DNA of 64,000 nucleotides. It comes from Streptomyces venezuelae. Lineage in GTDB: Bacteria > Actinomycetota > Actinomycetes > Streptomycetales > Streptomycetaceae. Below the pieces are notes generated by a model. It was not told where the DNA came from. It saw only the letters and a list, made by a program, of their open reading frames with translations, and made no database searches. Every line of letters starts with the position of its first letter. Position 1 is the stretch's first letter. The position numbers and the translations under genes are program-made. Positions 1-64,000 of this stretch are shown one piece after another. The stretch is from assembly GCF_008642315.1 (NCBI RefSeq), contig NZ_CP029192.1, positions 6,138,001 to 6,202,000 of the forward strand, given 5' to 3'.

Positions 1-1465
1 GCGGGCCCTCCGGGGACTCGGCGAGCATGCCGCTGAGGATCACCTCGGCCAGATGCTGCGGCCGAGGGTGCCTCTCGACCGCACGGTGGACCAGTCGCAT
101 GACCGGCAACTGTGTTTCGCCGAGCGCGAGATGACCGGCCAGGCGGAACGCTTCGGGTGAGGCGGTGGAGCGGAAGCGGAGTACGAGCTCCTCGGCGGTG
201 AGGCGGGTGAGGTCCTCGCGGGGGGTGGGGCCCGCGGGCGGTGCGGCGGTTCGCGATGGTGTCGCGGGGCTCGGCGTCAACCAGCCGACAGATCCGGGGA
301 GTTGGGTGCCGCCCGGGTCGGTGACCAGTGCCGCCCAGTTCGCGAGCCAGTTCGCCGCCGGTTCCAGGACGGGCAGCGGCAGGGCGTCCTCGGGGCGTGG
401 CTCTTCGAGGACGTCGTAGGCGGTGAACGCGAGGGCGGCGGAAGGGGCCGCGGGGTGCGGTGCGGACAGCAGGCCGGGGGTCGTCGGCAGGGCGGTGGTG
501 CGCCACAGGCGTTCGGGGAGCGGCTGGACGACGGCCAGCGGCATGCGTGCCGCCCAGCGGTGCAGCGTGTGGTGCCAGCGGACGGCGCCGGGGCCCTCGC
601 GCCACTGGGGGCCCATGCAGTCGCTGATCACCAGGATGACGGTGCGGCCGTCGGCGGGCACGGACGCGGCGCGGGCCGGGACCGTGCCGTCGGGCGCCGC
701 GCGGTGGAGTTCGACCGTGCGGAACACGCCGGACTGGGCGAGCGCGGTGTGCAGTTCCCGGACGAGCGGCCGCCACATGGGCATCGTGGCTCCGCCGTCG
801 TGCACGACGCAGAGCCGGAGCCAGCGCTCCGGGGCCGGTCCGAGGACCGGCAGCCACCCCTGCGGCTGCCCGCCGAGCAGGGCGATGCGGTGGGCGGTGG
901 CCTCCTCGTCGAGGAACCGTCCGGTGGGCGAGGGGACGTAGCGCTTGAGCGGGCGCACCGCGCGTTGCAGGGCGAGCGGGTGGGCGAGCATCGGCGGGAC
1001 GGGCACGTGCAGGGGGATGCGACGGGTGCCGGAGGCCGGTGGGCGCGGTGCGGACAGAGGGAGGGGGGAGGAGGGCGGGGGTGGTGCCGTGTGGCTGTCG
1101 GGCGGGGGCTCAGGGGGGCGGGGCACGCGGAGCGGGCGGTGTGAGCGGGTCGCGAGGTGCAGCGGGATGCGGTCGTCGGTGGGTGGTGGAGCGCTGTCGG
1201 CCGACGGCGACAGGCCGGGCTCCGGGCGGGGTGCGGGGTCCGGTTCGGGGGCCGGGGGCACGGTGCGTTCGGACGGATCCGAGGGGTGGGTCTCGGCCGG
1301 GGCCGGGGGTGGAGGCGCGGCCGGGGGCGGGGGCAAGTGCGCCGCCAGCCACAGGAGTTCCGCCAGTTCGGTCGGGGTGAGGTGACGTGACCCGCCCGAC
1401 GCGTCGGCCAGCAGCCCGGCGAGGTGTGCGGCCTCGCCGGGGCGCGGAGGCCGGTCAGAAGGCAT
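1..1465 (-). CDS. SAV_2336-type vWA-like component of a VMAP ternary system (C-terminus beyond window)
   Basis: The frame is open from an ATG at 1465 to the window edge (about 488 codons). It starts 11 nt inside the end of the upstream MoxR gene, so the two are translationally coupled. Residues 1-40 form a short helical head. About 100 residues of Pro/Ala-rich linker follow. A compact domain from about residue 180 contains LCVVHDGGATM and VILVISDCMG, which resemble strand 1 (DxSxS position) and strand 4 of a von Willebrand A domain with an atypical metal site. A helical segment (LVLRFRSTASPEAFRLA...) then leads out of the window. This layout matches proteins annotated as SAV_2336 N-terminal-domain-related. 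With MoxR and VMAP neighbours it is probably the vWA partner of a predicted conflict system. The vWA reading is inference from motif shape. Confidence 0.75.
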   Translation of the reverse strand, partial: MPSDRPPRPGEAAHLAGLLADASGGSRHLTPTELAELLWLAAHLPPPPAAPPPPAPAETHPSDPSERTVPPAPEPDPAPRPEPGLSPSADSAPPPTDDRIPLHLATRSHRPLRVPRPPEPPPDSHTAPPPPSSPLPLSAPRPPASGTRRIPLHVPVPPMLAHPLALQRAVRPLKRYVPSPTGRFLDEEATAHRIALLGGQPQGWLPVLGPAPERWLRLCVVHDGGATMPMWRPLVRELHTALAQSGVFRTVELHRAAPDGTVPARAASVPADGRTVILVISDCMGPQWREGPGAVRWHHTLHRWAARMPLAVVQPLPERLWRTTALPTTPGLLSAPHPAAPSAALAFTAYDVLEEPRPEDALPLPVLEPAANWLANWAALVTDPGGTQLPGSVGWLTPSPATPSRTAAPPAGPTPREDLTRLTAEELVLRFRSTASPEAFRLAGHLALGETQLPVMRLVHRAVERHPRPQHLAEVILSGMLAESPEGP

Positions 1466-2564
1466 TGCGGCCCGTGTCGGTGGCCGTCGACAGGTAGGGC
1501 ATCAACTGCTGCGCCAGCTCGTCCCGTGAGGCGGCGTCGAGCCCCGCGGCGCCGGTCAGGTAGATGGCGTTGAGGAGCTGGTCGGTGGCGAGTTCGCCGC
1601 CGGCGCCGCGTTCCAGGAAGCGGGTGATGAGGTCGCGGGCGTAGGCGTCGGGCTCGCCCAGGTGGGCGCGGACGATCTCTTCCAGGTGCTCGTCGCGCGG
1701 CTGGCGCAGGCGCAGGGTGACGCAGCGGCGCAGGAAGGCGGGCGGGAACTCGCGCTCCCCGTTGCTGGTGAGGACGACGAAGGGGAAGGCGCGGCAGCGG
1801 ACGCGCCCCTTCTCGACCGTGACCGGGGTGTCGGTGCCGTCCGTGAGGAGGGTCGCGCGCGGGGTGCGTTTGGCGGTCCGCAGCAGCTCGGGGATCTCGT
1901 ACTGGCCCTCCTCCAGGATGTTCAGGAGGTCGTTGGGGAGGTCCAGGTCGCTCTTGTCGATCTCGTCGATGAGGAGGGCGCGGGGGCGGGCGTAGGGCAG
2001 GAGGGCGGTGCCCAGAGGGCCGAGCCGCAGGTGGTCGGCGACGCCCGCGGGGTCCGGCCGGTCGCGGCCGTCCTCGTTCGAGGCGGCGCCCTGGCGTGGG
2101 GTCTGTGGTGCGTGCGGGGTGCGTGGGGCGACCGGTGTTTGCGGACGGGCCCTGGCCTCGTCCCGTGCGGCCCGCCCCGCCGCGTACAACCGGGACAGCG
2201 GGTCGTACTGATAGAGCGCGTCGTGCAGCGTGCTGCGACTCGTGATGTTCCAGCGCAGCACCGGGCCGAGCCGCAGCTCACGGGCGACCGCGTACGCGAG
2301 GCTCGACTTGCCGCTGCCGGGTGGGCCCGTGACCAGGAGCGGTCGCCTCAAGTAGAGCGCGGCGTTGACGAGTTGGACCGCCTGGTCGGTGGCGCGGTAG
2401 GTGCGGGCCCGGTGGGCGCGGTCGGGCGAGGTGGTGGCTCCGTCGTCCGCGGGGGTCTCCAGGGCGGGGCCGCCGTCGAAGGCGCGCCAGGGCGGGGGCG
2501 GCGGCAGGTTGGAGACGCCGTCGTGGGGCGCTGCCCTGCCGGTGTAGACGGGCCACTGGCTCAT
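1455..2564 (-). CDS. MoxR-type AAA+ ATPase of the VMAP ternary system
   Basis: A 369-residue AAA+ ATPase. Walker A GPPGSGKS is at residues 80-87, Walker B LLIDE at 197-201, sensor 1 TSNGE at 266-270 and a candidate arginine finger FLRR at about 277-280. A Pro/Arg-rich insertion of about 45 residues (130-175) interrupts the usual MoxR core. MoxR ATPases act as ATP-driven chaperones or switches for vWA proteins. The gene lies 27 nt after the trypsin/VMAP gene and overlaps the vWA-like gene by 11 nt, so all three should be made together. GGAGAA lies 5-10 nt before the ATG. The specific role in immunity or self-killing is inferred from family context only. Confidence 0.85.
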   Translation of the reverse strand: MSQWPVYTGRAAPHDGVSNLPPPPPWRAFDGGPALETPADDGATTSPDRAHRARTYRATDQAVQLVNAALYLRRPLLVTGPPGSGKSSLAYAVARELRLGPVLRWNITSRSTLHDALYQYDPLSRLYAAGRAARDEARARPQTPVAPRTPHAPQTPRQGAASNEDGRDRPDPAGVADHLRLGPLGTALLPYARPRALLIDEIDKSDLDLPNDLLNILEEGQYEIPELLRTAKRTPRATLLTDGTDTPVTVEKGRVRCRAFPFVVLTSNGEREFPPAFLRRCVTLRLRQPRDEHLEEIVRAHLGEPDAYARDLITRFLERGAGGELATDQLLNAIYLTGAAGLDAASRDELAQQLMPYLSTATDTGRNAF

Positions 2565-2591
2565 GGGGTTCTCCGGGTGGGGTGCGGGCGC

Positions 2592-4289
2592 TCAGCGGGT
2601 GACGGGGGAGAGGTGCGGGGCGGCGGCCGCGTCGGGGAAGCAGCGCGGGTCGTCCCACAGGAGCTGGACGTCCCTCGCCCAGTGCCGCTCGGGGGCGTCG
2701 GACGCCTCCGCGCTCTCGCGCAGGGCGAGGACGTGCCGGGGCAGCTCGGCAGGGGGCAGACCGTCGAGGTACACGGCGAGCCGGTCGAGGAAGTCCGTCC
2801 CGGCGCAGCCGTCCGTCATGGTGTGGTCGCCGTGCTCGCACCCGGTGCGCGGCCACACCAGGATGGGCGCGGGCGCGTTCAGGGACGCCTCGAAGTGGGG
2901 CCGGACGCGGGGCGCGGTCGGGGCCGCGGCGAAGCCCGCCAGGTCCGCCTCGTCCCGACGCAGCAGGAAGCGCAGCTTGCCCGGCTTCTCGCAGGGGCCG
3001 CACTCGACGCGGTGCAGGGTCGCCGAGGGACGGCCGCCGAGCCGCTCCCACTTGCGGGCGAGCTGGTGGCGCAGTCCACCGGTGCGCCGGGAGCGTTCGG
3101 TCACGACGAGGGGGTACGAGCAGCCGAGCGGCGTCGGGTCGTCGGCGCTGCGCTGCCAGTCCGCCACGGGCTCGTTCAGCCATTCGCGTGGCAGTACGAA
3201 GGCGATCAACTCGTCGGCTCCGGACGGGAGGTGCCAGAAGGCCTTCTCGATGTGCTCCTGGACGTGGGCCCGCACCTCGCTCCGGTGCAGGGTGCGCGAG
3301 TCGACCGGGTGGCGGCGGCCCTCGCGGTGGGCGGAGACGGCCACGAGGACCTGGTCGGCGTCGCCGCCGCTGTGCTCGATCTCGACGAGGATGGGCGCCC
3401 ACGCGGGACCCGCCGCCGGGTGGGCGGCCGGGGCGGGACCCGCCGGGGTGTCGAGCAGCGCCGCGAGCCGGTCGGCGAAGCGCGTCGCGGCGTCCGGGTC
3501 CTCGACCTCCCAGAGCAGGTACCAGGCGGCGGCCCACAGCGAGCCGAAGCCGCCCTGCGGGACCGGCGGGCCGAACGGTCCCGCGGCGTCCAGGTACAGC
3601 CGCTCGGGGTCGCGGCCGAACTCCGAGCCCGTGGCCTTCCCGACCAGTTCGCGCAGCCGCTCCGCGGTCGTCGGCGGGTGTACCGGGGTGCGGACCAGCT
3701 CGGTGAGGCGCGGCCAGTAGCGGGACATGACGGAGGTGGGCAGCATCCGGCCGCTGAGGATGTCGGGCGCGCCGTCCGCCGCCGACAGCATGCCGACGAC
3801 CCGGCCGGTGTCGGCGAGGGCGACCGCGGCACCGCTGAACCCGGGCGCGAGACGCTGGCCGTGGGCGCTCCACGCCTCCAGCTGGACCCACTCGCTCGCG
3901 ATCAACTGGGCCGCGGTGGCGCGGTACTCGGCGATCGTGCCTTCGTCGTACCCGCGCGGGAAGCCGTACACGATCAGGCGCGGCCGCGGTTCGCCGTACG
4001 CGTCGCCGGGCGCCGCGAACTCGGCGGGGGCGAGCGGCACCGGGCCGTCCAGTTCCAGCACGGCGAGGTCGCCGGGGTCGTCGTGGCGGCCCTGCCAGTC
4101 GTCGGTGCCGCTCACCGTGGCGTGGACGGGGGCCAGCTCCCTGTGGTGCGGGAAGGTGACGGCGACGGGGTGGCGTCCGTGGTCCCGGACGACGTGCGCG
4201 CAGGTGAGGACGTGCCGCTCCGTGACGAGGAAGCCCGCGCCGACCTCGCCGCCGCAGTCGATGCGGGCGTGCCAGGAGGCGTTCTTCAT
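2592..4289 (-). CDS. Trypsin-like serine protease fused to a VMAP C-terminal domain
   Basis: A 565-residue protein without an obvious signal peptide, so probably cytoplasmic. Residues 1-175 are a trypsin-like fold with the triad His32 (LTCAHVV), Asp74 (DPGDLAVLEL) and Ser152 (APGFSGAAV). The Ser motif is GFSG instead of GDSG. A helical middle follows (about 190-290). The C-terminal 270 residues resemble the VMAP-C domain (vWA-MoxR-associated protein), with the hallmark stretch IAFVLPREWLNEPV. In such predicted systems VMAP links a vWA/MoxR sensor to an effector, and here the protease is the likely effector, activated on a trigger. The ATG at 4289 overlaps the stop of a 15-codon upstream frame (ATGA). 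Its own Shine-Dalgarno is poor, so coupling may drive translation. Confidence 0.82.
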   Translation of the reverse strand: MKNASWHARIDCGGEVGAGFLVTERHVLTCAHVVRDHGRHPVAVTFPHHRELAPVHATVSGTDDWQGRHDDPGDLAVLELDGPVPLAPAEFAAPGDAYGEPRPRLIVYGFPRGYDEGTIAEYRATAAQLIASEWVQLEAWSAHGQRLAPGFSGAAVALADTGRVVGMLSAADGAPDILSGRMLPTSVMSRYWPRLTELVRTPVHPPTTAERLRELVGKATGSEFGRDPERLYLDAAGPFGPPVPQGGFGSLWAAAWYLLWEVEDPDAATRFADRLAALLDTPAGPAPAAHPAAGPAWAPILVEIEHSGGDADQVLVAVSAHREGRRHPVDSRTLHRSEVRAHVQEHIEKAFWHLPSGADELIAFVLPREWLNEPVADWQRSADDPTPLGCSYPLVVTERSRRTGGLRHQLARKWERLGGRPSATLHRVECGPCEKPGKLRFLLRRDEADLAGFAAAPTAPRVRPHFEASLNAPAPILVWPRTGCEHGDHTMTDGCAGTDFLDRLAVYLDGLPPAELPRHVLALRESAEASDAPERHWARDVQLLWDDPRCFPDAAAAPHLSPVTR

Positions 4290-4333
4290 GGCGTACGTGC
4301 CTGCCGGGTCGCAGCACGCGACGAACTGCCCAT
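4286..4333 (-). CDS. Possible 15-codon leader ORF coupled to the protease/VMAP gene
   Basis: A short frame (MGSSSRAATRQARTP, stop) begins 5 nt after a run of six G residues that could act as a strong ribosome binding site. Its TGA overlaps the ATG of the downstream protease gene as ATGA. The downstream gene lacks a good Shine-Dalgarno, so this leader could load ribosomes by termination-reinitiation. I do not recognise the peptide. It may instead be a chance frame in GC-rich DNA. Confidence 0.35.
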   Translation of the reverse strand: MGSSSRAATRQARTP

Positions 4334-4393
4334 CGTGTCCCCCCGTTGAGCCCGTGCGGTCGCCGTCGACCGGTCGCCCGGTCCGGCTTCCGT

Positions 4394-4423
4394 ATTCTCG
4401 CGGACGGCATGTGCGACTGTCAT
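4394..4423 (-). promoter_or_regulatory. Candidate promoter for the VMAP operon, and contents of the 315-bp divergent gap
   Basis: On the minus strand ATGACA (4423-4418) and GAGAAT (4399-4394) are separated by 18 bp, a fair match to a housekeeping -35/-10. It would start RNA near 4387, about 55 nt before the leader ORF. The rest of the gap (4290-4604) shows no convincing gene. A GGCGGG/CCCGCC inverted pair lies at 4478-4507, and the plus-strand Shine-Dalgarno for the protease gene is GAGAGG at about 4592. I could not assign a promoter for the plus-strand gene. Confidence 0.35.
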
Positions 4424-4604
4424 CCGCCTTCGTGACGTTCGGCGGGCCGGGCGCGGTGTTCCGCCACGGGCGTCCGATGGCGGGTAGTCCCTGTGGCGGC
4501 TTCCCGCCATGCCGCGTCAACTCCTCTGCACCACAGGGCCCCTGACACTTTTCGCAGCACTCGGGCACCACCCCCGCCCGGGTCCGACGAAGAGAGGCAG
4601 CCCC

Positions 4605-7600
4605 ATGACCAGAGCCCCCGTGCGGCGAAGAGCCGCGCTCGTGGCCGCCGCCGGTCTCGCGTTCGCCCTGCTTCCCGCCGGGCAGGGCGCCGCCGCCGAC
4701 GACACGTCCGCGGTCACCCGCACCGCCGATGCAGCCCGCCCCGCCGATGCCGCCCACACCGTCACCCTGATCACCGGGGACAAGGTCACCGTCACCCGGC
4801 TCCCCGGCGGGCGGCAGACCGTCACCGTGGACCGGCCCGCCGGGGCGAGCGGGGCCGTGCGCAGTCAGGTCGTCGACGGGCACGTCACCGTCGTGCCGGA
4901 CGAGGCCCGGCCGTATCTGGGCTCCGGGGTCCTCGACGAGCGGCTCTTCGACGTGACCGGGCTGATCCGGCAAGGGCTCGCGGACCGGGGCGGGGCCGCC
5001 GCCGAGCTGCCCCTCATCGTCACGTACGACAAGCAGGCGCGGGGCGCCCGACAGCTGCCGCGCGGCGTCGAAAAGGTGCGCTCTCTCGAGAGCGTCGGTG
5101 GCGTCGCCGTCAGCACGGAGCGTCCCGGCGCTCTCTGGCGGGCCGTACGCGCCGAGGGGTCCGGCATCGACAAGGTGTGGCTCGACGGCCGCGTCCGGGC
5201 CGACATGGCGCGGAGCAACGAGCAGATCGGCACGCCCGAGGCCTGGGACGCAGGGCTCACCGGCAAGGGCGTCAAGGTCGCCGTCCTCGACACCGGGTTC
5301 GACGGGGAGCATCCGGATCTGAAGGGGCGCGTCGGCGAGAGCAGGAGCTTCATACCGGGTGAGGAGGTCGCCGACCGCAACGGGCACGGCACGCACGTCG
5401 CCTCCACCGTCGGCGGCAGCGGCGCCGCCTCCGAGGGCGGCAAGGAGAAGGGCGTAGCGCCCGGCGCCTCCCTCGCCGTCGGCAAGGTGCTCAGCGACGA
5501 GGGCTTCGGCAGTGAGTCGGAGATCATCGCCGGCATGGAGTGGGCGGCCGAGGACATCGACGCCAAGGTCGTTTCCATGAGCCTCGGCTCGTCCGAGGCG
5601 AGCGACGGCACCGACCCGATGGCCGCCGCCGTCGACTCCCTCTCCGCGAAGACCGGCGCCCTCTTCGTCATCGCCGCGGGCAACACGGGCGCGCCCTCCT
5701 CCATCGGCTCGCCCGGCGCCGCCGACTCCGCGCTGACCGTCGGCGCCGTCGACTCCGCGGACGAGGCCGCGTACTTCACGAGCCAGGGCCCGCGCGTCGG
5801 CGACCACGCGCTGAAGCCCGACCTGTCGGCGCCCGGCGTCGACATCCTCGCCGCCCGCTCCCGGCTCACGGAGGGCGAGGGCTTCTACACCGAGATGAGC
5901 GGTACGTCGATGGCGACGCCGCACGTCGCGGGCGTCGCCGCCCTCCTCGCCGAGCGCCACCCCGACTGGACCGGCGCGCAGCTCAAGGACGCCCTGATGT
6001 CCAGCTCCCGTCAAGCGGACGCGTCTGCCTACGAGTTGGGCTCGGGGCGCGTCAGCGTGCCCGACGCCGTCGGCTCCCGCGTCACCGCCACCGGCAGCGC
6101 CGACCTCGGCTTCTACGGCTGGCCCTACGAGGACAACAAGCCGGTCGAGCGGACTCTCACCTACCGCAACTCCAGTGACAGCGAGGTCGAGTTGAGTCTC
6201 GCCGCGCACGGGGCCGCCCACGGCGTCGTCACGCTCGCCGACGCGACTCTCACCGTCCCCGCCCACGGCACCGCCTCGACCACCGTCACCGGCGACGGCT
6301 CGAAGGCGCCCGTCGGGAACAGCAGCGGGGCCGTCGTCGCGACCACGGGCGGCAAGGAGGTGGCGCACACCGCGTTCGGCCTGGTCAAGGAAGAGGAGCG
6401 GTACACCCTCACCGTCCACGTCAAGGACCGCGACGGAGCCGCGTCCCCCGCCGACCTCGTCGTGCAGCAACTCGCCGAAGGAACCGAGCCGTTCCCGGCC
6501 GCCGTCGACGACTCCGGCACGCTGAAGCTCCGCCTGAAGCCCGGCACGTACGCCCTGTCGACCTTCCTCGACGTGCGTGGCGGCAAGGGCGACGACTCCC
6601 TCGGCCTCGGCTTCCTCGCCGACCCGCAGGTCCGCCTCGACCGGGACCGCGCCATCACCCTGGACGGGCGCACGCTCCGCGAGATCAAGGCCGACGTGGG
6701 CCGGCGCACCGAGACCCGGCAGCTGCTCATGGAGTACGACCGCAAGGCCGGCGGCGCCGACCTCATGGGCGCCGTCCAGGTGCCCGTCAAGTACGACAGC
6801 GTCTTCGCCGCGCCCACCGAGAAGGTCACCGAAGGCAGCTTCGAGTACCGCACGGTGTGGCGGCTCGGCAAGCCCCTCGTGGACGTGAAGGGCCTGCGCG
6901 AGGCCGTCGCCCAGCCGGGCGGGACGATCGCCGAGGGGCGGGAGAAGTGGGCGCTCGTCGACGCCGGTGACGGGACGCCGGCCGCGTACGAGGGCAAGGA
7001 CGTCCGCGGCAAGGCCGTCGTCGTGCGCCGCACGGACGCGGTCACCCCGGCGCAGCTGGGACAGGCCGCGCAGGACGCGGGTGCGCGGGCACTGTTCGTG
7101 ACGGACGACCGGCCGGGCCGCCTCAACGCCTGGTTCGGCACGGACGACAACGGCGACCGGCCGCTGCAGATCGCCACGGTCGATGCCGCGGACGGGGCCC
7201 GGCTCATCGCCGCGGCGAAGACGGGGAAACGGATCGAGAGCACCGGGACCGTCAACACCCCCTATGTGTACGACCTTTCGGAAGGGCATGAAGGGGCTGT
7301 CCCCAGGAGGGACCTCACGTACGAACCCACCAAGCGTGAACTCGCCACGCTGGACACGAAGTTCCACGCCGTGAAGCCCGCGGCGGGCGGCGAGTTCCGC
7401 TACTCCGTCACCGACACCTTCCCCATCGGCTTCGGCTTCCAGGAGAAGGTCGACCTCTCGGCCGAGCGCACCGAGTACGTCTCCATGGGCAGGGACCAGC
7501 TGTGGCACGAGTCGGTGTCCACCGGGCCCGGCGCGCTGGAGGAGCGCAGCGGTCTGGTCGCCTACCAGGGCGGCAGGCGCACCGGTCTCGACTGGTTCAA

Positions 7601-8285
7601 GCCGGTCCTGCACCCGTGGCTCGGCACCGGGCTCGGCTGGGGCCAGACGCGCAGCGGCAACGACCTGGCGTTCAACGTGCCGGGCTGGGGCGACTCGGGA
7701 CCCGACCACACCGGCTTCGGCGACGTCTGGAACGAGGAGTCGATGACGCAGGTCAGCGAGGTCTTCGTGGACGGCGTGAGCGCCGACCGGCGCAAGAGCT
7801 CCGGCGTGTACGTGTGGGACGCGGACCCCGCCGAGCACACGTACAAGGTCGTCACCGACACGACGCTGGACCCCGAGCGCTGGCAGCTCGCGACGAAGGG
7901 CCACGCCGAGTGGACCTTCAGGTCCAAGGAGACCCCCGCGGACGAGAAGACGTTCCTGCCGCTGCTCAACCTCGGCTTCGACGTGGACACGGACCTCGCG
8001 GGCACGGTGCGGGGCGGCCGGACCGTCGACGTCGGGATCTTCGCCGAGTACGTGAAGGGGGCGGCGGACACCGGTGCCATCGGGCGCGGCAAGCTCTCCG
8101 TCTCGTACGACGAGGGGAAGATCTGGCGGGACGTGCGCCTGCACCGGGACGGGGGGAAGGCCGCCTGGGAGGGCGAGGTGAAGGTGCCGCGCGACGCCCG
8201 GTCGGTGTCCTTGCGGGCCTCGGCGGGCGACGACCGGGGCGGGGCCGTTTCCCAGGAGATCATCCGGGCGGTGGGGGTGCGGTAG
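4605..8285 (+). CDS. Large secreted S8 (subtilisin-like) serine protease
   Basis: A 1226-residue preproprotein with a Sec signal (RRR then a hydrophobic core, cleavage near AAA-D at about residue 32) and a propeptide containing the Streptomyces motif [13 protein letters not shown]. The catalytic domain has Asp229 (VLDTGFDG), His261 (NGHGTHVAS) and Ser435 ([12 protein letters not shown]), with the oxyanion Asn in IAAGNTG. About 750 residues of beta-rich C-terminal extension follow, which is usual for the long streptomycete subtilases. GAGAGG precedes the ATG by 7 nt. The gene is transcribed divergently from the VMAP operon and stands alone. It is probably an extracellular protease for nutrient acquisition. 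The substrate is unknown. Confidence 0.93.
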
Positions 8286-8324
8286 CGCTGCTCGCCGGTG
8301 CCCGGTGGCCGCGTCGTCCCGTCC

Positions 8325-8853
8325 TCAGGCGGGGAGGCGCGGCTGTCGGCCGTTCAGGAGGGCGATGCCGAGCGGGGTGATCGTGTGCAGCGTGGTGTTG
8401 CGGTGGCGTCGGCTGTGGATGAGTGCCGCCTGGCGCAGCGCCGCGAGGTGACGGCTGCAGTTGGGCGGGCTGGTGTGGGCCCGCCGGGCCAGCTCGCCGG
8501 TGGTGGAGGTGCCGTCCGCGGCGGCCTCCAGGAGTCGGGCGCGTACGACGCCGAGGAGCTTCGCCGAGGTCTGCAGTGACGCGGAACGGTCACGGAGGCG
8601 AATGGGGTCGGTCCAGCCGGCCTCGTGTTCGATGGGGTAGAGCAGGACGGGCGGCAGCAGGGGGTCGAAGAGGCTCGTCGGCCGGTAGCGGCAGAAGAAC
8701 GAGGGCTGGAGGATCAGGCCGCGCCCTCCACGGGCCGAAGACGACGCTGGTATCGCGCCGGTGCAGGCTGATGGACAACTCACAGAGCGGGTCGGGAGCT
8801 TCGGCGAGCACGGTGCGGGCCAGATCCTCGCCGGTGAAGTGGATCCGCAGCAC
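8325..8853 (-). pseudogene. Decayed ArsR/HTH transcriptional regulator with internal deletion and frameshift
   Basis: The N-terminal part beginning VLRIHFTGEDLARTVLAE, read from a GTG at 8853, matches the start of a common streptomycete winged-helix regulator of about 320 residues. After FGPWR that frame loses the family. The C-terminal part continues in another frame, with GRGLILQPSFFC, LLPPVLLYPI and a winged-helix domain (TTGELARRAHTSPPNCSRHLAALRQAALI) to a stop at 8325. About 150 residues that normally lie between these two parts are missing, and the junction near 8715-8730 changes frame. I read this as one gene inactivated by an internal deletion. A shortened functional product from the C-terminal frame is possible but less likely. 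Confidence 0.75.
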
Positions 8854-9023
8854 CTGTCCACCTCCGAACAGGGAGTTTGCGCTCAGACGCACAGTCGTGG
8901 CGAGTGCGGGGGCGGGGCGGTCAGACTCGTTCCCGGGGCCGACGGATGCGCCCAAGGTATGCATCTCGCCCAGGGCGCGGCAAGCGGCCTCCAAGCCAAC
9001 CGTTTCTCGAAGGGGGTAGCAGC

Positions 9024-9410
9024 ATGCGCATGACCAACGGGGTCGCGGCTGTGATCGGAAGTGTCGTGCTGGCCGGTGGTCTCCTGGCCGGCACGGGCAC
9101 GGCCGGAGCCGTCGGAAAGGCGGAGGTCTCTCCGCAGGCCCGGGCGGACTGCCCGAGCAAATTCTTCTGCGTCTGGGCCGGCAAGAACTACACGGGGCGT
9201 ATGCAGAAGGTGCAGTACAACAACGCTGACCTCACCCCCTACGTGGTCTTCCAGGGCTTCAAGTCCTGGTACAACCACGGGGCTTCCTGCGACTACAGGT
9301 GGTACGGGGAGAAGAACTACCGCGGGAACACGGGCGTCGTTTCCCAGGGTTCCTACGGGACCGGCGACGCGGTCTGGCACCAGAAGTCCAACAAGTGGGT
9401 GAACTGCTGA
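9024..9410 (+). CDS. Secreted peptidase-inhibitor family I36 protein
   Basis: A 128-residue secreted protein. It has a signal peptide with cleavage near GAVG/KAEV and a short propeptide-like linker. The mature part is a crystallin-like I36 fold with paired motifs FFCVWAGKNYTGRMQKV and CDYRWYGEKNYRGNTGVV and cysteines that can form disulfides. Family I36 includes the Streptomyces metalloprotease inhibitor SMI, but many members have no proven inhibitor activity. AGGGGG lies 8 nt before the ATG at 9024; a second ATG is two codons later. A strong hairpin follows. A second, divergent member lies at 62968-63342. Confidence 0.85.
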   Translation: MRMTNGVAAVIGSVVLAGGLLAGTGTAGAVGKAEVSPQARADCPSKFFCVWAGKNYTGRMQKVQYNNADLTPYVVFQGFKSWYNHGASCDYRWYGEKNYRGNTGVVSQGSYGTGDAVWHQKSNKWVNC

Positions 9411-9458
9411 GCGCAGGCCCGTCGGTGTGACGCGGGGGCGGCCGTCACCCGCCCCGAC

Positions 9459-9494
9459 GGCCCCTCGTCCGCCCGCGCGGGCGGACGAGGGGCC
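9459..9494. terminator. Bidirectional hairpin between the I36 gene and matB
   Basis: A perfect 18+18 bp inverted repeat with arms beginning GGCCCCTCGTCC and ending GGACGAGGGGCC lies between two convergent genes. There is no U-tract, as is usual in Streptomyces. The stem is strong enough to act on both strands. Confidence 0.8.
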
Positions 9495-9522
9495 GGTCAT
9501 GGTCGCGGTGTGGTGGCGAGGG

Positions 9523-10974
9523 TCAGGAATCGGTCAGCGCACGCTTCATGATCTTGCCCATGTCGTTGCGCGGCAGGGCCTCCAGGTACCGCACCACCCG
9601 GGGGCGCTTGTGCGGGGCCAGGGATGCGGCCACGTGGTCGGCCAGGTCGGTCAGGGACGGCGGGGTGTCCGGCCGGGCGGGGACCACCCAGGCCACGATG
9701 CGTTCGCCGAGGTCGGGGTCCGGTTCCCCGGTGACCGCGGCCTCCCGTACCCCCTCGTGGGCGAGGAGCGCGTTCTCGATCTCGCCCGCGCCGATCTTGT
9801 AGCCGCCGCTCTTGATGAGGTCGGTGGCCTTGCGGCCGACGATGCGCACATATCCGTCGGGGTCCCGCACCGCCATGTCGCCGGTGCGGAACCAGCCGCC
9901 GGGCGCGAAGGCCGCCGCGGTCGCGTCCGGGCGGTTCAGGTACTCCGTGAACAGGTTCGGGCCGCGCACCTGGATCTCGCCCACCGCCTCCGGGCCGTCC
10001 GCCGCCGCCTCCTCGCCCGCCTCGTCCACCAGGCGCAGCTCGACGCCGGGCAACGGCACGCCGACCGTGCCCGCGCGCGGCTCGCCGTCCGCGCGGACGC
10101 TGGTGTTCATCAGTGTCTCCGTCATGCCGTACCGCTCGACGACGTGGCGGCCCGTGGCGGCGGCGATGCGCTCGTGGTCGTGGACAGGCAGCGCCGCCGA
10201 GCCGGACACGAGGAGGCGCGCACCGGCAAGGGCCTTCGCGAGCTTCGGGTCGTCCGGCAGGGCCTCCGCGATCCGGTGGTACATCGTCGGCACCCCGAAC
10301 AGCATGGTCGCCCCCGCGCCGAGCTCGCGCGTCACGCCCTCGGTGCCGAACCGGCCCAGGTGTCGCACGGAGCCGCCGCGCCGCAGCGGGCCCAGCGTGC
10401 CGAGGATCAGGCCGTGCACGTGGAAGAGGGGCAGGCCGTGCACCAGGACGTCGTCGCCGGTCCACTGCCAGGCGTCCTCCAGTGCGTCCAGGGTGGCGGC
10501 GATCGCGCGGCGGGGCAGGACGGCGCCCTTGGGCGGGCCCGTGGTGCCGGAGGTGTAGACGATCAGGGCGGGCGATTCCGGGGCCGGTTCGGCGGGGGAG
10601 GGGGCGGGGTGCGGACCGCCGGTCTCGTGTACGTCGATGTCGTGCCGGTCCAATGCCGCGAGCGCGGGCGGGAGTTCCGCCCCCGGCTCCGCGAGCACCA
10701 GCGTCGGCGCGCTGTCGCGCACGATGTGCGTGAGTTCGGAGTCGCCCGACTTCGGGTTGAGCGGTACGGCCGGTACGCCCGCGAGCAGTGCCGCGACCAC
10801 GCCCACCGCCGTCTCCAGGGACGGTGTCGCCCAGACGGCGACCCGCCCGGCGTCACGCAGCCTCAGGGCCAAGGAGGCGGCGGTCGACGCCAGTTCGGGG
10901 TAGGTCAGGGAGCGTTCGCCGAACCGGAGTGCCTCGCCGCGCGCGGTGTCCAGGGCCGGGAAGAGGGGATCCAC
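9523..10974 (-). CDS. matB: Malonyl-CoA ligase (MatB-like acyl-CoA synthetase)
   Basis: A 483-residue ANL-superfamily adenylating enzyme. The P-loop TSGTTGPPKG is at 141-150, the A5-type motif is ERYGMTET, the hinge region reads GWFRTGDMA...GRKATDLIKSGGYKIGAGEIE, and the C-terminal catalytic Lys is in GKIMKRAL. Length, compactness and the SGGYKIGAGEIE hinge match Streptomyces MatB, which makes malonyl- or methylmalonyl-CoA from the free diacid, CoA and ATP in the cytosol. S. coelicolor has such an enzyme in this chromosomal neighbourhood (from memory). The malonate specificity is by family resemblance. The gene is monocistronic and flanked by terminators at 9459 and 11054. Confidence 0.8.
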   Translation of the reverse strand: MDPLFPALDTARGEALRFGERSLTYPELASTAASLALRLRDAGRVAVWATPSLETAVGVVAALLAGVPAVPLNPKSGDSELTHIVRDSAPTLVLAEPGAELPPALAALDRHDIDVHETGGPHPAPSPAEPAPESPALIVYTSGTTGPPKGAVLPRRAIAATLDALEDAWQWTGDDVLVHGLPLFHVHGLILGTLGPLRRGGSVRHLGRFGTEGVTRELGAGATMLFGVPTMYHRIAEALPDDPKLAKALAGARLLVSGSAALPVHDHERIAAATGRHVVERYGMTETLMNTSVRADGEPRAGTVGVPLPGVELRLVDEAGEEAAADGPEAVGEIQVRGPNLFTEYLNRPDATAAAFAPGGWFRTGDMAVRDPDGYVRIVGRKATDLIKSGGYKIGAGEIENALLAHEGVREAAVTGEPDPDLGERIVAWVVPARPDTPPSLTDLADHVAASLAPHKRPRVVRYLEALPRNDMGKIMKRALTDS

Positions 10975-11053
10975 GTGTCGTACTCCTCGTTGTCGTCGTC
11001 TGCACCGGTGTCAGGAGAGTCTTACGCCGATGAGGGGGCAGACGCGACATACG

Positions 11054-11092
11054 GCGACGCCGCCTCCCCTGGGACGGGGGAGGCGGCGTCGC
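11054..11092. terminator. Strong hairpin terminator downstream of the 19-aa peptide gene
   Basis: A 16-bp perfect stem (arms 11054-11069 and 11077-11092, beginning GCGACGCCGCC) with a 7-nt loop lies 20 bp past the stop codon of the small peptide gene. It separates that gene from matB, so the peptide has its own transcript. Confidence 0.85.
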
Positions 11093-11112
11093 TGCGGATG
11101 GTGCGGGTGACG

Positions 11113-11172
11113 TCAGACGAGCCAGCCCAGGAAGTGGGCGAGACCGGCGACGACGTCAGTGATGAGGTTCAT
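11113..11172 (-). CDS. 19-residue hydrophobic/amphipathic peptide
   Basis: The frame encodes MNLITDVVAGLAHFLGWLV. AAGGAG lies 10 nt before the ATG, and a 16-bp hairpin terminator lies 20 bp after the TGA, so the signals are those of a real transcription unit. The peptide is nearly all hydrophobic. Asn2, Asp6 and His13 fall on one helical face, giving a short membrane-seeking amphipathic helix. I do not recognise a family. Type I toxin peptides, phenol-soluble-modulin-like surfactants or a small membrane-protein regulator are candidates. A longer in-frame start at 11313 (66 codons) lacks a ribosome binding site and is less likely. Confidence 0.6.
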   Translation of the reverse strand: MNLITDVVAGLAHFLGWLV

Positions 11173-11415
11173 GGTGGTGCTTCTCCTTGTGGGACTTTCA
11201 GGGATGCTCGGGACCTGGATCCGGGTCCGACTCCCCGGCCTTGTATGGGACATGGACCGGGGGACGCGGTAACGTTCTGCAGTCCGTCGCTCGCGCACCG
11301 TAAGCATCGTCAATCACGTGCGCCCCGCGCAATTCCTGAGGCGACGATCACCTGTTCCAGGGAACAACTGCCCAGCCGTTCGCATCAGTTGTTCGGATCG
11401 CGCCGAGTGCGTCCC

Positions 11416-12507
11416 TCAGTACGTCAGCACCACACCCACGTACGAGATCCCCGCGATCACACCCCACGAGACCAGGCCGAGTGCCGCGACCCGGCCGCCC
11501 GTGCGCGTCAGCGACGGCAGGTCGACCGCGCTGCCGAGGCCGAACAGGGCGGCGGCCAGCAGGAGTTCCTGTACCGTCCCTGCCGCGTCGATCGCGCCGC
11601 CGGGCAGCCATCCGGTCGTGCGCAGCGCCACCATGGCGAGGAAACCGACGACGAAGAGCGGCACCAGAGGCGGTCGCTTGGCCCCGGCCGTTCCCGCCCC
11701 CGCGGCCCCCTCGGTCGAACCGCGTCCCTGCCGGCGCGCCCGTACCGAGAGGGCCACCGCCGCGACGAGCGGCGCGAGCAGGGCGACCCGCATCAGCTTG
11801 ACGAGGACCGCGTCGCCCAGCGCCCCCGCACCCGCGGTCTGCGCCGTCGCCACGACCTGGCCCACGTCGTGCACGCTCGCCCCGACCCAGCGCCCGAACT
11901 CCGCGTCGCTGAGCCCCAACGGGTGCTGCAGCAGCGGCAGTACGGCGATGGCGAGCGTGCCGCACAAGGTCACCAGCGCCACCGAGGTGGCCGTGTCCCG
12001 CTCGTCGCTCTCCGACACCTCGCTGACCGCGCCGATCGCGGAGGCGCCGCAGATCGAGTAGCCGGTGGCGATCAGCAGCGGCTGGTCGCCGCGCAGCCCC
12101 ATCCGGCGGCCCAGCCACCACGTGCCGAGGAAGGTCACCGCGACCACGCAGAGGACCATCCCCACCGAGGCCCAGCCGAGCCCCAGCACGTCGTCCAGGC
12201 TCAGCTTCAGGCCGAGCAGCACCACGCCGACCCGCATCAGCCGCTTGCCCGCGAACGTCAGGCCCGCCTTGCCGGAGCCGCGCACGAACGCGTGCGCCGC
12301 ACCCGGCACATGGGCCGCCGCGATGCCGAGGACCACGGCCACGGTGAGCATCGGAACGCCCGGCACGAGGTGGTGCACGGCCCAGGCGACGGCGACACCG
12401 GCCGCCGCGAGCGCCAGGCCCGGCAGCTTGCGCGGAGTGCGCCGCGGGGGCGGGGACGGCAGGGGACGGTTGCGGGACCTGCCGGTACGCTCCCCGAGCA
12501 GCGCCAT
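11416..12507 (-). CDS. YeiH-family putative sulfate/sulfite exporter
   Basis: A 363-residue integral membrane protein with about ten transmembrane segments. It matches the YeiH/UPF0324 family, with the motif GYSICGASAIGA and the later SVHDVGQVVATAQ. Its ATG overlaps the TAA of the cysteine dioxygenase gene as TAATG, so it is translated by coupling. Cysteine dioxygenase feeds cysteine sulfinate, which can release sulfite, so export of a toxic sulfur oxyanion is the simplest role. Transport has not been shown for most of this family. A charged N-terminal tail (residues 1-30) precedes the first helix. Confidence 0.85.
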   Translation of the reverse strand: MALLGERTGRSRNRPLPSPPPRRTPRKLPGLALAAAGVAVAWAVHHLVPGVPMLTVAVVLGIAAAHVPGAAHAFVRGSGKAGLTFAGKRLMRVGVVLLGLKLSLDDVLGLGWASVGMVLCVVAVTFLGTWWLGRRMGLRGDQPLLIATGYSICGASAIGAVSEVSESDERDTATSVALVTLCGTLAIAVLPLLQHPLGLSDAEFGRWVGASVHDVGQVVATAQTAGAGALGDAVLVKLMRVALLAPLVAAVALSVRARRQGRGSTEGAAGAGTAGAKRPPLVPLFVVGFLAMVALRTTGWLPGGAIDAAGTVQELLLAAALFGLGSAVDLPSLTRTGGRVAALGLVSWGVIAGISYVGVVLTY

Positions 12508-13076
12508 TACCGGTCGGCCGGGAGTTCGTACACGCGACGGACGCTGCTGCCCAGGCGGGCTATGTCGGCGCCGTAGATGTGGATCGATATCGCGAGCGTG
12601 CCGCAGGCGTTCCACACCCGGTGGATGTCGCCGGGCGGCGCGAATCCGCACACCGAGCCCCGCGGGTTGACGACGTCCTCCGTGGCGACGAGGCGGGCCG
12701 CGCCGCCGGTCCCCGCGGCGGGCACCAGGCGGTAGCGCCGCTCCTGCTCCTCGCCCTCGTGCACGCCCGTGACGCACCACGACACGTGGTCGTGAATGGA
12801 GGTCCGCTGCCCGGGCAGCCAGACCAGCGCCACGATCGAGAAGCTGCCGTCGTGCTCGGCGTGCAGGACGTGCTGGCGGTACTTCTCGGGGTCGCCCTCG
12901 CGCTGTTCGTCGGTGAGCAGGTCGGCGGAGCCGAGGTGGGGGGCGAGCCGTTCGCCGACCAGGTACGCGGTCAGGTCGGGAGGCAGGCCGCGCCCCACGG
13001 CCTCGCGCACGTCTGCGACGAGGGTGTCGAGGCGCTCTGTGGTCCGGGCGGCCCGGTACGCGGTCGGAGTGCTCAT
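12507..13076 (-). CDS. Cysteine dioxygenase family protein
   Basis: A 189-residue cupin. Iron-binding histidines lie in SIHDHVSWCVTGVHEG (HxH) and PPGDIHRVWN (third His). Cysteine dioxygenase oxidises L-cysteine to cysteine sulfinate with O2 in the cytosol. The ATG at 13076 is chosen because homologues begin near this point; an earlier in-frame ATG at 13100 is possible. The stop shares one base with the start of the exporter gene. A LysR regulator gene lies 104 bp upstream on the same strand and may control the pair. Confidence 0.85.
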   Translation of the reverse strand: MSTPTAYRAARTTERLDTLVADVREAVGRGLPPDLTAYLVGERLAPHLGSADLLTDEQREGDPEKYRQHVLHAEHDGSFSIVALVWLPGQRTSIHDHVSWCVTGVHEGEEQERRYRLVPAAGTGGAARLVATEDVVNPRGSVCGFAPPGDIHRVWNACGTLAISIHIYGADIARLGSSVRRVYELPADR

Positions 13077-13141
13077 ACCGGCAGCGTCGCGCCGCCCCAT
13101 CCATCACGTCCAACGACAGTCTTTTGGCAACCCCCCAACTT

Positions 13142-13159
13142 CCGCTTATGGACAGGTGG
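13142..13159. promoter_or_regulatory. Candidate LysR binding site upstream of the cysteine dioxygenase operon
   Basis: The plus-strand sequence CCGCTTATGGACAGGTGG resembles CTGCTTATGATTCAGCGG, the minus-strand sequence over the LysR gene start (14102-14085). Both have GCTTATG followed 2-3 nt later by CAG. A shared element before the operon and before the regulator fits control by the LysR protein. The match is short and could be chance. Confidence 0.35.
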
Positions 13160-13179
13160 GGTTGGGGGAGGGGTGGTGA

Positions 13180-14085
13180 TCAGCAGCCGACGCGGTTGGC
13201 GGCGACCGTCCGCAGCTCGTCGAGGACCAGCGCGGTGGCCGGAATCCGCAGATGGTCCTTGAGGACGTACGCCGACACCTGGCGCCGCGACGCCGGGTCG
13301 AGGGCGCGGCCCGTCACCTTGCGGTGGCAGAGGAAGTTGAGGACGAGGCCCGGCATCATCGCGATGCCGAGTCCCTCCGCGACCAGGCTCTGCACCACCA
13401 GGTTGTCGTCGGTGGTGAACGCGATCTCGGGCGCGAAGCCCAGCTCGGCGCACTCGTGCAGGAAGTTGGCGCGGCAGCGCGGGCAGCCCGCGATCCACCG
13501 CTCCTCGGCCAGCTCGGCGAGCTTCACCGAGCGCTGGCGGGCCATGCGGTGCCCGGCCGGCAGCAGCACGGTCAGCTGGTCCTCCAGGAGCGGGATCTCC
13601 GCCAGCTCGTCGGGCACCTCGTCGTGCAGGCCGGGATAGGTGAAGGCCAGCGTGATGTCGCACTCGCCGCGCACCACCCGGCGCAGCGACTCGGGCGGCT
13701 CGTCCTCCAGGAGCTCCACGCGCACGCCCGGGTGGCCCGATGCGAGCCGGGCCAGCGCCTCCGGGATGAGCGTCGCGTTGGCGCTGGGGAACGCGCAGAC
13801 CCGCACCCGTCCCGAGCGCAGCCGCGTGATCGCGTTCATCTGCTGCTGGGCGGCGGAGATGTCGTCCAGGATGATCCCCGCGTGCCGCGACAGCGCCTCG
13901 CCCGCCTCGGTCAGGCGCATGCGGCGGCCGACGCGGGTGAACAAGGGGGTGCCGACGGACCGTTCGAGGGCCTTCATCTGCTGGGTTATCGCCGGCTGGG
14001 TATAGCCGAGGGAACGGGCGGCCGCCGAGTAGGAACCGGCCCGGACCACCTCGTGGAACGTCTTGATGTGCCGCGAATCGAACAC
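13180..14085 (-). CDS. LysR-family transcriptional regulator
   Basis: A 301-residue LysR protein. The N-terminal winged helix (residues 1-60) reads FHEVVRAGSYSAAARSLGYTQPAITQQMKALE, followed by a linker helix and a two-lobed effector domain. The effector domain contains a Cys pair (GCPRCRANF) plus HECAEL, which might sense thiols or redox state. The GTG at 14085 is chosen because TATGAT lies 6 nt upstream, as for a leaderless mRNA. The regulator lies directly upstream of the cysteine dioxygenase/exporter operon in the same direction, so cysteine or sulfite sensing is a reasonable guess. Confidence 0.85.
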   Translation of the reverse strand: MFDSRHIKTFHEVVRAGSYSAAARSLGYTQPAITQQMKALERSVGTPLFTRVGRRMRLTEAGEALSRHAGIILDDISAAQQQMNAITRLRSGRVRVCAFPSANATLIPEALARLASGHPGVRVELLEDEPPESLRRVVRGECDITLAFTYPGLHDEVPDELAEIPLLEDQLTVLLPAGHRMARQRSVKLAELAEERWIAGCPRCRANFLHECAELGFAPEIAFTTDDNLVVQSLVAEGLGIAMMPGLVLNFLCHRKVTGRALDPASRRQVSAYVLKDHLRIPATALVLDELRTVAANRVGC

Positions 14086-14226
14086 CGCTGAATCATAAGC
14101 AGATGTTGGAGGCGGCGAACAAGGCCGGGGTCCGGCTTTTGCCCCGCGGGCAGGAGGGCGCGTGCACGGCGCGCGACCGAGGACGGGCCACCCCCGTGCG
14201 CCGGTCACCTGGTGTGCGTGATCGGA

Positions 14227-14232
14227 TACTGT
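14227..14232 (+). promoter_or_regulatory. -10 element for a leaderless transcript
   Basis: TACTGT ends 7 nt before the ATG at 14240, and no Shine-Dalgarno is present. The spacing places the transcription start at or next to the ATG. The -35 region is weak. Confidence 0.45.
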
Positions 14233-14239
14233 GCGTGAC

Positions 14240-14554
14240 ATGAACCGACGGAGCATGACCACAGTGGCCAAACTGACCAAGACGTTCGGGGCGCTCGCGG
14301 CGGCCGCGGCCCTCGCCCTCGCCGTGCCGAACTCGGCGTACGCGGCGGAAGGGGTCCTGCACATCAACGGACAGGCTCACCCCGACCCGAGCGGGTGCTT
14401 CGCCATCGACTGGTTCCCGAGCTCGGTGGTCAACAACACCGACGCCATCGCCGAGGTCCACACAGGGCCCGGCTGCACCGGTCAGGTGGAGCAGCTCGTG
14501 TATCCGGGCGAGACGTACCACACGGAGACCGCGCAGAGCGTCTTCGTTCTCTGA
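14240..14554 (+). CDS. Small secreted protein of unknown function
   Basis: A 104-residue protein. Its signal peptide (basic head, Ala/Leu core, cleavage after AYA-A near residue 35) is followed by about 70 residues with two cysteines (SGCFAID and GPGCTGQ) that probably pair. Similar small exported proteins are frequent in Streptomyces and have no assigned role. An alternative ATG at 14255 would shorten the signal. The gene is alone between the LysR gene and the end of the glycan cluster and converges on the latter. Confidence 0.7.
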   Translation: MNRRSMTTVAKLTKTFGALAAAAALALAVPNSAYAAEGVLHINGQAHPDPSGCFAIDWFPSSVVNNTDAIAEVHTGPGCTGQVEQLVYPGETYHTETAQSVFVL

Positions 14555-14558
14555 CGAC

Positions 14559-15155
14559 TCACTCCCTGACGCCCACGCGCTGCACCAGCCCCCACGTGAA
14601 CTCCGCCACGCAGCGCCGCCGTTCACCGCCCCCGTCCACCGCCTCGAACGCGAGCCCCCACCGCGTCGGCGCCGTCCCCTCCATGGGCCGGGCCGGCGCG
14701 AAGGCACGGGCGGCCTCGTCGACCGTGCAGGACCAGGGCGTGAGGTCGTCGAGTGTGCGCAGCTCGGGGCCCTCCGCCCCCGGCGCGCGCACCAGCCACT
14801 CGTTCCACACGGCTCCGTTCGGTGCGCGCAGCACCTCGAAGCGCAGGTCGGGCCAGAGCGGCACCGGCCAGAGCAGCGCCTCGCACTCCAGGTCGCCGAT
14901 GCGGCGCCGGACCGTCGCCTCGGGCGGGCCGAGGACCGAGCGGTAGCGGGAGACGGCGCCCCGCGACCGCGAGGACCGGGTCATCGCCTGCCAGCGGCGG
15001 TTGGCCTCCCGCATGTCCGCGACGGAGACGCCCAGCGCGTGCCGTGCGCTCTCCACCAGGTCGGCGTTGTGGTCGGCCATCCGGCGCAGCAGGACCAGCT
15101 GGAAGTCCAGCGCGGTGAACGGGCCGGGGGCGGGCGATGCAGGGCTAGCGGGCAT
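14559..15155 (-). CDS. Conserved hypothetical protein, last gene of the glycan operon
   Basis: A 198-residue soluble protein of unknown function. An N-terminal helical part (LDFQLVLLRRMADHNADLVE) is followed by a beta-rich part with several Trp residues (LLWPVPLWPDLRFEVLRAP, NEWLVRAPG). No signal peptide or membrane segment is seen. The ATG at 15155 follows GATGGGG and lies 11 nt inside the end of the FkbM methyltransferase gene, so it is translationally coupled. Its role is unknown; the context suggests a link with the glycan operon, or simple read-through. Confidence 0.65.
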   Translation of the reverse strand: MPASPASPAPGPFTALDFQLVLLRRMADHNADLVESARHALGVSVADMREANRRWQAMTRSSRSRGAVSRYRSVLGPPEATVRRRIGDLECEALLWPVPLWPDLRFEVLRAPNGAVWNEWLVRAPGAEGPELRTLDDLTPWSCTVDEAARAFAPARPMEGTAPTRWGLAFEAVDGGGERRRCVAEFTWGLVQRVGVRE

Positions 15156-15948
15156 GCACCCCATCGTCGCGCACCGCGAGCGCTCCCGGGCGGTCCCCGT
15201 CGGGAAGGAACAGGACCGAGTTGACGTAGCGGGGGCGCCTCGGCGTGAGGACCCGGCGCAGCAGGCCCTGCGACACGACGTACGAGGTGCCGGACTGGTG
15301 CGCCTCCAGGTCGAACGCGTCGAGCGGCAGCCAGCTGTCGTCCGGCAGCACCCAGCCCCGGTAGCCGTGCCGGCCGGTGAGGAGCTCCACGATCGGGGCG
15401 GTCGGCTGGATCCGCGACTCCAGCTCCAGGAAGATCGCCGGACGGTCGCGGGTGATCAGCTCACGGGCGCCGCGCAGCACCCGCAGCTCGTTGCCGTCCA
15501 CATCGATCTTGACGAAGTGCACGTCCCGCAGGCCCAGACCGTCCAGGGTCAGACACGGCACGTCCACGGCCACGTCGTGGATGTCCCGGCGCACCAGGGA
15601 CGACACCCCTCTCTCCCCGCGGTCGCCGCGCGGCAGCCACAGCCTGGCCGTGCCGGGCCGGTCCGTCGCCGCGGCCTGGATCACCCGTACGTTGCGGGGC
15701 GTACTGGCCGCCAGGAGCCGCGCCAGCTGCGGCACCGGCTCGACGGTCACGACGCGGTGCGCGCGCGCGGCGAGCCGGTGCGACCACGGGCCGTACCAGC
15801 CGCCGACGTCCACGGCGGTGCCGCAGCCCGGCGGACAGAGGTCGGCGAGGCGGGCGAGCTCCGGTTCGAAGCGGGGATAGACGAGCCGGGCCAGGGAGGC
15901 GATCAGGCGGTCGGGGACATAGGGCGCCACGCGGGCGGCGAAAGTCAT
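15145..15948 (-). CDS. FkbM-family SAM-dependent methyltransferase
   Basis: A 267-residue methyltransferase. The SAM motif AVDVGGWYGPW is at about 55-65, the acidic loop is VVTVEPVPQL, and the FkbM signature VHFVKIDVDGNELRVLRGA is at about 150-170. FkbM enzymes O-methylate sugars or polyketides and are common in polysaccharide loci. GAGAGGG precedes the ATG at 15948. The gene lies 34 nt after the Trm112-like gene in a tightly packed minus-strand operon containing a glycosyltransferase, a GT-C enzyme and two other methyltransferases. A sugar hydroxyl is the likely substrate (inference). Confidence 0.85.
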   Translation of the reverse strand: MTFAARVAPYVPDRLIASLARLVYPRFEPELARLADLCPPGCGTAVDVGGWYGPWSHRLAARAHRVVTVEPVPQLARLLAASTPRNVRVIQAAATDRPGTARLWLPRGDRGERGVSSLVRRDIHDVAVDVPCLTLDGLGLRDVHFVKIDVDGNELRVLRGARELITRDRPAIFLELESRIQPTAPIVELLTGRHGYRGWVLPDDSWLPLDAFDLEAHQSGTSYVVSQGLLRRVLTPRRPRYVNSVLFLPDGDRPGALAVRDDGVHAR

Positions 15949-15982
15949 GCGGACCCTCTCGTCACGGGATGCCACGGGGATG

Positions 15983-16210
15983 TCACGGGGACATCCGCTT
16001 GAGCAGCTGCTCGTGCTCCTCCTCCGGGACCTGCTCGCCGGAGGAGGGAAGCAGCTGCGGTATGCCGTCGAGCACCGGATAGCGCCGCCGCAGCCGGGGG
16101 TTGTACAGCGACTCCTCCGGCACCAGGGGCTCCTCGGCGGCGAGCAGGTGCAGCGGGCCCTTGTCCAGCGGGCACGCGAGGATCTTCAGCAGCGGGTCTT
16201 CGGGGTTCAT
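15983..16210 (-). CDS. Trm112 family protein
   Basis: A 75-residue protein beginning MNPEDPLLKILACPLDKGPL and containing YNPRLRRRYPVLDGIPQLLP, the Trm112/YcaR-like signature. Only one of the usual zinc-binding cysteines remains, so metal binding is unlikely. Trm112 proteins activate SAM methyltransferases in eukaryotes and archaea. Here the gene sits among three methyltransferase genes, which makes a similar partner role plausible but untested. Its ATG overlaps the TGA of the EamA transporter gene (ATGA). Confidence 0.8.
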   Translation of the reverse strand: MNPEDPLLKILACPLDKGPLHLLAAEEPLVPEESLYNPRLRRRYPVLDGIPQLLPSSGEQVPEEEHEQLLKRMSP

Positions 16211-17127
16211 CCGCTGGTCAACTCCTTGGGAGCGGTCGAGGGCCGGGGTGCTGTGTCGTCGTGCTTCGGCATGGCGAGGAGGACGGAGACGGCGAGGACC
16301 GTGCCCGCGATGCGCAGCGTGAGGCGCACCGGCTCGTGCGGCAGCGCCTCGCCGAACGCCAGCGTCCCCAGCACCGCCGTGAACAGTGACGTCACCGTCG
16401 TGCACACGGGGACGATGAGGGACGCCCGGCAGCGCTGGAGGGCCGCCTGCGACATGACCAGGCCGAACGCGCCGGTGAAGAGCAGCAGGTAGGGGTAGGG
16501 CGAGCGCAGCAGGTCGCCGATCGCGCCGCCGATGTCCTCCGTCGTCAGATAGCTGGACACGCCCTTGATGGCGAGCGAACTCACCCCGTACAGGAGCCCC
16601 ACCGCGACGCCGTACTCGACGCCCGCCGTCGGCATCCGGTGCCGGTGCTTGGCCCTGCGCTCGGCGGAGCCGTACAGCCAGACGCCCGCCGCCAGCGAGG
16701 GAAGGCACACGGTGAGGATCAGCGGCACGGGCGCGCCGTGCCCGACGGTGTCGCTGTCCTCGCTGAGCGAGAGGACGACCATCAGCAGCGCGATCAGGAT
16801 CCCGGCGACCGCGTACCGCTCGCGTCCCGATGTCCGCTCGCCGAGCAGGACGGAGGAGAGCAGCAGGAGGAGGACGAGGCCGGACACGAAGATGCCCTGC
16901 GCCGCGGCGATCGGCAGCGTGCGGTACACGGCGAGCTGCGCACCGAAGCCCGCCGCCAGGGCCAGCGAGCCGCCGATCCACAGCGGACTGCCGAGCACCT
17001 GCCGCAGCAGCCGGGCGGGGCTGCGGACGCTCACCGACGGCATCGCCGTCAACGCCCTTTTCTCCAGGACGAATCCGGTGCTGTAGAGCAGGTTCGCGAT
17101 CAGTGCCGCGGCCACGCCCCACCACAT
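16207..17127 (-). CDS. EamA/DMT-type membrane transporter
   Basis: A 306-residue membrane protein with about nine or ten transmembrane helices in two EamA-like halves. The second half contains GVSSLAIKGVSSYL and GLVMSQAALQRCRASLIVPV. DMT carriers move small metabolites, and some relatives in glycan operons move lipid-linked sugars. The ATG at 17127 begins 2 nt after the upstream methyltransferase stop; a TTG at 17133 would overlap it. The position between glycan-modifying enzymes suggests a flippase or precursor exporter (inference). Confidence 0.78.
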   Translation of the reverse strand: MWWGVAAALIANLLYSTGFVLEKRALTAMPSVSVRSPARLLRQVLGSPLWIGGSLALAAGFGAQLAVYRTLPIAAAQGIFVSGLVLLLLLSSVLLGERTSGRERYAVAGILIALLMVVLSLSEDSDTVGHGAPVPLILTVCLPSLAAGVWLYGSAERRAKHRHRMPTAGVEYGVAVGLLYGVSSLAIKGVSSYLTTEDIGGAIGDLLRSPYPYLLLFTGAFGLVMSQAALQRCRASLIVPVCTTVTSLFTAVLGTLAFGEALPHEPVRLTLRIAGTVLAVSVLLAMPKHDDTAPRPSTAPKELTSG

Positions 17128-17129
17128 GG

Positions 17130-17879
17130 TCAAGCCCTTCGGGCGTGCAGCAGGAGGATCGACGCGGCACTCGGCACGGCGCAGGCCAGCCGGTCCAGGG
17201 CGCGCAGCGGGCGCGGCACGCCGTGGAACGGCGCCCCCGACAGGCGTACGACCTCGAAGCCGGACGCGGCGACGAACTCGCGCAGGGCGCGCGCCGTGTA
17301 CAGCCGCAGATGCCCCACGACCTCCTTGCCGGGGCGGCCGTGGATGCCGCGCAGGCTGACCTCGGAGAAGACGGGCTGCACGCCCGCGAGGAGCAGGCCG
17401 CGGTTGTACCAGGCGGCGAGGTTCGGGGTGGACAGCATGAGGTGCCCGCCCGGCCGCAGCACCCTTCTCAGCTCGTCCAGGGCGCTGTCCGGGTCGACGA
17501 GGTGCTCGACGACCTCGCTGAACAGTACGGCGTCGGCCGTCCCGTCGGCGAACGGCAGCCCGCCGTCGGTGAGTTCGCCGCGCACGACGTACGGAAGCCG
17601 GGCGTGCGCACGCCTCAGCGCGTCCTGCGACCAGTCCACGCCGACGACGCGGTGCCCGGCGAGGAGCGGCGCCGCGGTCGCCGCCGCCGTGCCGTCGCCG
17701 CAGCCGATGTCCAGGACCGTGGCGGTACGGGTGGTGGCCGGGCCGAGCGCGGCGGCGAGCATGCGGGCCTGGCGGATGCTGCGGGCGTCGCCGGACGCGA
17801 CGGGGACGGCCGGGTTCTCGTAGAAGTCCCGGAGTCCCTTGGGGCGTCGGGTGGTTGTGGTCGTGGTGGCGGTGGTCAC
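17130..17879 (-). CDS. Class I SAM-dependent methyltransferase
   Basis: A 249-residue methyltransferase. The Thr-rich start is unstructured. Motif I VLDIGCGDGT is at about 54-63, the acidic residue is in VVGVDWS, and the post-motifs DAVLFSEVVEHLVDP and LRRVLRPGGHLMLSTPN are UbiE/UbiG-like. The GTG start overlaps the preceding stop as GTGA. The C-terminus (LDRLACAVPSAASILLLHARRA) is hydrophobic and may touch the membrane. The substrate is unknown. The operon context points to a surface glycan or glycolipid. Confidence 0.85.
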   Translation of the reverse strand: MTTATTTTTTRRPKGLRDFYENPAVPVASGDARSIRQARMLAAALGPATTRTATVLDIGCGDGTAAATAAPLLAGHRVVGVDWSQDALRRAHARLPYVVRGELTDGGLPFADGTADAVLFSEVVEHLVDPDSALDELRRVLRPGGHLMLSTPNLAAWYNRGLLLAGVQPVFSEVSLRGIHGRPGKEVVGHLRLYTARALREFVAASGFEVVRLSGAPFHGVPRPLRALDRLACAVPSAASILLLHARRA

Positions 17880-19435
17880 ATGGGCCCCCCGTGGGTCTCG
17901 TGGGGTTCGGTGTGTTCCGTCGCGTTGAGGTAGTGCTCGAACAGGTCGCGCAGGTGCGCGCCGTCGCCGTGGCTGAGCAGCGTCCTCGACCAGCGCAGGG
18001 CGAGGTGCAGCCGGCCCGCCGTCGACGCCGTGGTCACGGTGAGGCCGCGCGGCAGCCGGGCGGGCGCGGAGAACCAGACGGCGTGCGCGCGGCCCGCGTC
18101 GCCGAAGTCCAGGGCGTAGGGGACGCGGCCGATGTTGCTCAGGAGCGTCGTCGACGTCCAGGGGGCGGCGGCTCTGCGCAGACCGCGGGTGACGGCGGCA
18201 CGGAGGGTGACGGGCAGGACGGGGGCGGTCAGGAGCGTGGCGCCGTGGCCCAGTTGGGGGCGGGAGAGCGCCTTGAGGGCGCGGGTGCGTTCGGAGGTGC
18301 GGCGCAGGAGGTCGCGGGTCGCCTCCGGGGTCCAGTCCCGCGGGGACAACTCGGCTGCGCTGAAGGGGACTTCCACCAGTCGGGTGCCGTTGCCCATCGG
18401 CATCGTGGCGTCCCGGGGGCGGTCGTCCACGGGCATCGTGATGCGGAACGGGCGCGGCCGGGCCCCGTGTTCACGGTTCCAGTGCGCGATCATCAGCGCG
18501 GTGGCGACCATGAGCTGGTCGTTCACGGTGAACGGGGACCCCTTGGGGCGGCGCGGGACCGGTAGCTCGGCGACGAGCATGCCGTTGCCGGGGGAGGGCT
18601 CGGGCCTGCCCTTCGCGACCCGGGCGGGGGGTGACCAGCCGGAGGGTGCGTCGGCCTCGGGCTGCTCGGTGGTCTGTTGGGGGGCCGGGGCGCGGGAGGG
18701 GGGCGCCGCCGGGGAGTTGTCCTTGCCGCCGTACAGCTCGGCGGCGGTGGCCAGGACGCGTAGGCAGGCCGGGCCGTCCAGGGCCGTGTGGTTGATGGTG
18801 AGGAAGAGGACGGAGCCGCCGTCCGGGGTGGTGCCGGGGTGCGTCTCCGGGGGCGGGTCCGTGGGGGTGCGCTCTGTCTTCTCCGGGGCGGGGCCGCCCT
18901 GGTATGTCCGTCCTCGCCATCCCTGCGGCTCTGTCGGCTCCTCCGCCCCGGACGCCTGTGGCTCCGCGCTGCGGGCGGACATGCCGGTGCGTCCCCTCGG
19001 GTGTGTCTCGCGGCCGTCCGCCGGTGGGGGTGTCGCCACTACCTCCAGGCGGATCGGGGGTGAGGAGGTGAGCGGGGGTGCCTCCGCCAAGGCGCGTTCT
19101 CGGGCGCGTTTGAGGGCGTCGGGTTCCGGGGGTGGGAACGTCACCACCTCCACGTCCGGATCCGGGGTGAGTTCCCACTCGTAGCGGCGGCGGTACCAGG
19201 GGCCCCGCGCCTCCCGCATCAGGATGCGCGGGTGGCGGCGCAGGGCCTCGGTGAAGGCGGCGCGGAGGCGGTCCGGGTCCGGGGTGCCCGGCAGGTGCAC
19301 CTCGATGTGCACGGTCTCCGGCTCCTCCTCCTGGAGGCAGTGCCGGGAGACCTCGTCGACGACGGGGAACGGCACGCGCGCGGGCGGCCGCCCGGGACCT
19401 TCCGCGCGTCGTGCCGGGTGTTCCAGTGCGGTCAT
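17876..19435 (-). CDS. Condensation-fold acyltransferase-like protein
   Basis: A 519-residue protein of the CoA-dependent acyltransferase/condensation superfamily, related in shape to PapA and WS/DGAT enzymes. The active-site motif reads NHTALDG, that is HHxxxDG with Asn for the first His but the catalytic second His and Asp retained. A further conserved region is LLSNIGRVPYALDFG, similar to the solvent-channel motif of PapA5. A low-complexity Pro/Thr/Glu-rich stretch (about 130-205) interrupts the first lobe. The gene is coupled by 4-nt overlaps on both sides. Acylation of the glycan or lipid made by this operon is the likely role (inference). Confidence 0.72.
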   Translation of the reverse strand: MTALEHPARRAEGPGRPPARVPFPVVDEVSRHCLQEEEPETVHIEVHLPGTPDPDRLRAAFTEALRRHPRILMREARGPWYRRRYEWELTPDPDVEVVTFPPPEPDALKRARERALAEAPPLTSSPPIRLEVVATPPPADGRETHPRGRTGMSARSAEPQASGAEEPTEPQGWRGRTYQGGPAPEKTERTPTDPPPETHPGTTPDGGSVLFLTINHTALDGPACLRVLATAAELYGGKDNSPAAPPSRAPAPQQTTEQPEADAPSGWSPPARVAKGRPEPSPGNGMLVAELPVPRRPKGSPFTVNDQLMVATALMIAHWNREHGARPRPFRITMPVDDRPRDATMPMGNGTRLVEVPFSAAELSPRDWTPEATRDLLRRTSERTRALKALSRPQLGHGATLLTAPVLPVTLRAAVTRGLRRAAAPWTSTTLLSNIGRVPYALDFGDAGRAHAVWFSAPARLPRGLTVTTASTAGRLHLALRWSRTLLSHGDGAHLRDLFEHYLNATEHTEPHETHGGPM

Positions 19436-22400
19436 CGCTGGGTGCCTTCTCCTGTCGTGGACGGACGCCTGCGGCGCGTGAAGCGCATCGTCCGGCCGGG
19501 TGGCGCGGGGTCAGGCTGGGCCGATGCCGGGCCGCGGGCCGAGACGGTCGGTCCCGCGGACGTCCCCGGTCCGCCGTCCGTGCCGTCCCCCGCGCGCCTA
19601 CGGTGGGGCAGCGGCGGCGGATTCGGGCCCAGCGGCAGCGTCGCCGGGTCGGGGCCCGGTGCGGGAGCGGGTGTGTGCGGTGGGGGGCCGCCCACCGTGT
19701 CCGGGCCGTGCTTCACCGTTCGCACCGTCCGGGGGCGGGTCTCCTGCACCGTCACCAGCGCCGCGAACAGGGCTATGAGGGCGAGGAGTTGGGCCAGGTG
19801 GCCGAACGCGCCCCCGCCCGATGCGACCGGCTCGCCCGCGCCCGTCGCCGCCACGATGCCCGCCCCCGCCATGGCGAGGAACGCGATCGGCACCAGCAGC
19901 GCGTGGCGCCACCACGCGAGGAGGGCGAGCGCGGGGACCAGGAGTGCGAAGGGCCCCGCGATGACCGCCGCCACCAGGGTGAGCGCCACCGTGCCCAGGA
20001 CGATGCCCGGGGCGGGCGGTGCGGCGGACGGGCCGTCCGTGTTGGGGTCGCGGCGTCGGACGAGGACCAGCGCCAGCAGGGCGAGGACGCCGATGCCCGC
20101 GAGGATCAGGCCGATCTCGTAGAGCTGCGACGGCTCGTAGGTCAGCTTGACCGTGCCGCCCTCGCCGTTCGGCACCAGCCAGCCCTGCTGCCAGCCGTCG
20201 AGCCGGACCGACGTCAGCTCCTTGCCGTTGAGGGTCGCCTTCCAGCCGTCGTTCACGTTCTCGTACGTCGTGAGGTACGAGGCGGCGCCCGAGCCGACCG
20301 TCAGCTCGCGGCGGTCGCCGAGCCAGTCCTTGACCTTCAGCTCGCGTGCGGTGGTGTCGAGCGTCGCCGGCGTGCCGGTGGTCAGGGACGCGTCCATGAC
20401 GGCGAGCGGACCCGCGTCGCCCGTCTCCAGGCTGTGCGCCCCGGCGCCGAGGCGGACGGCGGAGGACTTCTCGCCCTCCTGGCAGAGCGTGATGTCGACC
20501 GGACGCCGGTCGGTGAGGTCCTGGACCCTGCCCTTCGCGCTCGTCTCGTACAGCTCGCCGTCGATCGACATCGTGGGGCCCTGGCCGCACGGCAGCGAGA
20601 AGCGGTCCTCGGGGTCGGGCTGCTCGGTGCGGTACTTGTCGAGCGCGGGGACGTACACCTCGGTGAGGCCCACGGGCAGCTGGAGGTCGTCGTCCGCCAC
20701 CGGGTTGTGGACCGTCAGCGGCGCCGTCTCCGTGATGGTGATGTCCATCTCGTCGGTGGTGATGGGCGCGAAGCGGGCGTTGCCGTTCTCGTCGACGCCC
20801 GCGGTCGCCGCGCCGTCCGGCGAGCTGATCTCGATCTTCACGGGCCGGGTGGAGAGACCGCCCGCCGCGGGCAGCACGATCTCGCCCACCGGCTGTTTGC
20901 CGGGCCACTTGAGGTGGATGACGGGCCGGTCGTCGCTGCCCGCGACCCACGCCGTGGTCAGGTCGCCGTCGGTGAGGTTGCGCGGCGAGAGACCGCTGCC
21001 GAGCTTCGCGGTGGAGTCGGCCGTCGCGATGATCTGCTGCTCCTGCTCGGGCGCCACCTTGTAGAGCAGTTCGTCGAGTTCACGGCCCGGCACGGGCACC
21101 GCGCTCGCCTTCAGGTCGTACGCGCCCTCCGCCGTCGTCGTGAAGCGGCGGTGCAGCCCCGACTCGGTGTCCACCTGCGAGAACGCGCCCGGGTCGGCCG
21201 TGCGGTGCAGCGAGTACGTGGTGGCCTTCGCGTCGGTGGACTTCTCCGCGTCCGTGGGGAGCTGGAGGAGACGCGTGATGCGCACCTCGGGGATGGTGAT
21301 CTCCGAGAAGCCCGCGCCGGTGAGGCCGGGGCGTGCCACCTGGGTGTCCAGGATCGTGATCTTGACGAAGTCCGTGGAGCCGGGCTTGGCCCTGACACGC
21401 TGGGGCTGCCCGTTGGGCTGGAGGGGGCTGGTGATGCTGCCCTGCTCCGTCTCCACCTTGATCCGGGTGGGCGCCGACCGCGTGCCGTTCTGCGGAAGCG
21501 GCGTGACGCGGAAGGAGGACGGCACCGCGACCTTCGAGTTGAACTCGGCCTTGATCCACTCGCCGTCCGCGGACTCGGCGTTGCCCTCCGCCCAGGCCGT
21601 GGCCGGGTTTCCGTCGAAGGCGTTCGCCGGGTCGTACTGCGGCAGGTGGAAGAGCCAGTTGCCGTAGCTGGACGCCGACACCGACTTGGCGCCCCGCAGC
21701 TCGGACGTCGTCTGGTGGTCGATGCCCTTGCTCGGCAGGATCTGGTGCGGTTTCTCGTCCGGGTTCTGGAGCGCGTCGACCGCGTTCCGCTCGTCGCGGC
21801 CGTACGTGTATGAGGTGTTGGAGTTGACCAGGCCGAAGCGGGTGTCGGCGCGGCGCATGCCGTCACCGACCGCCTGCAGGGCGGGTGCGCCGACGCCGGG
21901 GTGGTTGTCGCCGGTCAGGACGGTGGGGCGGTCGCGCATCGACGGGTCGGCGGAGAGCGGCAGGAGGGACTCCGGGCCGCCGCTGACGACCGCCGTGTTC
22001 GACACCGGCTTCAGGCCTGCCTGGCCGGGGCGCTCGGCGCCGTCGGTGGGGGCGTAGATCTCCACGGCGCGCTGGCGCGGGTAGAGGCCCTCCACCTGGA
22101 TCGGCGTGTCGTCGGGGATGATGCCGCCGGTGGTCTGCGGGCCGAAGCCCGTGACGCGCCGGAACCCGGACTCCTCCAGGGTGCGCTTGACCGTCGCGGT
22201 GGGCACGTTGCCGACCTGGTCGGGGTCGAGGTCGTTGCGCACGACGACGTAGTACAGACCGGCCCGCGTCACGTAGTCGCGCAGGCCGGGCACTTCGGCG
22301 CCGGTCATCAGCGCCTGCTCGACGGCGTCCATCGCGCGCCGGTTGCCGGGGGCGCCGAACGGCACGTAGTCGCGCTGTGCCCAGCGCGAGTCGGCGAGCA

Positions 22401-23853
22401 CGTCGAGGGGCTGGTCGATGGGGGAGCCCCAGGTGTAGATGCCGTGCGCGGTGGCGGGCACGACCAGGGCGCGCGAGTCCGGCGAGTACTTCTCCAGCCA
22501 GTCGGCCGTCGTCTGCCAGTACGTGGGCAGCTTCTGGAACGAACCGGGCTGCAGGATCGAGCCGTTGAGGTAGGGCAGGGCCAGGCCGGGCAGGACCAGG
22601 ACCGCCGCGATCAGCGGCGCGTACCGCCTGCCGCGCACCGGCCGGGCCCCGCGCGCCCGCGCGGCGACGCCCACCAGGTGCATCAGGCCGAAGGCGAGCG
22701 CGAGGGCGAGACCCGTCTGGAACTTGTAGATGTTGCGGAACGGGACGAGCCCGCCGTCCAGCCACGACTGGACCGTGCCGTGGAAGGGGGCGCCGAACGC
22801 GCCGCCGTAACCGGCGAGGGTCACCAGGACGACCGACAGGACCGTGAGGACCAGCCAGCGCCGTTCCGGCAGGTCACGCCGCGCCAGACCCGCGAGGCCG
22901 AGCGCCGCGGCGAACGCCGAGCAGAGGACGGCCACGACGGCCGTCGCCACGGTCCACCCCGCGGGCAGCCAGGCCTCGCCGAAGTGCAGGTACGCCACCC
23001 AGTTGCCGGCGCCGCGCAGCGCCTCGGTCGCCGACATGGTGCCGGTCGTGGTCGCCGAGTCCTCGACGAACGGCAGGAAGTTCTCGCCGTAGATGCCGAG
23101 CATCAGGAGCGGTACGACCCACCAGGCGGTGGCCAGGATGACGCCGGGCACCCACCAGGTGATCAGCTTCCGCTTGCGCGGGCCGTTCGGGCGGGAGAGC
23201 AGATACAGGCCCACGGGCAGCAGCGAGGCCAGCGTCGCCGCCGCGTTCACCCCGCCCATGAACGGGATGATCAGCGCCGACCGGCACGCGGCGATGCGCG
23301 CGCTGAACCGGTCGTCGGCCAGCGGCAGCAGCACCCACGGCAGGAACGCACCGGGCAGCGCGGCCGCCGACGTCGAGCCGATGACGACGGTGAACGTCGG
23401 CCACAGCGCGTACACCACCGCGCCGAGCAGCCGGCTGTGACGGCTGCCGATGCCCAGGCGCTCGGCGAGCCGCAGCGCACCCCAGAACGCGACCGCCACG
23501 ATCAGCGAGAACCAGAGCCGCTCCGCCAGCCAGACCGGCAGCTGCACGAGGTCGGCCAGGCCGTAGAACGGCAGCATCGGGAACGCGTAGCCGACGTACT
23601 GGTCCTGGATGCCGCCGAAGCCGCCCCTGTCGTGCCAGAGCTGCCCCAGGTCGGAGAGGAACTGCCAGGGGTCGACGGCGACACCGAGCTTGGTGTCGAA
23701 CGTCATCCGCCCCGGCTTCACCGCGAGGAAGGACACGAACACCACGGCCCAGAACCCCAGGAGCCAGCGCCGCGAGCGCGGCCCCCGCGAGGGTTCAGGG
23801 GCAGCGGTCGTGGGTCTTGCGGCCGCCGGGGGTGGGGCCTGGACCGTGGTCAT
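19432..23853 (-). CDS. AftD-like alpha-(1->3)-arabinofuranosyltransferase family protein (DUF3367)
   Basis: A 1473-residue membrane glycosyltransferase of GT-C type. The N-terminal half has about ten transmembrane helices with PGRMTFDTKLG and an Asp-containing loop after the first helix. A large extracellular part carries at least two discoidin-like carbohydrate-binding modules (NAFDGNPATAWAEG and RNLTDGDLTTAWVAG). Three or four C-terminal helices and a Pro-rich tail end the protein. In mycobacteria AftD adds arabinofuranose to arabinogalactan and lipoarabinomannan using decaprenyl-phosphoarabinose. Streptomyces lack mycolyl-arabinogalactan, so acceptor and donor here are unknown. The ATG at 23853 overlaps the previous stop (ATGA). 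A GTG two codons earlier is possible. Confidence 0.88.
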   Translation of the reverse strand: MTTVQAPPPAAARPTTAAPEPSRGPRSRRWLLGFWAVVFVSFLAVKPGRMTFDTKLGVAVDPWQFLSDLGQLWHDRGGFGGIQDQYVGYAFPMLPFYGLADLVQLPVWLAERLWFSLIVAVAFWGALRLAERLGIGSRHSRLLGAVVYALWPTFTVVIGSTSAAALPGAFLPWVLLPLADDRFSARIAACRSALIIPFMGGVNAAATLASLLPVGLYLLSRPNGPRKRKLITWWVPGVILATAWWVVPLLMLGIYGENFLPFVEDSATTTGTMSATEALRGAGNWVAYLHFGEAWLPAGWTVATAVVAVLCSAFAAALGLAGLARRDLPERRWLVLTVLSVVLVTLAGYGGAFGAPFHGTVQSWLDGGLVPFRNIYKFQTGLALALAFGLMHLVGVAARARGARPVRGRRYAPLIAAVLVLPGLALPYLNGSILQPGSFQKLPTYWQTTADWLEKYSPDSRALVVPATAHGIYTWGSPIDQPLDVLADSRWAQRDYVPFGAPGNRRAMDAVEQALMTGAEVPGLRDYVTRAGLYYVVVRNDLDPDQVGNVPTATVKRTLEESGFRRVTGFGPQTTGGIIPDDTPIQVEGLYPRQRAVEIYAPTDGAERPGQAGLKPVSNTAVVSGGPESLLPLSADPSMRDRPTVLTGDNHPGVGAPALQAVGDGMRRADTRFGLVNSNTSYTYGRDERNAVDALQNPDEKPHQILPSKGIDHQTTSELRGAKSVSASSYGNWLFHLPQYDPANAFDGNPATAWAEGNAESADGEWIKAEFNSKVAVPSSFRVTPLPQNGTRSAPTRIKVETEQGSITSPLQPNGQPQRVRAKPGSTDFVKITILDTQVARPGLTGAGFSEITIPEVRITRLLQLPTDAEKSTDAKATTYSLHRTADPGAFSQVDTESGLHRRFTTTAEGAYDLKASAVPVPGRELDELLYKVAPEQEQQIIATADSTAKLGSGLSPRNLTDGDLTTAWVAGSDDRPVIHLKWPGKQPVGEIVLPAAGGLSTRPVKIEISSPDGAATAGVDENGNARFAPITTDEMDITITETAPLTVHNPVADDDLQLPVGLTEVYVPALDKYRTEQPDPEDRFSLPCGQGPTMSIDGELYETSAKGRVQDLTDRRPVDITLCQEGEKSSAVRLGAGAHSLETGDAGPLAVMDASLTTGTPATLDTTARELKVKDWLGDRRELTVGSGAASYLTTYENVNDGWKATLNGKELTSVRLDGWQQGWLVPNGEGGTVKLTYEPSQLYEIGLILAGIGVLALLALVLVRRRDPNTDGPSAAPPAPGIVLGTVALTLVAAVIAGPFALLVPALALLAWWRHALLVPIAFLAMAGAGIVAATGAGEPVASGGGAFGHLAQLLALIALFAALVTVQETRPRTVRTVKHGPDTVGGPPPHTPAPAPGPDPATLPLGPNPPPLPHRRRAGDGTDGGPGTSAGPTVSARGPASAQPDPAPPGRTMRFTRRRRPSTTGEGTQR

Positions 23854-24569
23854 GGACACCGCCTGAGGATGAGGAGGAGATTCCAGGTCGCGAACTCGCG
23901 CACACCCGGCACCTTGGTGATCGCCCCGGCCAGGAAGGGCCAGTAGCGGGAGCGCGCCGACACGATCTCCACGTCGTCGCGGCCGCGCACCTGGCGCAGC
24001 GTGGCTCCGACGTGGTGGACGAAGAGGTTCTCGCCGAGCGTGTGCTTCGCGGCCTTGCCGGTACGTCGTTCATAGCGGGCCCGGGCCCGTTCGGCGCCCA
24101 GGTAGTGCCAGGGCGCCCACTCGTGACCGCCCCACGGGGAGAGCCAGTTGGTGAACGAGACATAGATCAGCCCGCCGGGTGCGGTGACCCGGACCATCTC
24201 GCTCAGGAACGTCTGCGGGTCGTCGACGTGCTCCAGGACGTTCGAGGAGAACGTGACGTCTGCGACGCCGTCCGCCAGCGGCAGCAGGTACCCGTCGGCG
24301 ACGACGGCGCCCTCGGGCGGCTTGGGTCCCAGCTCGGCGGGGTCGGGCTCGAAGAGGAAGGACTGCGCGCCGCGCCGACGGAACTCCTCCGTGAACCAGC
24401 CGCCCCCGCCGCCGATGTCGACGACGACGCGGCCCTTCACCGGTACGTACGCCTCGACCTGGTCGGCGGCGTCGCGGGCGAGGAGCGTGTAGCACCGCTC
24501 GGGCTCCTGCTGCTCGCGCAGGAAGGCCCGGAAGAGGGTGGCGGAGCGGCGCAGCGAAGGGTCCTTCAC
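23850..24569 (-). CDS. Class I SAM-dependent methyltransferase
   Basis: A 239-residue methyltransferase. Motif I VVVDIGGGGGWF is at about 48-60, then VTFSSNVLEHVDDPQTFL and VRVTAPGGLIYVSF. The region NWLSPWGGHEWAPWHYLG is shared with methyltransferases of actinobacterial cell-envelope loci. The GTG start overlaps the glycosyltransferase stop (GTGA) and the stop overlaps the AftD-like start (ATGA), so it is locked into the operon. A sugar or glycolipid methyl acceptor is likely, but not provable from sequence. Confidence 0.83.
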   Translation of the reverse strand: MKDPSLRRSATLFRAFLREQQEPERCYTLLARDAADQVEAYVPVKGRVVVDIGGGGGWFTEEFRRRGAQSFLFEPDPAELGPKPPEGAVVADGYLLPLADGVADVTFSSNVLEHVDDPQTFLSEMVRVTAPGGLIYVSFTNWLSPWGGHEWAPWHYLGAERARARYERRTGKAAKHTLGENLFVHHVGATLRQVRGRDDVEIVSARSRYWPFLAGAITKVPGVREFATWNLLLILRRCP

Positions 24570-25795
24570 GCAGACCTCTGGGGAGTCGGGGGTCCTTGGG
24601 ACGCATGCTCTTGGGAGGCGGGGCCCTGGGAGGCGGAGCCTTGGGACACCTGGTGTGCGGCGACCGCTTCGGCCGCCACCGTCTGGAACTGCCGCACCGT
24701 GTTGCCCCACCGGAACTGCGCCGCCCGCTCGCCCGCGGCCTTGCCGAGGGCCCTGCGGCGCTCGGCGCTGAGCGCGAGGGTGCACCACGCGGCGGCGAAG
24801 GAGCTCTCGCCCCGGGCGAGGAGACCGGTCACACCGTCCTCCACGGAGTCGCGTACGCCCGGCACGTCGAAGCCGATCGAGGGCGTCGAGCGGGTCGCGG
24901 CCTCGGTGATGACGAGCCCCCAGCCCTCCACGGCCGACGGATGGAGCAGCATCCACGCCTCACAGAGCAGCCGGTGCTTCTCCGCCTCGGAGACGTGCCC
25001 CTTGAACTCGACCCCGGGACCGGCGAGTTGCTCGAGGCGCTGCCGCTCGGGGCCGTCGCCCACGATCACGAGCCTGCCGCCCGTGACGGGTCTGACGCGC
25101 TCCCACAGCCGCAGCAGCAGATCGATCCGCTTGTACTCGACGAGCCGTCCCATGGCCAGGAACAGCGGCTCGTCGGAGCGGGCGTGCAACGGCCCCGGTT
25201 CCTCGACGCCGTTGTGCACGATGCGGATGCGGTCCCGGTCGACGCCGATCGCGCGCAGCGCCGTGGCGGTCGACGGCGAGACGGCCACGAGGAGGTTGCC
25301 GCGCTGCGCGCCCGAGAGCGCCCAGTGTTCGAGTCTGCGGCCGATCCTGGCCGCGGGGGCGAGCGCGCCCTGGAAGCGCATCCCCCACAGGTCGGTGTGG
25401 ACGTGGTTGACGAGGCACAGGGTGGGCCCGCGGTGCCACAGCGGCGCCAGGTACGGCATGCCGTTGCAGACCTCGACGAGCAGGTCGCAGTCGCCGACCT
25501 GCCGGGTGAACGCGGTGCGGGCCCGCAGATAGTGGCCGAGGTCGCCACCGGCGGAGACGACGCGGTAGTCGCGGTACGCGGCGGGGCCGCCGCACAGCAA
25601 GGTGACCTGGTGGCCCTGCTTGCTGAGGCCGTCGGCCAGCCGGTCGACGAGGAGTTCGGAGCCGCCCGCGGCCGGGTTGCCGAGGTCGCGGTGGGCGAGG
25701 AAGACGATCCGGCGCGGCTGTGGGGGAAGCGCCGGAATACGCTCCGCGCGGCGTGGGGCGGCCGCGCGCAGCGAGGACGGTACGTGCTGGGGCAT
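24566..25795 (-). CDS. Glycosyltransferase family 4 protein
   Basis: A 409-residue GT-B glycosyltransferase. The N-terminal Rossmann start reads IVFLAHRDLGNPAAGGSELLVDRLADGL. The donor domain has FLAMGRLVEYKRIDLLL, LVIVGDGPER and the EX7E-type segment HPSAVEGWGLVITEA. The last 25 residues are an SQG-rich degenerate repeat. It would transfer a nucleotide-activated sugar, probably on the cytoplasmic face, as the first enzyme of the operon. The gene is preceded by an unusually long C-rich leader and is the first gene in the chain of overlaps. Confidence 0.87.
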   Translation of the reverse strand: MPQHVPSSLRAAAPRRAERIPALPPQPRRIVFLAHRDLGNPAAGGSELLVDRLADGLSKQGHQVTLLCGGPAAYRDYRVVSAGGDLGHYLRARTAFTRQVGDCDLLVEVCNGMPYLAPLWHRGPTLCLVNHVHTDLWGMRFQGALAPAARIGRRLEHWALSGAQRGNLLVAVSPSTATALRAIGVDRDRIRIVHNGVEEPGPLHARSDEPLFLAMGRLVEYKRIDLLLRLWERVRPVTGGRLVIVGDGPERQRLEQLAGPGVEFKGHVSEAEKHRLLCEAWMLLHPSAVEGWGLVITEAATRSTPSIGFDVPGVRDSVEDGVTGLLARGESSFAAAWCTLALSAERRRALGKAAGERAAQFRWGNTVRQFQTVAAEAVAAHQVSQGSASQGPASQEHASQGPPTPQRSA

Positions 25796-26311
25796 GCGTG
25801 CTCCAACTCGTCTCAGGGTGCGGAACTGTGGGGGGTCCGGTCGGGCGGAACGGTCCTGCTGGGTTCTGCGGGTCCTGCGGGGTGGAGCGGATGGAGCGGG
25901 TGCTGCCGGTGGAGCGGGCCGGGCGGTGGAGCGTGGGGCTCACGGAGGTGCGTGTCCGGCTGGTGCGGGCAGTGCGGGTGGTGCGGGTGGCACGAACGCG
26001 GTGCGGAGTGGTGCTTGTGCGGGGTGGTGCCTGTGGTGCGGCGCGGTGCTCGTGCCGGCGGTGCGGGTGGTGCGGTGCAGGGCTGCGATCGTGCGGGTGG
26101 TGCAGGCCGTGCGGGGTGGTGCGGGGTGGTGCTCGTACGGGCCGTGCGGGCGGTGCGGGGGTGTTGCTCGTGTGGTGCGTGGGAGGTGCGAGGGGTGTGT
26201 CCGGGTGGTGCGGGGACTGTGCGCGGGTGGGGTGGATAGTTTTCGCCGACCCGTACCGCGCGGCTACTCACTGAAGTGACAATTTCTGCGCTTTCAACAG
26301 CTGACGTCTCA
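25796..26311 (-). other. 516-bp gene-free leader, C-rich on the sense strand, built of degenerate short repeats
   Basis: Between the GT4 gene and the DUF3068 gene lies DNA dominated on the plus strand by variants of GTGCGGGTG (for example 25966-26000 and 26060-26130). The transcript of the minus-strand operon would therefore be a long, C-rich, G-poor leader made of CCGCACCAC-like units from about 26240 to 25850. C-rich, unstructured RNA is what Rho binds, so this may be a rut-type region controlling read-through. The plus strand has many GGG runs and could form quadruplexes. Open frames here are Pro/His/Thr- or Cys/Gly-rich and look non-coding. I see no convincing promoter. Confidence 0.6.
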
Positions 26312-27346
26312 TCACATCGTGCTGGGTTGCAGGGCGGTCGGTGACGTGTCCGGATTCGGACTGTCCGGCTCCGTTCCGCCACCGCGCCGCCCGGGACCGT
26401 TCGCCCCGTCGTCCTGACGCCCTCGTACGACGAGCACGATTCCCGCCACGGCGAGTACCCCGCCCAGCACGCCCGCACCGAGCGGCAGCGTCTCGCCGAC
26501 CAGTTCCAGCCGACTGCTGTCGTCGTCCGCGAGCTTCACCTGAGCCTTCTGCGTGGCCGGTGTGAACGCGATCCTCTCGCTGTCGAGCAGCACCGTCGCG
26601 TCCTTCTCCGACCCCGGCGCGCGCAGCGTCTTGCGGGGACCGATCGCGGCGTAGATGATCCGGCCGGTGCGCTGGTCCGCGACGAGCTCGATGCCGTGGT
26701 TGGCGTAGTACTCGTCGGCGATGACCTGGCTCTTCCTCGGCTGGCCGACCATCCGCCCCGGCACCTGGCGCGTGCCCGTCTTGGTGGGCTTCACCGTCGC
26801 CGTGAACCGGTACCCCTCGTACCCCTGGATCTTCTTCGTGCCGCGGTACGTGAGCGGCACGGTCGCGCCCAGCGTGTTGTCCCACCAGGTGTAGGACCGC
26901 TTCTCCACGTCGAAGGGGAACTTCAGGTACGCCTCGCCCTCGAAGTACGGCTCCTCACCGCAGCAGTGCACCGGCGCGTTCGTCTTCCGGTCGGTGACCC
27001 AGCGCTCCAGCGTCCACTGGAGCGAGTCGTGCGGGTCGGCGGCGGGCAGGGATTTGTCCGGATCCACTGACGTGGACACGTCCCAGATCGCGCGCCCGCT
27101 GTCCTCGCTGTCGGCCACGTCGCCGCGGACCTGACGCGTGATGGTGAGGTCCTTGTCGTGCACCGTCTTGATCTTCTCGGTGTCGAAATAGCTTCCCTTG
27201 CCTTTGAAGACGGTCGTGATGTCGACATCCACGGGCGTGCGTTTCGCGCGTGGCTCGACGTACCAGGCCAGCATCGGAGCCAGGACCAGAAGAAACGCGC
27301 CGAGCCCGAGAAGGATCAGCGACAGAGGAGAGGCGGTGCGGCGCAT
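26312..27346 (-). CDS. DUF3068 / PorA-family membrane protein
   Basis: A 344-residue protein with an N-terminal transmembrane helix (LSLILLGLGAFLLVLAPMLAW), an extracytoplasmic beta-rich domain of about 250 residues containing a CC pair, and a second helix near residue 300 (LPLGAGVLGGVLAVAGIVLVV) with a charged cytoplasmic tail. This is the DUF3068 layout, which some databases name porin PorA family from a corynebacterial relative. Pore function in Streptomyces, which lack an outer membrane, is doubtful. AGGAG precedes the ATG, and a good promoter is seen at 27403-27432. The gene lies upstream of the glycan operon on the same strand. Confidence 0.85.
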   Translation of the reverse strand: MRRTASPLSLILLGLGAFLLVLAPMLAWYVEPRAKRTPVDVDITTVFKGKGSYFDTEKIKTVHDKDLTITRQVRGDVADSEDSGRAIWDVSTSVDPDKSLPAADPHDSLQWTLERWVTDRKTNAPVHCCGEEPYFEGEAYLKFPFDVEKRSYTWWDNTLGATVPLTYRGTKKIQGYEGYRFTATVKPTKTGTRQVPGRMVGQPRKSQVIADEYYANHGIELVADQRTGRIIYAAIGPRKTLRAPGSEKDATVLLDSERIAFTPATQKAQVKLADDDSSRLELVGETLPLGAGVLGGVLAVAGIVLVVRGRQDDGANGPGRRGGGTEPDSPNPDTSPTALQPSTM

Positions 27347-27402
27347 TGGGTCACTCCTGGGCTGAGGGCGGGAGAAGTGTTACCGAGCCGTATGGGCCGG
27401 GA

Positions 27403-27432
27403 ACCGTAGGCGCACCCTTGACGAAGTGTCAA
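27403..27432 (-). promoter_or_regulatory. Housekeeping promoter for the DUF3068 gene
   Basis: A consensus -35 TTGACA (27432-27427) and -10 TACGGT (27408-27403) are 18 bp apart, with an expected start near 27396 and a leader of about 50 nt that includes AGGAG before the ATG. It is one of the best promoter matches in the window. Confidence 0.65.
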
Positions 27433-27574
27433 TGCATTGCAGAGACTGGGGACTTGCCGGGCGGGGCCGGTACGGGCTGTGTGACCAGGACTTCGTGGCC
27501 GGAGCCGTGCCACCGTCCGAGGGGCTGTGCGACCGGGGTGGGGACGACCTCCGACAGAGAGGCTGACCCTCGCA

Positions 27575-27727
27575 ATGCACCGACTGCTCGCCGCTTCACT
27601 CACCGTCGCCGCCGGGGCGCTGCTCGCCGTGGGCGCCGCGCTCGGCATCGTCGCCCTCCTCGGCGCCACACCGGACCAGCCCAACACGCCACTCGTGCAC
27701 TACGAGGCCCCGGCACAGGGGCAGTGA
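27575..27727 (+). CDS. DUF2613-like small membrane/secreted peptide
   Basis: A 50-residue protein with one hydrophobic helix (LLAASLTVAAGALLAVGAALGIVALL) and the tail TPDQPNTPLVHYEAP. The length and the motif TPDQPNTPLV match small actinobacterial proteins annotated DUF2613. GAGAGG lies upstream of the ATG. The function is unknown. It ends 6 nt before the PucR-type regulator and is probably cotranscribed with it. Confidence 0.7.
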   Translation: MHRLLAASLTVAAGALLAVGAALGIVALLGATPDQPNTPLVHYEAPAQGQ

Positions 27728-27733
27728 GCGACC

Positions 27734-29095
27734 GTGGCCGCGACCCACGCCCAGGCGTCCGACGACCTGACGGCCGACGACACCTTCCCGGACGACCGCG
27801 CTCCGGACGCCGCCCATGCCCCGGAGGGCCGCACCCCCTTCCGCTCGGCGTGGCGCGACGTACCGCCCCGGCAGGTGCGGGAGTTCGCCGCGCTCGCCCT
27901 GGAGGAGGTGCCCGCGCTCGCCCAGGACATCCTGCGCGAGATCCGCGCCGAGTACCCCGGGCTGCCCGTCGTCCTCGACGACTCGGGCGAGCCGATGGCG
28001 CTGATCGGCATCCGCCGCGCCCTGGAGGGCTTCGTCAAGGAGATCGCGTCCCAGGAGGGCCGCCCGCGCTACCACCTGGAGGTCTTCCAGGAGTTCGGCC
28101 GGGGCGAGGGCCTGCACGGCCGCAGCCTCGACTCGCTCCAGGCCATCTACCGCTTGGGTGTACGTCTCGCCTGGCGCCGCCTCGCCGAGATCGGCCAGCA
28201 GATCGAGATCCCGCCGCCGGCCATGTACGAACTCGCCGAGTCCGGCTTCGAGTACCTGGACGGCCTCGTCGACCAGTCCGTGCGCGGCTACGCGGAGGCG
28301 GCGGCCCGCGAAGCCGGTGAACGGCTGCGGCTGCAACGCAAGTTGATGGAGTTGCTGCTCTCCGACCGGCGCTCCGACAGCGCACCGGGCCCGTCGTACG
28401 GGTCGGGTTCGGGCCCCTCCTCCGGTGCCGCGGCCCTCGGCAACGGCCTCGGCGAGCGCGCCGCCCGCGTCGGCTGGCAGCTGCCCGAACGCGTCGCCGT
28501 CGGCGTCCTGCTGCGCCCCGCGCGGGAGGCCGTCGCGCCCGCCGTCGGCGAGGGCGTCCTGCTCGACATGGAGGCCGAGCAGCCCCGCATGGTCGTGCCC
28601 GACCCCGACGCGGCGGGCCGCCCCGAACTCCTGCGCCGCGCCATGACCGGCTGGTCGGGCGCCATCGGCCCGCCCGTGGCCCTCGCCGACGCCGCGAAGT
28701 CGCTGCGCTGGGCGGAGGCGGCGGTGCGCCTCATGGAACGCGGACTGCTGCCCTCCGGCGAGGTCCTGCACTGCACGGAGCACACCGAGGCGCTGGTGCT
28801 GCTCCAGCCCGAGGAGCTGATCGAGGACCTGGCCCGCCGCTGCCTGGCCCCCTTGGAGCACTGCGGCCCCGCCCATGGACGCCGTCTCGCGGAGACCCTC
28901 CTCGCCTGGCTGGAGACCCGCGGCGGCGCCCCCGAAGTGGCGGCGCGGCTCGGCGTGCACCCCCAGACGGTCCGCTACCGCCTCCGGCAGATAAGGGAGC
29001 TCTGGGGCGACGAGGTGGACGACCCGGACCGGCGCTTCGAGCTGGAACTGGTGCTGCGGGCCCGCAGGTTGAGGGGACAATTGGGAAGGGCGTGA
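27734..29095 (+). CDS. PucR-type helix-turn-helix transcriptional regulator
   Basis: A 453-residue regulator. The N-terminal third is helical (ALALEEVPALAQDILREIRAEYP onward), the middle is a GGDEF-like or CdaR-type fold, and the C-terminus carries the PucR winged helix AARLGVHPQTVRYRLRQIRELWG. Such proteins are activators of unknown ligand in Streptomyces, distant relatives of FasR at 53230. The GTG start follows the small DUF2613-like gene by 6 nt. The target is not evident from the neighbours. Confidence 0.85.
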   Translation: MAATHAQASDDLTADDTFPDDRAPDAAHAPEGRTPFRSAWRDVPPRQVREFAALALEEVPALAQDILREIRAEYPGLPVVLDDSGEPMALIGIRRALEGFVKEIASQEGRPRYHLEVFQEFGRGEGLHGRSLDSLQAIYRLGVRLAWRRLAEIGQQIEIPPPAMYELAESGFEYLDGLVDQSVRGYAEAAAREAGERLRLQRKLMELLLSDRRSDSAPGPSYGSGSGPSSGAAALGNGLGERAARVGWQLPERVAVGVLLRPAREAVAPAVGEGVLLDMEAEQPRMVVPDPDAAGRPELLRRAMTGWSGAIGPPVALADAAKSLRWAEAAVRLMERGLLPSGEVLHCTEHTEALVLLQPEELIEDLARRCLAPLEHCGPAHGRRLAETLLAWLETRGGAPEVAARLGVHPQTVRYRLRQIRELWGDEVDDPDRRFELELVLRARRLRGQLGRA

Positions 29096-29158
29096 GCAGC
29101 CCGGTGCCCGGAACGGGCCGGACTCGACGATTCCGCACACAACTTTCACAGCGGCGGC

Positions 29159-29188
29159 TTCCACTGTCACCGGCGCGGCACTTAGCCT
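29159..29188 (+). promoter_or_regulatory. Candidate leaderless promoter of the SCO2400-family gene
   Basis: TTCCAC and TAGCCT are 18 bp apart. The -10 ends 9 nt before the ATG at 29198, and no Shine-Dalgarno is visible, consistent with a leaderless or nearly leaderless mRNA. Confidence 0.45.
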
Positions 29189-29197
29189 CCATGCCTC

Positions 29198-29929
29198 ATG
29201 GACTACTGCCACCCGTGCCGCAGGCACCTCAACGGCGCCCTCGCCTGCCCGGGGTGCGGAACCCCGGCCGAAGCCTGCCGGGAGTACGCGCAGTCCGTCG
29301 CCGCGTCGCGGGAGGATCCCGACGCCCACGACGACGCGTACGAGGAGTCGTCCCCGCGTACCCGCGGCCGCGGCCGCCGCAAGGAGCGCACCCGCAGGGC
29401 GCACCGGCGCAGGCGTCGCAAGATCCTGTTCGTCACCGCGGGCCTCGCGCTCGCGGCGGGCGGCCTGAGCCTCGCCGAGCTGGGCACGGAGGGCGGCTCC
29501 GGCGACCGGGCGGCCTCCGCGTCGGACACCGGGGCCGCGCACCCGTCCCCGTCGGAGTCGAAGGGCCCGGACGGGAGCGCTCCGGGCGGCGCGACGGCCG
29601 AGGACGCGGTGGCCACGTCGTCCCGTCCGGACGCGGACGAGTCGAAGGCCGCCGAGGAGCGGGACGAGAAGGACGGGAAAGGAAAGAAGAAGCGGGGCGA
29701 GGACGAGGGCGACGACGCCGAGCGGGGCGAGCAGGGCCGGGGGAGCGAGGCGGGCGAGGGCGACGAGGGCCCCGGAACTCCCACCTCCACCGCGCCCCCG
29801 CCCCAGGGCGGCACCCCGGACGCGCCCGACCCCACGTCTCCGCCTCCCGCGGACGACCCGAAGCCGACGCGTCCCCCGGAGCCCGAGCCCACGGAGACGT
29901 GCGACCGCTTCCTGTGGTGGTGCACGTAA
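29198..29929 (+). CDS. SCO2400 family protein (zinc-ribbon, membrane-anchored)
   Basis: A 243-residue protein. The N-terminus has MDYCHPCRRHLNGALACPGCG, two CxxC pairs that form a zinc ribbon. An Arg-rich stretch is followed by one transmembrane helix (ILFVTAGLALAAGGLSLAEL, residues about 76-95), and the rest is a low-complexity charged and Pro-rich tail ending CDRFLWWCT. The layout matches the Streptomyces-specific SCO2400 family of unknown role. The tail would lie outside the membrane and the ribbon inside. Confidence 0.85.
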   Translation: MDYCHPCRRHLNGALACPGCGTPAEACREYAQSVAASREDPDAHDDAYEESSPRTRGRGRRKERTRRAHRRRRRKILFVTAGLALAAGGLSLAELGTEGGSGDRAASASDTGAAHPSPSESKGPDGSAPGGATAEDAVATSSRPDADESKAAEERDEKDGKGKKKRGEDEGDDAERGEQGRGSEAGEGDEGPGTPTSTAPPPQGGTPDAPDPTSPPPADDPKPTRPPEPEPTETCDRFLWWCT

Positions 29930-29942
29930 CCACCGGAAAAGG

Positions 29943-30410
29943 TCAGATCTCCTGGCCCGCCATCCTCCGCAGCAGCCCCCGCAGCACGAGCCGCTCCTCG
30001 CGTGACAGTTCCGCCAGCGGCTCGCGCGCGAAGTCCAGGGATTCCCGCAGGTCCCGGACGACCTCCGCGCCCTCCGCCGTGGGCGCCGCCAGTTTCACGC
30101 GGCGGTCGGCCGCGTCGGGGCGCCGCTCGACGAGCCCGCGCGCCTCCAGGCGGTCGACGATGCCCGTGATGTTCGACGGCTCGCACTTCAGCTTCTGCGC
30201 GATGCGGCGCATGGGCATAGGTTCGAGGGAGAGCAGCCCGAGGACGCGTGCCTGTGCCCCGGTCAGCGCGTGCTCGGCGGCCGCCTCCTCGTACTCCTCG
30301 TAGTAGCGCGCCACGACCGTGCCGATGAGCTCGACGACTTCGAGTGTCAGCGGATCGGTGTGGGAGGAGCGGTCGCGAGGTACGCGGTCGCCGGAGCCAC
30401 TGGTGTCCAT
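29943..30410 (-). CDS. MarR-family transcriptional regulator
   Basis: A 155-residue winged-helix regulator with the recognition region MRRIAQKLKCEPSNITGIVDRLEARGLVERRPDAADRRVK, typical of MarR proteins. One Cys (about residue 76) lies in the DNA-binding helix. The N-terminal sensing Cys of OhrR is absent, so classical OhrR control of the nearby ohr gene is unlikely. It is divergent from the oxidoreductase gene at 30521, and palindromes in the 110-bp gap are the probable operator. The ATG at 30410 is preferred over the GTG at 30416. Confidence 0.87.
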   Translation of the reverse strand: MDTSGSGDRVPRDRSSHTDPLTLEVVELIGTVVARYYEEYEEAAAEHALTGAQARVLGLLSLEPMPMRRIAQKLKCEPSNITGIVDRLEARGLVERRPDAADRRVKLAAPTAEGAEVVRDLRESLDFAREPLAELSREERLVLRGLLRRMAGQEI

Positions 30411-30429
30411 GCTCACCAGGCTACCCGTT

Positions 30430-30481
30430 TACTTGACATCATGAAATATTCAGGAGCATGGTTGTTTTACAACCTCAAGTA
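30430..30481. promoter_or_regulatory. Divergent MarR/oxidoreductase control region
   Basis: This AT-rich island contains the perfect palindrome GGTTGTTTTACAACC (30460-30474). It is flanked by an inverted pair TACTTGA (30430-30436) and TCAAGTA (30475-30481). MarR dimers bind such short dyads. A TTGACA lies at 30433-30438 for the plus strand, although its -10 is poor. I infer that the MarR protein binds here and represses both genes. Confidence 0.6.
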
Positions 30482-30520
30482 TTTTCCTTGACGCTGATCC
30501 GCAGTAGGAGGACGCCCCTC

Positions 30521-31555
30521 ATGACCGTCACCCCCGAGCAGCAGCTCCCCTCCGTCAGCCGCGAGTGGCACCTCGTGCGGCGCCCGTCCGGCTGGCCGGT
30601 CCCGGAGGACTTCGCACTGCGCGAGGCCCCCGTGGAGGCCCCCGCCGAGGGCCGCGTTCTCGTGCGCAACCTGCACTTCTCCGTGGACCCGTACATGCGG
30701 GGCCGGATGAACGACGTGAAGTCGTACGTGCCGCCGTTCCAGCTCGACCGCCCCATGGAGGGCGGCGCGGTCGGCGAGGTCGTCGCGTCGAACGCCGAGG
30801 GCTTCGCTGTGGGCGACCACGTCCTGCACTTCGCCGGCTGGCGCGAGTACGCCTCCGTGCCCGTCCAGCACGCCACGAAGGTCGACCCGGAGGCCGCGCC
30901 GCTCTCCGCCTACCTCGGCGTCCTCGGCATGCCGGGCCTGACCGCGTACGCCGGCCTGCTGGAAGTGGCCTCCTTCAAGGAGGGCGACGCCGTCTTCGTC
31001 TCCGGCGCGGCCGGTGCGGTCGGCGGCCAGGTCGGCCAGATCGCCAAGCTGAAGGGCGCCTCGCGCGTCGTCGGCTCGGCGGGCTCGGACGACAAGGTGA
31101 AGCTCCTGGTCGAGGAGTACGGCTTCGACGCGGCCTTCAACTACAAGGACGACAAGTCCGTCGCCGAGCAGCTCAAGGAGGTGGCCCCCGACGGCATCGA
31201 CGTCTACTTCGACAACGTCGGCGGTGAGCACCTGGAGGCCGCCATCAGCCGCCTGAACGTGCACGGCCGCGTCACCATCTGCGGCATGATCGCGGGCTAC
31301 AACGACACCGAGCCGACCCCGGCCCCGCGCAACCTGGCCATGGTCATCGGCAAGCGCCTGCGCCTGCAGGGCATGCTCGTGCAGGACCACGCGGCGCTGC
31401 AGCCCGAGTTCGTGCGCGAGGTCGGCGGCTGGATCCGCTCCGGCGAGCTCAAGTACCGCGAGACGGTCGTCGAGGGTGTGGAGAACGGCGTGGAGGCCTT
31501 CCTCGGCATGCTCCGCGGCGAGAACACCGGAAAGATGATCGTCTCTCTCGCGTGA
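30521..31555 (+). CDS. NADP-dependent medium-chain oxidoreductase (enone/2-alkenal reductase-like)
   Basis: A 344-residue zinc-free MDR enzyme. The N-terminal GroES-like fold contains FSVDPYMRGRM, and the nucleotide-binding motif VFVSGAAGAVGGQVGQIAKLKG is at about 160-180. The motif GIDVYFDNVGGEHLEAAI is typical of leukotriene B4 dehydrogenase/YncB-like reductases. These reduce alpha,beta-unsaturated aldehydes and ketones with NADPH. AGGAGG precedes the ATG at 30521. It is divergent from a MarR gene and followed by ohr, so the group looks like a response to reactive electrophiles or peroxides. Confidence 0.87.
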   Translation: MTVTPEQQLPSVSREWHLVRRPSGWPVPEDFALREAPVEAPAEGRVLVRNLHFSVDPYMRGRMNDVKSYVPPFQLDRPMEGGAVGEVVASNAEGFAVGDHVLHFAGWREYASVPVQHATKVDPEAAPLSAYLGVLGMPGLTAYAGLLEVASFKEGDAVFVSGAAGAVGGQVGQIAKLKGASRVVGSAGSDDKVKLLVEEYGFDAAFNYKDDKSVAEQLKEVAPDGIDVYFDNVGGEHLEAAISRLNVHGRVTICGMIAGYNDTEPTPAPRNLAMVIGKRLRLQGMLVQDHAALQPEFVREVGGWIRSGELKYRETVVEGVENGVEAFLGMLRGENTGKMIVSLA

Positions 31556-31636
31556 TTTCCGGCATCCGATAACCTGATTCCGCAAATCGTGGTTGTGGGC
31601 GCGCACCACGTCACATCTCAGGAGGAAAGAGCAGTT

Positions 31637-32065
31637 ATGTCCATCCAGAAGATCGACGTCAAGTACACCGCCGTGGCCACCGCGGAGAACGGCCGCGACG
31701 GCCGCGTCGCCAGCGACGACGGCAAGCTCGACGTCGTCGTGAACCCGCCGAAGGAGATGGGCGGCAGCGGCGCCGGCACCAACCCGGAGCAGCTCTTCGC
31801 CGCCGGCTACAGCGCCTGCTTCCAGGGCGCCCTCGGCGTCGTCGCCCGCAAGGAGAACGCCGACATCTCCGGCTCGACCGTGACCGCCAAGGTCGGCATC
31901 GGCCAGAACGAGGCCGGCGGCTTCGGCCTGGAGGTCGCGATCACCGCCTCCATCCCGAACGTGGACGCGGCCACCGCGCAGTCGCTCGTCGAGAAGGCGC
32001 ACCAGGTGTGCCCGTACTCGAACGCCACGCGCGGCAACATCAAGGTCGAGGTCTCGGCCGCCTGA
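31637..32065 (+). CDS. ohr: Organic hydroperoxide resistance protein
   Basis: A 142-residue Ohr/OsmC-family thiol peroxidase with both catalytic cysteines, Cys61 (AAGYSACFQG) and Cys125 (HQVCPYS). It reduces organic and fatty-acid hydroperoxides in the cytosol using dihydrolipoyl partners. AGGAGG lies upstream of the ATG. The gene follows the oxidoreductase by 81 nt. A short CGTGGT/ACCACG dyad around 31588-31612 could be a regulatory site or a hairpin. A terminator follows at 32085. Confidence 0.93.
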   Translation: MSIQKIDVKYTAVATAENGRDGRVASDDGKLDVVVNPPKEMGGSGAGTNPEQLFAAGYSACFQGALGVVARKENADISGSTVTAKVGIGQNEAGGFGLEVAITASIPNVDAATAQSLVEKAHQVCPYSNATRGNIKVEVSAA

Positions 32066-32084
32066 TCCGCGGACCGCGAGGACG

Positions 32085-32116
32085 TGAGGGCCGCTCCCTG
32101 CCGGGGGCGGCCCTCA
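32085..32116. terminator. Hairpin between ohr and the convergent serine hydrolase gene
   Basis: A 10-bp perfect stem TGAGGGCCGC/GCGGCCCTCA with a 12-nt C/G-rich loop lies 20 bp past the ohr stop and just before the stop of the convergent gene. It probably ends both transcripts. Confidence 0.7.
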
Positions 32117-32134
32117 GTCATGCCCGCACCTCGC

Positions 32135-33295
32135 TCAGCCCGCCGCGAGCGCCGCCTCGTGCACCGCGCGCACCAGCCGCTCGTTCTCGACGGCCGGGCC
32201 GCCCGGGCAGGCGAACCGGCGCCGCGTGTACCCGTAGGCGAGGCCGCCGCGCGGATCGGCGAACGCCTGCGAGCCGCCCGCGCCGCTGTGCCCGATCGTG
32301 CCCGCGCCCAGGAACGGGTACACGGCCACCGACGTCGCCTGGAAACCGACCGCGAACGCCTTGAACGCGCCCGCGACCAGATCGTGCCCGACGGACTGGA
32401 CCTGCCCGAACGCGGCGACCGTGTCCGCCGTGAGCAGCGCTTCCCCGCCGTCGACGCCGGTGACCGCCGCCGCGTACATCCCGGCGAGCCCCCGCGCGGA
32501 CGCCACTCCGCCGAAGGAGGCGTTCCCCTCGGCGCGCAGGAGCCGGGAGTTGGGCGCCGACTCCAGGTCGGTCGGCTCCGGGGCGTGGCGGTTGAAGGCG
32601 ACGGCGTTGAGGGTGTGCGGCTGGGACGGCTCCGCCGCGAGCACGGCCGCCTGCTCCGGCGTGGGCGCCATCGGCTGCACGGAACGGAACCGCCCCTCGT
32701 GCTCCTCGGGCAGCCCGAGGAAGAAGTCGAGGCCGTACGGGGCGCGCACCCGCTCCTCGTACACCTCCCGCAGCGTCCGCCCGGTGGCACGGAACACGAC
32801 TTCCCCGGCGAGGGCCCCGACGGCGAAGGCGTGGTAGCCGAAGGCGCTCCCCGGGCGCCAGAAGGGGCGCTGTGCGGCGAGGCGCGCGGCGATGGCCCGG
32901 TCGTCGGCGAGCTCCTCCGGCGAGAAACCGGCGTCGGCGCCCGCGACGCCCGCCCGGTGCGCGAGCAGCTCCCGCAGGGTCACCGCGCCCTTGCCCCCGG
33001 CGGCGAACTCCGGCCAGTACGCGGCGACCGCGCGGTCCAGGTCGAGGACCCCGTCCTGCACGAGCAGGGCGACGACGAGGTGCGCGGCGCCCTTGGTGGA
33101 GGAGTACACGCCGTAGAGGCTCCCGGCGGTGACGTCCGGGCCCACCCACAGATCGACGACCCGGCGCCCGTGCACGTACGCGGCCAGCTGGCCCTCGTAC
33201 TCGGGCAGCTCACCGGCGAGTACGGCGGTGAACTCCTCCCGCACCGCCTCGTACCCGTCGGCGACCGTTCCCTGCACTCGCATCTCACGGGTCAT
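32135..33295 (-). CDS. Beta-lactamase-family serine hydrolase (esterase EstB-like)
   Basis: A 386-residue protein of the class C beta-lactamase/DD-peptidase fold. The nucleophile motif SSTK (YGVYSSTKGAAHLV) is at about 64-68, and the Tyr motif is in FGYHAF. A late HSGAGG lies where the KTG box is found in esterases. No signal peptide is seen, so it acts in the cytosol. The substrate is unknown, and these enzymes are usually esterases. Start options are 33295 or 33283. Confidence 0.85.
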   Translation of the reverse strand: MTREMRVQGTVADGYEAVREEFTAVLAGELPEYEGQLAAYVHGRRVVDLWVGPDVTAGSLYGVYSSTKGAAHLVVALLVQDGVLDLDRAVAAYWPEFAAGGKGAVTLRELLAHRAGVAGADAGFSPEELADDRAIAARLAAQRPFWRPGSAFGYHAFAVGALAGEVVFRATGRTLREVYEERVRAPYGLDFFLGLPEEHEGRFRSVQPMAPTPEQAAVLAAEPSQPHTLNAVAFNRHAPEPTDLESAPNSRLLRAEGNASFGGVASARGLAGMYAAAVTGVDGGEALLTADTVAAFGQVQSVGHDLVAGAFKAFAVGFQATSVAVYPFLGAGTIGHSGAGGSQAFADPRGGLAYGYTRRRFACPGGPAVENERLVRAVHEAALAAG

Positions 33296-33381
33296 GGCGG
33301 CGGAACCTCCGGGGGCGCGACGGTCTGACGATCAGCGTGACAGTGACATGATCAGCCGTCGCGCCCCGGCCCGCACCCCCT

Positions 33382-35976
33382 TTACCGGCCGACGCTCAGC
33401 AGCGCCCTGCCCACCTGCGGGAACGACCCCTTCGGGTGGTCGCGGAAGAGCGGCTCGGTGCCGAAGAGCACGACGTGCGCGCCGCCCGCCGACCCGCTGA
33501 CGACCGAGGCCCGGCCCGCCGCGTCCGCGGGCCCGCCCGAGCCGTCCTCCGTGGCCCGCCAGTGCCCGGAGACCAGGGGGTTGCCGGTGCCGTACTTCTG
33601 CTCCACACGCACCCCGGGCCCGAGGTCGGTGAACCACGACGGCGCGTAGACGAACCCGTGGTCCGGCGCCCCGCCGGTGACCGTGCCGCCCGCGTTGGCC
33701 ACGCGGACCACGCCGTTGGCGTCGCCGTTGCCCTGGACCGCCTTGACGGCGAGCAGCCCGGCGTCGGCGTTGAGCGCGGCACCGGCCCCGCCCCGGCCGA
33801 CCAGGCCGCCGCCCCCGGCGAGGAACCGGTCGAGCCCGGCCCTGGCCGCCGTGTTCAGCTTGCTCCGGTCGAGCCCGGCCGACACGAAGAGCGCGTCCGC
33901 CGTCTTCCAGTCGAAGCCCGAGTTGAGCACCGCGGTCGACACGGGCACCACGTCGAAGTTCATCTCCCGCAACGCGAACAGCTCGCCCGGCGTGACGGCC
34001 GCGGCGACCCGCGTCCGGTCCAGGACCGCGCCGCCCTTCGCCTTCGTGGCGTCGAACGCGACGTCGTACTCCTTCGCGGCGACGGCCGCGGCGCGGCGCG
34101 CGGACGACGGCACGACGGCGCTCCCGTCACGGTCACGACGTACGGAAACCCCCTTCTCCAGAAGGGAGTTCAGCGCGGCGATCTCCCGCGGATCGTCGAG
34201 GCGCAGCCGCAGATCGCCGTGCGGCGCCACGTACCCGACGCGGGACGCGGCCCCCACCGTACGACCGTGCACGCCACGCAGGTCCCCGCGCTCCACGGAG
34301 TCCACGCTCGCGCCCCACAGCCGTCCGAGGCTCCACCCAGAGATGTCGTACATCGTCGACACCTTGTCGCTGATGTCCCGCCCGTCGGCCAGCATCACAT
34401 TGGCCAGACCCCGCTTCGGCTGGTGCATGTCGACGACGTACGAGCCCTTCGGGTACGTCCGCCCGCCGAGCCGGAAGCCGTGCCCGGCCCGCTGCACGCG
34501 CACGTCGTTGGCGACCAGATGGTCCACGAGCCGCGCCGCGGCCGTCGCCGAACGCTGCCGGCCACCACCCTGATGTCCACCGCCCGCCGGAATCACGTAC
34601 GCGCGGGGGAACGTGGTCGTGTACACGTCCTCGGGGCCGATGCCCGGCACCCCCGGCACGGTCTCCTCCGAGACGGGCACCTGCTCGGCGCCGGTCGCGC
34701 CCCGCCGGAAGACCTCGATCTGGTCGGCGATCACGGTGGTGCGGTGGCGGTCGGTGTAGTCGAGGGTGGCGCGCATCGCGGCGCCCGCGATGTCCACGTT
34801 GATGGCGGCCCTGCGGCGCAGCTCGGCCGTCGGCTGCGACTCGTACTCCGCGTTGTTCACCTGCATCGGGAACTCGATGGTGTGCGTCGCGACCGCGCCG
34901 TGGAACGGCATGTACTGCGGTGTGAAGATCGGCGGCCAGTCGTCCCAGCCCTCCTGCTGGTCGCGGAAGGGGATGACGGGCGGTCGCACGCCGTCCTTCT
35001 CCTCCGTGTGGCCGAGCCCCTTGATGGCGGCCTCCATGCCGAGGGCGTTGGCGTAGGAGTTCTTGAGGAACAGGTCGTACTCGTAGTTCTCGCCGTGCGG
35101 GGGAGTGGTCGGCTCGATCAGCGTGCCGTTGACGTACCCGTGCAGATCGATCATGACCGCGGGCTGCTTGTCGACGGCGATCCGCCGCACCGCGCGGGCC
35201 TCGGGCTGCGAGGCGGTGATGAAGTCGCGGTTCAGGTCGAAGCCGTTGGCGTTGGCGCGGGTGCCCGCTATGCGGCCGTCGGGGTTGGTGGTGATGTTGA
35301 AGTAGAGCCGGTTGCGGGCGAGGAGGTCCCGGCTCCCCTTGTCCTTCGCCTTCGCGAGCTTCTCTATGAGCTTCAGGGCCGCGTCCGTGCCCTCCCACTC
35401 GTTGCCGTGGATGTTGTTGTTGATGAAGACGGGCGTCTTGTACGAGGACTTGATCGCCCGGTCCTTCGCGGCTCCTGCCGGGTCGTTCTCCATCCGCTCC
35501 CGCATCCGCGTCTGCCGGGCCGTCTCGCGCGCGGACTCGGGCGCGGTGACGGTCACGAGGTAGAGCTGGTGTCCGCCCGCCGAACGGCCCGCGATCTCCA
35601 CGCTCACGCGGTCGCCGAGGCGCTGCAGGGCGTTCAGCTTCGGGGCTATGCCGTGGTACGGCGTCAGCCCCAGCTTTATCGACTTGTCGGCCGGGTTCAC
35701 CGGGGGGAGTTCGAGCTCGCGCTCGCGCGGATACCCGCGGCCCCGGTCGCTCCCTGGTCTCCGCGTGACGGACGACGCATCCCCGAGGGCACGTTCGGCG
35801 GCGGCTCCCGGAGCCGTGGCGGCCCGGTCGGCGCCGAGCGGCGAACCCTCGCGGGTGACCGGACGCGGCGTCGGGTCGGCGGTCGCGCTGCCCGGCGCGA
35901 GAGCGGTGAGGACCAGCGCGCCCACCGCGGCGGTCACGGTGAGCGGAACGGGTCTGAATGGCCGGGATATACCCAT
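33382..35976 (-). CDS. Secreted M14 zinc carboxypeptidase
   Basis: An 864-residue exported metallopeptidase. It has a signal peptide (cleavage near ATA-D at about residue 34), a propeptide and a peptidase M14 domain with zinc ligands His190 and Glu193 (NIHGNEWEG) and His279 (IDLHGYVNG). The catalytic Glu is about 368 (THTIEFPM). About 450 residues of C-terminal domain follow, ending with a GATase1-like or beta-rich module (GGGLVGRGGAG). It would trim C-terminal residues from extracellular peptides. GGAGG lies 5 nt before the ATG at 35976. The gene is monocistronic. Confidence 0.92.
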   Translation of the reverse strand: MGISRPFRPVPLTVTAAVGALVLTALAPGSATADPTPRPVTREGSPLGADRAATAPGAAAERALGDASSVTRRPGSDRGRGYPRERELELPPVNPADKSIKLGLTPYHGIAPKLNALQRLGDRVSVEIAGRSAGGHQLYLVTVTAPESARETARQTRMRERMENDPAGAAKDRAIKSSYKTPVFINNNIHGNEWEGTDAALKLIEKLAKAKDKGSRDLLARNRLYFNITTNPDGRIAGTRANANGFDLNRDFITASQPEARAVRRIAVDKQPAVMIDLHGYVNGTLIEPTTPPHGENYEYDLFLKNSYANALGMEAAIKGLGHTEEKDGVRPPVIPFRDQQEGWDDWPPIFTPQYMPFHGAVATHTIEFPMQVNNAEYESQPTAELRRRAAINVDIAGAAMRATLDYTDRHRTTVIADQIEVFRRGATGAEQVPVSEETVPGVPGIGPEDVYTTTFPRAYVIPAGGGHQGGGRQRSATAAARLVDHLVANDVRVQRAGHGFRLGGRTYPKGSYVVDMHQPKRGLANVMLADGRDISDKVSTMYDISGWSLGRLWGASVDSVERGDLRGVHGRTVGAASRVGYVAPHGDLRLRLDDPREIAALNSLLEKGVSVRRDRDGSAVVPSSARRAAAVAAKEYDVAFDATKAKGGAVLDRTRVAAAVTPGELFALREMNFDVVPVSTAVLNSGFDWKTADALFVSAGLDRSKLNTAARAGLDRFLAGGGGLVGRGGAGAALNADAGLLAVKAVQGNGDANGVVRVANAGGTVTGGAPDHGFVYAPSWFTDLGPGVRVEQKYGTGNPLVSGHWRATEDGSGGPADAAGRASVVSGSAGGAHVVLFGTEPLFRDHPKGSFPQVGRALLSVGR

Positions 35977-36064
35977 ACGCACCTCCGGAAGATCGGTACG
36001 AGAGGTCTACCGGTTCAACTCACTGTCAACAAGAGGGCGTTACTGATGGGCCTTGACCTGCGGC

Positions 36065-36070
36065 TAAGGT
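36065..36070 (+). promoter_or_regulatory. -10 element for a leaderless transcript
   Basis: TAAGGT ends 7 nt before the ATG at 36078, with TACTGA 18 bp upstream as a possible -35. No Shine-Dalgarno is present, so the mRNA probably begins at the start codon. Confidence 0.45.
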
Positions 36071-36077
36071 GTGCCGC

Positions 36078-36872
36078 ATGCGCGATCTGGGTGTGGGCTT
36101 CGGCTACTTGTTGAAGGGGCAGCGCTGGGTCGCCCAGCACGGCAGGCAGTACGGATGGGGGCTGCTGCCCGGCCTCGTCACGCTCGTCCTCTACGCGGCG
36201 GCGCTCGTCTCGCTCGCCCTGTGGGGCGGCGACCTCGTCGGCTGGGCCACGCCGTTCGCCGACGACTGGTCCTCGCCCTGGCAGGGCGCCTTCCGCGGCT
36301 TCCTGACGGCGCTCCTCTTCGCCCTCGCCCTGCTGCTGTCCGTCCTCACCTTCACCGCGGTGACGCTGCTCATCGGCGAACCGTTCTACGAGTCGCTGTC
36401 CGAACAGGTCGACATCTCCGAGTGCGGCCACGCCCCCGAATCGGGTCTGCCGCTCTGGCGCGACCTGTGGATCTCCGCGCGGGACAGCCTGCGCATCGTG
36501 GTGCGCGCGCTCATCTGGGGCGTCCTGCTCTTCGCCCTCGGCTTCATCCCCGTCGTCGGCCAGACGGTCGTCCCGGTGATCGGCTTCTGCGTCACCGGCT
36601 TCTTCCTGGTCGAGGAGCTCACGGCGGTCGCCCTGCAGCGCCGGGGCGTGGAACTGCGGGAGCGGCTCGCCATGTTGCGCTCCCGCAAGACTCTCGCCTG
36701 GGGCTTCGGGACGCCGCTCGCCGTCGCCTTCCTGGTGCCGTTCGTCGCGGTGTTCCTGATGCCGGGCGCGGTCGCGGGGGCGACGCTGATGGCGCGGGAT
36801 CTGATGGGCGAGAACGATGAGGGCACCGGGAACGACGACGGCTCACGTGCCGCCGTGGCCGGCAGTGCCTAG
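36078..36872 (+). CDS. EI24/CysZ-like membrane protein
   Basis: A 264-residue membrane protein with about five hydrophobic segments. It matches the EI24 domain family (Etoposide-induced 2.4/CysZ), with GLLPGLVTLVLYAA near the N-terminus, EPFYESLSEQVD in the middle and a C-terminal FGTPLAVAFLVPFVAVFLMPGAVAGATLMARDL. CysZ imports sulfate in enterobacteria. In actinobacteria the function is not established. An acidic tail ends the protein. The neighbours give no functional clue. Confidence 0.85.
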   Translation: MRDLGVGFGYLLKGQRWVAQHGRQYGWGLLPGLVTLVLYAAALVSLALWGGDLVGWATPFADDWSSPWQGAFRGFLTALLFALALLLSVLTFTAVTLLIGEPFYESLSEQVDISECGHAPESGLPLWRDLWISARDSLRIVVRALIWGVLLFALGFIPVVGQTVVPVIGFCVTGFFLVEELTAVALQRRGVELRERLAMLRSRKTLAWGFGTPLAVAFLVPFVAVFLMPGAVAGATLMARDLMGENDEGTGNDDGSRAAVAGSA

Positions 36873-36886
36873 GACGATGCGGCTGC

Positions 36887-38143
36887 TCAGGACGATGCGG
36901 CGACGCGGAGGATGCCCCGCACCTGGTCGATGATGTCGAGCCGGTTCCGCACGAACTCGGGATCGGTGACATCACCCGTCGCCGGATCGGTGTTCCCCGC
37001 GCCGAACTGCAGCACCGGCGTGTGGACATGGCCGCCGGGCAGCCGGTCGTGCAGGCCGAGCCGGTCGCGCAGCAGGGTTGCGCGGTAGGCGATCTCGTTG
37101 GACAGGTAGTCCCCGCCGCCGCCCGCACGGGCCGTCGACCCCTCGGTGGGTCCGTCCGGCCGGACCACGGGCTCGCCGCCGCCCGCCGGTATCTCGGTCA
37201 CCGACGTGTTGTCGTACACGGGGAAGCGCCCGGTCTTCGCGGCCACGATCTCCTTGTACGGGAGGGTCGTCGACGTCCACTGGGGCTGGGAGCCGGGATC
37301 GCTCACCGGCACGGTCCCGGTCCGCGACAGGTTCTCGTTGTCGCCGAAGCCGCCGCGCCAGGCGCCGTTGGTCCGCTCGACGTCGAACCGGCCGACGCGG
37401 CCCTGGCTGATCGTGGTGAAGAGGTCGACCCGGGGCAGGTACGGGCGCAGCGCCCGCTCCACGGCACCGTCGGCGAAGTCGTCCCACCGGACGGGGAAGA
37501 CGACGGCCTCGACGCGGGCGGGCCCGTCGGCGGTCCGGATCGTCGTGCCGTCGAGGGCGAGGGCGGCGGCGCCGGACGGATTGCTGATGCGGACGTCGCG
37601 GTCGAGGGTGAAGGGGTCGAACCCGGTGACGAGGATGCGCTTGACGTGCCCGTGCCCGTGTCCGCGTTTGCCGGGCCGGAGGTCGACGGAGTCCTGCCCG
37701 CGTGACGACCGCTCCAAGGCACCCATGAGCCGTTCCCGGGCGCTCGGGGTGAGGGCGAAACGATCCGGCTTCCACTGCCGCAGTTCGCGCGTCATCCCGA
37801 GCCGGGCCCAGTAGAGGGGCCGATCGTCGTCGGCGCTGATGCCGCTGCTGCCGTTCTGCTGCTTGCCCTGGGCCCGGTCGACGGCGCGCCGCCACAGAGA
37901 CCGACCTTCGCGTACGACGAGGCGCCGCGCGTGGTCGTAGGAGCGGGCGTTCTTCAGGGCCTCGGTGAACTCCGGTGCCACGGAGTCGAATCCGCTCTTC
38001 CGTAGGATCTCCTGCGGGGCGGCGCGGTCGAGGCGGGCCTCCTCGGCGGTGGGGGCGGCGGTGCGTCCGGCGGGGGCGGACGCCGGGACACCGAGCCCGG
38101 CGAGCAGGGCGGCGACGCCGAGGGCGCCAAGTCGTGAGAGCAC
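36887..38143 (-). CDS. Secreted pyroglutamyl-peptidase-like (C15 fold) protein with Cys-to-Ser change
   Basis: A 418-residue exported protein. A signal peptide (GALGVAALLAGLGVPASA) and about 140 residues of helical N-terminal region precede a C15-type domain beginning VKRILVTGFDPF (about 167-178). The catalytic Glu lies in DVERTN (about 256) and the His in GHVHTP (about 374). At the place of the nucleophile the sequence is GGDYLSNEIAYR, with Ser348 instead of the usual Cys (family pattern YLCN). The enzyme may be inactive or use Ser. The GTG at 38143 follows GGAAGGA. Two insertions enlarge the family core. Confidence 0.78.
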   Translation of the reverse strand: MLSRLGALGVAALLAGLGVPASAPAGRTAAPTAEEARLDRAAPQEILRKSGFDSVAPEFTEALKNARSYDHARRLVVREGRSLWRRAVDRAQGKQQNGSSGISADDDRPLYWARLGMTRELRQWKPDRFALTPSARERLMGALERSSRGQDSVDLRPGKRGHGHGHVKRILVTGFDPFTLDRDVRISNPSGAAALALDGTTIRTADGPARVEAVVFPVRWDDFADGAVERALRPYLPRVDLFTTISQGRVGRFDVERTNGAWRGGFGDNENLSRTGTVPVSDPGSQPQWTSTTLPYKEIVAAKTGRFPVYDNTSVTEIPAGGGEPVVRPDGPTEGSTARAGGGGDYLSNEIAYRATLLRDRLGLHDRLPGGHVHTPVLQFGAGNTDPATGDVTDPEFVRNRLDIIDQVRGILRVAASS

Positions 38144-38202
38144 GCGAGTCCTTCCGTGAGGGGTGAGGTGGCGGAAGTATCGCGGGGCGGAAGGGGTGAG
38201 CG

Positions 38203-38442
38203 CTACGGCGCGTCGCGCAGGCTCCGGGTGCGGGCGGCGACCCCGAGCAGCGCACAGCCGACGGCTCCGACGGCGAGATCCACCCAGGCCGGCGCGCCCG
38301 CCTCCCGCAGCAGGGCGGAGACGCCGAACGAGGTGTCCCACCCGGCCTCCGTGATGGCGGAGCCGAACCCCTGCACGAGCAGGACGGCCCCGAAGAGGGC
38401 GAGGAGCCCGGCGGAGGACTTCTTGGTCTGCGTTGTGGTCAC
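38203..38442 (-). CDS. Small two-helix membrane protein under TetR control
   Basis: A 79-residue protein with two predicted transmembrane helices (AGLLALFGAVLLVQGFGSAI and AWVDLAVGAVGCALLGVAAR) joined by an Ala/Gly-rich loop. I do not recognise the family. It is divergent from a TetR gene, and two matching operators lie in the 105-bp gap between their starts, so it is the likely main target. The GTG at 38442 is used; no stronger start is seen. Confidence 0.65.
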   Translation of the reverse strand: MTTTQTKKSSAGLLALFGAVLLVQGFGSAITEAGWDTSFGVSALLREAGAPAWVDLAVGAVGCALLGVAARTRSLRDAP

Positions 38443-38471
38443 GTGAGTTTCCCGTCCCGTTCCAGTGTTTC

Positions 38472-38525
38472 CGATGCGGTCGCATCAGATAATGCACGCA
38501 CCTCCGATACGATGCAACCGCATCG
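38472..38525. promoter_or_regulatory. Two TetR operators in a divergent promoter region
   Basis: Two copies of CGATGC-N4-GCATCR occur, at 38472-38487 (spacer GGTC) and 38510-38525 (spacer AACC), with centres 38 bp apart. Each is a perfect dyad in its arms. They sit between the divergent starts of the small membrane protein and the TetR gene, so binding would repress both. Confidence 0.8.
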
Positions 38526-38547
38526 AAAAGGAAAGGGTGCTCGCCGC

Positions 38548-39144
38548 ATGCCCAAGCAGGTCGACTACGAGGACCGTCGGAGCCGTATCGCCCAAGCGGT
38601 CTGCCGCCTGATCGCGCGCTCCGGCATGGAGGCCGTCAGCCTGCGGGACGTGGCCGCCGAGGCCGGGGTGTCGATGGGCGCGGTGCAGCGCTGTTTCCGC
38701 ACGAAGGACGAGATGCTCCTGTTCGCCCTGGAGGACATCTCGGACCGGATCGGGGACCGCGCGCGAGCCCGCATCGAGGCGTCGGGCACGCCCGAGTCGG
38801 CACTGACACTGCTGGACCGGACCCTGTCGGCGCTGGCCCTGCTGGAGCCGGAGGACAGGACGGAGGCGCAGGTCTGGGGAGCGTTCGTCGCGCAGGCGGC
38901 GGTGAGCGAGGAGTTGGCGGCGGTGCTGCGCGACACGTACGCGAAGCTCCACGACCTCCTGGCCTGGCTGCTCGACTACGGCCGCACGACGGGCGAACTG
39001 CGCCCCGACCTGGACGCCCGATCGCAGGCAAGACTCCTCCTGGCCCTGACGGAGGGCCTGACGTCCCAGGTCCTGGTGGGCCACGAATCGCCGGAGGGCG
39101 CGCGGGAATTGCTGAGGGACTACGCGCAAAACTTGAGACCATAA
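38548..39144 (+). CDS. TetR-family transcriptional regulator
   Basis: A 198-residue regulator. The N-terminal HTH reads IAQAVCRLIARSGMEAVSLRDVAAEAGVSMGAVQRCFRTKDEMLLFAL. The C-terminal ligand domain is all helical with LALTEGLTSQVLVGH. GAAAGG precedes the ATG at 38548. The two dyads just upstream are the probable operators for autoregulation and for repression of the divergent membrane protein. The ligand is unknown. It is followed by the hairpin repeat array. Confidence 0.9.
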   Translation: MPKQVDYEDRRSRIAQAVCRLIARSGMEAVSLRDVAAEAGVSMGAVQRCFRTKDEMLLFALEDISDRIGDRARARIEASGTPESALTLLDRTLSALALLEPEDRTEAQVWGAFVAQAAVSEELAAVLRDTYAKLHDLLAWLLDYGRTTGELRPDLDARSQARLLLALTEGLTSQVLVGHESPEGARELLRDYAQNLRP

Positions 39145-39159
39145 CCCCCAGCAAGCCCC

Positions 39160-39470
39160 CCGCCCCTGCTCCCGCCGAACGGTGACGGGGCAACCCGCCC
39201 CGCCCTCCGCCCTCTCCCCGCCGAACGTCGCGGGGCAACTCGCTCCGCCCCCGGCCCACACCCCCGCCGAACGTCGCGGGGCAACTCGCCCCGCCCCCCG
39301 GCCCCTACTCCCGTCGGATGTCGCGGAGCAACCCCACCCCGCCCCCGCCCCTACTCCCGTCGGACGTCGCGGAGCAACCCCACCCCGCCCCCGCCCCTAC
39401 TCCCGCCGGATGTCGCGGAGCAACTCGTCCCACCCCCGGCCCCTACTCCCGCCGGACGTCGCGGGGTAAA
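39160..39470. repeat. Seven-copy 46-bp tandem repeat with a conserved hairpin
   Basis: Seven units of 46-47 bp begin their hairpin segment at 39169, 39215, 39261, 39308, 39354, 39400 and 39446. Each segment has the form CYCCCG-N8-CG-CGGRG, can fold as a short stem-loop with one bulged C, and is usually followed by CAAC. At the second stem pair, copies 2 and 3 have C-G, copies 4-6 have T-A, and copies 1 and 7 have T-G, all able to pair. Spacers are C-rich (CCCCGCCCCC). The array lies between a TetR gene and a LysE gene. It accounts for nearly all of the 428-bp gap. Plus-strand frames through it are Pro-rich repeats and not genes. Confidence 0.85.
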
Positions 39471-39492
39471 CGGGTGGGCGGGTGGGAGGAAT

Positions 39493-39509
39493 CCGCCGCG
39501 GAGCGGCGG
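39493..39509. other. Short GC hairpin after the repeat array
   Basis: CCGCCGC-GGA-GCGGCGG is a perfect 7-bp stem with a 3-nt loop, 64 bp before the LysE start codon. It may be a weak terminator for the TetR transcript or part of the LysE leader. Confidence 0.45.
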
Positions 39510-39572
39510 GCTCGGCGCTCCTACGGGGCCAAACCAGTTGCCGGGAACCCCCGTTGCCGCGAGGCTCCCCGC

Positions 39573-40205
39573 ATGAGCGCGATCCTGATCGCGGGCCTCC
39601 TGGCCGGCTACGGCATCGCGATGCCCGTGGGCGGCGTAGGAACGTACCTCGTGGCCCTCACCGCCCGCACGACCCTGAAGACCGGCGCCTGCGCCGCACT
39701 CGGCGTGGCAACGGCCGACGGACTCTACGCCCTGGCCGCCGCATGGGGCGGCGCCTCACTCGCGGACACGATCGAGCCGGCCATGACCCCCCTGCGCTGG
39801 GCCTCGGTCCTCGTACTCCTCGCGTTGGCCGCAAGAGGCACGTCGACCGCGGTACGCGAGTACAACGCCCACAACGACGCCACCAGCATCAGCGCCCGCA
39901 CGCCGCCCGGCCCCACCCGCGCCTACGCCGCCCTCCTCGGCCTGACCCTCCTCAACCCCGCCACCGTCGTCTACTTCGCCGCCCTCGTCCTCGGCAGCCC
40001 GGCCACGGAATCGCTGACGCACGCGGAGCGGACGGCGTTCGCCCTCGCCGCCTTCGCGGCGTCCGCGAGCTGGCAACTGCTCCTCGCGGGCGGCGGCGCG
40101 CTGCTGGGCCGCGTCCTGACGAGCCGCAAGGGCCGCCTGGTCACGGCGCTGACGTCGAGCGCGCTGATCACAGGACTCGCGGTCCACCTGCTGGTGAGCG
40201 CCTGA
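39573..40205 (+). CDS. LysE-family amino-acid exporter
   Basis: A 210-residue membrane protein with about six transmembrane helices and the LysE/RhtB pattern: GIAMPVGGVGTYLVALTARTT near the N-terminus and GLTLLNPATVVYFAAL in the middle. These proteins export amino acids or related metabolites. GAGG lies 8 nt before the ATG. The TetR gene and the hairpin array lie upstream on the same strand, so read-through past the array could feed this gene. The substrate is unknown. Confidence 0.87.
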   Translation: MSAILIAGLLAGYGIAMPVGGVGTYLVALTARTTLKTGACAALGVATADGLYALAAAWGGASLADTIEPAMTPLRWASVLVLLALAARGTSTAVREYNAHNDATSISARTPPGPTRAYAALLGLTLLNPATVVYFAALVLGSPATESLTHAERTAFALAAFAASASWQLLLAGGGALLGRVLTSRKGRLVTALTSSALITGLAVHLLVSA

Positions 40206-40234
40206 CGTCCGGGGGCCGGACGGCCGAAGGCGGG

Positions 40235-40302
40235 CCCGTCAGCCGACAACCCCCGTCAGCCGACGAGCCCCGTCAGCCGACGATCCCCGTGAGCCGCCCG
40301 AC
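40235..40302. repeat. 17-bp tandem repeat spanning the 3' end of the phosphotransferase gene
   Basis: Four adjacent 17-bp units start at 40235, 40252, 40269 and 40286. The first three share CCCGTCAGCCGAC; the fourth is diverged (CCCGTGAGCCG). On the minus strand the unit at 40286 and its neighbour encode the last residues LTGIVG and the stop, and the following copies repeat that gene end, each bringing a TGA. It looks like slippage duplication of a gene terminus. Confidence 0.75.
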
Positions 40303-41172
40303 AACGACCTCCGCCGTCCCGGCCATCACCGCGTCCCTCCCCCGGTAGTACGCGAGTTCGTCGAGGGCGATCGAGAGGGCCCAGCCCCGCCCGCGCTCCC
40401 ACATGTCTTCGTCCATGGCCGAACCGAGAGCGGCACGGAAGACCGGGCGGGCCTGCGCGTCCATCAGGTACCACGCGGAGATCAGGTCGACGGCGGGATC
40501 GGCCGTACCCATGCACTCGAAGTCGATGACAGCACCGAGCCGTCCCTCGTGGACCAGTACGTTCCCCGGCTGCAGATCCCCGTGCACCCAGACACCGGGC
40601 CCCTGCCACGGAGCGGCGCGCAGCGCGGCGCCCCACACCTCGGTGACGGCGTCGACGTCGACGACTCCGTGCAGCCCGGCGATGGCCTCGCGCGTGGAGG
40701 CGTCGCGCGCCGCCAGGGGTCCGCCGCGGGAGGCGGCGGGGGCGCCGGTCGCGTCGACCTCGCGGAGGGCGGTGACGAACGCCGCCACGTCCTTGGCGAA
40801 CGACTCCGGTTCCGCGAGCGGCCGCCCCGCGACCGGTGTCTCGCCGTCGCGCCACCGGAAGACGGACCACGGGTACGGATAGCCCTCGCCCGGCCCGCCC
40901 AGGCCGAGCGGCGCCGGTACGGGTACGGGAAGCGCCGCCGCCAGCTCGCGCAGCCACCGGTGCTCCCGCTCGACGTCCTCGGCGGAGCCGGACAGCCGCG
41001 GGAGCCGTACCACCATGTCGGGACCGAGCCGGAACATGGCGTTGGACGTCCCCGCGGAGTCCACGCGCTCCACGGAAAGCCCGGTCCACGCCGGGAACTG
41101 CCCCGCGACCAGCCGCCGCACCAACGCCTCGTCGATGTCGACTTCGTCGGCGTGCATCTTCCCGGTGCCCAT
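40273..41172 (-). CDS. Aminoglycoside phosphotransferase (APH)-family kinase
   Basis: A 299-residue small-molecule kinase. It has a nucleotide-binding N-lobe (SAGTSNAMFRLGPDMVVRLPR), the catalytic HGDLQPGN at 197-204 with Asp199, and the metal-binding VIDFE at 215-219. The family phosphorylates aminoglycosides and macrolides, but also choline, fructosamine or homoserine. Resistance cannot be claimed from sequence alone. GGGGAG precedes the ATG at 41172. The stop lies inside a 17-bp tandem repeat. Confidence 0.87.
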   Translation of the reverse strand: MGTGKMHADEVDIDEALVRRLVAGQFPAWTGLSVERVDSAGTSNAMFRLGPDMVVRLPRLSGSAEDVEREHRWLRELAAALPVPVPAPLGLGGPGEGYPYPWSVFRWRDGETPVAGRPLAEPESFAKDVAAFVTALREVDATGAPAASRGGPLAARDASTREAIAGLHGVVDVDAVTEVWGAALRAAPWQGPGVWVHGDLQPGNVLVHEGRLGAVIDFECMGTADPAVDLISAWYLMDAQARPVFRAALGSAMDEDMWERGRGWALSIALDELAYYRGRDAVMAGTAEVVVGRLTGIVG

Positions 41173-41222
41173 AACTCCCCCTCGTCGATGGCCGTCCGAC
41201 CGTATCCGCTCCGTGGCTGTGC

Positions 41223-42185
41223 TTATCGGACCGCCCTTCGAAGCGCCCCCAGAAAGGGCCGTACCGCGGGCGCGGGCGCCCGGCCCCGTGCCGTCGCCGC
41301 GTACACCGCGCGCGGCGGCACGTCCTCGTCCCGTACCGGCACCAGTGCGATGTCCGGCCGGACGCCCTCCGCCGCCAGGGCGGGGACGAGGGCCACGCCG
41401 AGGCCCGCGGCCACGTACCCCTGTTTCGCGGTCCACTCCGCGACGACGTGCGCGACGTGCGGCCGGAAGCCGTGGCGCAGCGCCGGTTCGAGCAGGGAAC
41501 CCTCGACACGCGGGCTGCCGGAGATCCACTCCTCCCCGGCGAGGCGGCGGAGCGGCAGCTCGGGCTCGGCCGCCAGTGCGTGTCCCGCGGGCAGCGCGAC
41601 GTACAGCCTCTCGTCGAGCAGATGGTGCAGCTCATACGCCTCGCCGGGGCCGGACAGCGTGCCGCCCGTCGTCGACACCACGGCCAGGTCGAGCTCGCCC
41701 TCCGAGAGGCGGGACAGGAGCGCGGGCGTCAGGCCCTCCTCGCGGGTGAGCGTGACGCCGGGGTGCCGGGCGCGGAACCCGGCGATCGCCCTCGGCACGA
41801 GCCCCGCGTCCGCCGTCGCGAACGCCCCGACCCGCAGCAGCCCACCCGCCGCGTCCTGCAACGCGGACAACTCCCGTGCCATCACGTGGAGTCGGGACAT
41901 GATGTCCTCCGCGTGCGGCAGCAGCGCCCGGCCCTGAGCCGTCGGCCGCACCCCGCGCGGCAGCCGGTCGAAGAGCGGCGCCCCGCCGAGCGCCGCCTCC
42001 AGCGCGGCGATCTGCCGCGACACGGCGGACTGCGTCCAGCCCAGCTCCCGCGCCGCCACCGTGAACGACCCGTGCCGGGCCACGTCCAGGAAGGTCCGGA
42101 GCCAGACGGTGGTCAGTTCGGGCTGCGGCGCGGACCCCACGCCGGGGGCGGCCTGTGCGGCATGCGGGTTCGGCATGGTCGGCAT
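41223..42185 (-). CDS. LysR-family transcriptional regulator
   Basis: A 320-residue LysR protein with HTH LDVARHGSFTVAARELGWTQSAVSRQIAALEAALGG and an effector domain containing SEGELDLAVVSTTGG. It is divergent from the dehydrogenase gene at 42235, with a GACA-N6-TGTC dyad between them, and probably regulates that gene and ridA. Three in-frame ATGs (42194, 42185, 42176) are possible and none has a Shine-Dalgarno. Its stop is about 50 nt before the APH gene start. Confidence 0.85.
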   Translation of the reverse strand: MPTMPNPHAAQAAPGVGSAPQPELTTVWLRTFLDVARHGSFTVAARELGWTQSAVSRQIAALEAALGGAPLFDRLPRGVRPTAQGRALLPHAEDIMSRLHVMARELSALQDAAGGLLRVGAFATADAGLVPRAIAGFRARHPGVTLTREEGLTPALLSRLSEGELDLAVVSTTGGTLSGPGEAYELHHLLDERLYVALPAGHALAAEPELPLRRLAGEEWISGSPRVEGSLLEPALRHGFRPHVAHVVAEWTAKQGYVAAGLGVALVPALAAEGVRPDIALVPVRDEDVPPRAVYAATARGRAPAPAVRPFLGALRRAVR

Positions 42186-42189
42186 GCTA

Positions 42190-42227
42190 GACATTCGCTT
42201 GTCGCATCGCGTGGCCGGGCCTAGCGT
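42190..42227 (+). promoter_or_regulatory. LysR dyad and leaderless promoter of the dehydrogenase gene
   Basis: The dyad GACATTCGCTTGTC (42190-42203) overlaps a -35-like TTGTCG (42199-42204). TAGCGT (42222-42227) follows after 17 bp and ends 7 nt before the ATG. This fits a LysR-controlled promoter for a leaderless transcript. Confidence 0.55.
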
Positions 42228-42234
42228 CGGATCC

Positions 42235-43077
42235 ATGGAGAAGATCGCATTCCTCGGCCTGGGGCACATGGGCGAGCCGATGGCCCGTCAACTCTGGACC
42301 GCCGAGCACGCGTTGACCGTCTGGAACCGGTCTCGCGCAAAAGCAGCCGCCTTCGCCGCGGAAAGCGCCGGCGTCACCGTCGCCGCGACCCCCGCCGAAG
42401 CCGTCCGCGACGCCGACGTCGTCATCACCATGCTCGCCGGGCCCGACGCCGTACGCGAAGTCGCCGACGCCATCGTCCCGGTGCTGCGCCCCGGCGCGTA
42501 CTGGGTGGAGATGTCGACCGTCGGGCCGGAGGTCGTGGAGGAGCTGGCGGGGCGCGTGCCGGACGGTGTGATCCTCGTCGACGCCCCCGTCATGGGCAGC
42601 ACGGACAAGGCCGCCGCAGGGCGCCTCGGCATCCTGGCGGGCGGCGACGCGGCGGGTGTGGAGCACGTGCTCGCGCACTTCGGGCCCGTCACCCGCACCG
42701 GCGCCCTCGGCTCGGGCGCCGCGCTCAAGCTCGTCGTCAACACCGCCGTCATCGGAGGTGTCGCCCTGGTCGCCGAGGCGATGAGGCTCGCCGACGCGCT
42801 CGGCCTGGACGAGGGCACCGCCAGGGACGCCCTCGCCGCCGGCCCGCTCGGCGGCGCCGTCGCCCGCGCCTTCGCGGCCGACGTGCACTTCGGCAGCGAC
42901 CTCGCCGTGAAGGACGTCTCTCTGGCGACGGGGACCACGCAACTGCCCGCCATGGAAGCCGTGTTGACGCACTTCCGAGCGGCCGCCGCCGATCCTGACG
43001 TCGGGCACGAGGACATCGCCCGCGCCGTCACCCACATCCGCACCACCCGTACCACCCGCACCGGCAGCGACAGTTGA
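42235..43077 (+). CDS. NAD(P)-dependent oxidoreductase of the 3-hydroxyisobutyrate dehydrogenase family
   Basis: A 280-residue beta-hydroxyacid dehydrogenase. The Rossmann start is KIAFLGLGHMGEPMARQL. The substrate motif DAPVMGSTDKAAAGRLGILAGG is at about 117-138, and the catalytic Lys is in GSGAALKLVVNTAV. Relatives include 3-hydroxyisobutyrate dehydrogenase and imine reductases. The adjacent ridA gene, which acts on enamines and imines, makes an imine-related role possible. ridA follows after 16 nt in the same operon. Confidence 0.87.
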   Translation: MEKIAFLGLGHMGEPMARQLWTAEHALTVWNRSRAKAAAFAAESAGVTVAATPAEAVRDADVVITMLAGPDAVREVADAIVPVLRPGAYWVEMSTVGPEVVEELAGRVPDGVILVDAPVMGSTDKAAAGRLGILAGGDAAGVEHVLAHFGPVTRTGALGSGAALKLVVNTAVIGGVALVAEAMRLADALGLDEGTARDALAAGPLGGAVARAFAADVHFGSDLAVKDVSLATGTTQLPAMEAVLTHFRAAAADPDVGHEDIARAVTHIRTTRTTRTGSDS

Positions 43078-43093
43078 GGAGAGCAGATCAGTC

Positions 43094-43489
43094 ATGCAGA
43101 TATCCATCGACAACCCCGTCGGCGCCCCGCAGCCCTTCGGCCCCTACTCGCAGGTCGCCCGCGTCGAACACGCCGACGGGGGAGTCCTGTTGTACGTCTC
43201 CGGGCAGTGCGCCGAGGGTGAGGACATGGCGACCCAGTCCCGCGGGGTCTTCGAGGCGCTGCGGGCGCTGCTCGCCGCGCACGGCGCGGGGCTCGACGAC
43301 ATCATCAACATCCGTACGTACCTCACCGACATGGACGGCTTCGCCGACTACGCCACCGTGCGGAAGCAGTTCCTCACCGCGACCCCGCCCACCAGCACGA
43401 CCGTCGCGGTCTCACGTCTCGTCCCGCCCCGCGCGCTGGTCGAGGTCGAGGTCGTCGCCGCCCTCGGAGCCCCCACCGGCACCCAGTAG
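43094..43489 (+). CDS. RidA-family enamine/imine deaminase
   Basis: A 131-residue RidA/YjgF protein with GAPQPFGPYSQVARVE at the start, the arginine motif IINIRTYLTDMDGFADY and a C-terminal PPRALVEVEVVAAL. RidA hydrolyses reactive enamine and imine intermediates. GAGGAGAG precedes the ATG. The 3' 78 nt overlap the 3' end of the convergent TetR gene, so both C-termini are read from the same DNA on opposite strands. Confidence 0.9.
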   Translation: MQISIDNPVGAPQPFGPYSQVARVEHADGGVLLYVSGQCAEGEDMATQSRGVFEALRALLAAHGAGLDDIINIRTYLTDMDGFADYATVRKQFLTATPPTSTTVAVSRLVPPRALVEVEVVAALGAPTGTQ

Positions 43490-44029
43490 CCGCAGGAAGT
43501 CCCTGAACGCCCCCGGCATGTCCACCGTGTCGGGGGCGAGCAGCCACTGGTACTGCAGTCCGTCCATCACCGCCACCATCAGCGGCGCCGCCGCCTCCGG
43601 AGTGAGCCCGCCCGGCAGCCGGTCGCCGTACTCGGCGCGCAGCACCGCCGCGAAGTTCTCCCGCACCGCCCCGTACCGGGTGGTGAAGAACTCGCGGGCC
43701 GGGTGCCCGTCCGTGACGCTCTCGCCGAGCAGCGCGGAAAACGTCTGCACGACGCCGGGGCGCATCGCGTTGTACTCCACGAGCGAGCCGAGCAAATCCA
43801 GGCGCCACTCGCCGCGCGGCACCGCGTCCCACTGGTCGCGTGCCTCAAGGACGGCGACCAGCAGCGCCTCCTTGGTGGGGAAGTAGTGCAGCAGGCCCTG
43901 CTGGGTGAGTCCGACGCGCTCGGCGACCGCCCCGAGGCTCGCGCCCCGGTAGCCGCGCTCGGCGATCACCTCGAACGCCGCGCGCAGGATCTCCGCGCGC
44001 CGCTCCTCGCTCCTGGCCCTGGCCGCCAT
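43412..44029 (-). CDS. TetR-family transcriptional regulator
   Basis: A 205-residue regulator with HTH ILRAAFEVIAERGYRGASLGAVAERVGLTQQGLLHYFPTKEALLVAV and a helical ligand domain. The last 25 residues are Gly/Asp-rich and are encoded by DNA that also encodes the end of RidA on the other strand. It is divergent from the GH3 gene (160-bp gap) and probably controls it. I see no clean palindrome in that gap, only an AT-rich stretch at 44101-44142. Confidence 0.88.
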   Translation of the reverse strand: MAARARSEERRAEILRAAFEVIAERGYRGASLGAVAERVGLTQQGLLHYFPTKEALLVAVLEARDQWDAVPRGEWRLDLLGSLVEYNAMRPGVVQTFSALLGESVTDGHPAREFFTTRYGAVRENFAAVLRAEYGDRLPGGLTPEAAAPLMVAVMDGLQYQWLLAPDTVDMPGAFRDFLRLLGAGGGSEGGDDLDLDQRAGRDET

Positions 44030-44189
44030 GGCCCGTACCCCCTCCGTACTCCGTCGCCGCTCGGAGGACCGTACGACAGACAGGCTCGAACGAAGACCTT
44101 TGGTAACGGCAAGATAACGAAACCTACCTCTCTACTGGTATCAGGTGCACGATGGAAGGACGAGTCGGACGGAACGAGGAGGCGCCGCC

Positions 44190-46658
44190 ATGGCGGAGAC
44201 CAGGCCCACCGAGCAGGACCGGGCACGCGAGGCAGTCGTTGAGGCCGCACTCCGCAAGCTCGGCCTCGACGCCAAGGCCCGGCTCCTCGGCGGCCGCACC
44301 ATGTGGGCCCTGCACGCCCTGCCGGAGATCGGCCTGCGGTCCCTCGTGATGTCCGACGGCCCGATCGGCGTGCGCGGCACCCGCTGGACCGCCGACGACC
44401 CTTCCGTCGCCCTGCCCTCCCCGACCGCCCTCGCCGCCGCCTGGGACCAGGACCTGGCCCACCGCGCGGGCGCCCTGCTCGCCCAGGAGGCCCGCCGCAA
44501 GGGCGTGCACGTCCTCCTCGCCCCGACCGTCAACCTCCACCGCTCGCCGCTCGGCGGCCGTCACTTCGAGGCGTACAGCGAGGACCCGTATCTGACCGGC
44601 GTCATCGGCACCGGCTACGTGCGCGGCGTGCAGTCCGGCGGTGTCGGCACGACCGTGAAGCACTTCGTCGCCAACGACGCCGAGACCGACCGCTTCACCG
44701 TCGACAACAAGGTGCCCCCGCGCGCCCTGCGCGAGCTGTACCTGGCGCCCTTCGAGGCCATCGTCACGGACGCCCGCCCGTGGGGCATCATGACCGCGTA
44801 CAACCAGGTCAACGGCGTGACCATGACCGAGCACCGGCACCTCGTCGAGGGCGTCCTGCGCGGCGAGTGGGGCTTCGACGGCTACAACGTCTCCGACTGG
44901 ATGGCCGCCCGCTCCACCACCGGCGACATCCAGGGCGGCCTCGACGTCGCCATGCCCGGCCCGAAGACCGTCTACGGAGAGCCCCTCGCCGCCGCCGTCC
45001 GCGCGGGCGAGGTCGCCGAGGAAGCCGTCGACGCGGCCGTCCGCAACGTCCTGCGCCTCGCCGCCCGCGTCGGCATCCTCGAAGGCGCCGAGCCGGTCGT
45101 CGCCCCGCGCGACCTCCCGGCCGGGATCGACGGCGAGGCGCTCGCCCGCGAGATCGCCCGCCGCGCCTTCGTCCTCGTGCGCAACGAGAACCGGGCCCTC
45201 CCGCTGAGCCCCGACGGCAGCGGCACGAACGCCGGCACCGTCGCCCTCATCGGCGCCGCCGCCCGCGACGCCCGCATCCTGGGCGGCGGCTCCGCCACCG
45301 TCTTCCCCGCCCACGTCGTCTCCCCGCTCGACGGCCTGCAGGCCGCCCTGCCCGACGGCGCGCTCACCTACGCCGTCGGCGCCGACCCCAGCGACGAACT
45401 CGCCGCCGCCGACCAGGGGTTCGAGCTCCGCGCGATCTGCCGCGACACCACCGGCGCCGTCCTCGGCGAGGGCGGCCTCCCCTCCGGCCACGTCCAGTGG
45501 ATCGGCGACGACCTGCCCGAAGGCGTCACCCACGAGACCCTCGCGGCCGTCGACGTCGTCGGCTCCTTCACCCCGCGCGAGAGCGGCGAGCACGTCTTCG
45601 GCACGAGCGGCCTCGGCGCCTTCACCCTCACCGTCGGCGGCGAGACCCTCTACGACGGCGTGCAGGAGATGGGCTCGGCCTCCGACCCCTTCGAGGCGTT
45701 CTTCGGCGCGCCCGTCGAGCGCGGCCGGGTGCGGCTCACCGCGGGCGAATCCGTCGAGATCTCCCTGCGCCACCCGCTGGACAAGCAGTTCGCGGCGCCG
45801 CTGCCGGGCGTCGTGTTCTCCCTCGTCCACCTCGGCCCGCGCCGCGCCGCCGACGAGCTGATCGCCGAGGCCGTCGAGGCGGCGCGCGCCGCCGACACCG
45901 CCGTCGTGGTCGTCGGCACCACGGAACGCGTCGAGTCCGAGGGCTTCGACCGCCGCGACCTGCGGCTGCCCGGCCGCCAGGACGACCTGGTGCGCGCCGT
46001 GGCCGCCGTGAACCCGAGGACCGTGGTCGTCGTCAACTCCGGTTCCCCGGTGGAGCTTCCGTGGCGGGACGACGTCGCTGCCGTCCTGCTCGGCTGGTTC
46101 CCCGGCCAGGAGGGCGGCGCCGCACTCGCCGACGTCCTGCTCGGCACCGAGGAGCCCGGCGGCCGCCTGCCCACCACCTGGGGCGACCTGACCGCCGCCC
46201 CCGTCACGGGCGTCACACCCGACGACGGCGAACTCGCCTATACGGAAGGCGTGTTCATCGGCTACCGCGCCTGGGAGAAGGCGGGCGCCACCCCCTCCTA
46301 CGCCTTCGGCCACGGCCTCGGCTACACCGACTGGGCCTACGAGTCACTGACCGTCGAGGGCGCGACGGCCACGATCCGCGTCCGCAACACCGGGGACCGC
46401 GCGGGCCGCGAGGTCGTCCAGGTCTACCTGGCCCCCGCCGCAGAGGACCCGGCCCGCCCGGCCCGGTGGCTCGCCGGGTTCGCGGGCGCGGAGGCCGCGC
46501 CGGGCGAGGCGGTCGAGGTGACCGTGGAACTCCCGCGCAGGGCCTTCGAGATCTGGGACGAGAGCGCCGACACCTGGACGTACCGCAGTGGTACGTACGA
46601 GGTGCAGGCGGGCCGCTCGGTGGCCGACCGCCGACTGACCGAGACGCTCATCGCCTGA
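44190..46658 (+). CDS. Glycoside hydrolase family 3 beta-glycosidase with PA14 insert
   Basis: An 822-residue GH3 enzyme. The (beta/alpha)8 domain has KHFVANDAE (157-165) and the nucleophile Asp236 in GFDGYNVSDWM. The alpha/beta sandwich domain starts near residue 310 and is interrupted by a PA14-like insert (about 395-530, VDVVGSFTPRESGEHVFGTSG). A fibronectin type III-like C-terminal domain ends the protein. No signal peptide is seen, so it cleaves imported oligosaccharides in the cytosol. GAGGAGG precedes the ATG. Control by the divergent TetR gene and metabolic linkage with the aldose epimerase next door are likely. Confidence 0.93.
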   Translation: MAETRPTEQDRAREAVVEAALRKLGLDAKARLLGGRTMWALHALPEIGLRSLVMSDGPIGVRGTRWTADDPSVALPSPTALAAAWDQDLAHRAGALLAQEARRKGVHVLLAPTVNLHRSPLGGRHFEAYSEDPYLTGVIGTGYVRGVQSGGVGTTVKHFVANDAETDRFTVDNKVPPRALRELYLAPFEAIVTDARPWGIMTAYNQVNGVTMTEHRHLVEGVLRGEWGFDGYNVSDWMAARSTTGDIQGGLDVAMPGPKTVYGEPLAAAVRAGEVAEEAVDAAVRNVLRLAARVGILEGAEPVVAPRDLPAGIDGEALAREIARRAFVLVRNENRALPLSPDGSGTNAGTVALIGAAARDARILGGGSATVFPAHVVSPLDGLQAALPDGALTYAVGADPSDELAAADQGFELRAICRDTTGAVLGEGGLPSGHVQWIGDDLPEGVTHETLAAVDVVGSFTPRESGEHVFGTSGLGAFTLTVGGETLYDGVQEMGSASDPFEAFFGAPVERGRVRLTAGESVEISLRHPLDKQFAAPLPGVVFSLVHLGPRRAADELIAEAVEAARAADTAVVVVGTTERVESEGFDRRDLRLPGRQDDLVRAVAAVNPRTVVVVNSGSPVELPWRDDVAAVLLGWFPGQEGGAALADVLLGTEEPGGRLPTTWGDLTAAPVTGVTPDDGELAYTEGVFIGYRAWEKAGATPSYAFGHGLGYTDWAYESLTVEGATATIRVRNTGDRAGREVVQVYLAPAAEDPARPARWLAGFAGAEAAPGEAVEVTVELPRRAFEIWDESADTWTYRSGTYEVQAGRSVADRRLTETLIA

Positions 46659-46678
46659 GGGGACGGACGCCCCCCGCG

Positions 46679-47668
46679 TCACCACGAGAAGCCGTACACC
46701 GTCTCCGACCGGTACACCCCGCCCGGCCGCAGCTCCGTCCCGGGGAACTCCGGCCGGTTCGGGGAGTCCGGGAAGTGCTGGGTCTCCAGCGCGATCCCGG
46801 CCCCCGGCGCGAACGGCAGGTCCGGCGCGAAGTGGTCCGCCGTGTAGAGCTGGAGCCCCGGCTCCGTCGTCGCGACGGTCAGCGTCCGGCCGGAGACGGG
46901 GTCGCTCAGCACGGCCGCCTCCACCGGCTCCGCGGTGACGCCCTCGTCCAGGACGTAGTTGTGGTCGAAGCCGGGTCCCACCTCGCGTGCCGCACGGAAG
47001 TCGCACCGCGTCCCGGCCACGTCCGCGTACTCCCCGGTCGGAATCCCGCCGCCGTCCACCGGCGTGCAGCGGGCGGCGGCGATCCGCACCTCGTGCCCGA
47101 GCGCGGACCCTGACTCCGCGCCCGCGAGGTTCCAGTACGTGTGGTTGGTGAGGTTCACGACGGTCGGCGCGTCGGTCGTCGCCTCGTACGCGATCCGCAG
47201 CGCACCCGACTCGTCCAGCGTGTACGTCGCCGAGACCGCGAGCCGCCCGGGGTAGCCCTCCTCGCCGTCGGGGGAGACCCGCGAGAGCCGCACCCCGTGC
47301 CCGCCGCCCGCGGGCTCCGCGTCCCAGACGTGCTTGTCGAAACCGCGCTCGCCGCCGTGCAGCGCGTTGGGCCCGTTGTTCCGCGCGAGCCGGTGCGCAC
47401 GCCCGTCGAGGGAGAAGGCGCCGCCCGCGATCCGGTTCGCGTACCGCCCCACCAGCGCCCCGAAGTACGGCCCCGGATGCGTCAGATACCCCGCGAGCTC
47501 CTCGAACCCCAGCGCCACCGACGCCACCTGCCCCGACCGGTCGGGCACCCGCACCGACTGCACGATCCCGCCGTAGGTCAGGACGCCCACCCGCACCCCG
47601 GCCCTCTCCAGGGTCCAGCGGTGGACGGGGCTGCCGTCGGGAAGCGTCCCGAAGAGTTCACTGCGCAT
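46679..47668 (-). CDS. Aldose 1-epimerase (galactose mutarotase-like)
   Basis: A 329-residue beta-sandwich epimerase. Conserved elements include VGRYANRIAGGAFSLDG, NGPNALHGGERGFDKHVW (first catalytic His region), VNLTNHTYWNLAG (second His) and the C-terminal Glu in GAGIALETQHFPDSPN. It interconverts alpha and beta anomers of hexoses in the cytosol. The gene is convergent with the GH3 gene (20-bp gap), whose products it could process. Confidence 0.92.
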   Translation of the reverse strand: MRSELFGTLPDGSPVHRWTLERAGVRVGVLTYGGIVQSVRVPDRSGQVASVALGFEELAGYLTHPGPYFGALVGRYANRIAGGAFSLDGRAHRLARNNGPNALHGGERGFDKHVWDAEPAGGGHGVRLSRVSPDGEEGYPGRLAVSATYTLDESGALRIAYEATTDAPTVVNLTNHTYWNLAGAESGSALGHEVRIAAARCTPVDGGGIPTGEYADVAGTRCDFRAAREVGPGFDHNYVLDEGVTAEPVEAAVLSDPVSGRTLTVATTEPGLQLYTADHFAPDLPFAPGAGIALETQHFPDSPNRPEFPGTELRPGGVYRSETVYGFSW

Positions 47669-47695
47669 GATCGAGACCCTACGCGGACCCGGCTG

Positions 47696-48607
47696 CTACG
47701 CCACGGGCTTCCTCGACGTCACCTGCCGGTACGCGATCTCCGCGAGCCGCGCCTGACCGTTCTTGCTGGGATGGAACCAGTCCCAGTGGCTCAACTGGTC
47801 CCCGTCGAATCGGTAGTCAAAAACGGCTCCGCCGTCGTAACGGCAGCGCCGGTCCTTGTCGCACACGTCTTCGAGGACCTTGTTGTACGCGACCACGCGG
47901 TCCTGCACCGACGCGCGCCGCCGCGTCGCCGCGGAGTCCAGGTCGTCGGGGTCGGCCAGCATGGAGGCGCAGATGCCCAGCTTCCACACCTGCTTGCCCA
48001 GCGGGTTCGTCCGCCCCTGGGACCAGAGCCGCTTCAGGTCCGGCACGGACGCCACGTACACCTGAGCCTTCGGCAGCTCGCGGCGCAGCGTGCGCATCGC
48101 CTCCTGGAAGTCGGCGCGGAACTCGCCGACCGGCGTCATCGAGGCGGCCGTCGGGCGGCACGCGTCATTGGCGCCCGTCATCACCGTGACCAGCTCGGGG
48201 CGGTCCGCGGCGGCCGCCTCGACCTGCCCGGTCAGATCCGCCATCCGGGCGCCGGTCTTCGCGTGGTTCCAACTGTGCGACGCGGCCCGCCCCTTCCCGA
48301 GGAGCCGCGTCGCCAGGCTGTCGACCTCGGTGTCCGTGCCGGTCGCCCAGGACGCCTCGGGGCAGTCGGAGAGTACCGAGCAGGCGTCGAAGCCGCGGGT
48401 GATGGAGTCGCCGACGGCGGCCAGCGAGCGGGGCGAGGTGTCCCACGCGGGGGTGGGTTTCGGCGATGGCTTGCGGGCGGCCGACGAGCTGCCCGGGGCC
48501 CCCGAGTTCCCGCCCTGCGCGTCGCACGCGGTCAGCGCCCCGCCGCAGAGCAGGGCCGCCGTCGCGAGGGCGACGACGGCGCGCGACCGGCGCCTGCGGT
48601 TCCGCAT
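47696..48607 (-). CDS. SGNH/GDSL-hydrolase lipoprotein
   Basis: A 303-residue exported hydrolase with a lipobox LTAC (Cys28), so it is probably membrane-anchored. A Ser/Pro-rich linker is followed by the SGNH domain: block I VGDSITRGF with Ser68, block III GANDAC and block V DWFHPS. Several Cys pairs (DACSVLSDC, DKDRRCRY) suggest an extracytoplasmic, disulfide-stabilised enzyme. The substrate is probably a small ester or an acylated glycan. It is read toward the aldose epimerase gene on the same strand, 27 bp apart. Confidence 0.88.
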   Translation of the reverse strand: MRNRRRRSRAVVALATAALLCGGALTACDAQGGNSGAPGSSSAARKPSPKPTPAWDTSPRSLAAVGDSITRGFDACSVLSDCPEASWATGTDTEVDSLATRLLGKGRAASHSWNHAKTGARMADLTGQVEAAAADRPELVTVMTGANDACRPTAASMTPVGEFRADFQEAMRTLRRELPKAQVYVASVPDLKRLWSQGRTNPLGKQVWKLGICASMLADPDDLDSAATRRRASVQDRVVAYNKVLEDVCDKDRRCRYDGGAVFDYRFDGDQLSHWDWFHPSKNGQARLAEIAYRQVTSRKPVA

Positions 48608-48950
48608 CCCCTGCTCCCCTCAGTCGTTCAACGTGACGTCGTGCGCGTGCCCGGGGTTGCGCCCCGCCGGGTGAAAGGTCGGAGTTTCCTGGCCTTCGGA
48701 CCGACGGTACGTCACACTCCTTGCGCCGCCGCACGGTAGCCTCGGGCCCATAGCCGCCGGGCCCCTGCTGTCACGGCAGCGACAGGGCGGGTGATCCACC
48801 CGGTGGCGCCTCGCTCTAGTGGTTCCGCTAAATTACATCACGTCACATCTGTCCCCTTTTCCCAGGTTTATCTAGTATTTGGGGAAAACTGCTCGGCACG
48901 GGCGCGAGGCCGCTGGGGAAGGCGAACCTCGACCCACACTGGAGGTCCCG
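48608..48950. promoter_or_regulatory. 343-bp divergent gap with a candidate promoter for the DUF3145 gene
   Basis: No gene is seen. From 48820 to 48890 the DNA is unusually AT-rich. TAGTAT at 48873-48878 is a good -10 with TGTCCC 17 bp upstream (48850-48855), giving a leader of about 65 nt before the GTG at 48951. Nothing certain can be assigned on the minus strand for the lipoprotein gene. Confidence 0.4.
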
Positions 48951-49445
48951 GTGACGACACGTGGAGTTCTGTACGTGCACTCCGCTCCGCGCGCGCTGTG
49001 CCCACACGTCGAGTGGGCCGTCGCGGGCGTGCTCGGCGCGCGCGTGAGCCTCGACTGGATCAGGCAGCCCGCCGCGCCGGGCACCTGGAGATCCGAATTC
49101 TCCTGGCAGGGCTCGGTGGGCACCGCCTCCAAGCTCGCCTCCGCCCTGCGCGGCTGGGATCTGCTGCGCTTCGAGGTCACGGCGGAGCCCTGCGCCGGCG
49201 CCGAGGGCGAGCGGTACAGCGCCACCCCCGACCTCGGCATCTACCACGCCGTCACCGGAATGCACGGTGACATCCTGATCCCCGAGGACCGGCTCCGCGC
49301 CGCGCTGGCCCGCTCGCAGCGCGGCGAGAGCGACCTGGAGGCGGAACTCGCCAAGCTCCTCGGCAAGCCCTGGGACGACGAACTCGAACCGTTCAGATAC
49401 GCGGGCGAGGGCGCGCCCGTGCGGTGGCTCCACCAAGTGGTCTGA
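48951..49445 (+). CDS. DUF3145 domain-containing protein
   Basis: A 164-residue soluble protein matching the actinobacterial DUF3145 family: GVLYVHSAPRALCPHVEWAV at the start, LDWIRQPAAPGTWRSEFSW and HGDILIPEDRLRAAL later. The function is unknown. It is found beside the fatty-acid synthase operon in Streptomyces. GGAGG lies 5 nt before the GTG. A strong bidirectional terminator separates it from the convergent fabF. Confidence 0.9.
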   Translation: MTTRGVLYVHSAPRALCPHVEWAVAGVLGARVSLDWIRQPAAPGTWRSEFSWQGSVGTASKLASALRGWDLLRFEVTAEPCAGAEGERYSATPDLGIYHAVTGMHGDILIPEDRLRAALARSQRGESDLEAELAKLLGKPWDDELEPFRYAGEGAPVRWLHQVV

Positions 49446-49451
49446 GACGTA

Positions 49452-49485
49452 CGAAGGGCCCCCACCTTGCGGTGGGGGCCCTTCG
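49452..49485. terminator. Bidirectional terminator between the DUF3145 gene and fabF
   Basis: A 15-bp perfect stem (CGAAGGGCCCCCACC and its complement) with a TTGC tetraloop lies between two convergent genes, 6 bp after one stop and 20 bp after the other. Confidence 0.9.
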
Positions 49486-49505
49486 CGTACGTACTGCGAG
49501 CGAGG

Positions 49506-50768
49506 TCAGACGGTCCGGAACGCCAGGACGACGTTGTGGCCGCCGAAGCCGAACGAGTCGTTCAGCGCCGCGATCCTGCCCTCGGGCAGCGCGCGGGCCT
49601 TGTCACGGATGACGTCCGCGTCGACCTCGGGGTCGAGGTTCTCGATGTTGATCGTCGGCGGGGCCATCCGGTGCTTCAGCGCGAGGACCGTGGCCACGGT
49701 CTCCACGCCGCCGGCGCCACCGAGCAGGTGACCGGTCATCGACTTGGTGCTGGCGATCGCCATGTGGTCCACGTCGTCGCCGAACGCCTTGCGCAGCGCC
49801 TTGATCTCCGCGACGTCACCCTGCGGCGTCGAGGTCGCGTGCGCGTTCACGTGCACGATCTCGGCGGGCTTGAGGTCGGTGGAGTCGATCAGGTTCTGCA
49901 GCGCCGCGGCGATGCCGTTGCCGGACGGCTCGGGCTGCGTGATGTGGTGCGCGTCGGCCGAGATGCCCTGGCCGACGGCCTCCGCGTAGATCTTCGCGCC
50001 GCGGGCCTTGGCGTGCTCCTCGGACTCGAGGACGATCACGCCGGCGCCCTCGCCGAGCACGAAGCCGTTGCGGTCGGCGTCGTAGGGACGCGAGGCGCCC
50101 TGCGGGTCGTCGTTGTTCTTCGACATCGCCATCATGTTGCCGAACGCGACGATCGGCAGCGGGTGGATCGCCGCCTCCGTGCCGCCCGCGACGACGACGT
50201 CGGCGCGGCCGGTGCGGATCATCTCGATCGCGTAGCCGATGGCCTCCGCGCCCGAGGCGCAGGCCGACACCGGGGTGTGGACGCCCGCGTGGGCGCCCAG
50301 CTCGATGCCGACGTTGGCCGCCGGGGAGTTGGGCATCAGCATCGGCACGGTGTGCGGGGAGACGCGGCGTACGCCCTTCTCCTTCAGCACGTCGTACTGG
50401 TCCAGAAGCGTGGTCACGCCGCCGATGCCGGAGGCGATGACCGCACCGAGACGGTGCGGGTCCACGGACGTGTCCTCGCCCGCCTTGGCGGTGTAGCCGG
50501 CGTCCGCCCAGGCCTCCTTGGCCGCGATCAGCGCGAACTGCGCCGACCGGTCCAGCTTGCGGGCCTGCGGGCGGGGGATGACCTCGCCCGGCTCCACGGC
50601 GATCTGGCCGGCGATGCGGACGGGCAGCTCGGCTGCCCAGTCCTGCTCCAGCGCGCTGACGCCGGAGCGGCCCGCGAGCAGGCCCTCCCACGTCGACGCG
50701 GCGTCGCCACCCAGCGGTGTGGTTGCGCCGATACCGGTGACGACCACGGTGCGATTGGTCGAGTTCAC
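49506..50768 (-). CDS. fabF: 3-oxoacyl-[ACP] synthase II
   Basis: A 420-residue condensing enzyme of type II fatty-acid synthesis with the Cys-His-His triad: Cys170 (PVSACASGAEA), His in NAHATSTPQGD and His in MTGHLLGG. It elongates acyl-ACP with malonyl-ACP in the cytosol. The GTG at 50768 is chosen because GGAG lies 9 nt upstream; a GTG at 50783 lacks a ribosome binding site. It is the last gene of the fabD-fabH-acpP-fabF operon, 70 nt after acpP. Confidence 0.97.
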   Translation of the reverse strand: MNSTNRTVVVTGIGATTPLGGDAASTWEGLLAGRSGVSALEQDWAAELPVRIAGQIAVEPGEVIPRPQARKLDRSAQFALIAAKEAWADAGYTAKAGEDTSVDPHRLGAVIASGIGGVTTLLDQYDVLKEKGVRRVSPHTVPMLMPNSPAANVGIELGAHAGVHTPVSACASGAEAIGYAIEMIRTGRADVVVAGGTEAAIHPLPIVAFGNMMAMSKNNDDPQGASRPYDADRNGFVLGEGAGVIVLESEEHAKARGAKIYAEAVGQGISADAHHITQPEPSGNGIAAALQNLIDSTDLKPAEIVHVNAHATSTPQGDVAEIKALRKAFGDDVDHMAIASTKSMTGHLLGGAGGVETVATVLALKHRMAPPTINIENLDPEVDADVIRDKARALPEGRIAALNDSFGFGGHNVVLAFRTV

Positions 50769-50838
50769 AGGAAATTTCTCCACGGTGTTGAGGGGATCAG
50801 CGGCGCCACCGCCGGGTGGCGACAGAGCACGGGGCAGG

Positions 50839-51087
50839 TCAGCCCTGGTGCTCGAGGATGTACTTGGTCGCGTCGCCGACCGTCTTGAGGTTCTTGACGT
50901 CGTCGTCCGGGATCTTCACGTCGAAGCGCTCTTCGGCGGCGACGACGACCTCGACCATGGACAGCGAGTCGACGTCCAGGTCGTCGGTGAAGGACTTGTC
51001 CAGCTGGACGTCCTCGACCGGGATGCCGGCGATCTCGTTGACGATCTCCGCGAGACCGGCGACGATCTCTTCCTGAGTGGCGGCCAT
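50839..51087 (-). CDS. acpP: Acyl carrier protein
   Basis: An 82-residue acidic ACP. The phosphopantetheine serine is Ser41 in DVDSLSMVEVV. AAGGAG precedes the ATG by 7 nt, a strong site suited to the high level needed. It carries acyl chains for FabD, FabH and FabF encoded around it. The gene lies 97 nt after fabH. Confidence 0.98.
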   Translation of the reverse strand: MAATQEEIVAGLAEIVNEIAGIPVEDVQLDKSFTDDLDVDSLSMVEVVVAAEERFDVKIPDDDVKNLKTVGDATKYILEHQG

Positions 51088-51184
51088 GTTGGCGCTCCTT
51101 CTTATGTATCCAGAGGGTGTGGCGCCCGCCGCGGCAGCGGCAGGTTGGTTGCGGCGCCCGGACCGGATGATCCGGACGCGATGC

Positions 51185-52189
51185 CTAGGGGAGGGTAACG
51201 ACCGTGGCGGCGTAGACGAGACCCGCCCCGAAGCCGATGACGAGGGCGGTGTCGCCGCTCTTCGCCTCGCCGGTCGCCAGGAGCCGCTCCATCGCGAGCG
51301 GGATCGAGGCGGCCGAGGTGTTACCGGTGGTGCGCACGTCACGGGCGACCGTGACGTGTTCCGGCAGTTTCAGAGTCTTCACCATCGAGTCGATGATCCG
51401 CTCGTTGGCCTGGTGCGGAATGAAGACATCCAGGTCGTCCGCGGTGATTCCGGCCGCGTCCAGCGCCTGCTGGGCGACCTTCGCCATCTCGAACACGGCC
51501 CAGCGGAAGACCGCCTGGCCCTCCTGGGTAATGGCAGGGTACTTGGCGGGGGCGCCACCGTTGCGGTAGACGTCCCACGCTTCGGTCTGCTTGATCGTCT
51601 CGGCCTTGTCGCCCTCCGAGCCCCACACCGTCGGACCGATCCGCGGCTCCTTGGAGGGGCCCACGATCACGGCGCCCGCGCCGTCACCGAAGAGGAACGC
51701 CGTCGCGCGGTCGTGCAGGTCGGTGAGGTCGCTCAGCCGCTCCACGCCGATCACCAGGACGTACTCGGCGGAACCGTCGACGATCATGCCCTTGGCGAGG
51801 GTGAGGCCGTAGCCGAAGCCGGCGCAGCCCGCGGAGATGTCGAACGCGGCGGGTTTGCCCGCGCCGACCTTGTCCGCGATCTCCGTCGCGATGGCCGGGG
51901 TCTGCTTGAAGTGCGAGACGGTGGAGACGATGACGGCTCCGACCTGCTCGGGCGTGATGCCGGCGTCGGCGATCGCCTTGCCCGCGGCCTCGACGGACAT
52001 CGCGGCCACGGTCTCCTCCTCGGAGGCCCAGTGGCGGGTCGCGATGCCGGAGCGGGAGCGGATCCATTCGTCGGACGAGTCGATCGTCTCGAGGATGACC
52101 TCGTTCGGCACGACCCGGGTGGGACGGTAGCCGCCGACGCCCATGATCCGCGCGTACGGATGGCCCTGTGCGGCCTTGATCTTCGACAT
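51185..52189 (-). CDS. fabH: 3-oxoacyl-[ACP] synthase III
   Basis: A 334-residue initiation ketosynthase with Cys122 (ISAGCAGFGYG), His259 (IPHQANERI) and Asn290 (TTGNTSAAS). It condenses a short acyl-CoA with malonyl-ACP; in Streptomyces it accepts branched starters, which gives iso and anteiso fatty acids. AAGGAG lies just upstream of the ATG. It follows fabD by 28 nt. Confidence 0.97.
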   Translation of the reverse strand: MSKIKAAQGHPYARIMGVGGYRPTRVVPNEVILETIDSSDEWIRSRSGIATRHWASEEETVAAMSVEAAGKAIADAGITPEQVGAVIVSTVSHFKQTPAIATEIADKVGAGKPAAFDISAGCAGFGYGLTLAKGMIVDGSAEYVLVIGVERLSDLTDLHDRATAFLFGDGAGAVIVGPSKEPRIGPTVWGSEGDKAETIKQTEAWDVYRNGGAPAKYPAITQEGQAVFRWAVFEMAKVAQQALDAAGITADDLDVFIPHQANERIIDSMVKTLKLPEHVTVARDVRTTGNTSAASIPLAMERLLATGEAKSGDTALVIGFGAGLVYAATVVTLP

Positions 52190-52217
52190 GCGCTACGGCT
52201 CCTTGTCTGTCGTCGGC

Positions 52218-53129
52218 TCAGGAATGCTCGGCGACGAGCGCGCGGGCCGCGTCGAGGTCGTCGGGGGTCTTCACCGCGAGGGTCTGAACGCCCTTGAGGG
52301 CGCGCTTGGCGAGACCGGTGAGGGTGCCGCCGGGGCACACCTCGATCAGCGCCGTCACGCCGAGCTCCTGGAAGGTCTCCATGCACAGGTCCCAGCGGAC
52401 CGGGTTGGCGACCTGCCCGACCAGGCGGGAGATCACGTCGGCGCCGGTCGTGACCGTCTTGCCGTCGCGGTTCGAGACGTAGGTGAGCCTCGGGTCGGCG
52501 ACGGTGAGACCGGCGGCGGCCTCCTGAAGACGCGTCACGGCGGGTGCCATGTGCTCGGTGTGGAACGCGCCCGCGACCTTGAGGGCGACGACCTTGCGGA
52601 CGCCCTCGGGCTTGTCCTCCGCGAGGGCGGCGAGCTGCTCGAGGGTGCCTGCGGCAACGATCTGGCCGGCGCCGTTCACGTTCGCCGGGGTCAGCCCGAG
52701 CTTCTCCAGGTGCGGGACGGTGACCTCGGGGTCGCCGCCGAGGAGGGCGGCCATGCCGGTCTCGGTGACGGCGGCCGCGTCGGCCATGGCGAGGCCGCGG
52801 GTGCGGACCAGGCCGAGGGCCTCGTCGTCGGTGAGCACACCGGCGTACGCGGCGGCCGTGATCTCGCCGACGCTGTGCCCTGCGACGGCGCCCGGCGTGA
52901 TGTCACCGAGTGCCGCGGCGGAGAGCAGACCGGCGGCCACGAGCAGCGGCTGGGCCACGGCCGTGTCGCGGATCGCGTCCGCGTCGGCCTGGGTGCCGTA
53001 GTGGGCGAGGTCGAGCCCGATGGCGTCCGACCAGGCGGCGATGCGGTCGGCAGCACCGGGGAGGTCGAGCCAGGGGGTCAGGAAGCCGGGCGTCTGAGCG
53101 CCTTGGCCGGGAGCGACGAGTACGAGCAC
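52218..53129 (-). CDS. fabD: Malonyl-CoA:ACP transacylase
   Basis: A 303-residue acyltransferase with GQGAQ near the N-terminus, the nucleophile Ser86 in AGHSVGEITAA and the His in AGAFHTEHM. It loads malonate onto ACP. It is the first gene of the operon, with a GTG start. The 100-bp region between it and the activator gene holds paired 12-bp repeats that could bind the activator. Confidence 0.97.
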   Translation of the reverse strand: MLVLVAPGQGAQTPGFLTPWLDLPGAADRIAAWSDAIGLDLAHYGTQADADAIRDTAVAQPLLVAAGLLSAAALGDITPGAVAGHSVGEITAAAYAGVLTDDEALGLVRTRGLAMADAAAVTETGMAALLGGDPEVTVPHLEKLGLTPANVNGAGQIVAAGTLEQLAALAEDKPEGVRKVVALKVAGAFHTEHMAPAVTRLQEAAAGLTVADPRLTYVSNRDGKTVTTGADVISRLVGQVANPVRWDLCMETFQELGVTALIEVCPGGTLTGLAKRALKGVQTLAVKTPDDLDAARALVAEHS

Positions 53130-53192
53130 TCTTACACTCTCTCTTGTGGACGGTGGGACCCGCCCGTGGGGACAGGGACGAAGAACCGCTGG

Positions 53193-53230
53193 GGGATTTG
53201 TAGGAGGCCGACAAACCCGCCGACCAACCC
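53193..53230. promoter_or_regulatory. Candidate FasR binding region upstream of fabD
   Basis: Two back-to-back 12-bp direct repeats, GCCGACAAACCC (53207-53218) and GCCGACCAACCC (53219-53230), differ at one base. The first also forms an imperfect dyad with GGGATTTGT at 53193-53201. They lie about 80-100 bp before the fabD start codon, where an activator would bind. In S. coelicolor FasR activates this operon; the exact site here is inferred. Confidence 0.55.
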
Positions 53231-54438
53231 TATGTCTGAGGATCGCCGTCGGCCAGCCGCCCCAGGATCAGCGCGATCCGCAGCGTGAAAGCGGAGCGCA
53301 CATCGGAAGGCGACCACCCGGTGACGTCAGTCACACGTCGGAGCCGGTAGCGCACGGTGTTCGGGTGGACGAAGAGCATTCTGGCCGCGCCTTCGAGACT
53401 GCTGGCTTGTTCCAGATAGACGCTGAGCGTCTCCAGGAGCGCCGAGCCCGCTTCCTCCAGTGGTCTGTAGATCTCCTCCACCAGCTGCTCGCGAGCCGCC
53501 GGATCCCCCGCGATCGCGCGTTCGGGCAGCAGATCGTCCGCGAGGACGGGCCGCGGCGCGTCCTGCCAGGCGGCACAGGCCTTCAGTCCGGCGGCCGCGG
53601 CCTGCGCGGAGCGGGTGGCGGCGAGCAGGTCGGGGACGATCGGCCCGGCCACCACGGGACCGGCGGCGTACGGCCCGATCAGGGACTTCGCGACGTGCAG
53701 CGGATTGTCGTTGCCGCCCGCGATGACGACCAGGCGGTCCCCGAGGACACCCGTGAGGACCTGCAGTTTCGCGTGCCGGGCGGCGCGGCGGATGGCCTCC
53801 ACGGTGAGCTCGCTGTCACCGTCGGGGGCGGTGCCGAGGACCACGCAGACGTGCTCCGGGGAGTTCCAGCCGAGGGCCGCGGCGCGCGAGACGGCGCCCT
53901 CGTCGGCCTCGCCGGACAGCACCGCGTTCACGACGAGCGATTCCAGCCGCGCGTCCCAGGCACCGCGTGCCTCGGCGGCCTGCGCGTACACCTGCGCCGT
54001 GGCGAAGGCGATCTCGCGGGCGTAGACGAGGAGGGCCTCCCGCAGCACCGACTCGTCGCCCGGCGCGGCGACCTCGTCGATCGCCGACTCCATGACCTCG
54101 ATCGTCGTACGCACCATCTCCACGGTCTGGCGCAGGGTGATCGCCCTGGTCAGCTCGCGCGGGGCGGTGCCGAAGACATCGGTCGAGATGGCCTGGGGGG
54201 CGTCCGGGTGCCGGAACCACTCGGTGAACGCGGCGATACCGGCCTGGGCGACCAGACCGATCCAGGAGCGGTTCTCCGGCGGCATCGCCCGGTACCAGGA
54301 CAGCGTCTCGTCCATGCGCGCGATGGCCTGCGCCGCGAGGCTCCCGGACGACTTCTCCAGGCGCTTCAGGGTCGCGGCATGGGCGTGGGCGGACCGTCGG
54401 GCGTCCTGATGGGCTGCGTTCGCTGAAGGTTCGGGCAC
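53230..54438 (-). CDS. fasR: PucR-family activator of the fatty-acid synthase operon
   Basis: A 402-residue regulator. A helical N-terminal domain (LAAQAIARMDETLSWYRAMPPENRSWIGLVAQ) and a central ligand-type domain are followed by a C-terminal PucR winged helix MLFVHPNTVRYRLRRVTDVTGW. Position directly upstream of fabD and sequence layout match FasR of S. coelicolor, the activator of fabDHPF transcription. The GTG at 54438 is used. The stop overlaps the second of two candidate operator repeats. Confidence 0.92.
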   Translation of the reverse strand: MPEPSANAAHQDARRSAHAHAATLKRLEKSSGSLAAQAIARMDETLSWYRAMPPENRSWIGLVAQAGIAAFTEWFRHPDAPQAISTDVFGTAPRELTRAITLRQTVEMVRTTIEVMESAIDEVAAPGDESVLREALLVYAREIAFATAQVYAQAAEARGAWDARLESLVVNAVLSGEADEGAVSRAAALGWNSPEHVCVVLGTAPDGDSELTVEAIRRAARHAKLQVLTGVLGDRLVVIAGGNDNPLHVAKSLIGPYAAGPVVAGPIVPDLLAATRSAQAAAAGLKACAAWQDAPRPVLADDLLPERAIAGDPAAREQLVEEIYRPLEEAGSALLETLSVYLEQASSLEGAARMLFVHPNTVRYRLRRVTDVTGWSPSDVRSAFTLRIALILGRLADGDPQT

Positions 54439-54495
54439 GGGACAAGACTGCCTTATCGGGGCGGGGACATGCGGTGCAGGGGCCAGGACCTGTCC

Positions 54496-54501
54496 TACCG
54501 T
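54496..54501 (+). promoter_or_regulatory. -10 element for a leaderless pirin transcript
   Basis: TACCGT ends 7 nt before the GTG at 54509. The -35 region is poor. The GGGGGA just before the GTG could instead serve as a Shine-Dalgarno if the mRNA starts further upstream. Confidence 0.35.
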
Positions 54502-54508
54502 GGGGGAC

Positions 54509-55171
54509 GTGATTGACGTACGGCGCTCCGGCGACCGGTACCGCGGCGGGGAGACCGCGGCCGGCATCGAGTCCTGCCACGCCTTCTCCTTCGGCCCCCA
54601 CTACGACCCCGACAACCTCCGCTTCGGCGCGGTCCTCGCCTGCAACGAGGAGCGCCTGGCGCCCGGCGCGGGCTTCGACGAGCATCCGCACAGCCACACG
54701 GAGATCGTGACCTGGGTCGTCGAGGGCGAGCTCACGCACCGCGATTCGCGGGGGCACGCGTCCCTGGTCCGACCCGGCGACGTGCAGCACCTCTCCGCGG
54801 CGGGCGGCGTACGCCACGTGGAACGCAACGACGGCGCGGAGCCCCTGGTCTTCGTCCAGATGTGGCTGGCCCCGCTCGCCCCGGGCGGCGAACCGTCCTA
54901 CGAGGTGGTGCGCGGGATCGCCGACTCGACGCCGTACGCGGTGCCGGGCGCGGGGGCGCTCCTGCACGTGCGGCGCCTGACGGCGGGGGAGCGCCTCGCG
55001 GTCCCGGACGCGCCGTTCGTGTACGTCCACGTGGTGCGCGGCGCGCTGTCCCTCGCCGGCGACCTGCTGCGCCCGGGGGACTCCGCGCGGATCGGCGCGG
55101 AGCCGGAGCTCGAAGGGGAGGCCCAGGACGCGACCGAGGTGCTGATCTGGGAGATGACGAGCGCCCCCTGA
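54509..55171 (+). CDS. Pirin family cupin protein
   Basis: A 220-residue bicupin beginning VIDVRRSGDRYRGGETAAGIESCHAFSFG, with the N-cupin metal motif FDEHPHSHTEIVTWVVEGEL (His, His, Glu). The C-cupin is degenerate. Pirins are iron proteins that act as quercetinase-like dioxygenases or as redox-linked regulators. The GTG at 54509 gives the usual family start; a GTG at 54500 is the alternative. It is divergent from fasR, 70 bp apart. Confidence 0.87.
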   Translation: MIDVRRSGDRYRGGETAAGIESCHAFSFGPHYDPDNLRFGAVLACNEERLAPGAGFDEHPHSHTEIVTWVVEGELTHRDSRGHASLVRPGDVQHLSAAGGVRHVERNDGAEPLVFVQMWLAPLAPGGEPSYEVVRGIADSTPYAVPGAGALLHVRRLTAGERLAVPDAPFVYVHVVRGALSLAGDLLRPGDSARIGAEPELEGEAQDATEVLIWEMTSAP

Positions 55172-55187
55172 CCGTGGCGGGCGACGC

Positions 55188-56009
55188 CTAGCCGCGGAGG
55201 TCGGCGAGCACCGCGTCGGTGAACGGGGGCCACACCTCGGCGGCCCACGGACCGAAGGGCCGGTCGGTGAGCGCGACGCAGGCCGCCCGCGCGTCGGGGT
55301 CGATCCACAGGAACGTACCCGCCTGGCCGAAGTGGCCGAAGGTCCGGGGCGACGAGGAACTCCCCGTCCAGTGCGGCGTCTTGGAGTCCCGGATCTCGAA
55401 GCCGAGACCCCAGTCGTTGGGGTTCTGGTGCCCGTAACCGGGCAGGACGCCCTTCAGCCCGGGGTACGTCACGGTCATCGCCGCCGCCACGGTCCGCGCG
55501 TCGAGGAGCCGGGGTGCCTGCACCTCCGCCGCGAACCGCACCAGGTCGTCGACCGTCGACACACCGTCCTTGGCGGGCGAGAGGCCGCCCTCCAGCGTCG
55601 TGGACGTCATCCCCAGCGGCGCGAGGACCGCCTGCCGCAGGTACTCGTCGAAGGGGATGTCGGCGGCCTTGGCGATGTGCTCGCCGAGGACCTCGAACCC
55701 CGCGTTCGAGTACAGCCGCCGCGTCCCCGGCGCCGACGTCACCCGGTGCTCGTCGAACGCGAGACCGCTGGTGTGCGCGAGCAGGTGCCGCACCGTCGAC
55801 CCCTCGGGTCCGGCGGGCTCGTCGAGCTCGATCGCCCCCTCCTCGTACGCGACGAGTGCCGCGTACGCCGCGAGGGGCTTGGTGACCGAGGCGAGCGCGA
55901 AACGCCGGTCCGTGGGGCCGTGCGTCCCCACGACGGTGCCGTCAGCCCGGACGACGGCCGCGGCGGCGGTGGGGACCGGCCAGTTCTCGATCAACGCGAG
56001 GCTCTGCAT
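55188..56009 (-). CDS. Beta-lactamase-family serine hydrolase
   Basis: A 273-residue cytosolic protein of the penicillin-binding/beta-lactamase fold with the nucleophile motif SVTK (FALASVTKPLAAYAAL, about residues 41-44), the Tyr motif YSNAGFEVLG and a late HFGQAG in the KTG position. It is shorter than the hydrolase at 32135. The substrate is unknown, probably an ester or peptide. It converges with the pirin gene. Confidence 0.85.
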   Translation of the reverse strand: MQSLALIENWPVPTAAAAVVRADGTVVGTHGPTDRRFALASVTKPLAAYAALVAYEEGAIELDEPAGPEGSTVRHLLAHTSGLAFDEHRVTSAPGTRRLYSNAGFEVLGEHIAKAADIPFDEYLRQAVLAPLGMTSTTLEGGLSPAKDGVSTVDDLVRFAAEVQAPRLLDARTVAAAMTVTYPGLKGVLPGYGHQNPNDWGLGFEIRDSKTPHWTGSSSSPRTFGHFGQAGTFLWIDPDARAACVALTDRPFGPWAAEVWPPFTDAVLADLRG

Positions 56010-56027
56010 GCCCCGAGCCTAAGCGGC

Positions 56028-56528
56028 CTACAGGTTGAGGCGCATCGAGGGGTCGGGCTTGCGGACGAAGCCGAGCGACGCGTACAGCGGCTCCGCCTCC
56101 TTTGACGCGTTGAGGTCCACGCTGCCCGCCCCCCGCTCACGGAACCAGTCGAGCAGCACCTCCATGGCCGCCCGCGCGTACCCCTTGCGCCGCTGGTCCG
56201 GGTCGGTGGCGACGCTGAAGACGGAGCCGGTCAGGCCGTGCGGATTGCCCGCGCGCCCGATCCGGTAGTCGAGCGTGCCGACGGCCAGCGCCGCGAGCCC
56301 GCCGGGGCGCTCCGGATGATCGACGACGAACGCCGCGAAGTCCCCCTCGGGCTCCGCGAGCCGACGGCGTACGGTCGGCAGGGACTCGGCGTGCCAGCTC
56401 GTGTCGGACGCGGTGGCGGTGCCCCCGGCGGCCGGTGAGCGCCCCGCGAAGACGGAGTCGATCATCACCTGCCTCAGTCTGAGCAGTTCCTCGGCGTCTT
56501 CGGGTGTGGCACGGCGTACGAGACTCAT
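56028..56528 (-). CDS. GNAT-family N-acetyltransferase
   Basis: A 166-residue acetyltransferase with the acetyl-CoA loop DPDQRRKGYARAAMEVLLDWF (about 110-130) and the C-terminal EPLYASLGFVRKPDPSMRLNL. The substrate cannot be told from sequence. It reads toward the serine hydrolase gene, 18 bp apart, and is divergent from the MerR gene. Confidence 0.9.
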   Translation of the reverse strand: MSLVRRATPEDAEELLRLRQVMIDSVFAGRSPAAGGTATASDTSWHAESLPTVRRRLAEPEGDFAAFVVDHPERPGGLAALAVGTLDYRIGRAGNPHGLTGSVFSVATDPDQRRKGYARAAMEVLLDWFRERGAGSVDLNASKEAEPLYASLGFVRKPDPSMRLNL

Positions 56529-56584
56529 GCGGGGACCGTAGTGACCAGGAGCTGGGACGTCTCGCGAATTTCCCCCGGATCCGC

Positions 56585-56615
56585 TTGCTTGGAGTGCACT
56601 CCAAGGTTTTAGCGT
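56585..56615 (+). promoter_or_regulatory. MerR-type promoter with a 19-bp spacer and dyad operator
   Basis: TTGCTT (56585-56590) and TAGCGT (56610-56615) are 19 bp apart, the over-long spacing typical of MerR-activated promoters. The perfect 16-bp palindrome TTGGAGTGCACTCCAA (56589-56604) fills the spacer. The -10 ends 7 nt before the ATG, so the mRNA should be leaderless. Confidence 0.85.
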
Positions 56616-56622
56616 GTGGGTC

Positions 56623-57042
56623 ATGACGGTGACGGAGACCACGACCCAGGTGAAGCCGGACGGGCAGGACCACTACACGATCAGTGAAGTCGTCGACCGC
56701 ACCGGGCTCTCCGCCTACACCCTGCGGTGGTACGAGCGGATCGGCCTGATGCCGCACATCGACCGCTCCCACACGGGCCAGCGCCGCTACAGCGACCGCG
56801 ACCTGAACTGGTTGTCCTTCGTCGGCAAGCTGCGCCTGACCGGGATGCCCGTCGCGGACATGGTCCGGTACGCGGAGCTGGTGCGCGAAGGGCAGCACAC
56901 GTTCCCGCAGCGCCAGGAACTCCTGGAGCAGACGCGGCGCGACGTCCGCGCGCGCATCACGGAGCTGCAGGACACCCTCGCCGTCCTCGACTACAAGATC
57001 GACAACTATGCGTGCGCCCGCAGGGCGTCGGAAAGGCCCTGA
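56623..57042 (+). CDS. MerR-family transcriptional regulator
   Basis: A 139-residue MerR protein. The HTH region reads YTISEVVDRTGLSAYTLRWYERIGLMP, the second wing RRYSDRDLNWLSFVGKLRLTGMP, and a long dimerisation helix follows. There is one Cys near the C-terminus (NYACARRA), so it is not a typical metal sensor. It belongs to the group often paired with aldo/keto reductases. It controls its own operon through the palindrome at 56589. The reductase gene begins 3 nt after its stop. Confidence 0.92.
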   Translation: MTVTETTTQVKPDGQDHYTISEVVDRTGLSAYTLRWYERIGLMPHIDRSHTGQRRYSDRDLNWLSFVGKLRLTGMPVADMVRYAELVREGQHTFPQRQELLEQTRRDVRARITELQDTLAVLDYKIDNYACARRASERP

Positions 57043-57045
57043 CTG

Positions 57046-58062
57046 ATGACGGACAAGGCAATAGCGAAGGTGCGGCTCGGCACGGGCGGCCCCGAGGTCG
57101 GCGTCCAGGGTCTCGGCTGCATGGGCATGAGCTTCGCCTACGGGCCCACGGACACCGACCAGGCCCGCGCCACCCTGGACCGCGCCCTGGATCTTGGCGT
57201 CACCCTCTACGACACGGCCGACGTCTACGGCATGGGCGAGAACGAGGAGTTCCTCGCGCCCTTCGTCAAGGCGCACCGCGACGAGATCGTCATCGCCACC
57301 AAGTTCGCCCTGGCCATCGACCCGGCGGAGCCGACGAAGCGGCGCATCGACAACAGCCCCGCGTACATCCGCGCCAGTGTCGAGGCGAGCCTGCGCCGCC
57401 TCGGCACGGACGTCGTCGACCTCTACTACATGCACCGCCGCGACCCGAACGTGCCGATCGAGGAGACGGTCGGCGTGCTGGCGGAGCTCGTCGCCGCGGG
57501 CAAGGTCAAGCACATCGGGCTGAGCGAGGTCACCGGCGACGAACTGCGCGCCGCGCACGCCGTCCACCCCGTCGCGGCCGTGCAGTCGGAGTGGTCGCTG
57601 TTCAGCCGCGACATCGAGCGCGGCGTGGTCCCCGCCGCCGCCGAACTCGGCGTGGCCCTCGTGCCCTACTCGCCGCTCGGCCGGGGCTTCCTCACCGGCT
57701 CGTTCGTCAGTGCCGACAAGGAGCTCGGCGAGGACGACTTCCGGCGCCAGCAGCCCCGCTTCACCGGCGCCAACGCCACCGCCAACGCCGCCCTCCTGGC
57801 CCCCGTCCGCTCCGTCGCCGAGGCGCACGGAGCCACCGTCGGCCAGGTCGCCCTGGCCTGGGTCCAGCAGCAGGCGGACCTCCACGGCCTGCCCGTCGTC
57901 CCGATCCCCGGCACCCGCAAGGCCACCCGGGTCGAGGAGAACACCGCGGCCACCCGCATCACCCTCACCGAGAACGACCTCGCCGCCCTCGAACCGATCG
58001 CCGCGGGCGTCGCGGGCGACCGCTACGCCGACATGACCTTCACGTCGGCGGGACGCGAGTAG
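57046..58062 (+). CDS. Aldo/keto reductase
   Basis: A 338-residue NADPH-dependent TIM-barrel reductase of the AKR13/YajO-like group. The tetrad residues are Asp and Tyr in YDTADVYGMGENE (about 56-64), Lys in IATKFAL and His in LYYMHRRDP. The phosphate-binding C-terminal motif is PIPGTRKATRVEENTAA. It reduces aldehydes and ketones. Its coupling to MerR suggests induction by electrophilic or redox stress. Confidence 0.92.
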   Translation: MTDKAIAKVRLGTGGPEVGVQGLGCMGMSFAYGPTDTDQARATLDRALDLGVTLYDTADVYGMGENEEFLAPFVKAHRDEIVIATKFALAIDPAEPTKRRIDNSPAYIRASVEASLRRLGTDVVDLYYMHRRDPNVPIEETVGVLAELVAAGKVKHIGLSEVTGDELRAAHAVHPVAAVQSEWSLFSRDIERGVVPAAAELGVALVPYSPLGRGFLTGSFVSADKELGEDDFRRQQPRFTGANATANAALLAPVRSVAEAHGATVGQVALAWVQQQADLHGLPVVPIPGTRKATRVEENTAATRITLTENDLAALEPIAAGVAGDRYADMTFTSAGRE

Positions 58063-58092
58063 CGGAACGGGCGGGTCAGGGCCGGGCAGCCC

Positions 58093-58977
58093 TCACAGCT
58101 CGGCGAGCAGCTCGGTCTTCTTCACCGTGAACTCGTCGTCCGTGAGCAGGCCCGCCTGGTGCAGCTCGCCCAGGTGCCGGATGCGGTCCGCGATGTCCGC
58201 CGGGTCGCGCCGCACGGCGGGCGTCACGGCGGCGGCGACGGTGCCCGGGCCGTCGGAGTTCGCCGCCGGGCCCGAGGCCCGCACCGCGGCGAGGACCGAC
58301 GCGGCGAACGGCAGCGACTCGTGGACCGGGCCGTAGCCGAGGCCGAAGACGACGGCCGCCGGGTCCTGGTCGGCCTGTGCGGGCTGCGCCACCGGCGTCT
58401 CGCGCCGCAGCAGCCGCAGATGGCCCTCGAACACCTCGGGGGAGCGCCACTCGATGCCGCTCAGGTCGGTGACCGGGAAGCTCTGGTCGCCGGCCTTCCA
58501 CTTCGCGGAGGAGGCACCCGTCCAGAACCAGCGGAACGACACCAGCTTCCCGTCGAAGGACGCCTTCCCGTCGTACGCCTTGAACTGCAGCGGCGCCTCG
58601 GGGGGTGCCACCAGGAAGCGGTCCGTGCTCTCCGTGCCGTCCGGCGGCAGCTGTGCCCGCAACTCGTCCGCGTAGTACTCGGCGAGCGTCTCCCGCTCCG
58701 CGGGCAGCACCAGGCGGTACGGGTCGCAGCCCTCCTTGAGCTGCCCCGCGGCGGCCTCCATCAGAGGATCGGCGCCCGGTCTCGGCACGGCATGCAGGAC
58801 CACGGTCCCGCGTTTGCCGGGGGAGAGCGTCACCGCCGAGATCGCCTCATGGGGGATGCGCCGTTCGCCGAGCGCCTGGAACAGCTTCGGCGTGCGGATT
58901 CCCCGTTCGAAGCGGATGAGCACAGAGTCGGACTCGAACTCCCAGGCGGCATGAAATCCGGCCAGAACATCACCCAT
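58093..58977 (-). CDS. DUF4429 and SHOCT domain protein
   Basis: A 294-residue soluble protein with two DUF4429-type modules (starting MGDVLAGFHAAWEFESDSVLIRFERG and again around QFKAYDGKASFDGKLVSFRW) and a C-terminal SHOCT helix pair (DRIRHLGELHQAGLLTDDEFTVKKTELL). SHOCT is a short oligomerisation motif. The function is unknown. The start may be 58977 or 58986; neither has a clear ribosome binding site. Confidence 0.85.
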   Translation of the reverse strand: MGDVLAGFHAAWEFESDSVLIRFERGIRTPKLFQALGERRIPHEAISAVTLSPGKRGTVVLHAVPRPGADPLMEAAAGQLKEGCDPYRLVLPAERETLAEYYADELRAQLPPDGTESTDRFLVAPPEAPLQFKAYDGKASFDGKLVSFRWFWTGASSAKWKAGDQSFPVTDLSGIEWRSPEVFEGHLRLLRRETPVAQPAQADQDPAAVVFGLGYGPVHESLPFAASVLAAVRASGPAANSDGPGTVAAAVTPAVRRDPADIADRIRHLGELHQAGLLTDDEFTVKKTELLAEL

Positions 58978-59052
58978 GCGGCTCATCGTAGGCGGCACGC
59001 GCGCCTCCGTCCCTCCTGCGGCGGGCCGCTGTTTCATCGATTTCTACGCGCG

Positions 59053-60264
59053 TCAGGCCGCTGCCCCGCCGGAAATACCCTTCCGGCAGGCACCGTCCTC
59101 GCTCGCGCACCGCACCGCGTGGTACGAACCAGTCCCGATTTCCGCGAAGTTCCGCAGGCTCTCCGTGCCCGGCTCGAAATAGCCGGTGTGCCCCTGGGCG
59201 CCCGCCGCGGAGAACACGCGCGCACCGAAGCCCTCGGCCACCGGGTCGGCGCCGTGGCCGAGCCCGCCGAACTCCATGTTCGGGACGTCCTGGATCCAGT
59301 CGTCGCCGTCCCGGGTCGCCCAGATCCGGGCGCCCGTGCCCAACTGCGAGGCCGAGTCGGCCCGCATGCCGGGGCTGCCCGCCACCGCGATGTCCGTGAC
59401 CCGCGAGGGCAGCTTCCGTGCGGCCACCCCGCACACCACCGAGCCGTAGCTGTGGCAGTACAGGGCGACCGGTGTGCGGCCGGGCAGGCCGCGCACCATG
59501 GATTCGAGGCGGGTGGCCCCGTCCTCGGCGCGCATGGCCGTGGCCGCGTCCACGCCGATGCCGACGGGCGCGGTGTAGTCGGCCCAGGCGATCACGGCGG
59601 TGTGCGATCCGGGGCTGACCGCGCGCTCCGCGCGGTAGAGCGACTTGGCCATGCCCACCGGCGCCGAGTACTTGCGGAAGGTCCGCTCGAAGGTCAGCAC
59701 GTTGGTGTCGACGCCGGGCACGACGACGGAGACGCGGCGGGCCTTGTCCATGTCCCCGAAGACTTCTGCCATGCGTCCGCTGCCCATCGGGTCGAAGGCG
59801 AGGACCTGGCGTCCCGGGCGCATCATCACGCCGAACCGCTTCATCCTGCGCTCGGCCTCCTGCTGCCCCAGCGGGGAGAGGCGCTTGTCGTGCATGCGTT
59901 CACGCTCGATCTTGCGGGCCTGCCCCAGCGCGATGTGGTTCGCGCGGTAGCGCAGCGTGGCGGGCGCGCCGTTCATGTTGCCGACCGCGAGCGGATAGCG
60001 GCCGGCGAGCCGTTCGCGCTGGTGTCCGTCGAGGGAGGCGAAGAAGCGGGCGAGCCGGCCTGCGGGGGCATCGGGGTCGGGCAGGGCCCGTCCGTCGATG
60101 CTTCCCCGCTCCCAGGCGGAGAGCGCGGCTTGCAGGGGCGACGCGTCGCCCTTGTTGTGGCGCACGGCGGTCCAGCCGGTGGTCGCCAGCATGACGAACA
60201 CGACGGCCAGCGCGAGCAGGGCGCGCCATGCGTTGAGTTGGGGGGAGGAGTCGAAGGAAGTCAC
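59053..60264 (-). CDS. Alpha/beta hydrolase (DUF1023-like) with N-terminal membrane anchor
   Basis: A 403-residue protein. One transmembrane helix (WRALLALAVVFVMLATTGWTAV, residues about 13-34) is followed by a helical region and a hydrolase domain with nucleophile elbow YCHSYGSVVCG. HSYGS matches the GHSYG-type elbow of DUF1023 proteins. The Asp lies in the RIWATRDGDDWI region and the His in GHTGYFE. It probably faces the outside. The substrate is unknown. The GTG at 60264 is the first plausible start. Confidence 0.82.
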   Translation of the reverse strand: MTSFDSSPQLNAWRALLALAVVFVMLATTGWTAVRHNKGDASPLQAALSAWERGSIDGRALPDPDAPAGRLARFFASLDGHQRERLAGRYPLAVGNMNGAPATLRYRANHIALGQARKIERERMHDKRLSPLGQQEAERRMKRFGVMMRPGRQVLAFDPMGSGRMAEVFGDMDKARRVSVVVPGVDTNVLTFERTFRKYSAPVGMAKSLYRAERAVSPGSHTAVIAWADYTAPVGIGVDAATAMRAEDGATRLESMVRGLPGRTPVALYCHSYGSVVCGVAARKLPSRVTDIAVAGSPGMRADSASQLGTGARIWATRDGDDWIQDVPNMEFGGLGHGADPVAEGFGARVFSAAGAQGHTGYFEPGTESLRNFAEIGTGSYHAVRCASEDGACRKGISGGAAA

Positions 60265-60371
60265 TACGGAACACCCTAGGAGAACCGTGATGTTTACCGT
60301 GCATCGCGTGGTGCAGATCACGTTTCTGGAGGGTGAATTGAGGCATAGCGGGCGCATCCGCTGCGGCCGGG

Positions 60372-61025
60372 TCACTCTCCGTGCGCGGTGCGCCAGCCCT
60401 CCGCCAACGCGGGACCCAGGTGGTCGAGGTACGCCTCCGTCAGCGCGCGGATCGACTCGGGGCTGGTGTCCTCGCCCGCGCCCCACTGGCGCCCCGTCAC
60501 GCGCATGACGCCGCTGAACGCGGCCACCGCCACGCGCGGCCGCGGGTCGGTCTCCAGGTCGAGCCCCTCGCGCTCGGCGATCACGCGGGCTACCTCGTCC
60601 TCGGTCTCGATGGAGCGGCGCAGGTGGACGGCGAGCAGGGTGGGGGTCGACTCGATCATCTGATAGGTGCGCATGTGGAGTTCGACCGGGACGACCTCCT
60701 CGATGGACTGCCCCATCGCCTCCCAGGTGCCGAGGACGGCGCCGCGCAGCGCCTCCAGCGGGGCCTCGTGGGCGGGGCGGTCGCGGACGGCCTGGACGAA
60801 GCGCGCCTCGATCATCGTCTGGACGGCGAAGGCGGCTTCCTGCTTGTTGGCGAAGTGCCGGAAGAAGGTGCGCTGCGACACGTCGACCGCCTCGACGATC
60901 TCGTCGACGGTCGTCTCCTCGTACCCCTTGGTGGTGAAGAGTTCGAGCGCCACGCGCAGGAGGGTGTCCCGGGTGCGCTGCTTCTTGCGCTCGCGCAGTC
61001 CCGTCGCCGGCTGGGTCGTCTTCAA
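60372..61025 (-). CDS. TetR/AcrR-family repressor of the MFS efflux gene
   Basis: A 217-residue regulator with HTH TLLRVALELFTTKGYEETTVDEIVEAVDVSQRTFFRHFANKQEA and a helical ligand domain. The start is the rare codon TTG at 61025, supported by AAGAGGG seven nt upstream and by the absence of an in-frame ATG. It is divergent from an MFS exporter, with repeated TGTCA half-sites in the 114-bp gap. Confidence 0.88.
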   Translation of the reverse strand: MKTTQPATGLRERKKQRTRDTLLRVALELFTTKGYEETTVDEIVEAVDVSQRTFFRHFANKQEAAFAVQTMIEARFVQAVRDRPAHEAPLEALRGAVLGTWEAMGQSIEEVVPVELHMRTYQMIESTPTLLAVHLRRSIETEDEVARVIAEREGLDLETDPRPRVAVAAFSGVMRVTGRQWGAGEDTSPESIRALTEAYLDHLGPALAEGWRTAHGE

Positions 61026-61076
61026 GCCGTGGCCCTCTTCCTCGCGTTTTCCCAGTTCACCATACCTGTGAGCTAC

Positions 61077-61133
61077 GTGACAGTTACCGACTTGTGAAAT
61101 GGTTTGTCAACTGTCAGTCGCTGTCACTAGCCT
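61077..61133 (+). promoter_or_regulatory. Operator half-sites and leaderless promoter of the MFS gene
   Basis: TGTCA occurs at 61105, 61112 and 61122, and its complement TGACA at 61078. These form the long dyads TGACAGTT (61078)/AACTGTCA (61109) and GTGACAG/CTGTCAC. The plus-strand promoter is TTGTCA (61104-61109), 18 bp, TAGCCT (61128-61133), ending 6 nt before the ATG at 61140. A perfect TTGACA for the divergent TetR gene overlaps at 61110-61105. Repressor binding would block both. Confidence 0.75.
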
Positions 61134-61139
61134 CCTCGC

Positions 61140-62750
61140 ATGACTAGTCAGATCACCGTCGACAAGGCGGACAAGGGGCCGGAGCCCGCACCCGTTCCGG
61201 TCCCGGCCAAGGGGCTCCGTGGCCACCCCTGGCTGACGCTGTTCGCCGTGGCGATCGGCGTGATGATGGTCGCCCTCGACGGCACCATCGTGGCGATAGC
61301 CAACCCGGCCATCCAGAAGGACCTCGGCGCCACCTTCGCGGACGTCCAGTGGATCACCAACGGCTACTTCCTCGCGCTCGCCGTCGCCCTGATCACCGCG
61401 GGCAAGCTGGGCGACCGCTTCGGCCACCGGCAGACCTTCCTCATCGGTGTGGTCGGCTTCGCCGCCGCCTCCGGAGCCATCGGCTTCTCGGACAGCATCG
61501 CGCTGGTGATCACCTTCCGCGTGCTCCAGGGACTCTTCGGAGCCCTCCTGATGCCCGCCGCGCTCGGCCTCCTGCGAGCCACGTTCCCGGCCGAGAAGCT
61601 CAACATGGCCATCGGCATCTGGAGCATGGTCATCGGCGTCTCCACGGCCGGCGGCCCGATCCTCGGCGGCCTCCTGGTCCAGCACGTCAGCTGGCAGTCC
61701 GTCTTCTTCATCAACGTGCCGGTCGGCGTCATCGCCCTGGTGCTCGGCGTCGTCATCCTCAAGGACCACCGCGCGGAGAACGCCCCCAGGTCCTTCGACA
61801 TCATCGGCATCGTGCTGCTGTCTGCGGCGATGTTCTGCCTGGTCTGGGCGCTCATCAAGGCCCCCGAGTGGGGCTGGGGCGCGGGCATGACCTGGACCTT
61901 CATCGGCGCCGCCGTGGTGAGCTTCGCGCTCTTCGCGGTCTGGGAGTCGAAGGTCGCGGAACCGCTCATCCCGCTGGCCCTGTTCCGCTCGGTGCCGCTC
62001 TCCGCGGGCGTGGTCCTGATGGTGCTCATGGCCATCGCGTTCATGGGCGGACTGTTCTTCGTCACCTTCTACCTGCAGAACGTGCACGGCATGAGCCCCG
62101 TCGACAGCGGTCTGCACCTGCTGCCGCTCACCGGCGGGATGATCGTCGCCTCGCCGCTCGCGGGCGCCATGATCACCAAGGTGGGCCCGCGCATCCCGCT
62201 GGCGGGCGGCATGGTCTGCACCGCCGTCGCCATGTACGGCATGTCCACGCTGGAGGCGGGCACCGGAAGCGGCATCATGTCGATCTGGTTCGCCCTCCTC
62301 GGCCTCGGCCTCGCCCCCGTCATGGTCGGCGCCACCGAGGTCATCGTGGGCAACGCGCCGATGGAGCTCTCCGGCGTCGCCGGCGGCCTCCAGCAGGCCG
62401 CGATGCAGATCGGCGGCAGCCTCGGCACCGCCGTCCTCGGCGCCGTCATGGCCTCCAAGGTCGACAGCGACCTGCCCGGCAACTGGGCCGACGCGAAGCT
62501 CCCGCCGCTCAGCGAGGCCCAGCTCGACAAGGCGGCCGAGGCCGTCCAGGTCGGTGTGGCGCCGGTGCCGCCGAAGGCCCCGCCGTCCCTCGCCGACCAG
62601 ATCACCTCGGTCGCGCACGACACCTTCATGTCGGGCATGGGCATGGCCTGCCTGGTCGCCGCCGGCGTCGCCGTGGTCGCGGTGTTCGTCGCGTTCCTGA
62701 CCAAGCGCGGCGACAACGCGGAGGCGGGCGCGGGCGTCGGCCACATCTGA
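61140..62750 (+). CDS. MFS drug-efflux transporter, DHA2 (14-TM) family
   Basis: A 536-residue membrane protein with 14 predicted helices. Motif A is GKLGDRFGHRQTF, the DHA2 signature is MVALDGTIVAIANPAIQKDL in TM1, and motif C is GVSTAGGPILGG. It exports hydrophobic compounds or drugs using the proton gradient. There is no Shine-Dalgarno, and the promoter position predicts a leaderless mRNA. The divergent TetR gene is the likely repressor. A terminator follows at 62771. Confidence 0.93.
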   Translation: MTSQITVDKADKGPEPAPVPVPAKGLRGHPWLTLFAVAIGVMMVALDGTIVAIANPAIQKDLGATFADVQWITNGYFLALAVALITAGKLGDRFGHRQTFLIGVVGFAAASGAIGFSDSIALVITFRVLQGLFGALLMPAALGLLRATFPAEKLNMAIGIWSMVIGVSTAGGPILGGLLVQHVSWQSVFFINVPVGVIALVLGVVILKDHRAENAPRSFDIIGIVLLSAAMFCLVWALIKAPEWGWGAGMTWTFIGAAVVSFALFAVWESKVAEPLIPLALFRSVPLSAGVVLMVLMAIAFMGGLFFVTFYLQNVHGMSPVDSGLHLLPLTGGMIVASPLAGAMITKVGPRIPLAGGMVCTAVAMYGMSTLEAGTGSGIMSIWFALLGLGLAPVMVGATEVIVGNAPMELSGVAGGLQQAAMQIGGSLGTAVLGAVMASKVDSDLPGNWADAKLPPLSEAQLDKAAEAVQVGVAPVPPKAPPSLADQITSVAHDTFMSGMGMACLVAAGVAVVAVFVAFLTKRGDNAEAGAGVGHI

Positions 62751-62770
62751 CCCCGACCGCCAGGTCAGGG

Positions 62771-62801
62771 AAAGCCCCTCAGGGACATCCTGGGGGGCTT
62801 T
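62771..62801 (+). terminator. Terminator of the MFS gene
   Basis: AAAGCCCC-T-CAGG, loop GACAT, CCTG-G-GGGGCTTT forms a 13-bp stem with one T-G pair and is followed by TCGTGT. It lies 20 bp past the stop. Confidence 0.85.
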
Positions 62802-62862
62802 CGTGTATCAGGGTGAGCGGTGTTCGTACCCCTTCCGGCGCCCCGATCGGCGGGTCCACAGT

Positions 62863-62947
62863 GCAGTCAGAAGATCGTCGCAGTCAGAAGATCGTCGCAG
62901 TCAGAAGATCGTCGCAGTCAGAAGATCGTCGCGGTCGGAAGACCGTC
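62863..62947. repeat. Five 17-bp direct repeats upstream of the second I36 gene
   Basis: Four identical copies of GCAGTCAGAAGATCGTC start at 62863, 62880, 62897 and 62914. A fifth at 62931 differs at three positions (GCGGTCGGAAGACCGTC), which turn its core into the dyad GGTC-GGAA-GACC. The repeats end 20 bp before the start codon, so they sit in the promoter or leader of the gene. They could be a multi-site operator or a slippage expansion. Confidence 0.85.
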
Positions 62948-62967
62948 AGCACACGGGGGTTGAGCAC

Positions 62968-63342
62968 ATGCGTACGACCATGCCCACGACCATCACGGCA
63001 GCCGCACTCGCCGCCGTCATCCTCACACCCGCACACGCGGGAGCCGCCGCCCCGCCGACGCTGCGGCCCTGCGGCCCCGGCGAGCTCTGTCTCTGGCAGA
63101 AGGCGCAGTTCAAGGGCGCACGTCAGGTGTACGAGCTGTCGGACATCGACATCGAGAGCTGCACCGCGCTGCCGGAGGGGGGCAGCGCGGAAGCCCTCGC
63201 CAACCGCACGGGACGGCCCGTCACCGTGTACCAGTCGGCGGAGTGCGGGGAGACGGGCGAGTTCGACACCTACCCGGGCGGTGGCACCTGGGCGCCCGAA
63301 TCGCCGTACCGCATCCGGGCCTTCAAGGTCTGGGAGAGCTGA
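62968..63342 (+). CDS. Secreted peptidase-inhibitor family I36-like protein
   Basis: A 124-residue secreted protein with a signal peptide (ITAAALAAVILTPAHAGA, cleavage near residue 27) and a crystallin-like domain starting CGPGELCLWQKAQFKGARQVYEL, with cysteines at CTAL and ECGE. It is a distant paralogue of the I36 protein at 9024. Inhibitor function is unproven. The upstream 17-bp repeats are its most striking feature. GGGGG lies 11 nt upstream of the ATG. An in-frame start upstream (62803) would run through the repeats and is less likely. Confidence 0.82.
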   Translation: MRTTMPTTITAAALAAVILTPAHAGAAAPPTLRPCGPGELCLWQKAQFKGARQVYELSDIDIESCTALPEGGSAEALANRTGRPVTVYQSAECGETGEFDTYPGGGTWAPESPYRIRAFKVWES

Positions 63343-63483
63343 AGGCGGGTACCCGGACCGTGGCGGGCCCCGGACGCACGACGCGCAAGCTCCCCGGCTC
63401 ACGCGGCCGTACGGGGTCGCGGAACCGGCCGGATCGCGCGACGCACGAGAGGTGTCCTGACGGGCCCGCGGACGCCGTAGCAA

Positions 63484-63524
63484 AGCCGGAGGGCGGCGGG
63501 ATCCGATCCCGCCGCCCTCCGGCT
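63484..63524. terminator. Bidirectional terminator between the I36 gene and aceE
   Basis: A 19-bp perfect stem (arms AGCCGGAGGGCGGCGGGAT and complement) with a 3-nt loop lies between two convergent genes. The rest of the 215-bp gap (63343-63557) shows nothing else. Confidence 0.9.
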
Positions 63525-63557
63525 CGTGTCTCCGCCCCACCGGGCGTGCCGTGCTGC

Positions 63558-64000
63558 CTACGCGTCGCCGCCCGCGGCGCCCGGGTCGGCCGCCGCGACG
63601 TCGAGGAGCTGGTAGCGGTCGACCGCCTGCTTCAGGACGGAGCGGTCCACCTTGCCCTCACGCGCCAGTTCGGTCAGCACGCCGACCACGATCGACTGCG
63701 CGTCGATGTGGAAGAAGCGGCGGGCCGCACCACGCGTGTCCGCGAAGCCGAAGCCGTCCGCGCCCAGCGACTGGTACGTGCCGGGCACCCAGCGGGAGAT
63801 CTGGTCCGGGACGCTCCGCATCCAGTCGGAGACGGCCACGAACGGACCCTCGGCGCCGGACAGCTTCCGCGTCACGTACGGGACGCGCTGCTCCTCCTCC
63901 GGGTGCAGGAGGTTGTGGCGCTCCACGTCCACCGCCTCGCGGCGCAGCTCGTTCCAGGAGGTCGCCGACCAGACGTCCGCCTTGACGTTCCACTCCGAGG
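63558..64000 (-). CDS. aceE: Pyruvate dehydrogenase E1 component, C-terminal end (partial)
   Basis: The last 147 codons of a homodimeric pyruvate dehydrogenase E1, running from the window edge ([20 protein letters not shown]) to the stop at 63558. The segment is the C-terminal transketolase-like domain, including the family motif [10 protein letters not shown] and [28 protein letters not shown] with [19 protein letters not shown]. The enzyme decarboxylates pyruvate with thiamine diphosphate to feed acetyl-CoA to metabolism, including the nearby fatty-acid genes. The N-terminal active site lies outside the window. Confidence 0.95.

What the first reader, a model, noticed from the sequence alone, without database searches (positions are those of the whole stretch)
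1..4333. Three-gene trypsin/VMAP - MoxR - vWA-like conflict system
Three coupled minus-strand genes encode a protease (triad His32/Asp74/Ser152) fused to a VMAP-C-like domain, a MoxR AAA ATPase and a SAV_2336-type protein with a degenerate vWA-like domain. Predicted VMAP ternary systems of multicellular bacteria are thought to sense invasion and fire a toxic effector. Here the effector would be an intracellular protease. I know of no experimental work on this arrangement.
Basis: partly seen in the sequence, partly recalled or inferred. Interest (0 to 1): 0.78.

Follow-up and report, generated by a model that had tools for sequence, protein, structure and literature searches.

The report
Protease-switch conflict system with dead tail
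A three-gene bacterial system of a known but untested kind, thought to sense invaders, couples an intact protease to a molecular motor and to a long protein tail of signalling-type domains that have mostly lost their working residues.

Summary
Three coupled minus-strand genes encode a trypsin-like protease fused to VMAP-C, a MoxR ATPase and a SAV_2336-type vWA protein: a member of the VMAP ternary systems of Kaur et al. 2020 (PMC7159879). VMAP-C occurs in 101 of 121 sampled genomes of the genus; this genome has two.

The window cuts the third gene. The full protein (1372 aa) carries, behind the vWA part, a pseudokinase, an AfsR-like SARP domain, a weakly identified cyclase-like region and an HAD fold; kinase, SARP and HAD have lost key residues. 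The protease triad is intact in 31 of 31 (window and 30 relatives) and in 42 of 42 trypsin-VMAPs of a wider, partly overlapping set. In four close pairs dN/dS is 0.06-0.22 for protease, MoxR and vWA, and 0.31-1.04 for tail domains.

I infer that the protease is the output and the decayed, fast-changing tail the recognition or regulatory surface. The published alternative: the protease frees the tail as effector. Antiphage function was not tested; I found no experiment. New member of a known kind, useful because it makes effector versus sensor testable.

The parts
2592..4289 (-). VMAP gene, 565 aa: N-terminal trypsin/HtrA-like protease, variable helical middle, C-terminal VMAP-C
   Evidence: structure model
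3789..4241 (-). Trypsin_2 domain (residues 17-167); His32 codon 4194-4196, Asp74 codon 4068-4070, Ser152 codon 3834-3836
   Evidence: HtrA/DegS-type fold
2646..3356 (-). VMAP-C domain (residues 312-548)
   Evidence: PF20028, 139.9 bits against cut-off 27
1455..2564 (-). MoxR AAA+ ATPase, 369 aa, with N-terminal motifs WPVYTG and PPWR, GPPGSGKS (Walker A), LLIDEIDK (Walker B), FLRRC (Arg finger)
   Evidence: names of the AAA+ motifs are recalled
1..1465 (-). 5' part of the SAV_2336-type vWA gene (residues 1-488 of 1372; the gene continues to G000:C1:6135347, outside the window)
1..1012 (-). window part of the vWA-like domain and its C-terminal extension (residues 152-488); first metal-site motif degenerate (DGGAT where DASSS stands in some other family members)

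Best explanation
It is a chromosomal VMAP ternary system. SHOWN by sequence: a VMAP with an intact HtrA-like serine protease, a MoxR AAA+ motor with intact ATPase motifs, and a 1372-residue vWA protein whose tail holds a pseudokinase, an AfsR-like SARP domain and an HAD fold that have lost catalytic or DNA-contact residues, plus a weakly identified cyclase-like region. INFERRED: the three proteins form a complex that is off at rest. The fast-changing tail, with the variable middle of the VMAP, is the surface that meets an invader protein or a host partner touched by it. This is passed through the vWA domain to MoxR, which uses ATP to remodel the complex and free or align the protease. The protease is the likeliest output: it cleaves cell or invader proteins and stops the infected hypha. 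Defence as the purpose is inferred from the family, not tested.
For: Identity. Protease kept intact: triad in 31 of 31 (window + 30 relatives) and in 42 of 42 trypsin-VMAPs among 61 VMAP-C systems of the genus. Tail decayed: of 26 kinase domains in the vWA proteins none has all three of the Lys, catalytic-loop Asp and DFG Asp; the first Asp of HAD motif I is replaced in 20 of 20; the window's SARP keeps 3 of 12 DNA-contact residues printed for AfsR (PMC10936776, passages). Rates: mean pairwise identity over 24 systems is MoxR 80, vWA 69, protease 67, VMAP-C 57, against kinase 38, SARP 44, cyclase-like 32, HAD 44 percent. dN/dS in four close pairs: protease, MoxR and vWA 0.06-0.22; tail domains 0.31-1.04.
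Against: Inactive domains can still be effectors: Kaur et al. propose decoy or dominant-negative action. Fast evolution of the tail may be relaxed constraint rather than recognition. VMAP-C reaches 0.32-0.33 and the VMAP middle 0.47 in some pairs, so the VMAP is not uniformly constrained. The order of tail domains is stable in most of this clade. The wider triad count is biased: proteases were found with a profile grown from intact ones, so decayed ones could be among the 19 of 61 without a hit. One relative (L040) has VMAP and MoxR without a vWA gene. The locus sits in a fixed chromosomal slot. No substrate, trigger or phenotype is known.
Confidence: 0.5

Rival explanations
1. Published model (Kaur et al. 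2020): the VMAP senses the invader, MoxR remodels the complex, and the VMAP protease cuts so that the tail of the vWA protein is released as effector; dead domains act as decoys, binders or dominant negatives, and the SARP part might act on transcription.
For: Sections of PMC7159879 read: effectors lie C-terminal to vWA, many are inactive versions, and kinase-wHTH and kinase/cyclase-HAD combinations are named. The full protein here has that layout.
Against: The window's SARP differs from AfsR at 9 of 12 DNA-contact residues, three basic residues of the recognition helix among them, so a released transcription factor is unlikely in this strain; other members keep up to 8 of 12. A conserved FATV-type motif between core and tail looked like a cut site, but similar elements stand in systems without a VMAP trypsin.
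Confidence: 0.3
2. A housekeeping or developmental regulator rather than a defence system: a protease switch inherited at one place beside an MreB-like gene.
For: MreB-like gene behind the system in 20 of 30 relatives (two of them cut by the locus end) and the S8 subtilase upstream in 12 of 30 (contigs that end early count as misses). Of 10 genomes with VMAP matches that together span most of the protein and that were searched for MreB, 9 have MreB within 10 kb. Empty slots: in G040 and G010 the two flanking matches are about 970 and 440 bases apart.
Against: An MreB-like match is in 39 of 39 genomes searched, with or without the trio, so the link may only be place. G053 has the VMAP but not beside MreB. 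Tail domains change fast, which does not fit a conserved housekeeping role.
Confidence: 0.15
3. Chance ORFs or antisense frames in GC-rich DNA.
For: One search lists long overlapping frames on both strands in this stretch of about 76% GC.
Against: VMAP-C, SAV_2336_NTERM and AAA matches, relatives with the same order and dN/dS well below 1 in the core.
Confidence: 0.01

Closest known systems
VMAP ternary systems (MoxR-vWA-centric subsystem 1; Kaur et al. 2020, eLife, PMC7159879; sections read)
   Same: Gene order VMAP-MoxR-vWA, trypsin fused to VMAP-C, MoxR N-terminal motifs, vWA protein with variable and often inactive tail domains, several systems in one genome.
   Different: No Trypco gene beside this one. 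A stretch that most relatives have between the cyclase-like and HAD parts (Band7-like by the paper's description and recall) is missing from the window's protein. The tail's wHTH is AfsR/SARP-like with BTAD; the words BTAD, SARP and AfsR do not occur in that paper's main text.
DGR-linked VMAP systems (PMC10907252, passages read)
   Same: Trypsin-VMAP, MoxR and vWA protein; that paper proposes the vWA protein as sensor and the protease as effector.
   Different: There the vWA tail ends in C-type lectin domains diversified by a retroelement; here it is a string of decayed domains, and I did not search for a retroelement.
Second system of the same genome (L010, G000:C1 about 1.566-1.573 Mb)
   Same: Trypsin-VMAP-C, MoxR and SAV_2336-type vWA gene in the same order.
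   Different: VMAP of 753 aa, tail with an FtsK-like match and TPRs, and a Trypco1 match just upstream.
HtrA/DegS-type serine proteases
   Different: VMAP-C instead of a PDZ domain. Secretion signal not tested.

Membership tests
VMAP ternary system | VMAP-C domain | tested here: met
   PF20028 139.9 bits, cut-off 27
[quoted passage not shown]
   WPVYTG, PPWR, Walker A and B, Arg finger in the window; of 30 MoxR proteins (window + 29) one lacks the Trp of the first motif (L026) and one the pattern LTSN (L032)
VMAP ternary system | vWA domain protein as third gene | tested here: met
   (SAV_2336_NTERM 410 bits). That this family is vWA-like: 8 of 40 members match VWA_CoxE at E<=1, best 4.8e-6, and several carry DASSSM. 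The window fragment itself matches no Pfam model at E<=1; fold of that part inconclusive (low pLDDT)
VMAP ternary system | order VMAP - MoxR - vWA on one strand | tested here: met
   window. Relatives: 23 of 30 show all three; L039 has the vWA gene broken by an assembly gap and its VMAP in two frames; 4 contigs end early (L012, L022, L026, L036); L040 lacks the vWA gene; L041 is a protease on another protein
VMAP ternary system | N-terminal helix motif of the vWA protein, [D/E]xxx[D/E]xxx-aromatic | tested here: inconclusive
   a conserved ELAELLW stands there, i.e. E-x-x-E-x-x-W, with tighter spacing than the printed motif
VMAP ternary system | variable multi-domain tail behind the vWA part | tested here: met
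VMAP ternary system | Trypco1 or Trypco2 gene beside trypsin-VMAPs (frequent, not obligatory) | tested here: not met
   2 Trypco1 and 3 Trypco2 places in the genome, none near 6.13-6.15 Mb; one Trypco1 is at the second system. An optional feature, so membership stands
VMAP ternary system | action against invaders | not testable with these tools
   predicted for the whole family; no experiment found
Active trypsin-like protease | His-Asp-Ser triad in an S1 fold (activity itself not testable here) | tested here: met
Active Ser/Thr kinase (tail) | VAIK Lys, HRD Asp, DFG Asp | tested here: not met
   window: Gln, Ala (HGAIS), Gly (CGC); 0 of 26 domains have all three (alignment to solved kinases)
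SARP transcription activator (tail) | AfsR DNA-contact residues | tested here: not met
   3 of 12 same as AfsR in the window; 1-8 of 12 in the other 23 SARP domains

The most novel reading that the evidence does not exclude
The tail of the vWA protein is an integrated bait: dead copies of host signalling proteins (kinase, antibiotic-type regulator, cyclase-like, HAD phosphatase) are held on a vWA-MoxR switch so that invader proteins aimed at the live host proteins bind the copies and fire a cytosolic protease. This would be a bacterial counterpart of integrated decoys of plant immune receptors (that comparison is recalled, from no call). It joins two printed ideas, decoys and sensing by the vWA protein, in a way that I did not see in the passages and sections read.
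Probability: 0.2. Interest if true: 0.8.

Novelty: new member of a known kind. Interest (0 to 1): 0.38.

Why it matters
VMAP-C proteins are in most sampled genomes of the genus (101 of 121), yet which part of these systems senses and which part acts is, in the papers I saw, argued from gene layouts. In this clade the contrast is clean: one protease whose triad is kept under strong constraint, and a tail whose domains have lost working residues while changing fast. That makes the choice between 'protease frees the tail' and 'tail triggers the protease' testable with single-residue changes in a laboratory Streptomyces.

Tried and rejected
Junction motif: a conserved FATV..E.VR.LG element between the vWA core and the tail looked like a candidate cleavage or docking site. 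My pattern was too strict (9 of 24 clade members; 6 of 42 trypsin and 0 of 19 non-trypsin systems). Read by eye, related elements (PFATVTAQALRHLSG in L062, PFAAASPELLSRLG in L077, FLRVELTALHALSG in L056) also stand in systems without a VMAP trypsin, so I dropped it as protease-specific.

Released transcription factor: dropped for this strain because of the lost AfsR contact residues; it stays open for members with 8 of 12.

Fold of VMAP-C: the structure lists were filled by the protease part, so they say nothing about VMAP-C; a profile search of solved structures found only proteases. Fold of the vWA part: the model of the relative L024 has low confidence there (mean pLDDT 65.3, pTM 0.34) and the lists were filled by HAD proteins; a profile search of solved structures with 40 vWA segments found nothing at E<=1.

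Cyclase-like region: no library family matched it in the proteins scanned; the name rests on position, on Kaur et al. and on recalled similarity. The Band7-like label is likewise from the paper and recall. HAD and kinase motif names are recalled.

PADLOC: matches only to single parts of other systems (protease part best Avs1b, E 1e-8; kinase part best PD-T4-6, E 6.1e-18; MoxR best IetA, E 2e-5); no model for this system was hit.

Limits: dN/dS is a simple Nei-Gojobori count on four pairs that I chose for closeness (two share L016), without a significance test. Pairwise identities cover 24 systems; L039, L040, L041 and four short contigs were dropped. Structure alignment A1 held 26 of 30 relatives, A2 22 vWA proteins. 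L068 also has a trypsin-like match inside its vWA ORF, whose triad I did not check. The 39 genomes were picked by me; in G004 and G015 the two flanking genes lie about 4.6 kb apart in another arrangement, and what stands between them was not looked at.

Full report
WHAT IS THERE. The window is G000:C1:6138001-6202000 of an 8.94 Mb one-contig genome. The 30 named relatives found are 29 Streptomyces and one Kitasatospora. Three minus-strand genes stand at the left edge: a 565-aa VMAP (2592-4289), a 369-aa MoxR (1455-2564) and a third gene cut by the window. I took the missing stretch from the same genome. The third gene codes for 1372 aa (L009:5347-9465), overlaps MoxR by 11 bases, and the VMAP-MoxR gap is 27 bases.

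ARE THE PARTS ALIVE. Triad: 31 of 31 in the window and 30 relatives, and in all 42 trypsin-bearing VMAPs of 61 wider systems (60 places that I picked, plus the second system of this genome). The wider proteases were found with a profile grown from intact ones, so decayed proteases may be missed, and the set overlaps the 30 relatives. Kinase: 0 of 26 domains with all three catalytic residues; the Lys is kept only in L029, which also keeps the DFG Asp. HAD: motif I reads GFDG or similar, with Gly (19) or Ser (1) for the first Asp, in 20 of 20. SARP: 3 of 12 AfsR contacts in the window, 1 to 8 in the other 23 domains, with contact residues as printed in PMC10936776 (passages). The cyclase-like region was not tested for active residues. 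So the protease and the MoxR motor are the only enzymes of this system that I could recognise as intact.

RATES. Over 24 systems mean pairwise identity is MoxR 79.9, vWA 69.3, protease 67.2, VMAP-C 57.0, VMAP middle 50.5, SARP 43.6, HAD 43.5, kinase 38.2, cyclase-like 32.0 percent. In four close pairs dN/dS is 0.06-0.22 for protease, MoxR and vWA, 0.10-0.33 for VMAP-C, 0.16-0.47 for the VMAP middle, and 0.31-1.04 for the tail domains. Kaur et al. had reported fast evolution of the vWA and VMAP components as wholes; in this clade it lies mostly in the tail and partly in the VMAP middle.

LINKAGE AND PLACE. Of 30 relatives, 29 have MoxR behind the VMAP; 23 show all three genes; L039 has an assembly gap in the vWA gene and its VMAP in two frames; four contigs end early; L040 (S. 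mexicanus) has no vWA gene behind MoxR; and L041 (S. viridochromogenes) has the same kind of protease fused to iHD-CE and HSP90-type domains instead. The usual place is between an S8 subtilase and an MreB-like gene: MreB-like behind the system in 20 of 30 relatives, S8 upstream in 12 of 30 (further S8 matches lie on the other side in L025 and L027 and as small pieces in L021), early contig ends counted as misses. Of 10 genomes with VMAP matches spanning most of the protein that I searched for both flanks, 9 have MreB within 10 kb and 6 have S8 adjacent; G053 has neither. In two genomes without the trio, G040 and G010, the flanking matches are about 970 and 440 bases apart; in G004 and G015 they stand about 4.6 kb apart in another arrangement that I did not open. 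So it seems to come and go at a stable chromosomal site. Systems of this kind are common: VMAP-C in 101 of 121 and SAV_2336_NTERM in 107 of 121 sampled genomes of the genus, 104 over the cut-off; two of each here.

HOW IT MAY WORK. Shown: gene order, domain content, which active sites are kept, relative rates. Inferred: complex formation, ATP-driven switch, trigger and target. Two models are in print. Kaur et al. (sections read): VMAP senses, peptidase releases the tail effectors. PMC10907252 (passages read): the vWA protein senses and the VMAP protease acts. In this clade the intact, constrained part is the protease and the decayed, fast-changing part is the tail, which I read as leaning to the second model, at about 0.5 against 0.3. 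Relaxed constraint on a tail of little importance would give the same numbers.

NOVELTY. The arrangement is catalogued by Kaur et al., including inactive kinases, cyclases and HAD domains in the tail and kinase-wHTH couplings. What I add, as far as the sections and passages read go, is the reading of the wHTH as AfsR/SARP-like with lost DNA contacts, the domain-by-domain rates, and the fixed slot. Vwa-MoxR-VMAP genes near type III CRISPR loci are reported in PMC10910872 (passages). My searches for experiments cover open-access papers held in the library and listed none on this kind; that is not proof of absence.

Noticed in passing
L041:9980-14773: In S. viridochromogenes a relative of this protease domain (57% in the best segment, residues 3-201) is the N-terminus of a 1597-aa protein with iHD-CE, HSP90-type ATPase and wHTH-HSP90-associated matches: the protease module moves between switch scaffolds.
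   Followed up: partly
L040:11767-12795 and downstream: S. mexicanus has VMAP and MoxR of this clade but no vWA gene found behind MoxR; no run of N in that locus.
   Followed up: partly
L010 (G000:C1:1565883-1572861): Second VMAP ternary system of the same genome, with a Trypco1 match upstream and a TPR tail.
   Followed up: partly
L052, L053, L054, L056, L058: Five VMAP-C genes are followed directly by a SAV_2336-type gene, with no MoxR match on that strand within 4 kb behind the VMAP; the vWA protein of L052 seems to carry an NB-ARC-TPR-like tail (recalled from its sequence, not scanned).
   Followed up: no
L068 vWA ORF: A trypsin-like match lies inside the vWA ORF, the 'effector position' of Kaur et al.; its triad was not checked.
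   Followed up: no
   Followed up: no
4509-8285: Divergent S8 subtilase gene beside the VMAP, upstream of the system in 12 of 30 relatives.
   Followed up: partly
L009:4058-5155 (left of the window): MreB/Mbl-like gene behind the vWA gene, 81-95% identical where found in relatives, with a match in 39 of 39 genomes searched (down to 59% identity); whether the shared place means a shared role is open.
   Followed up: partly
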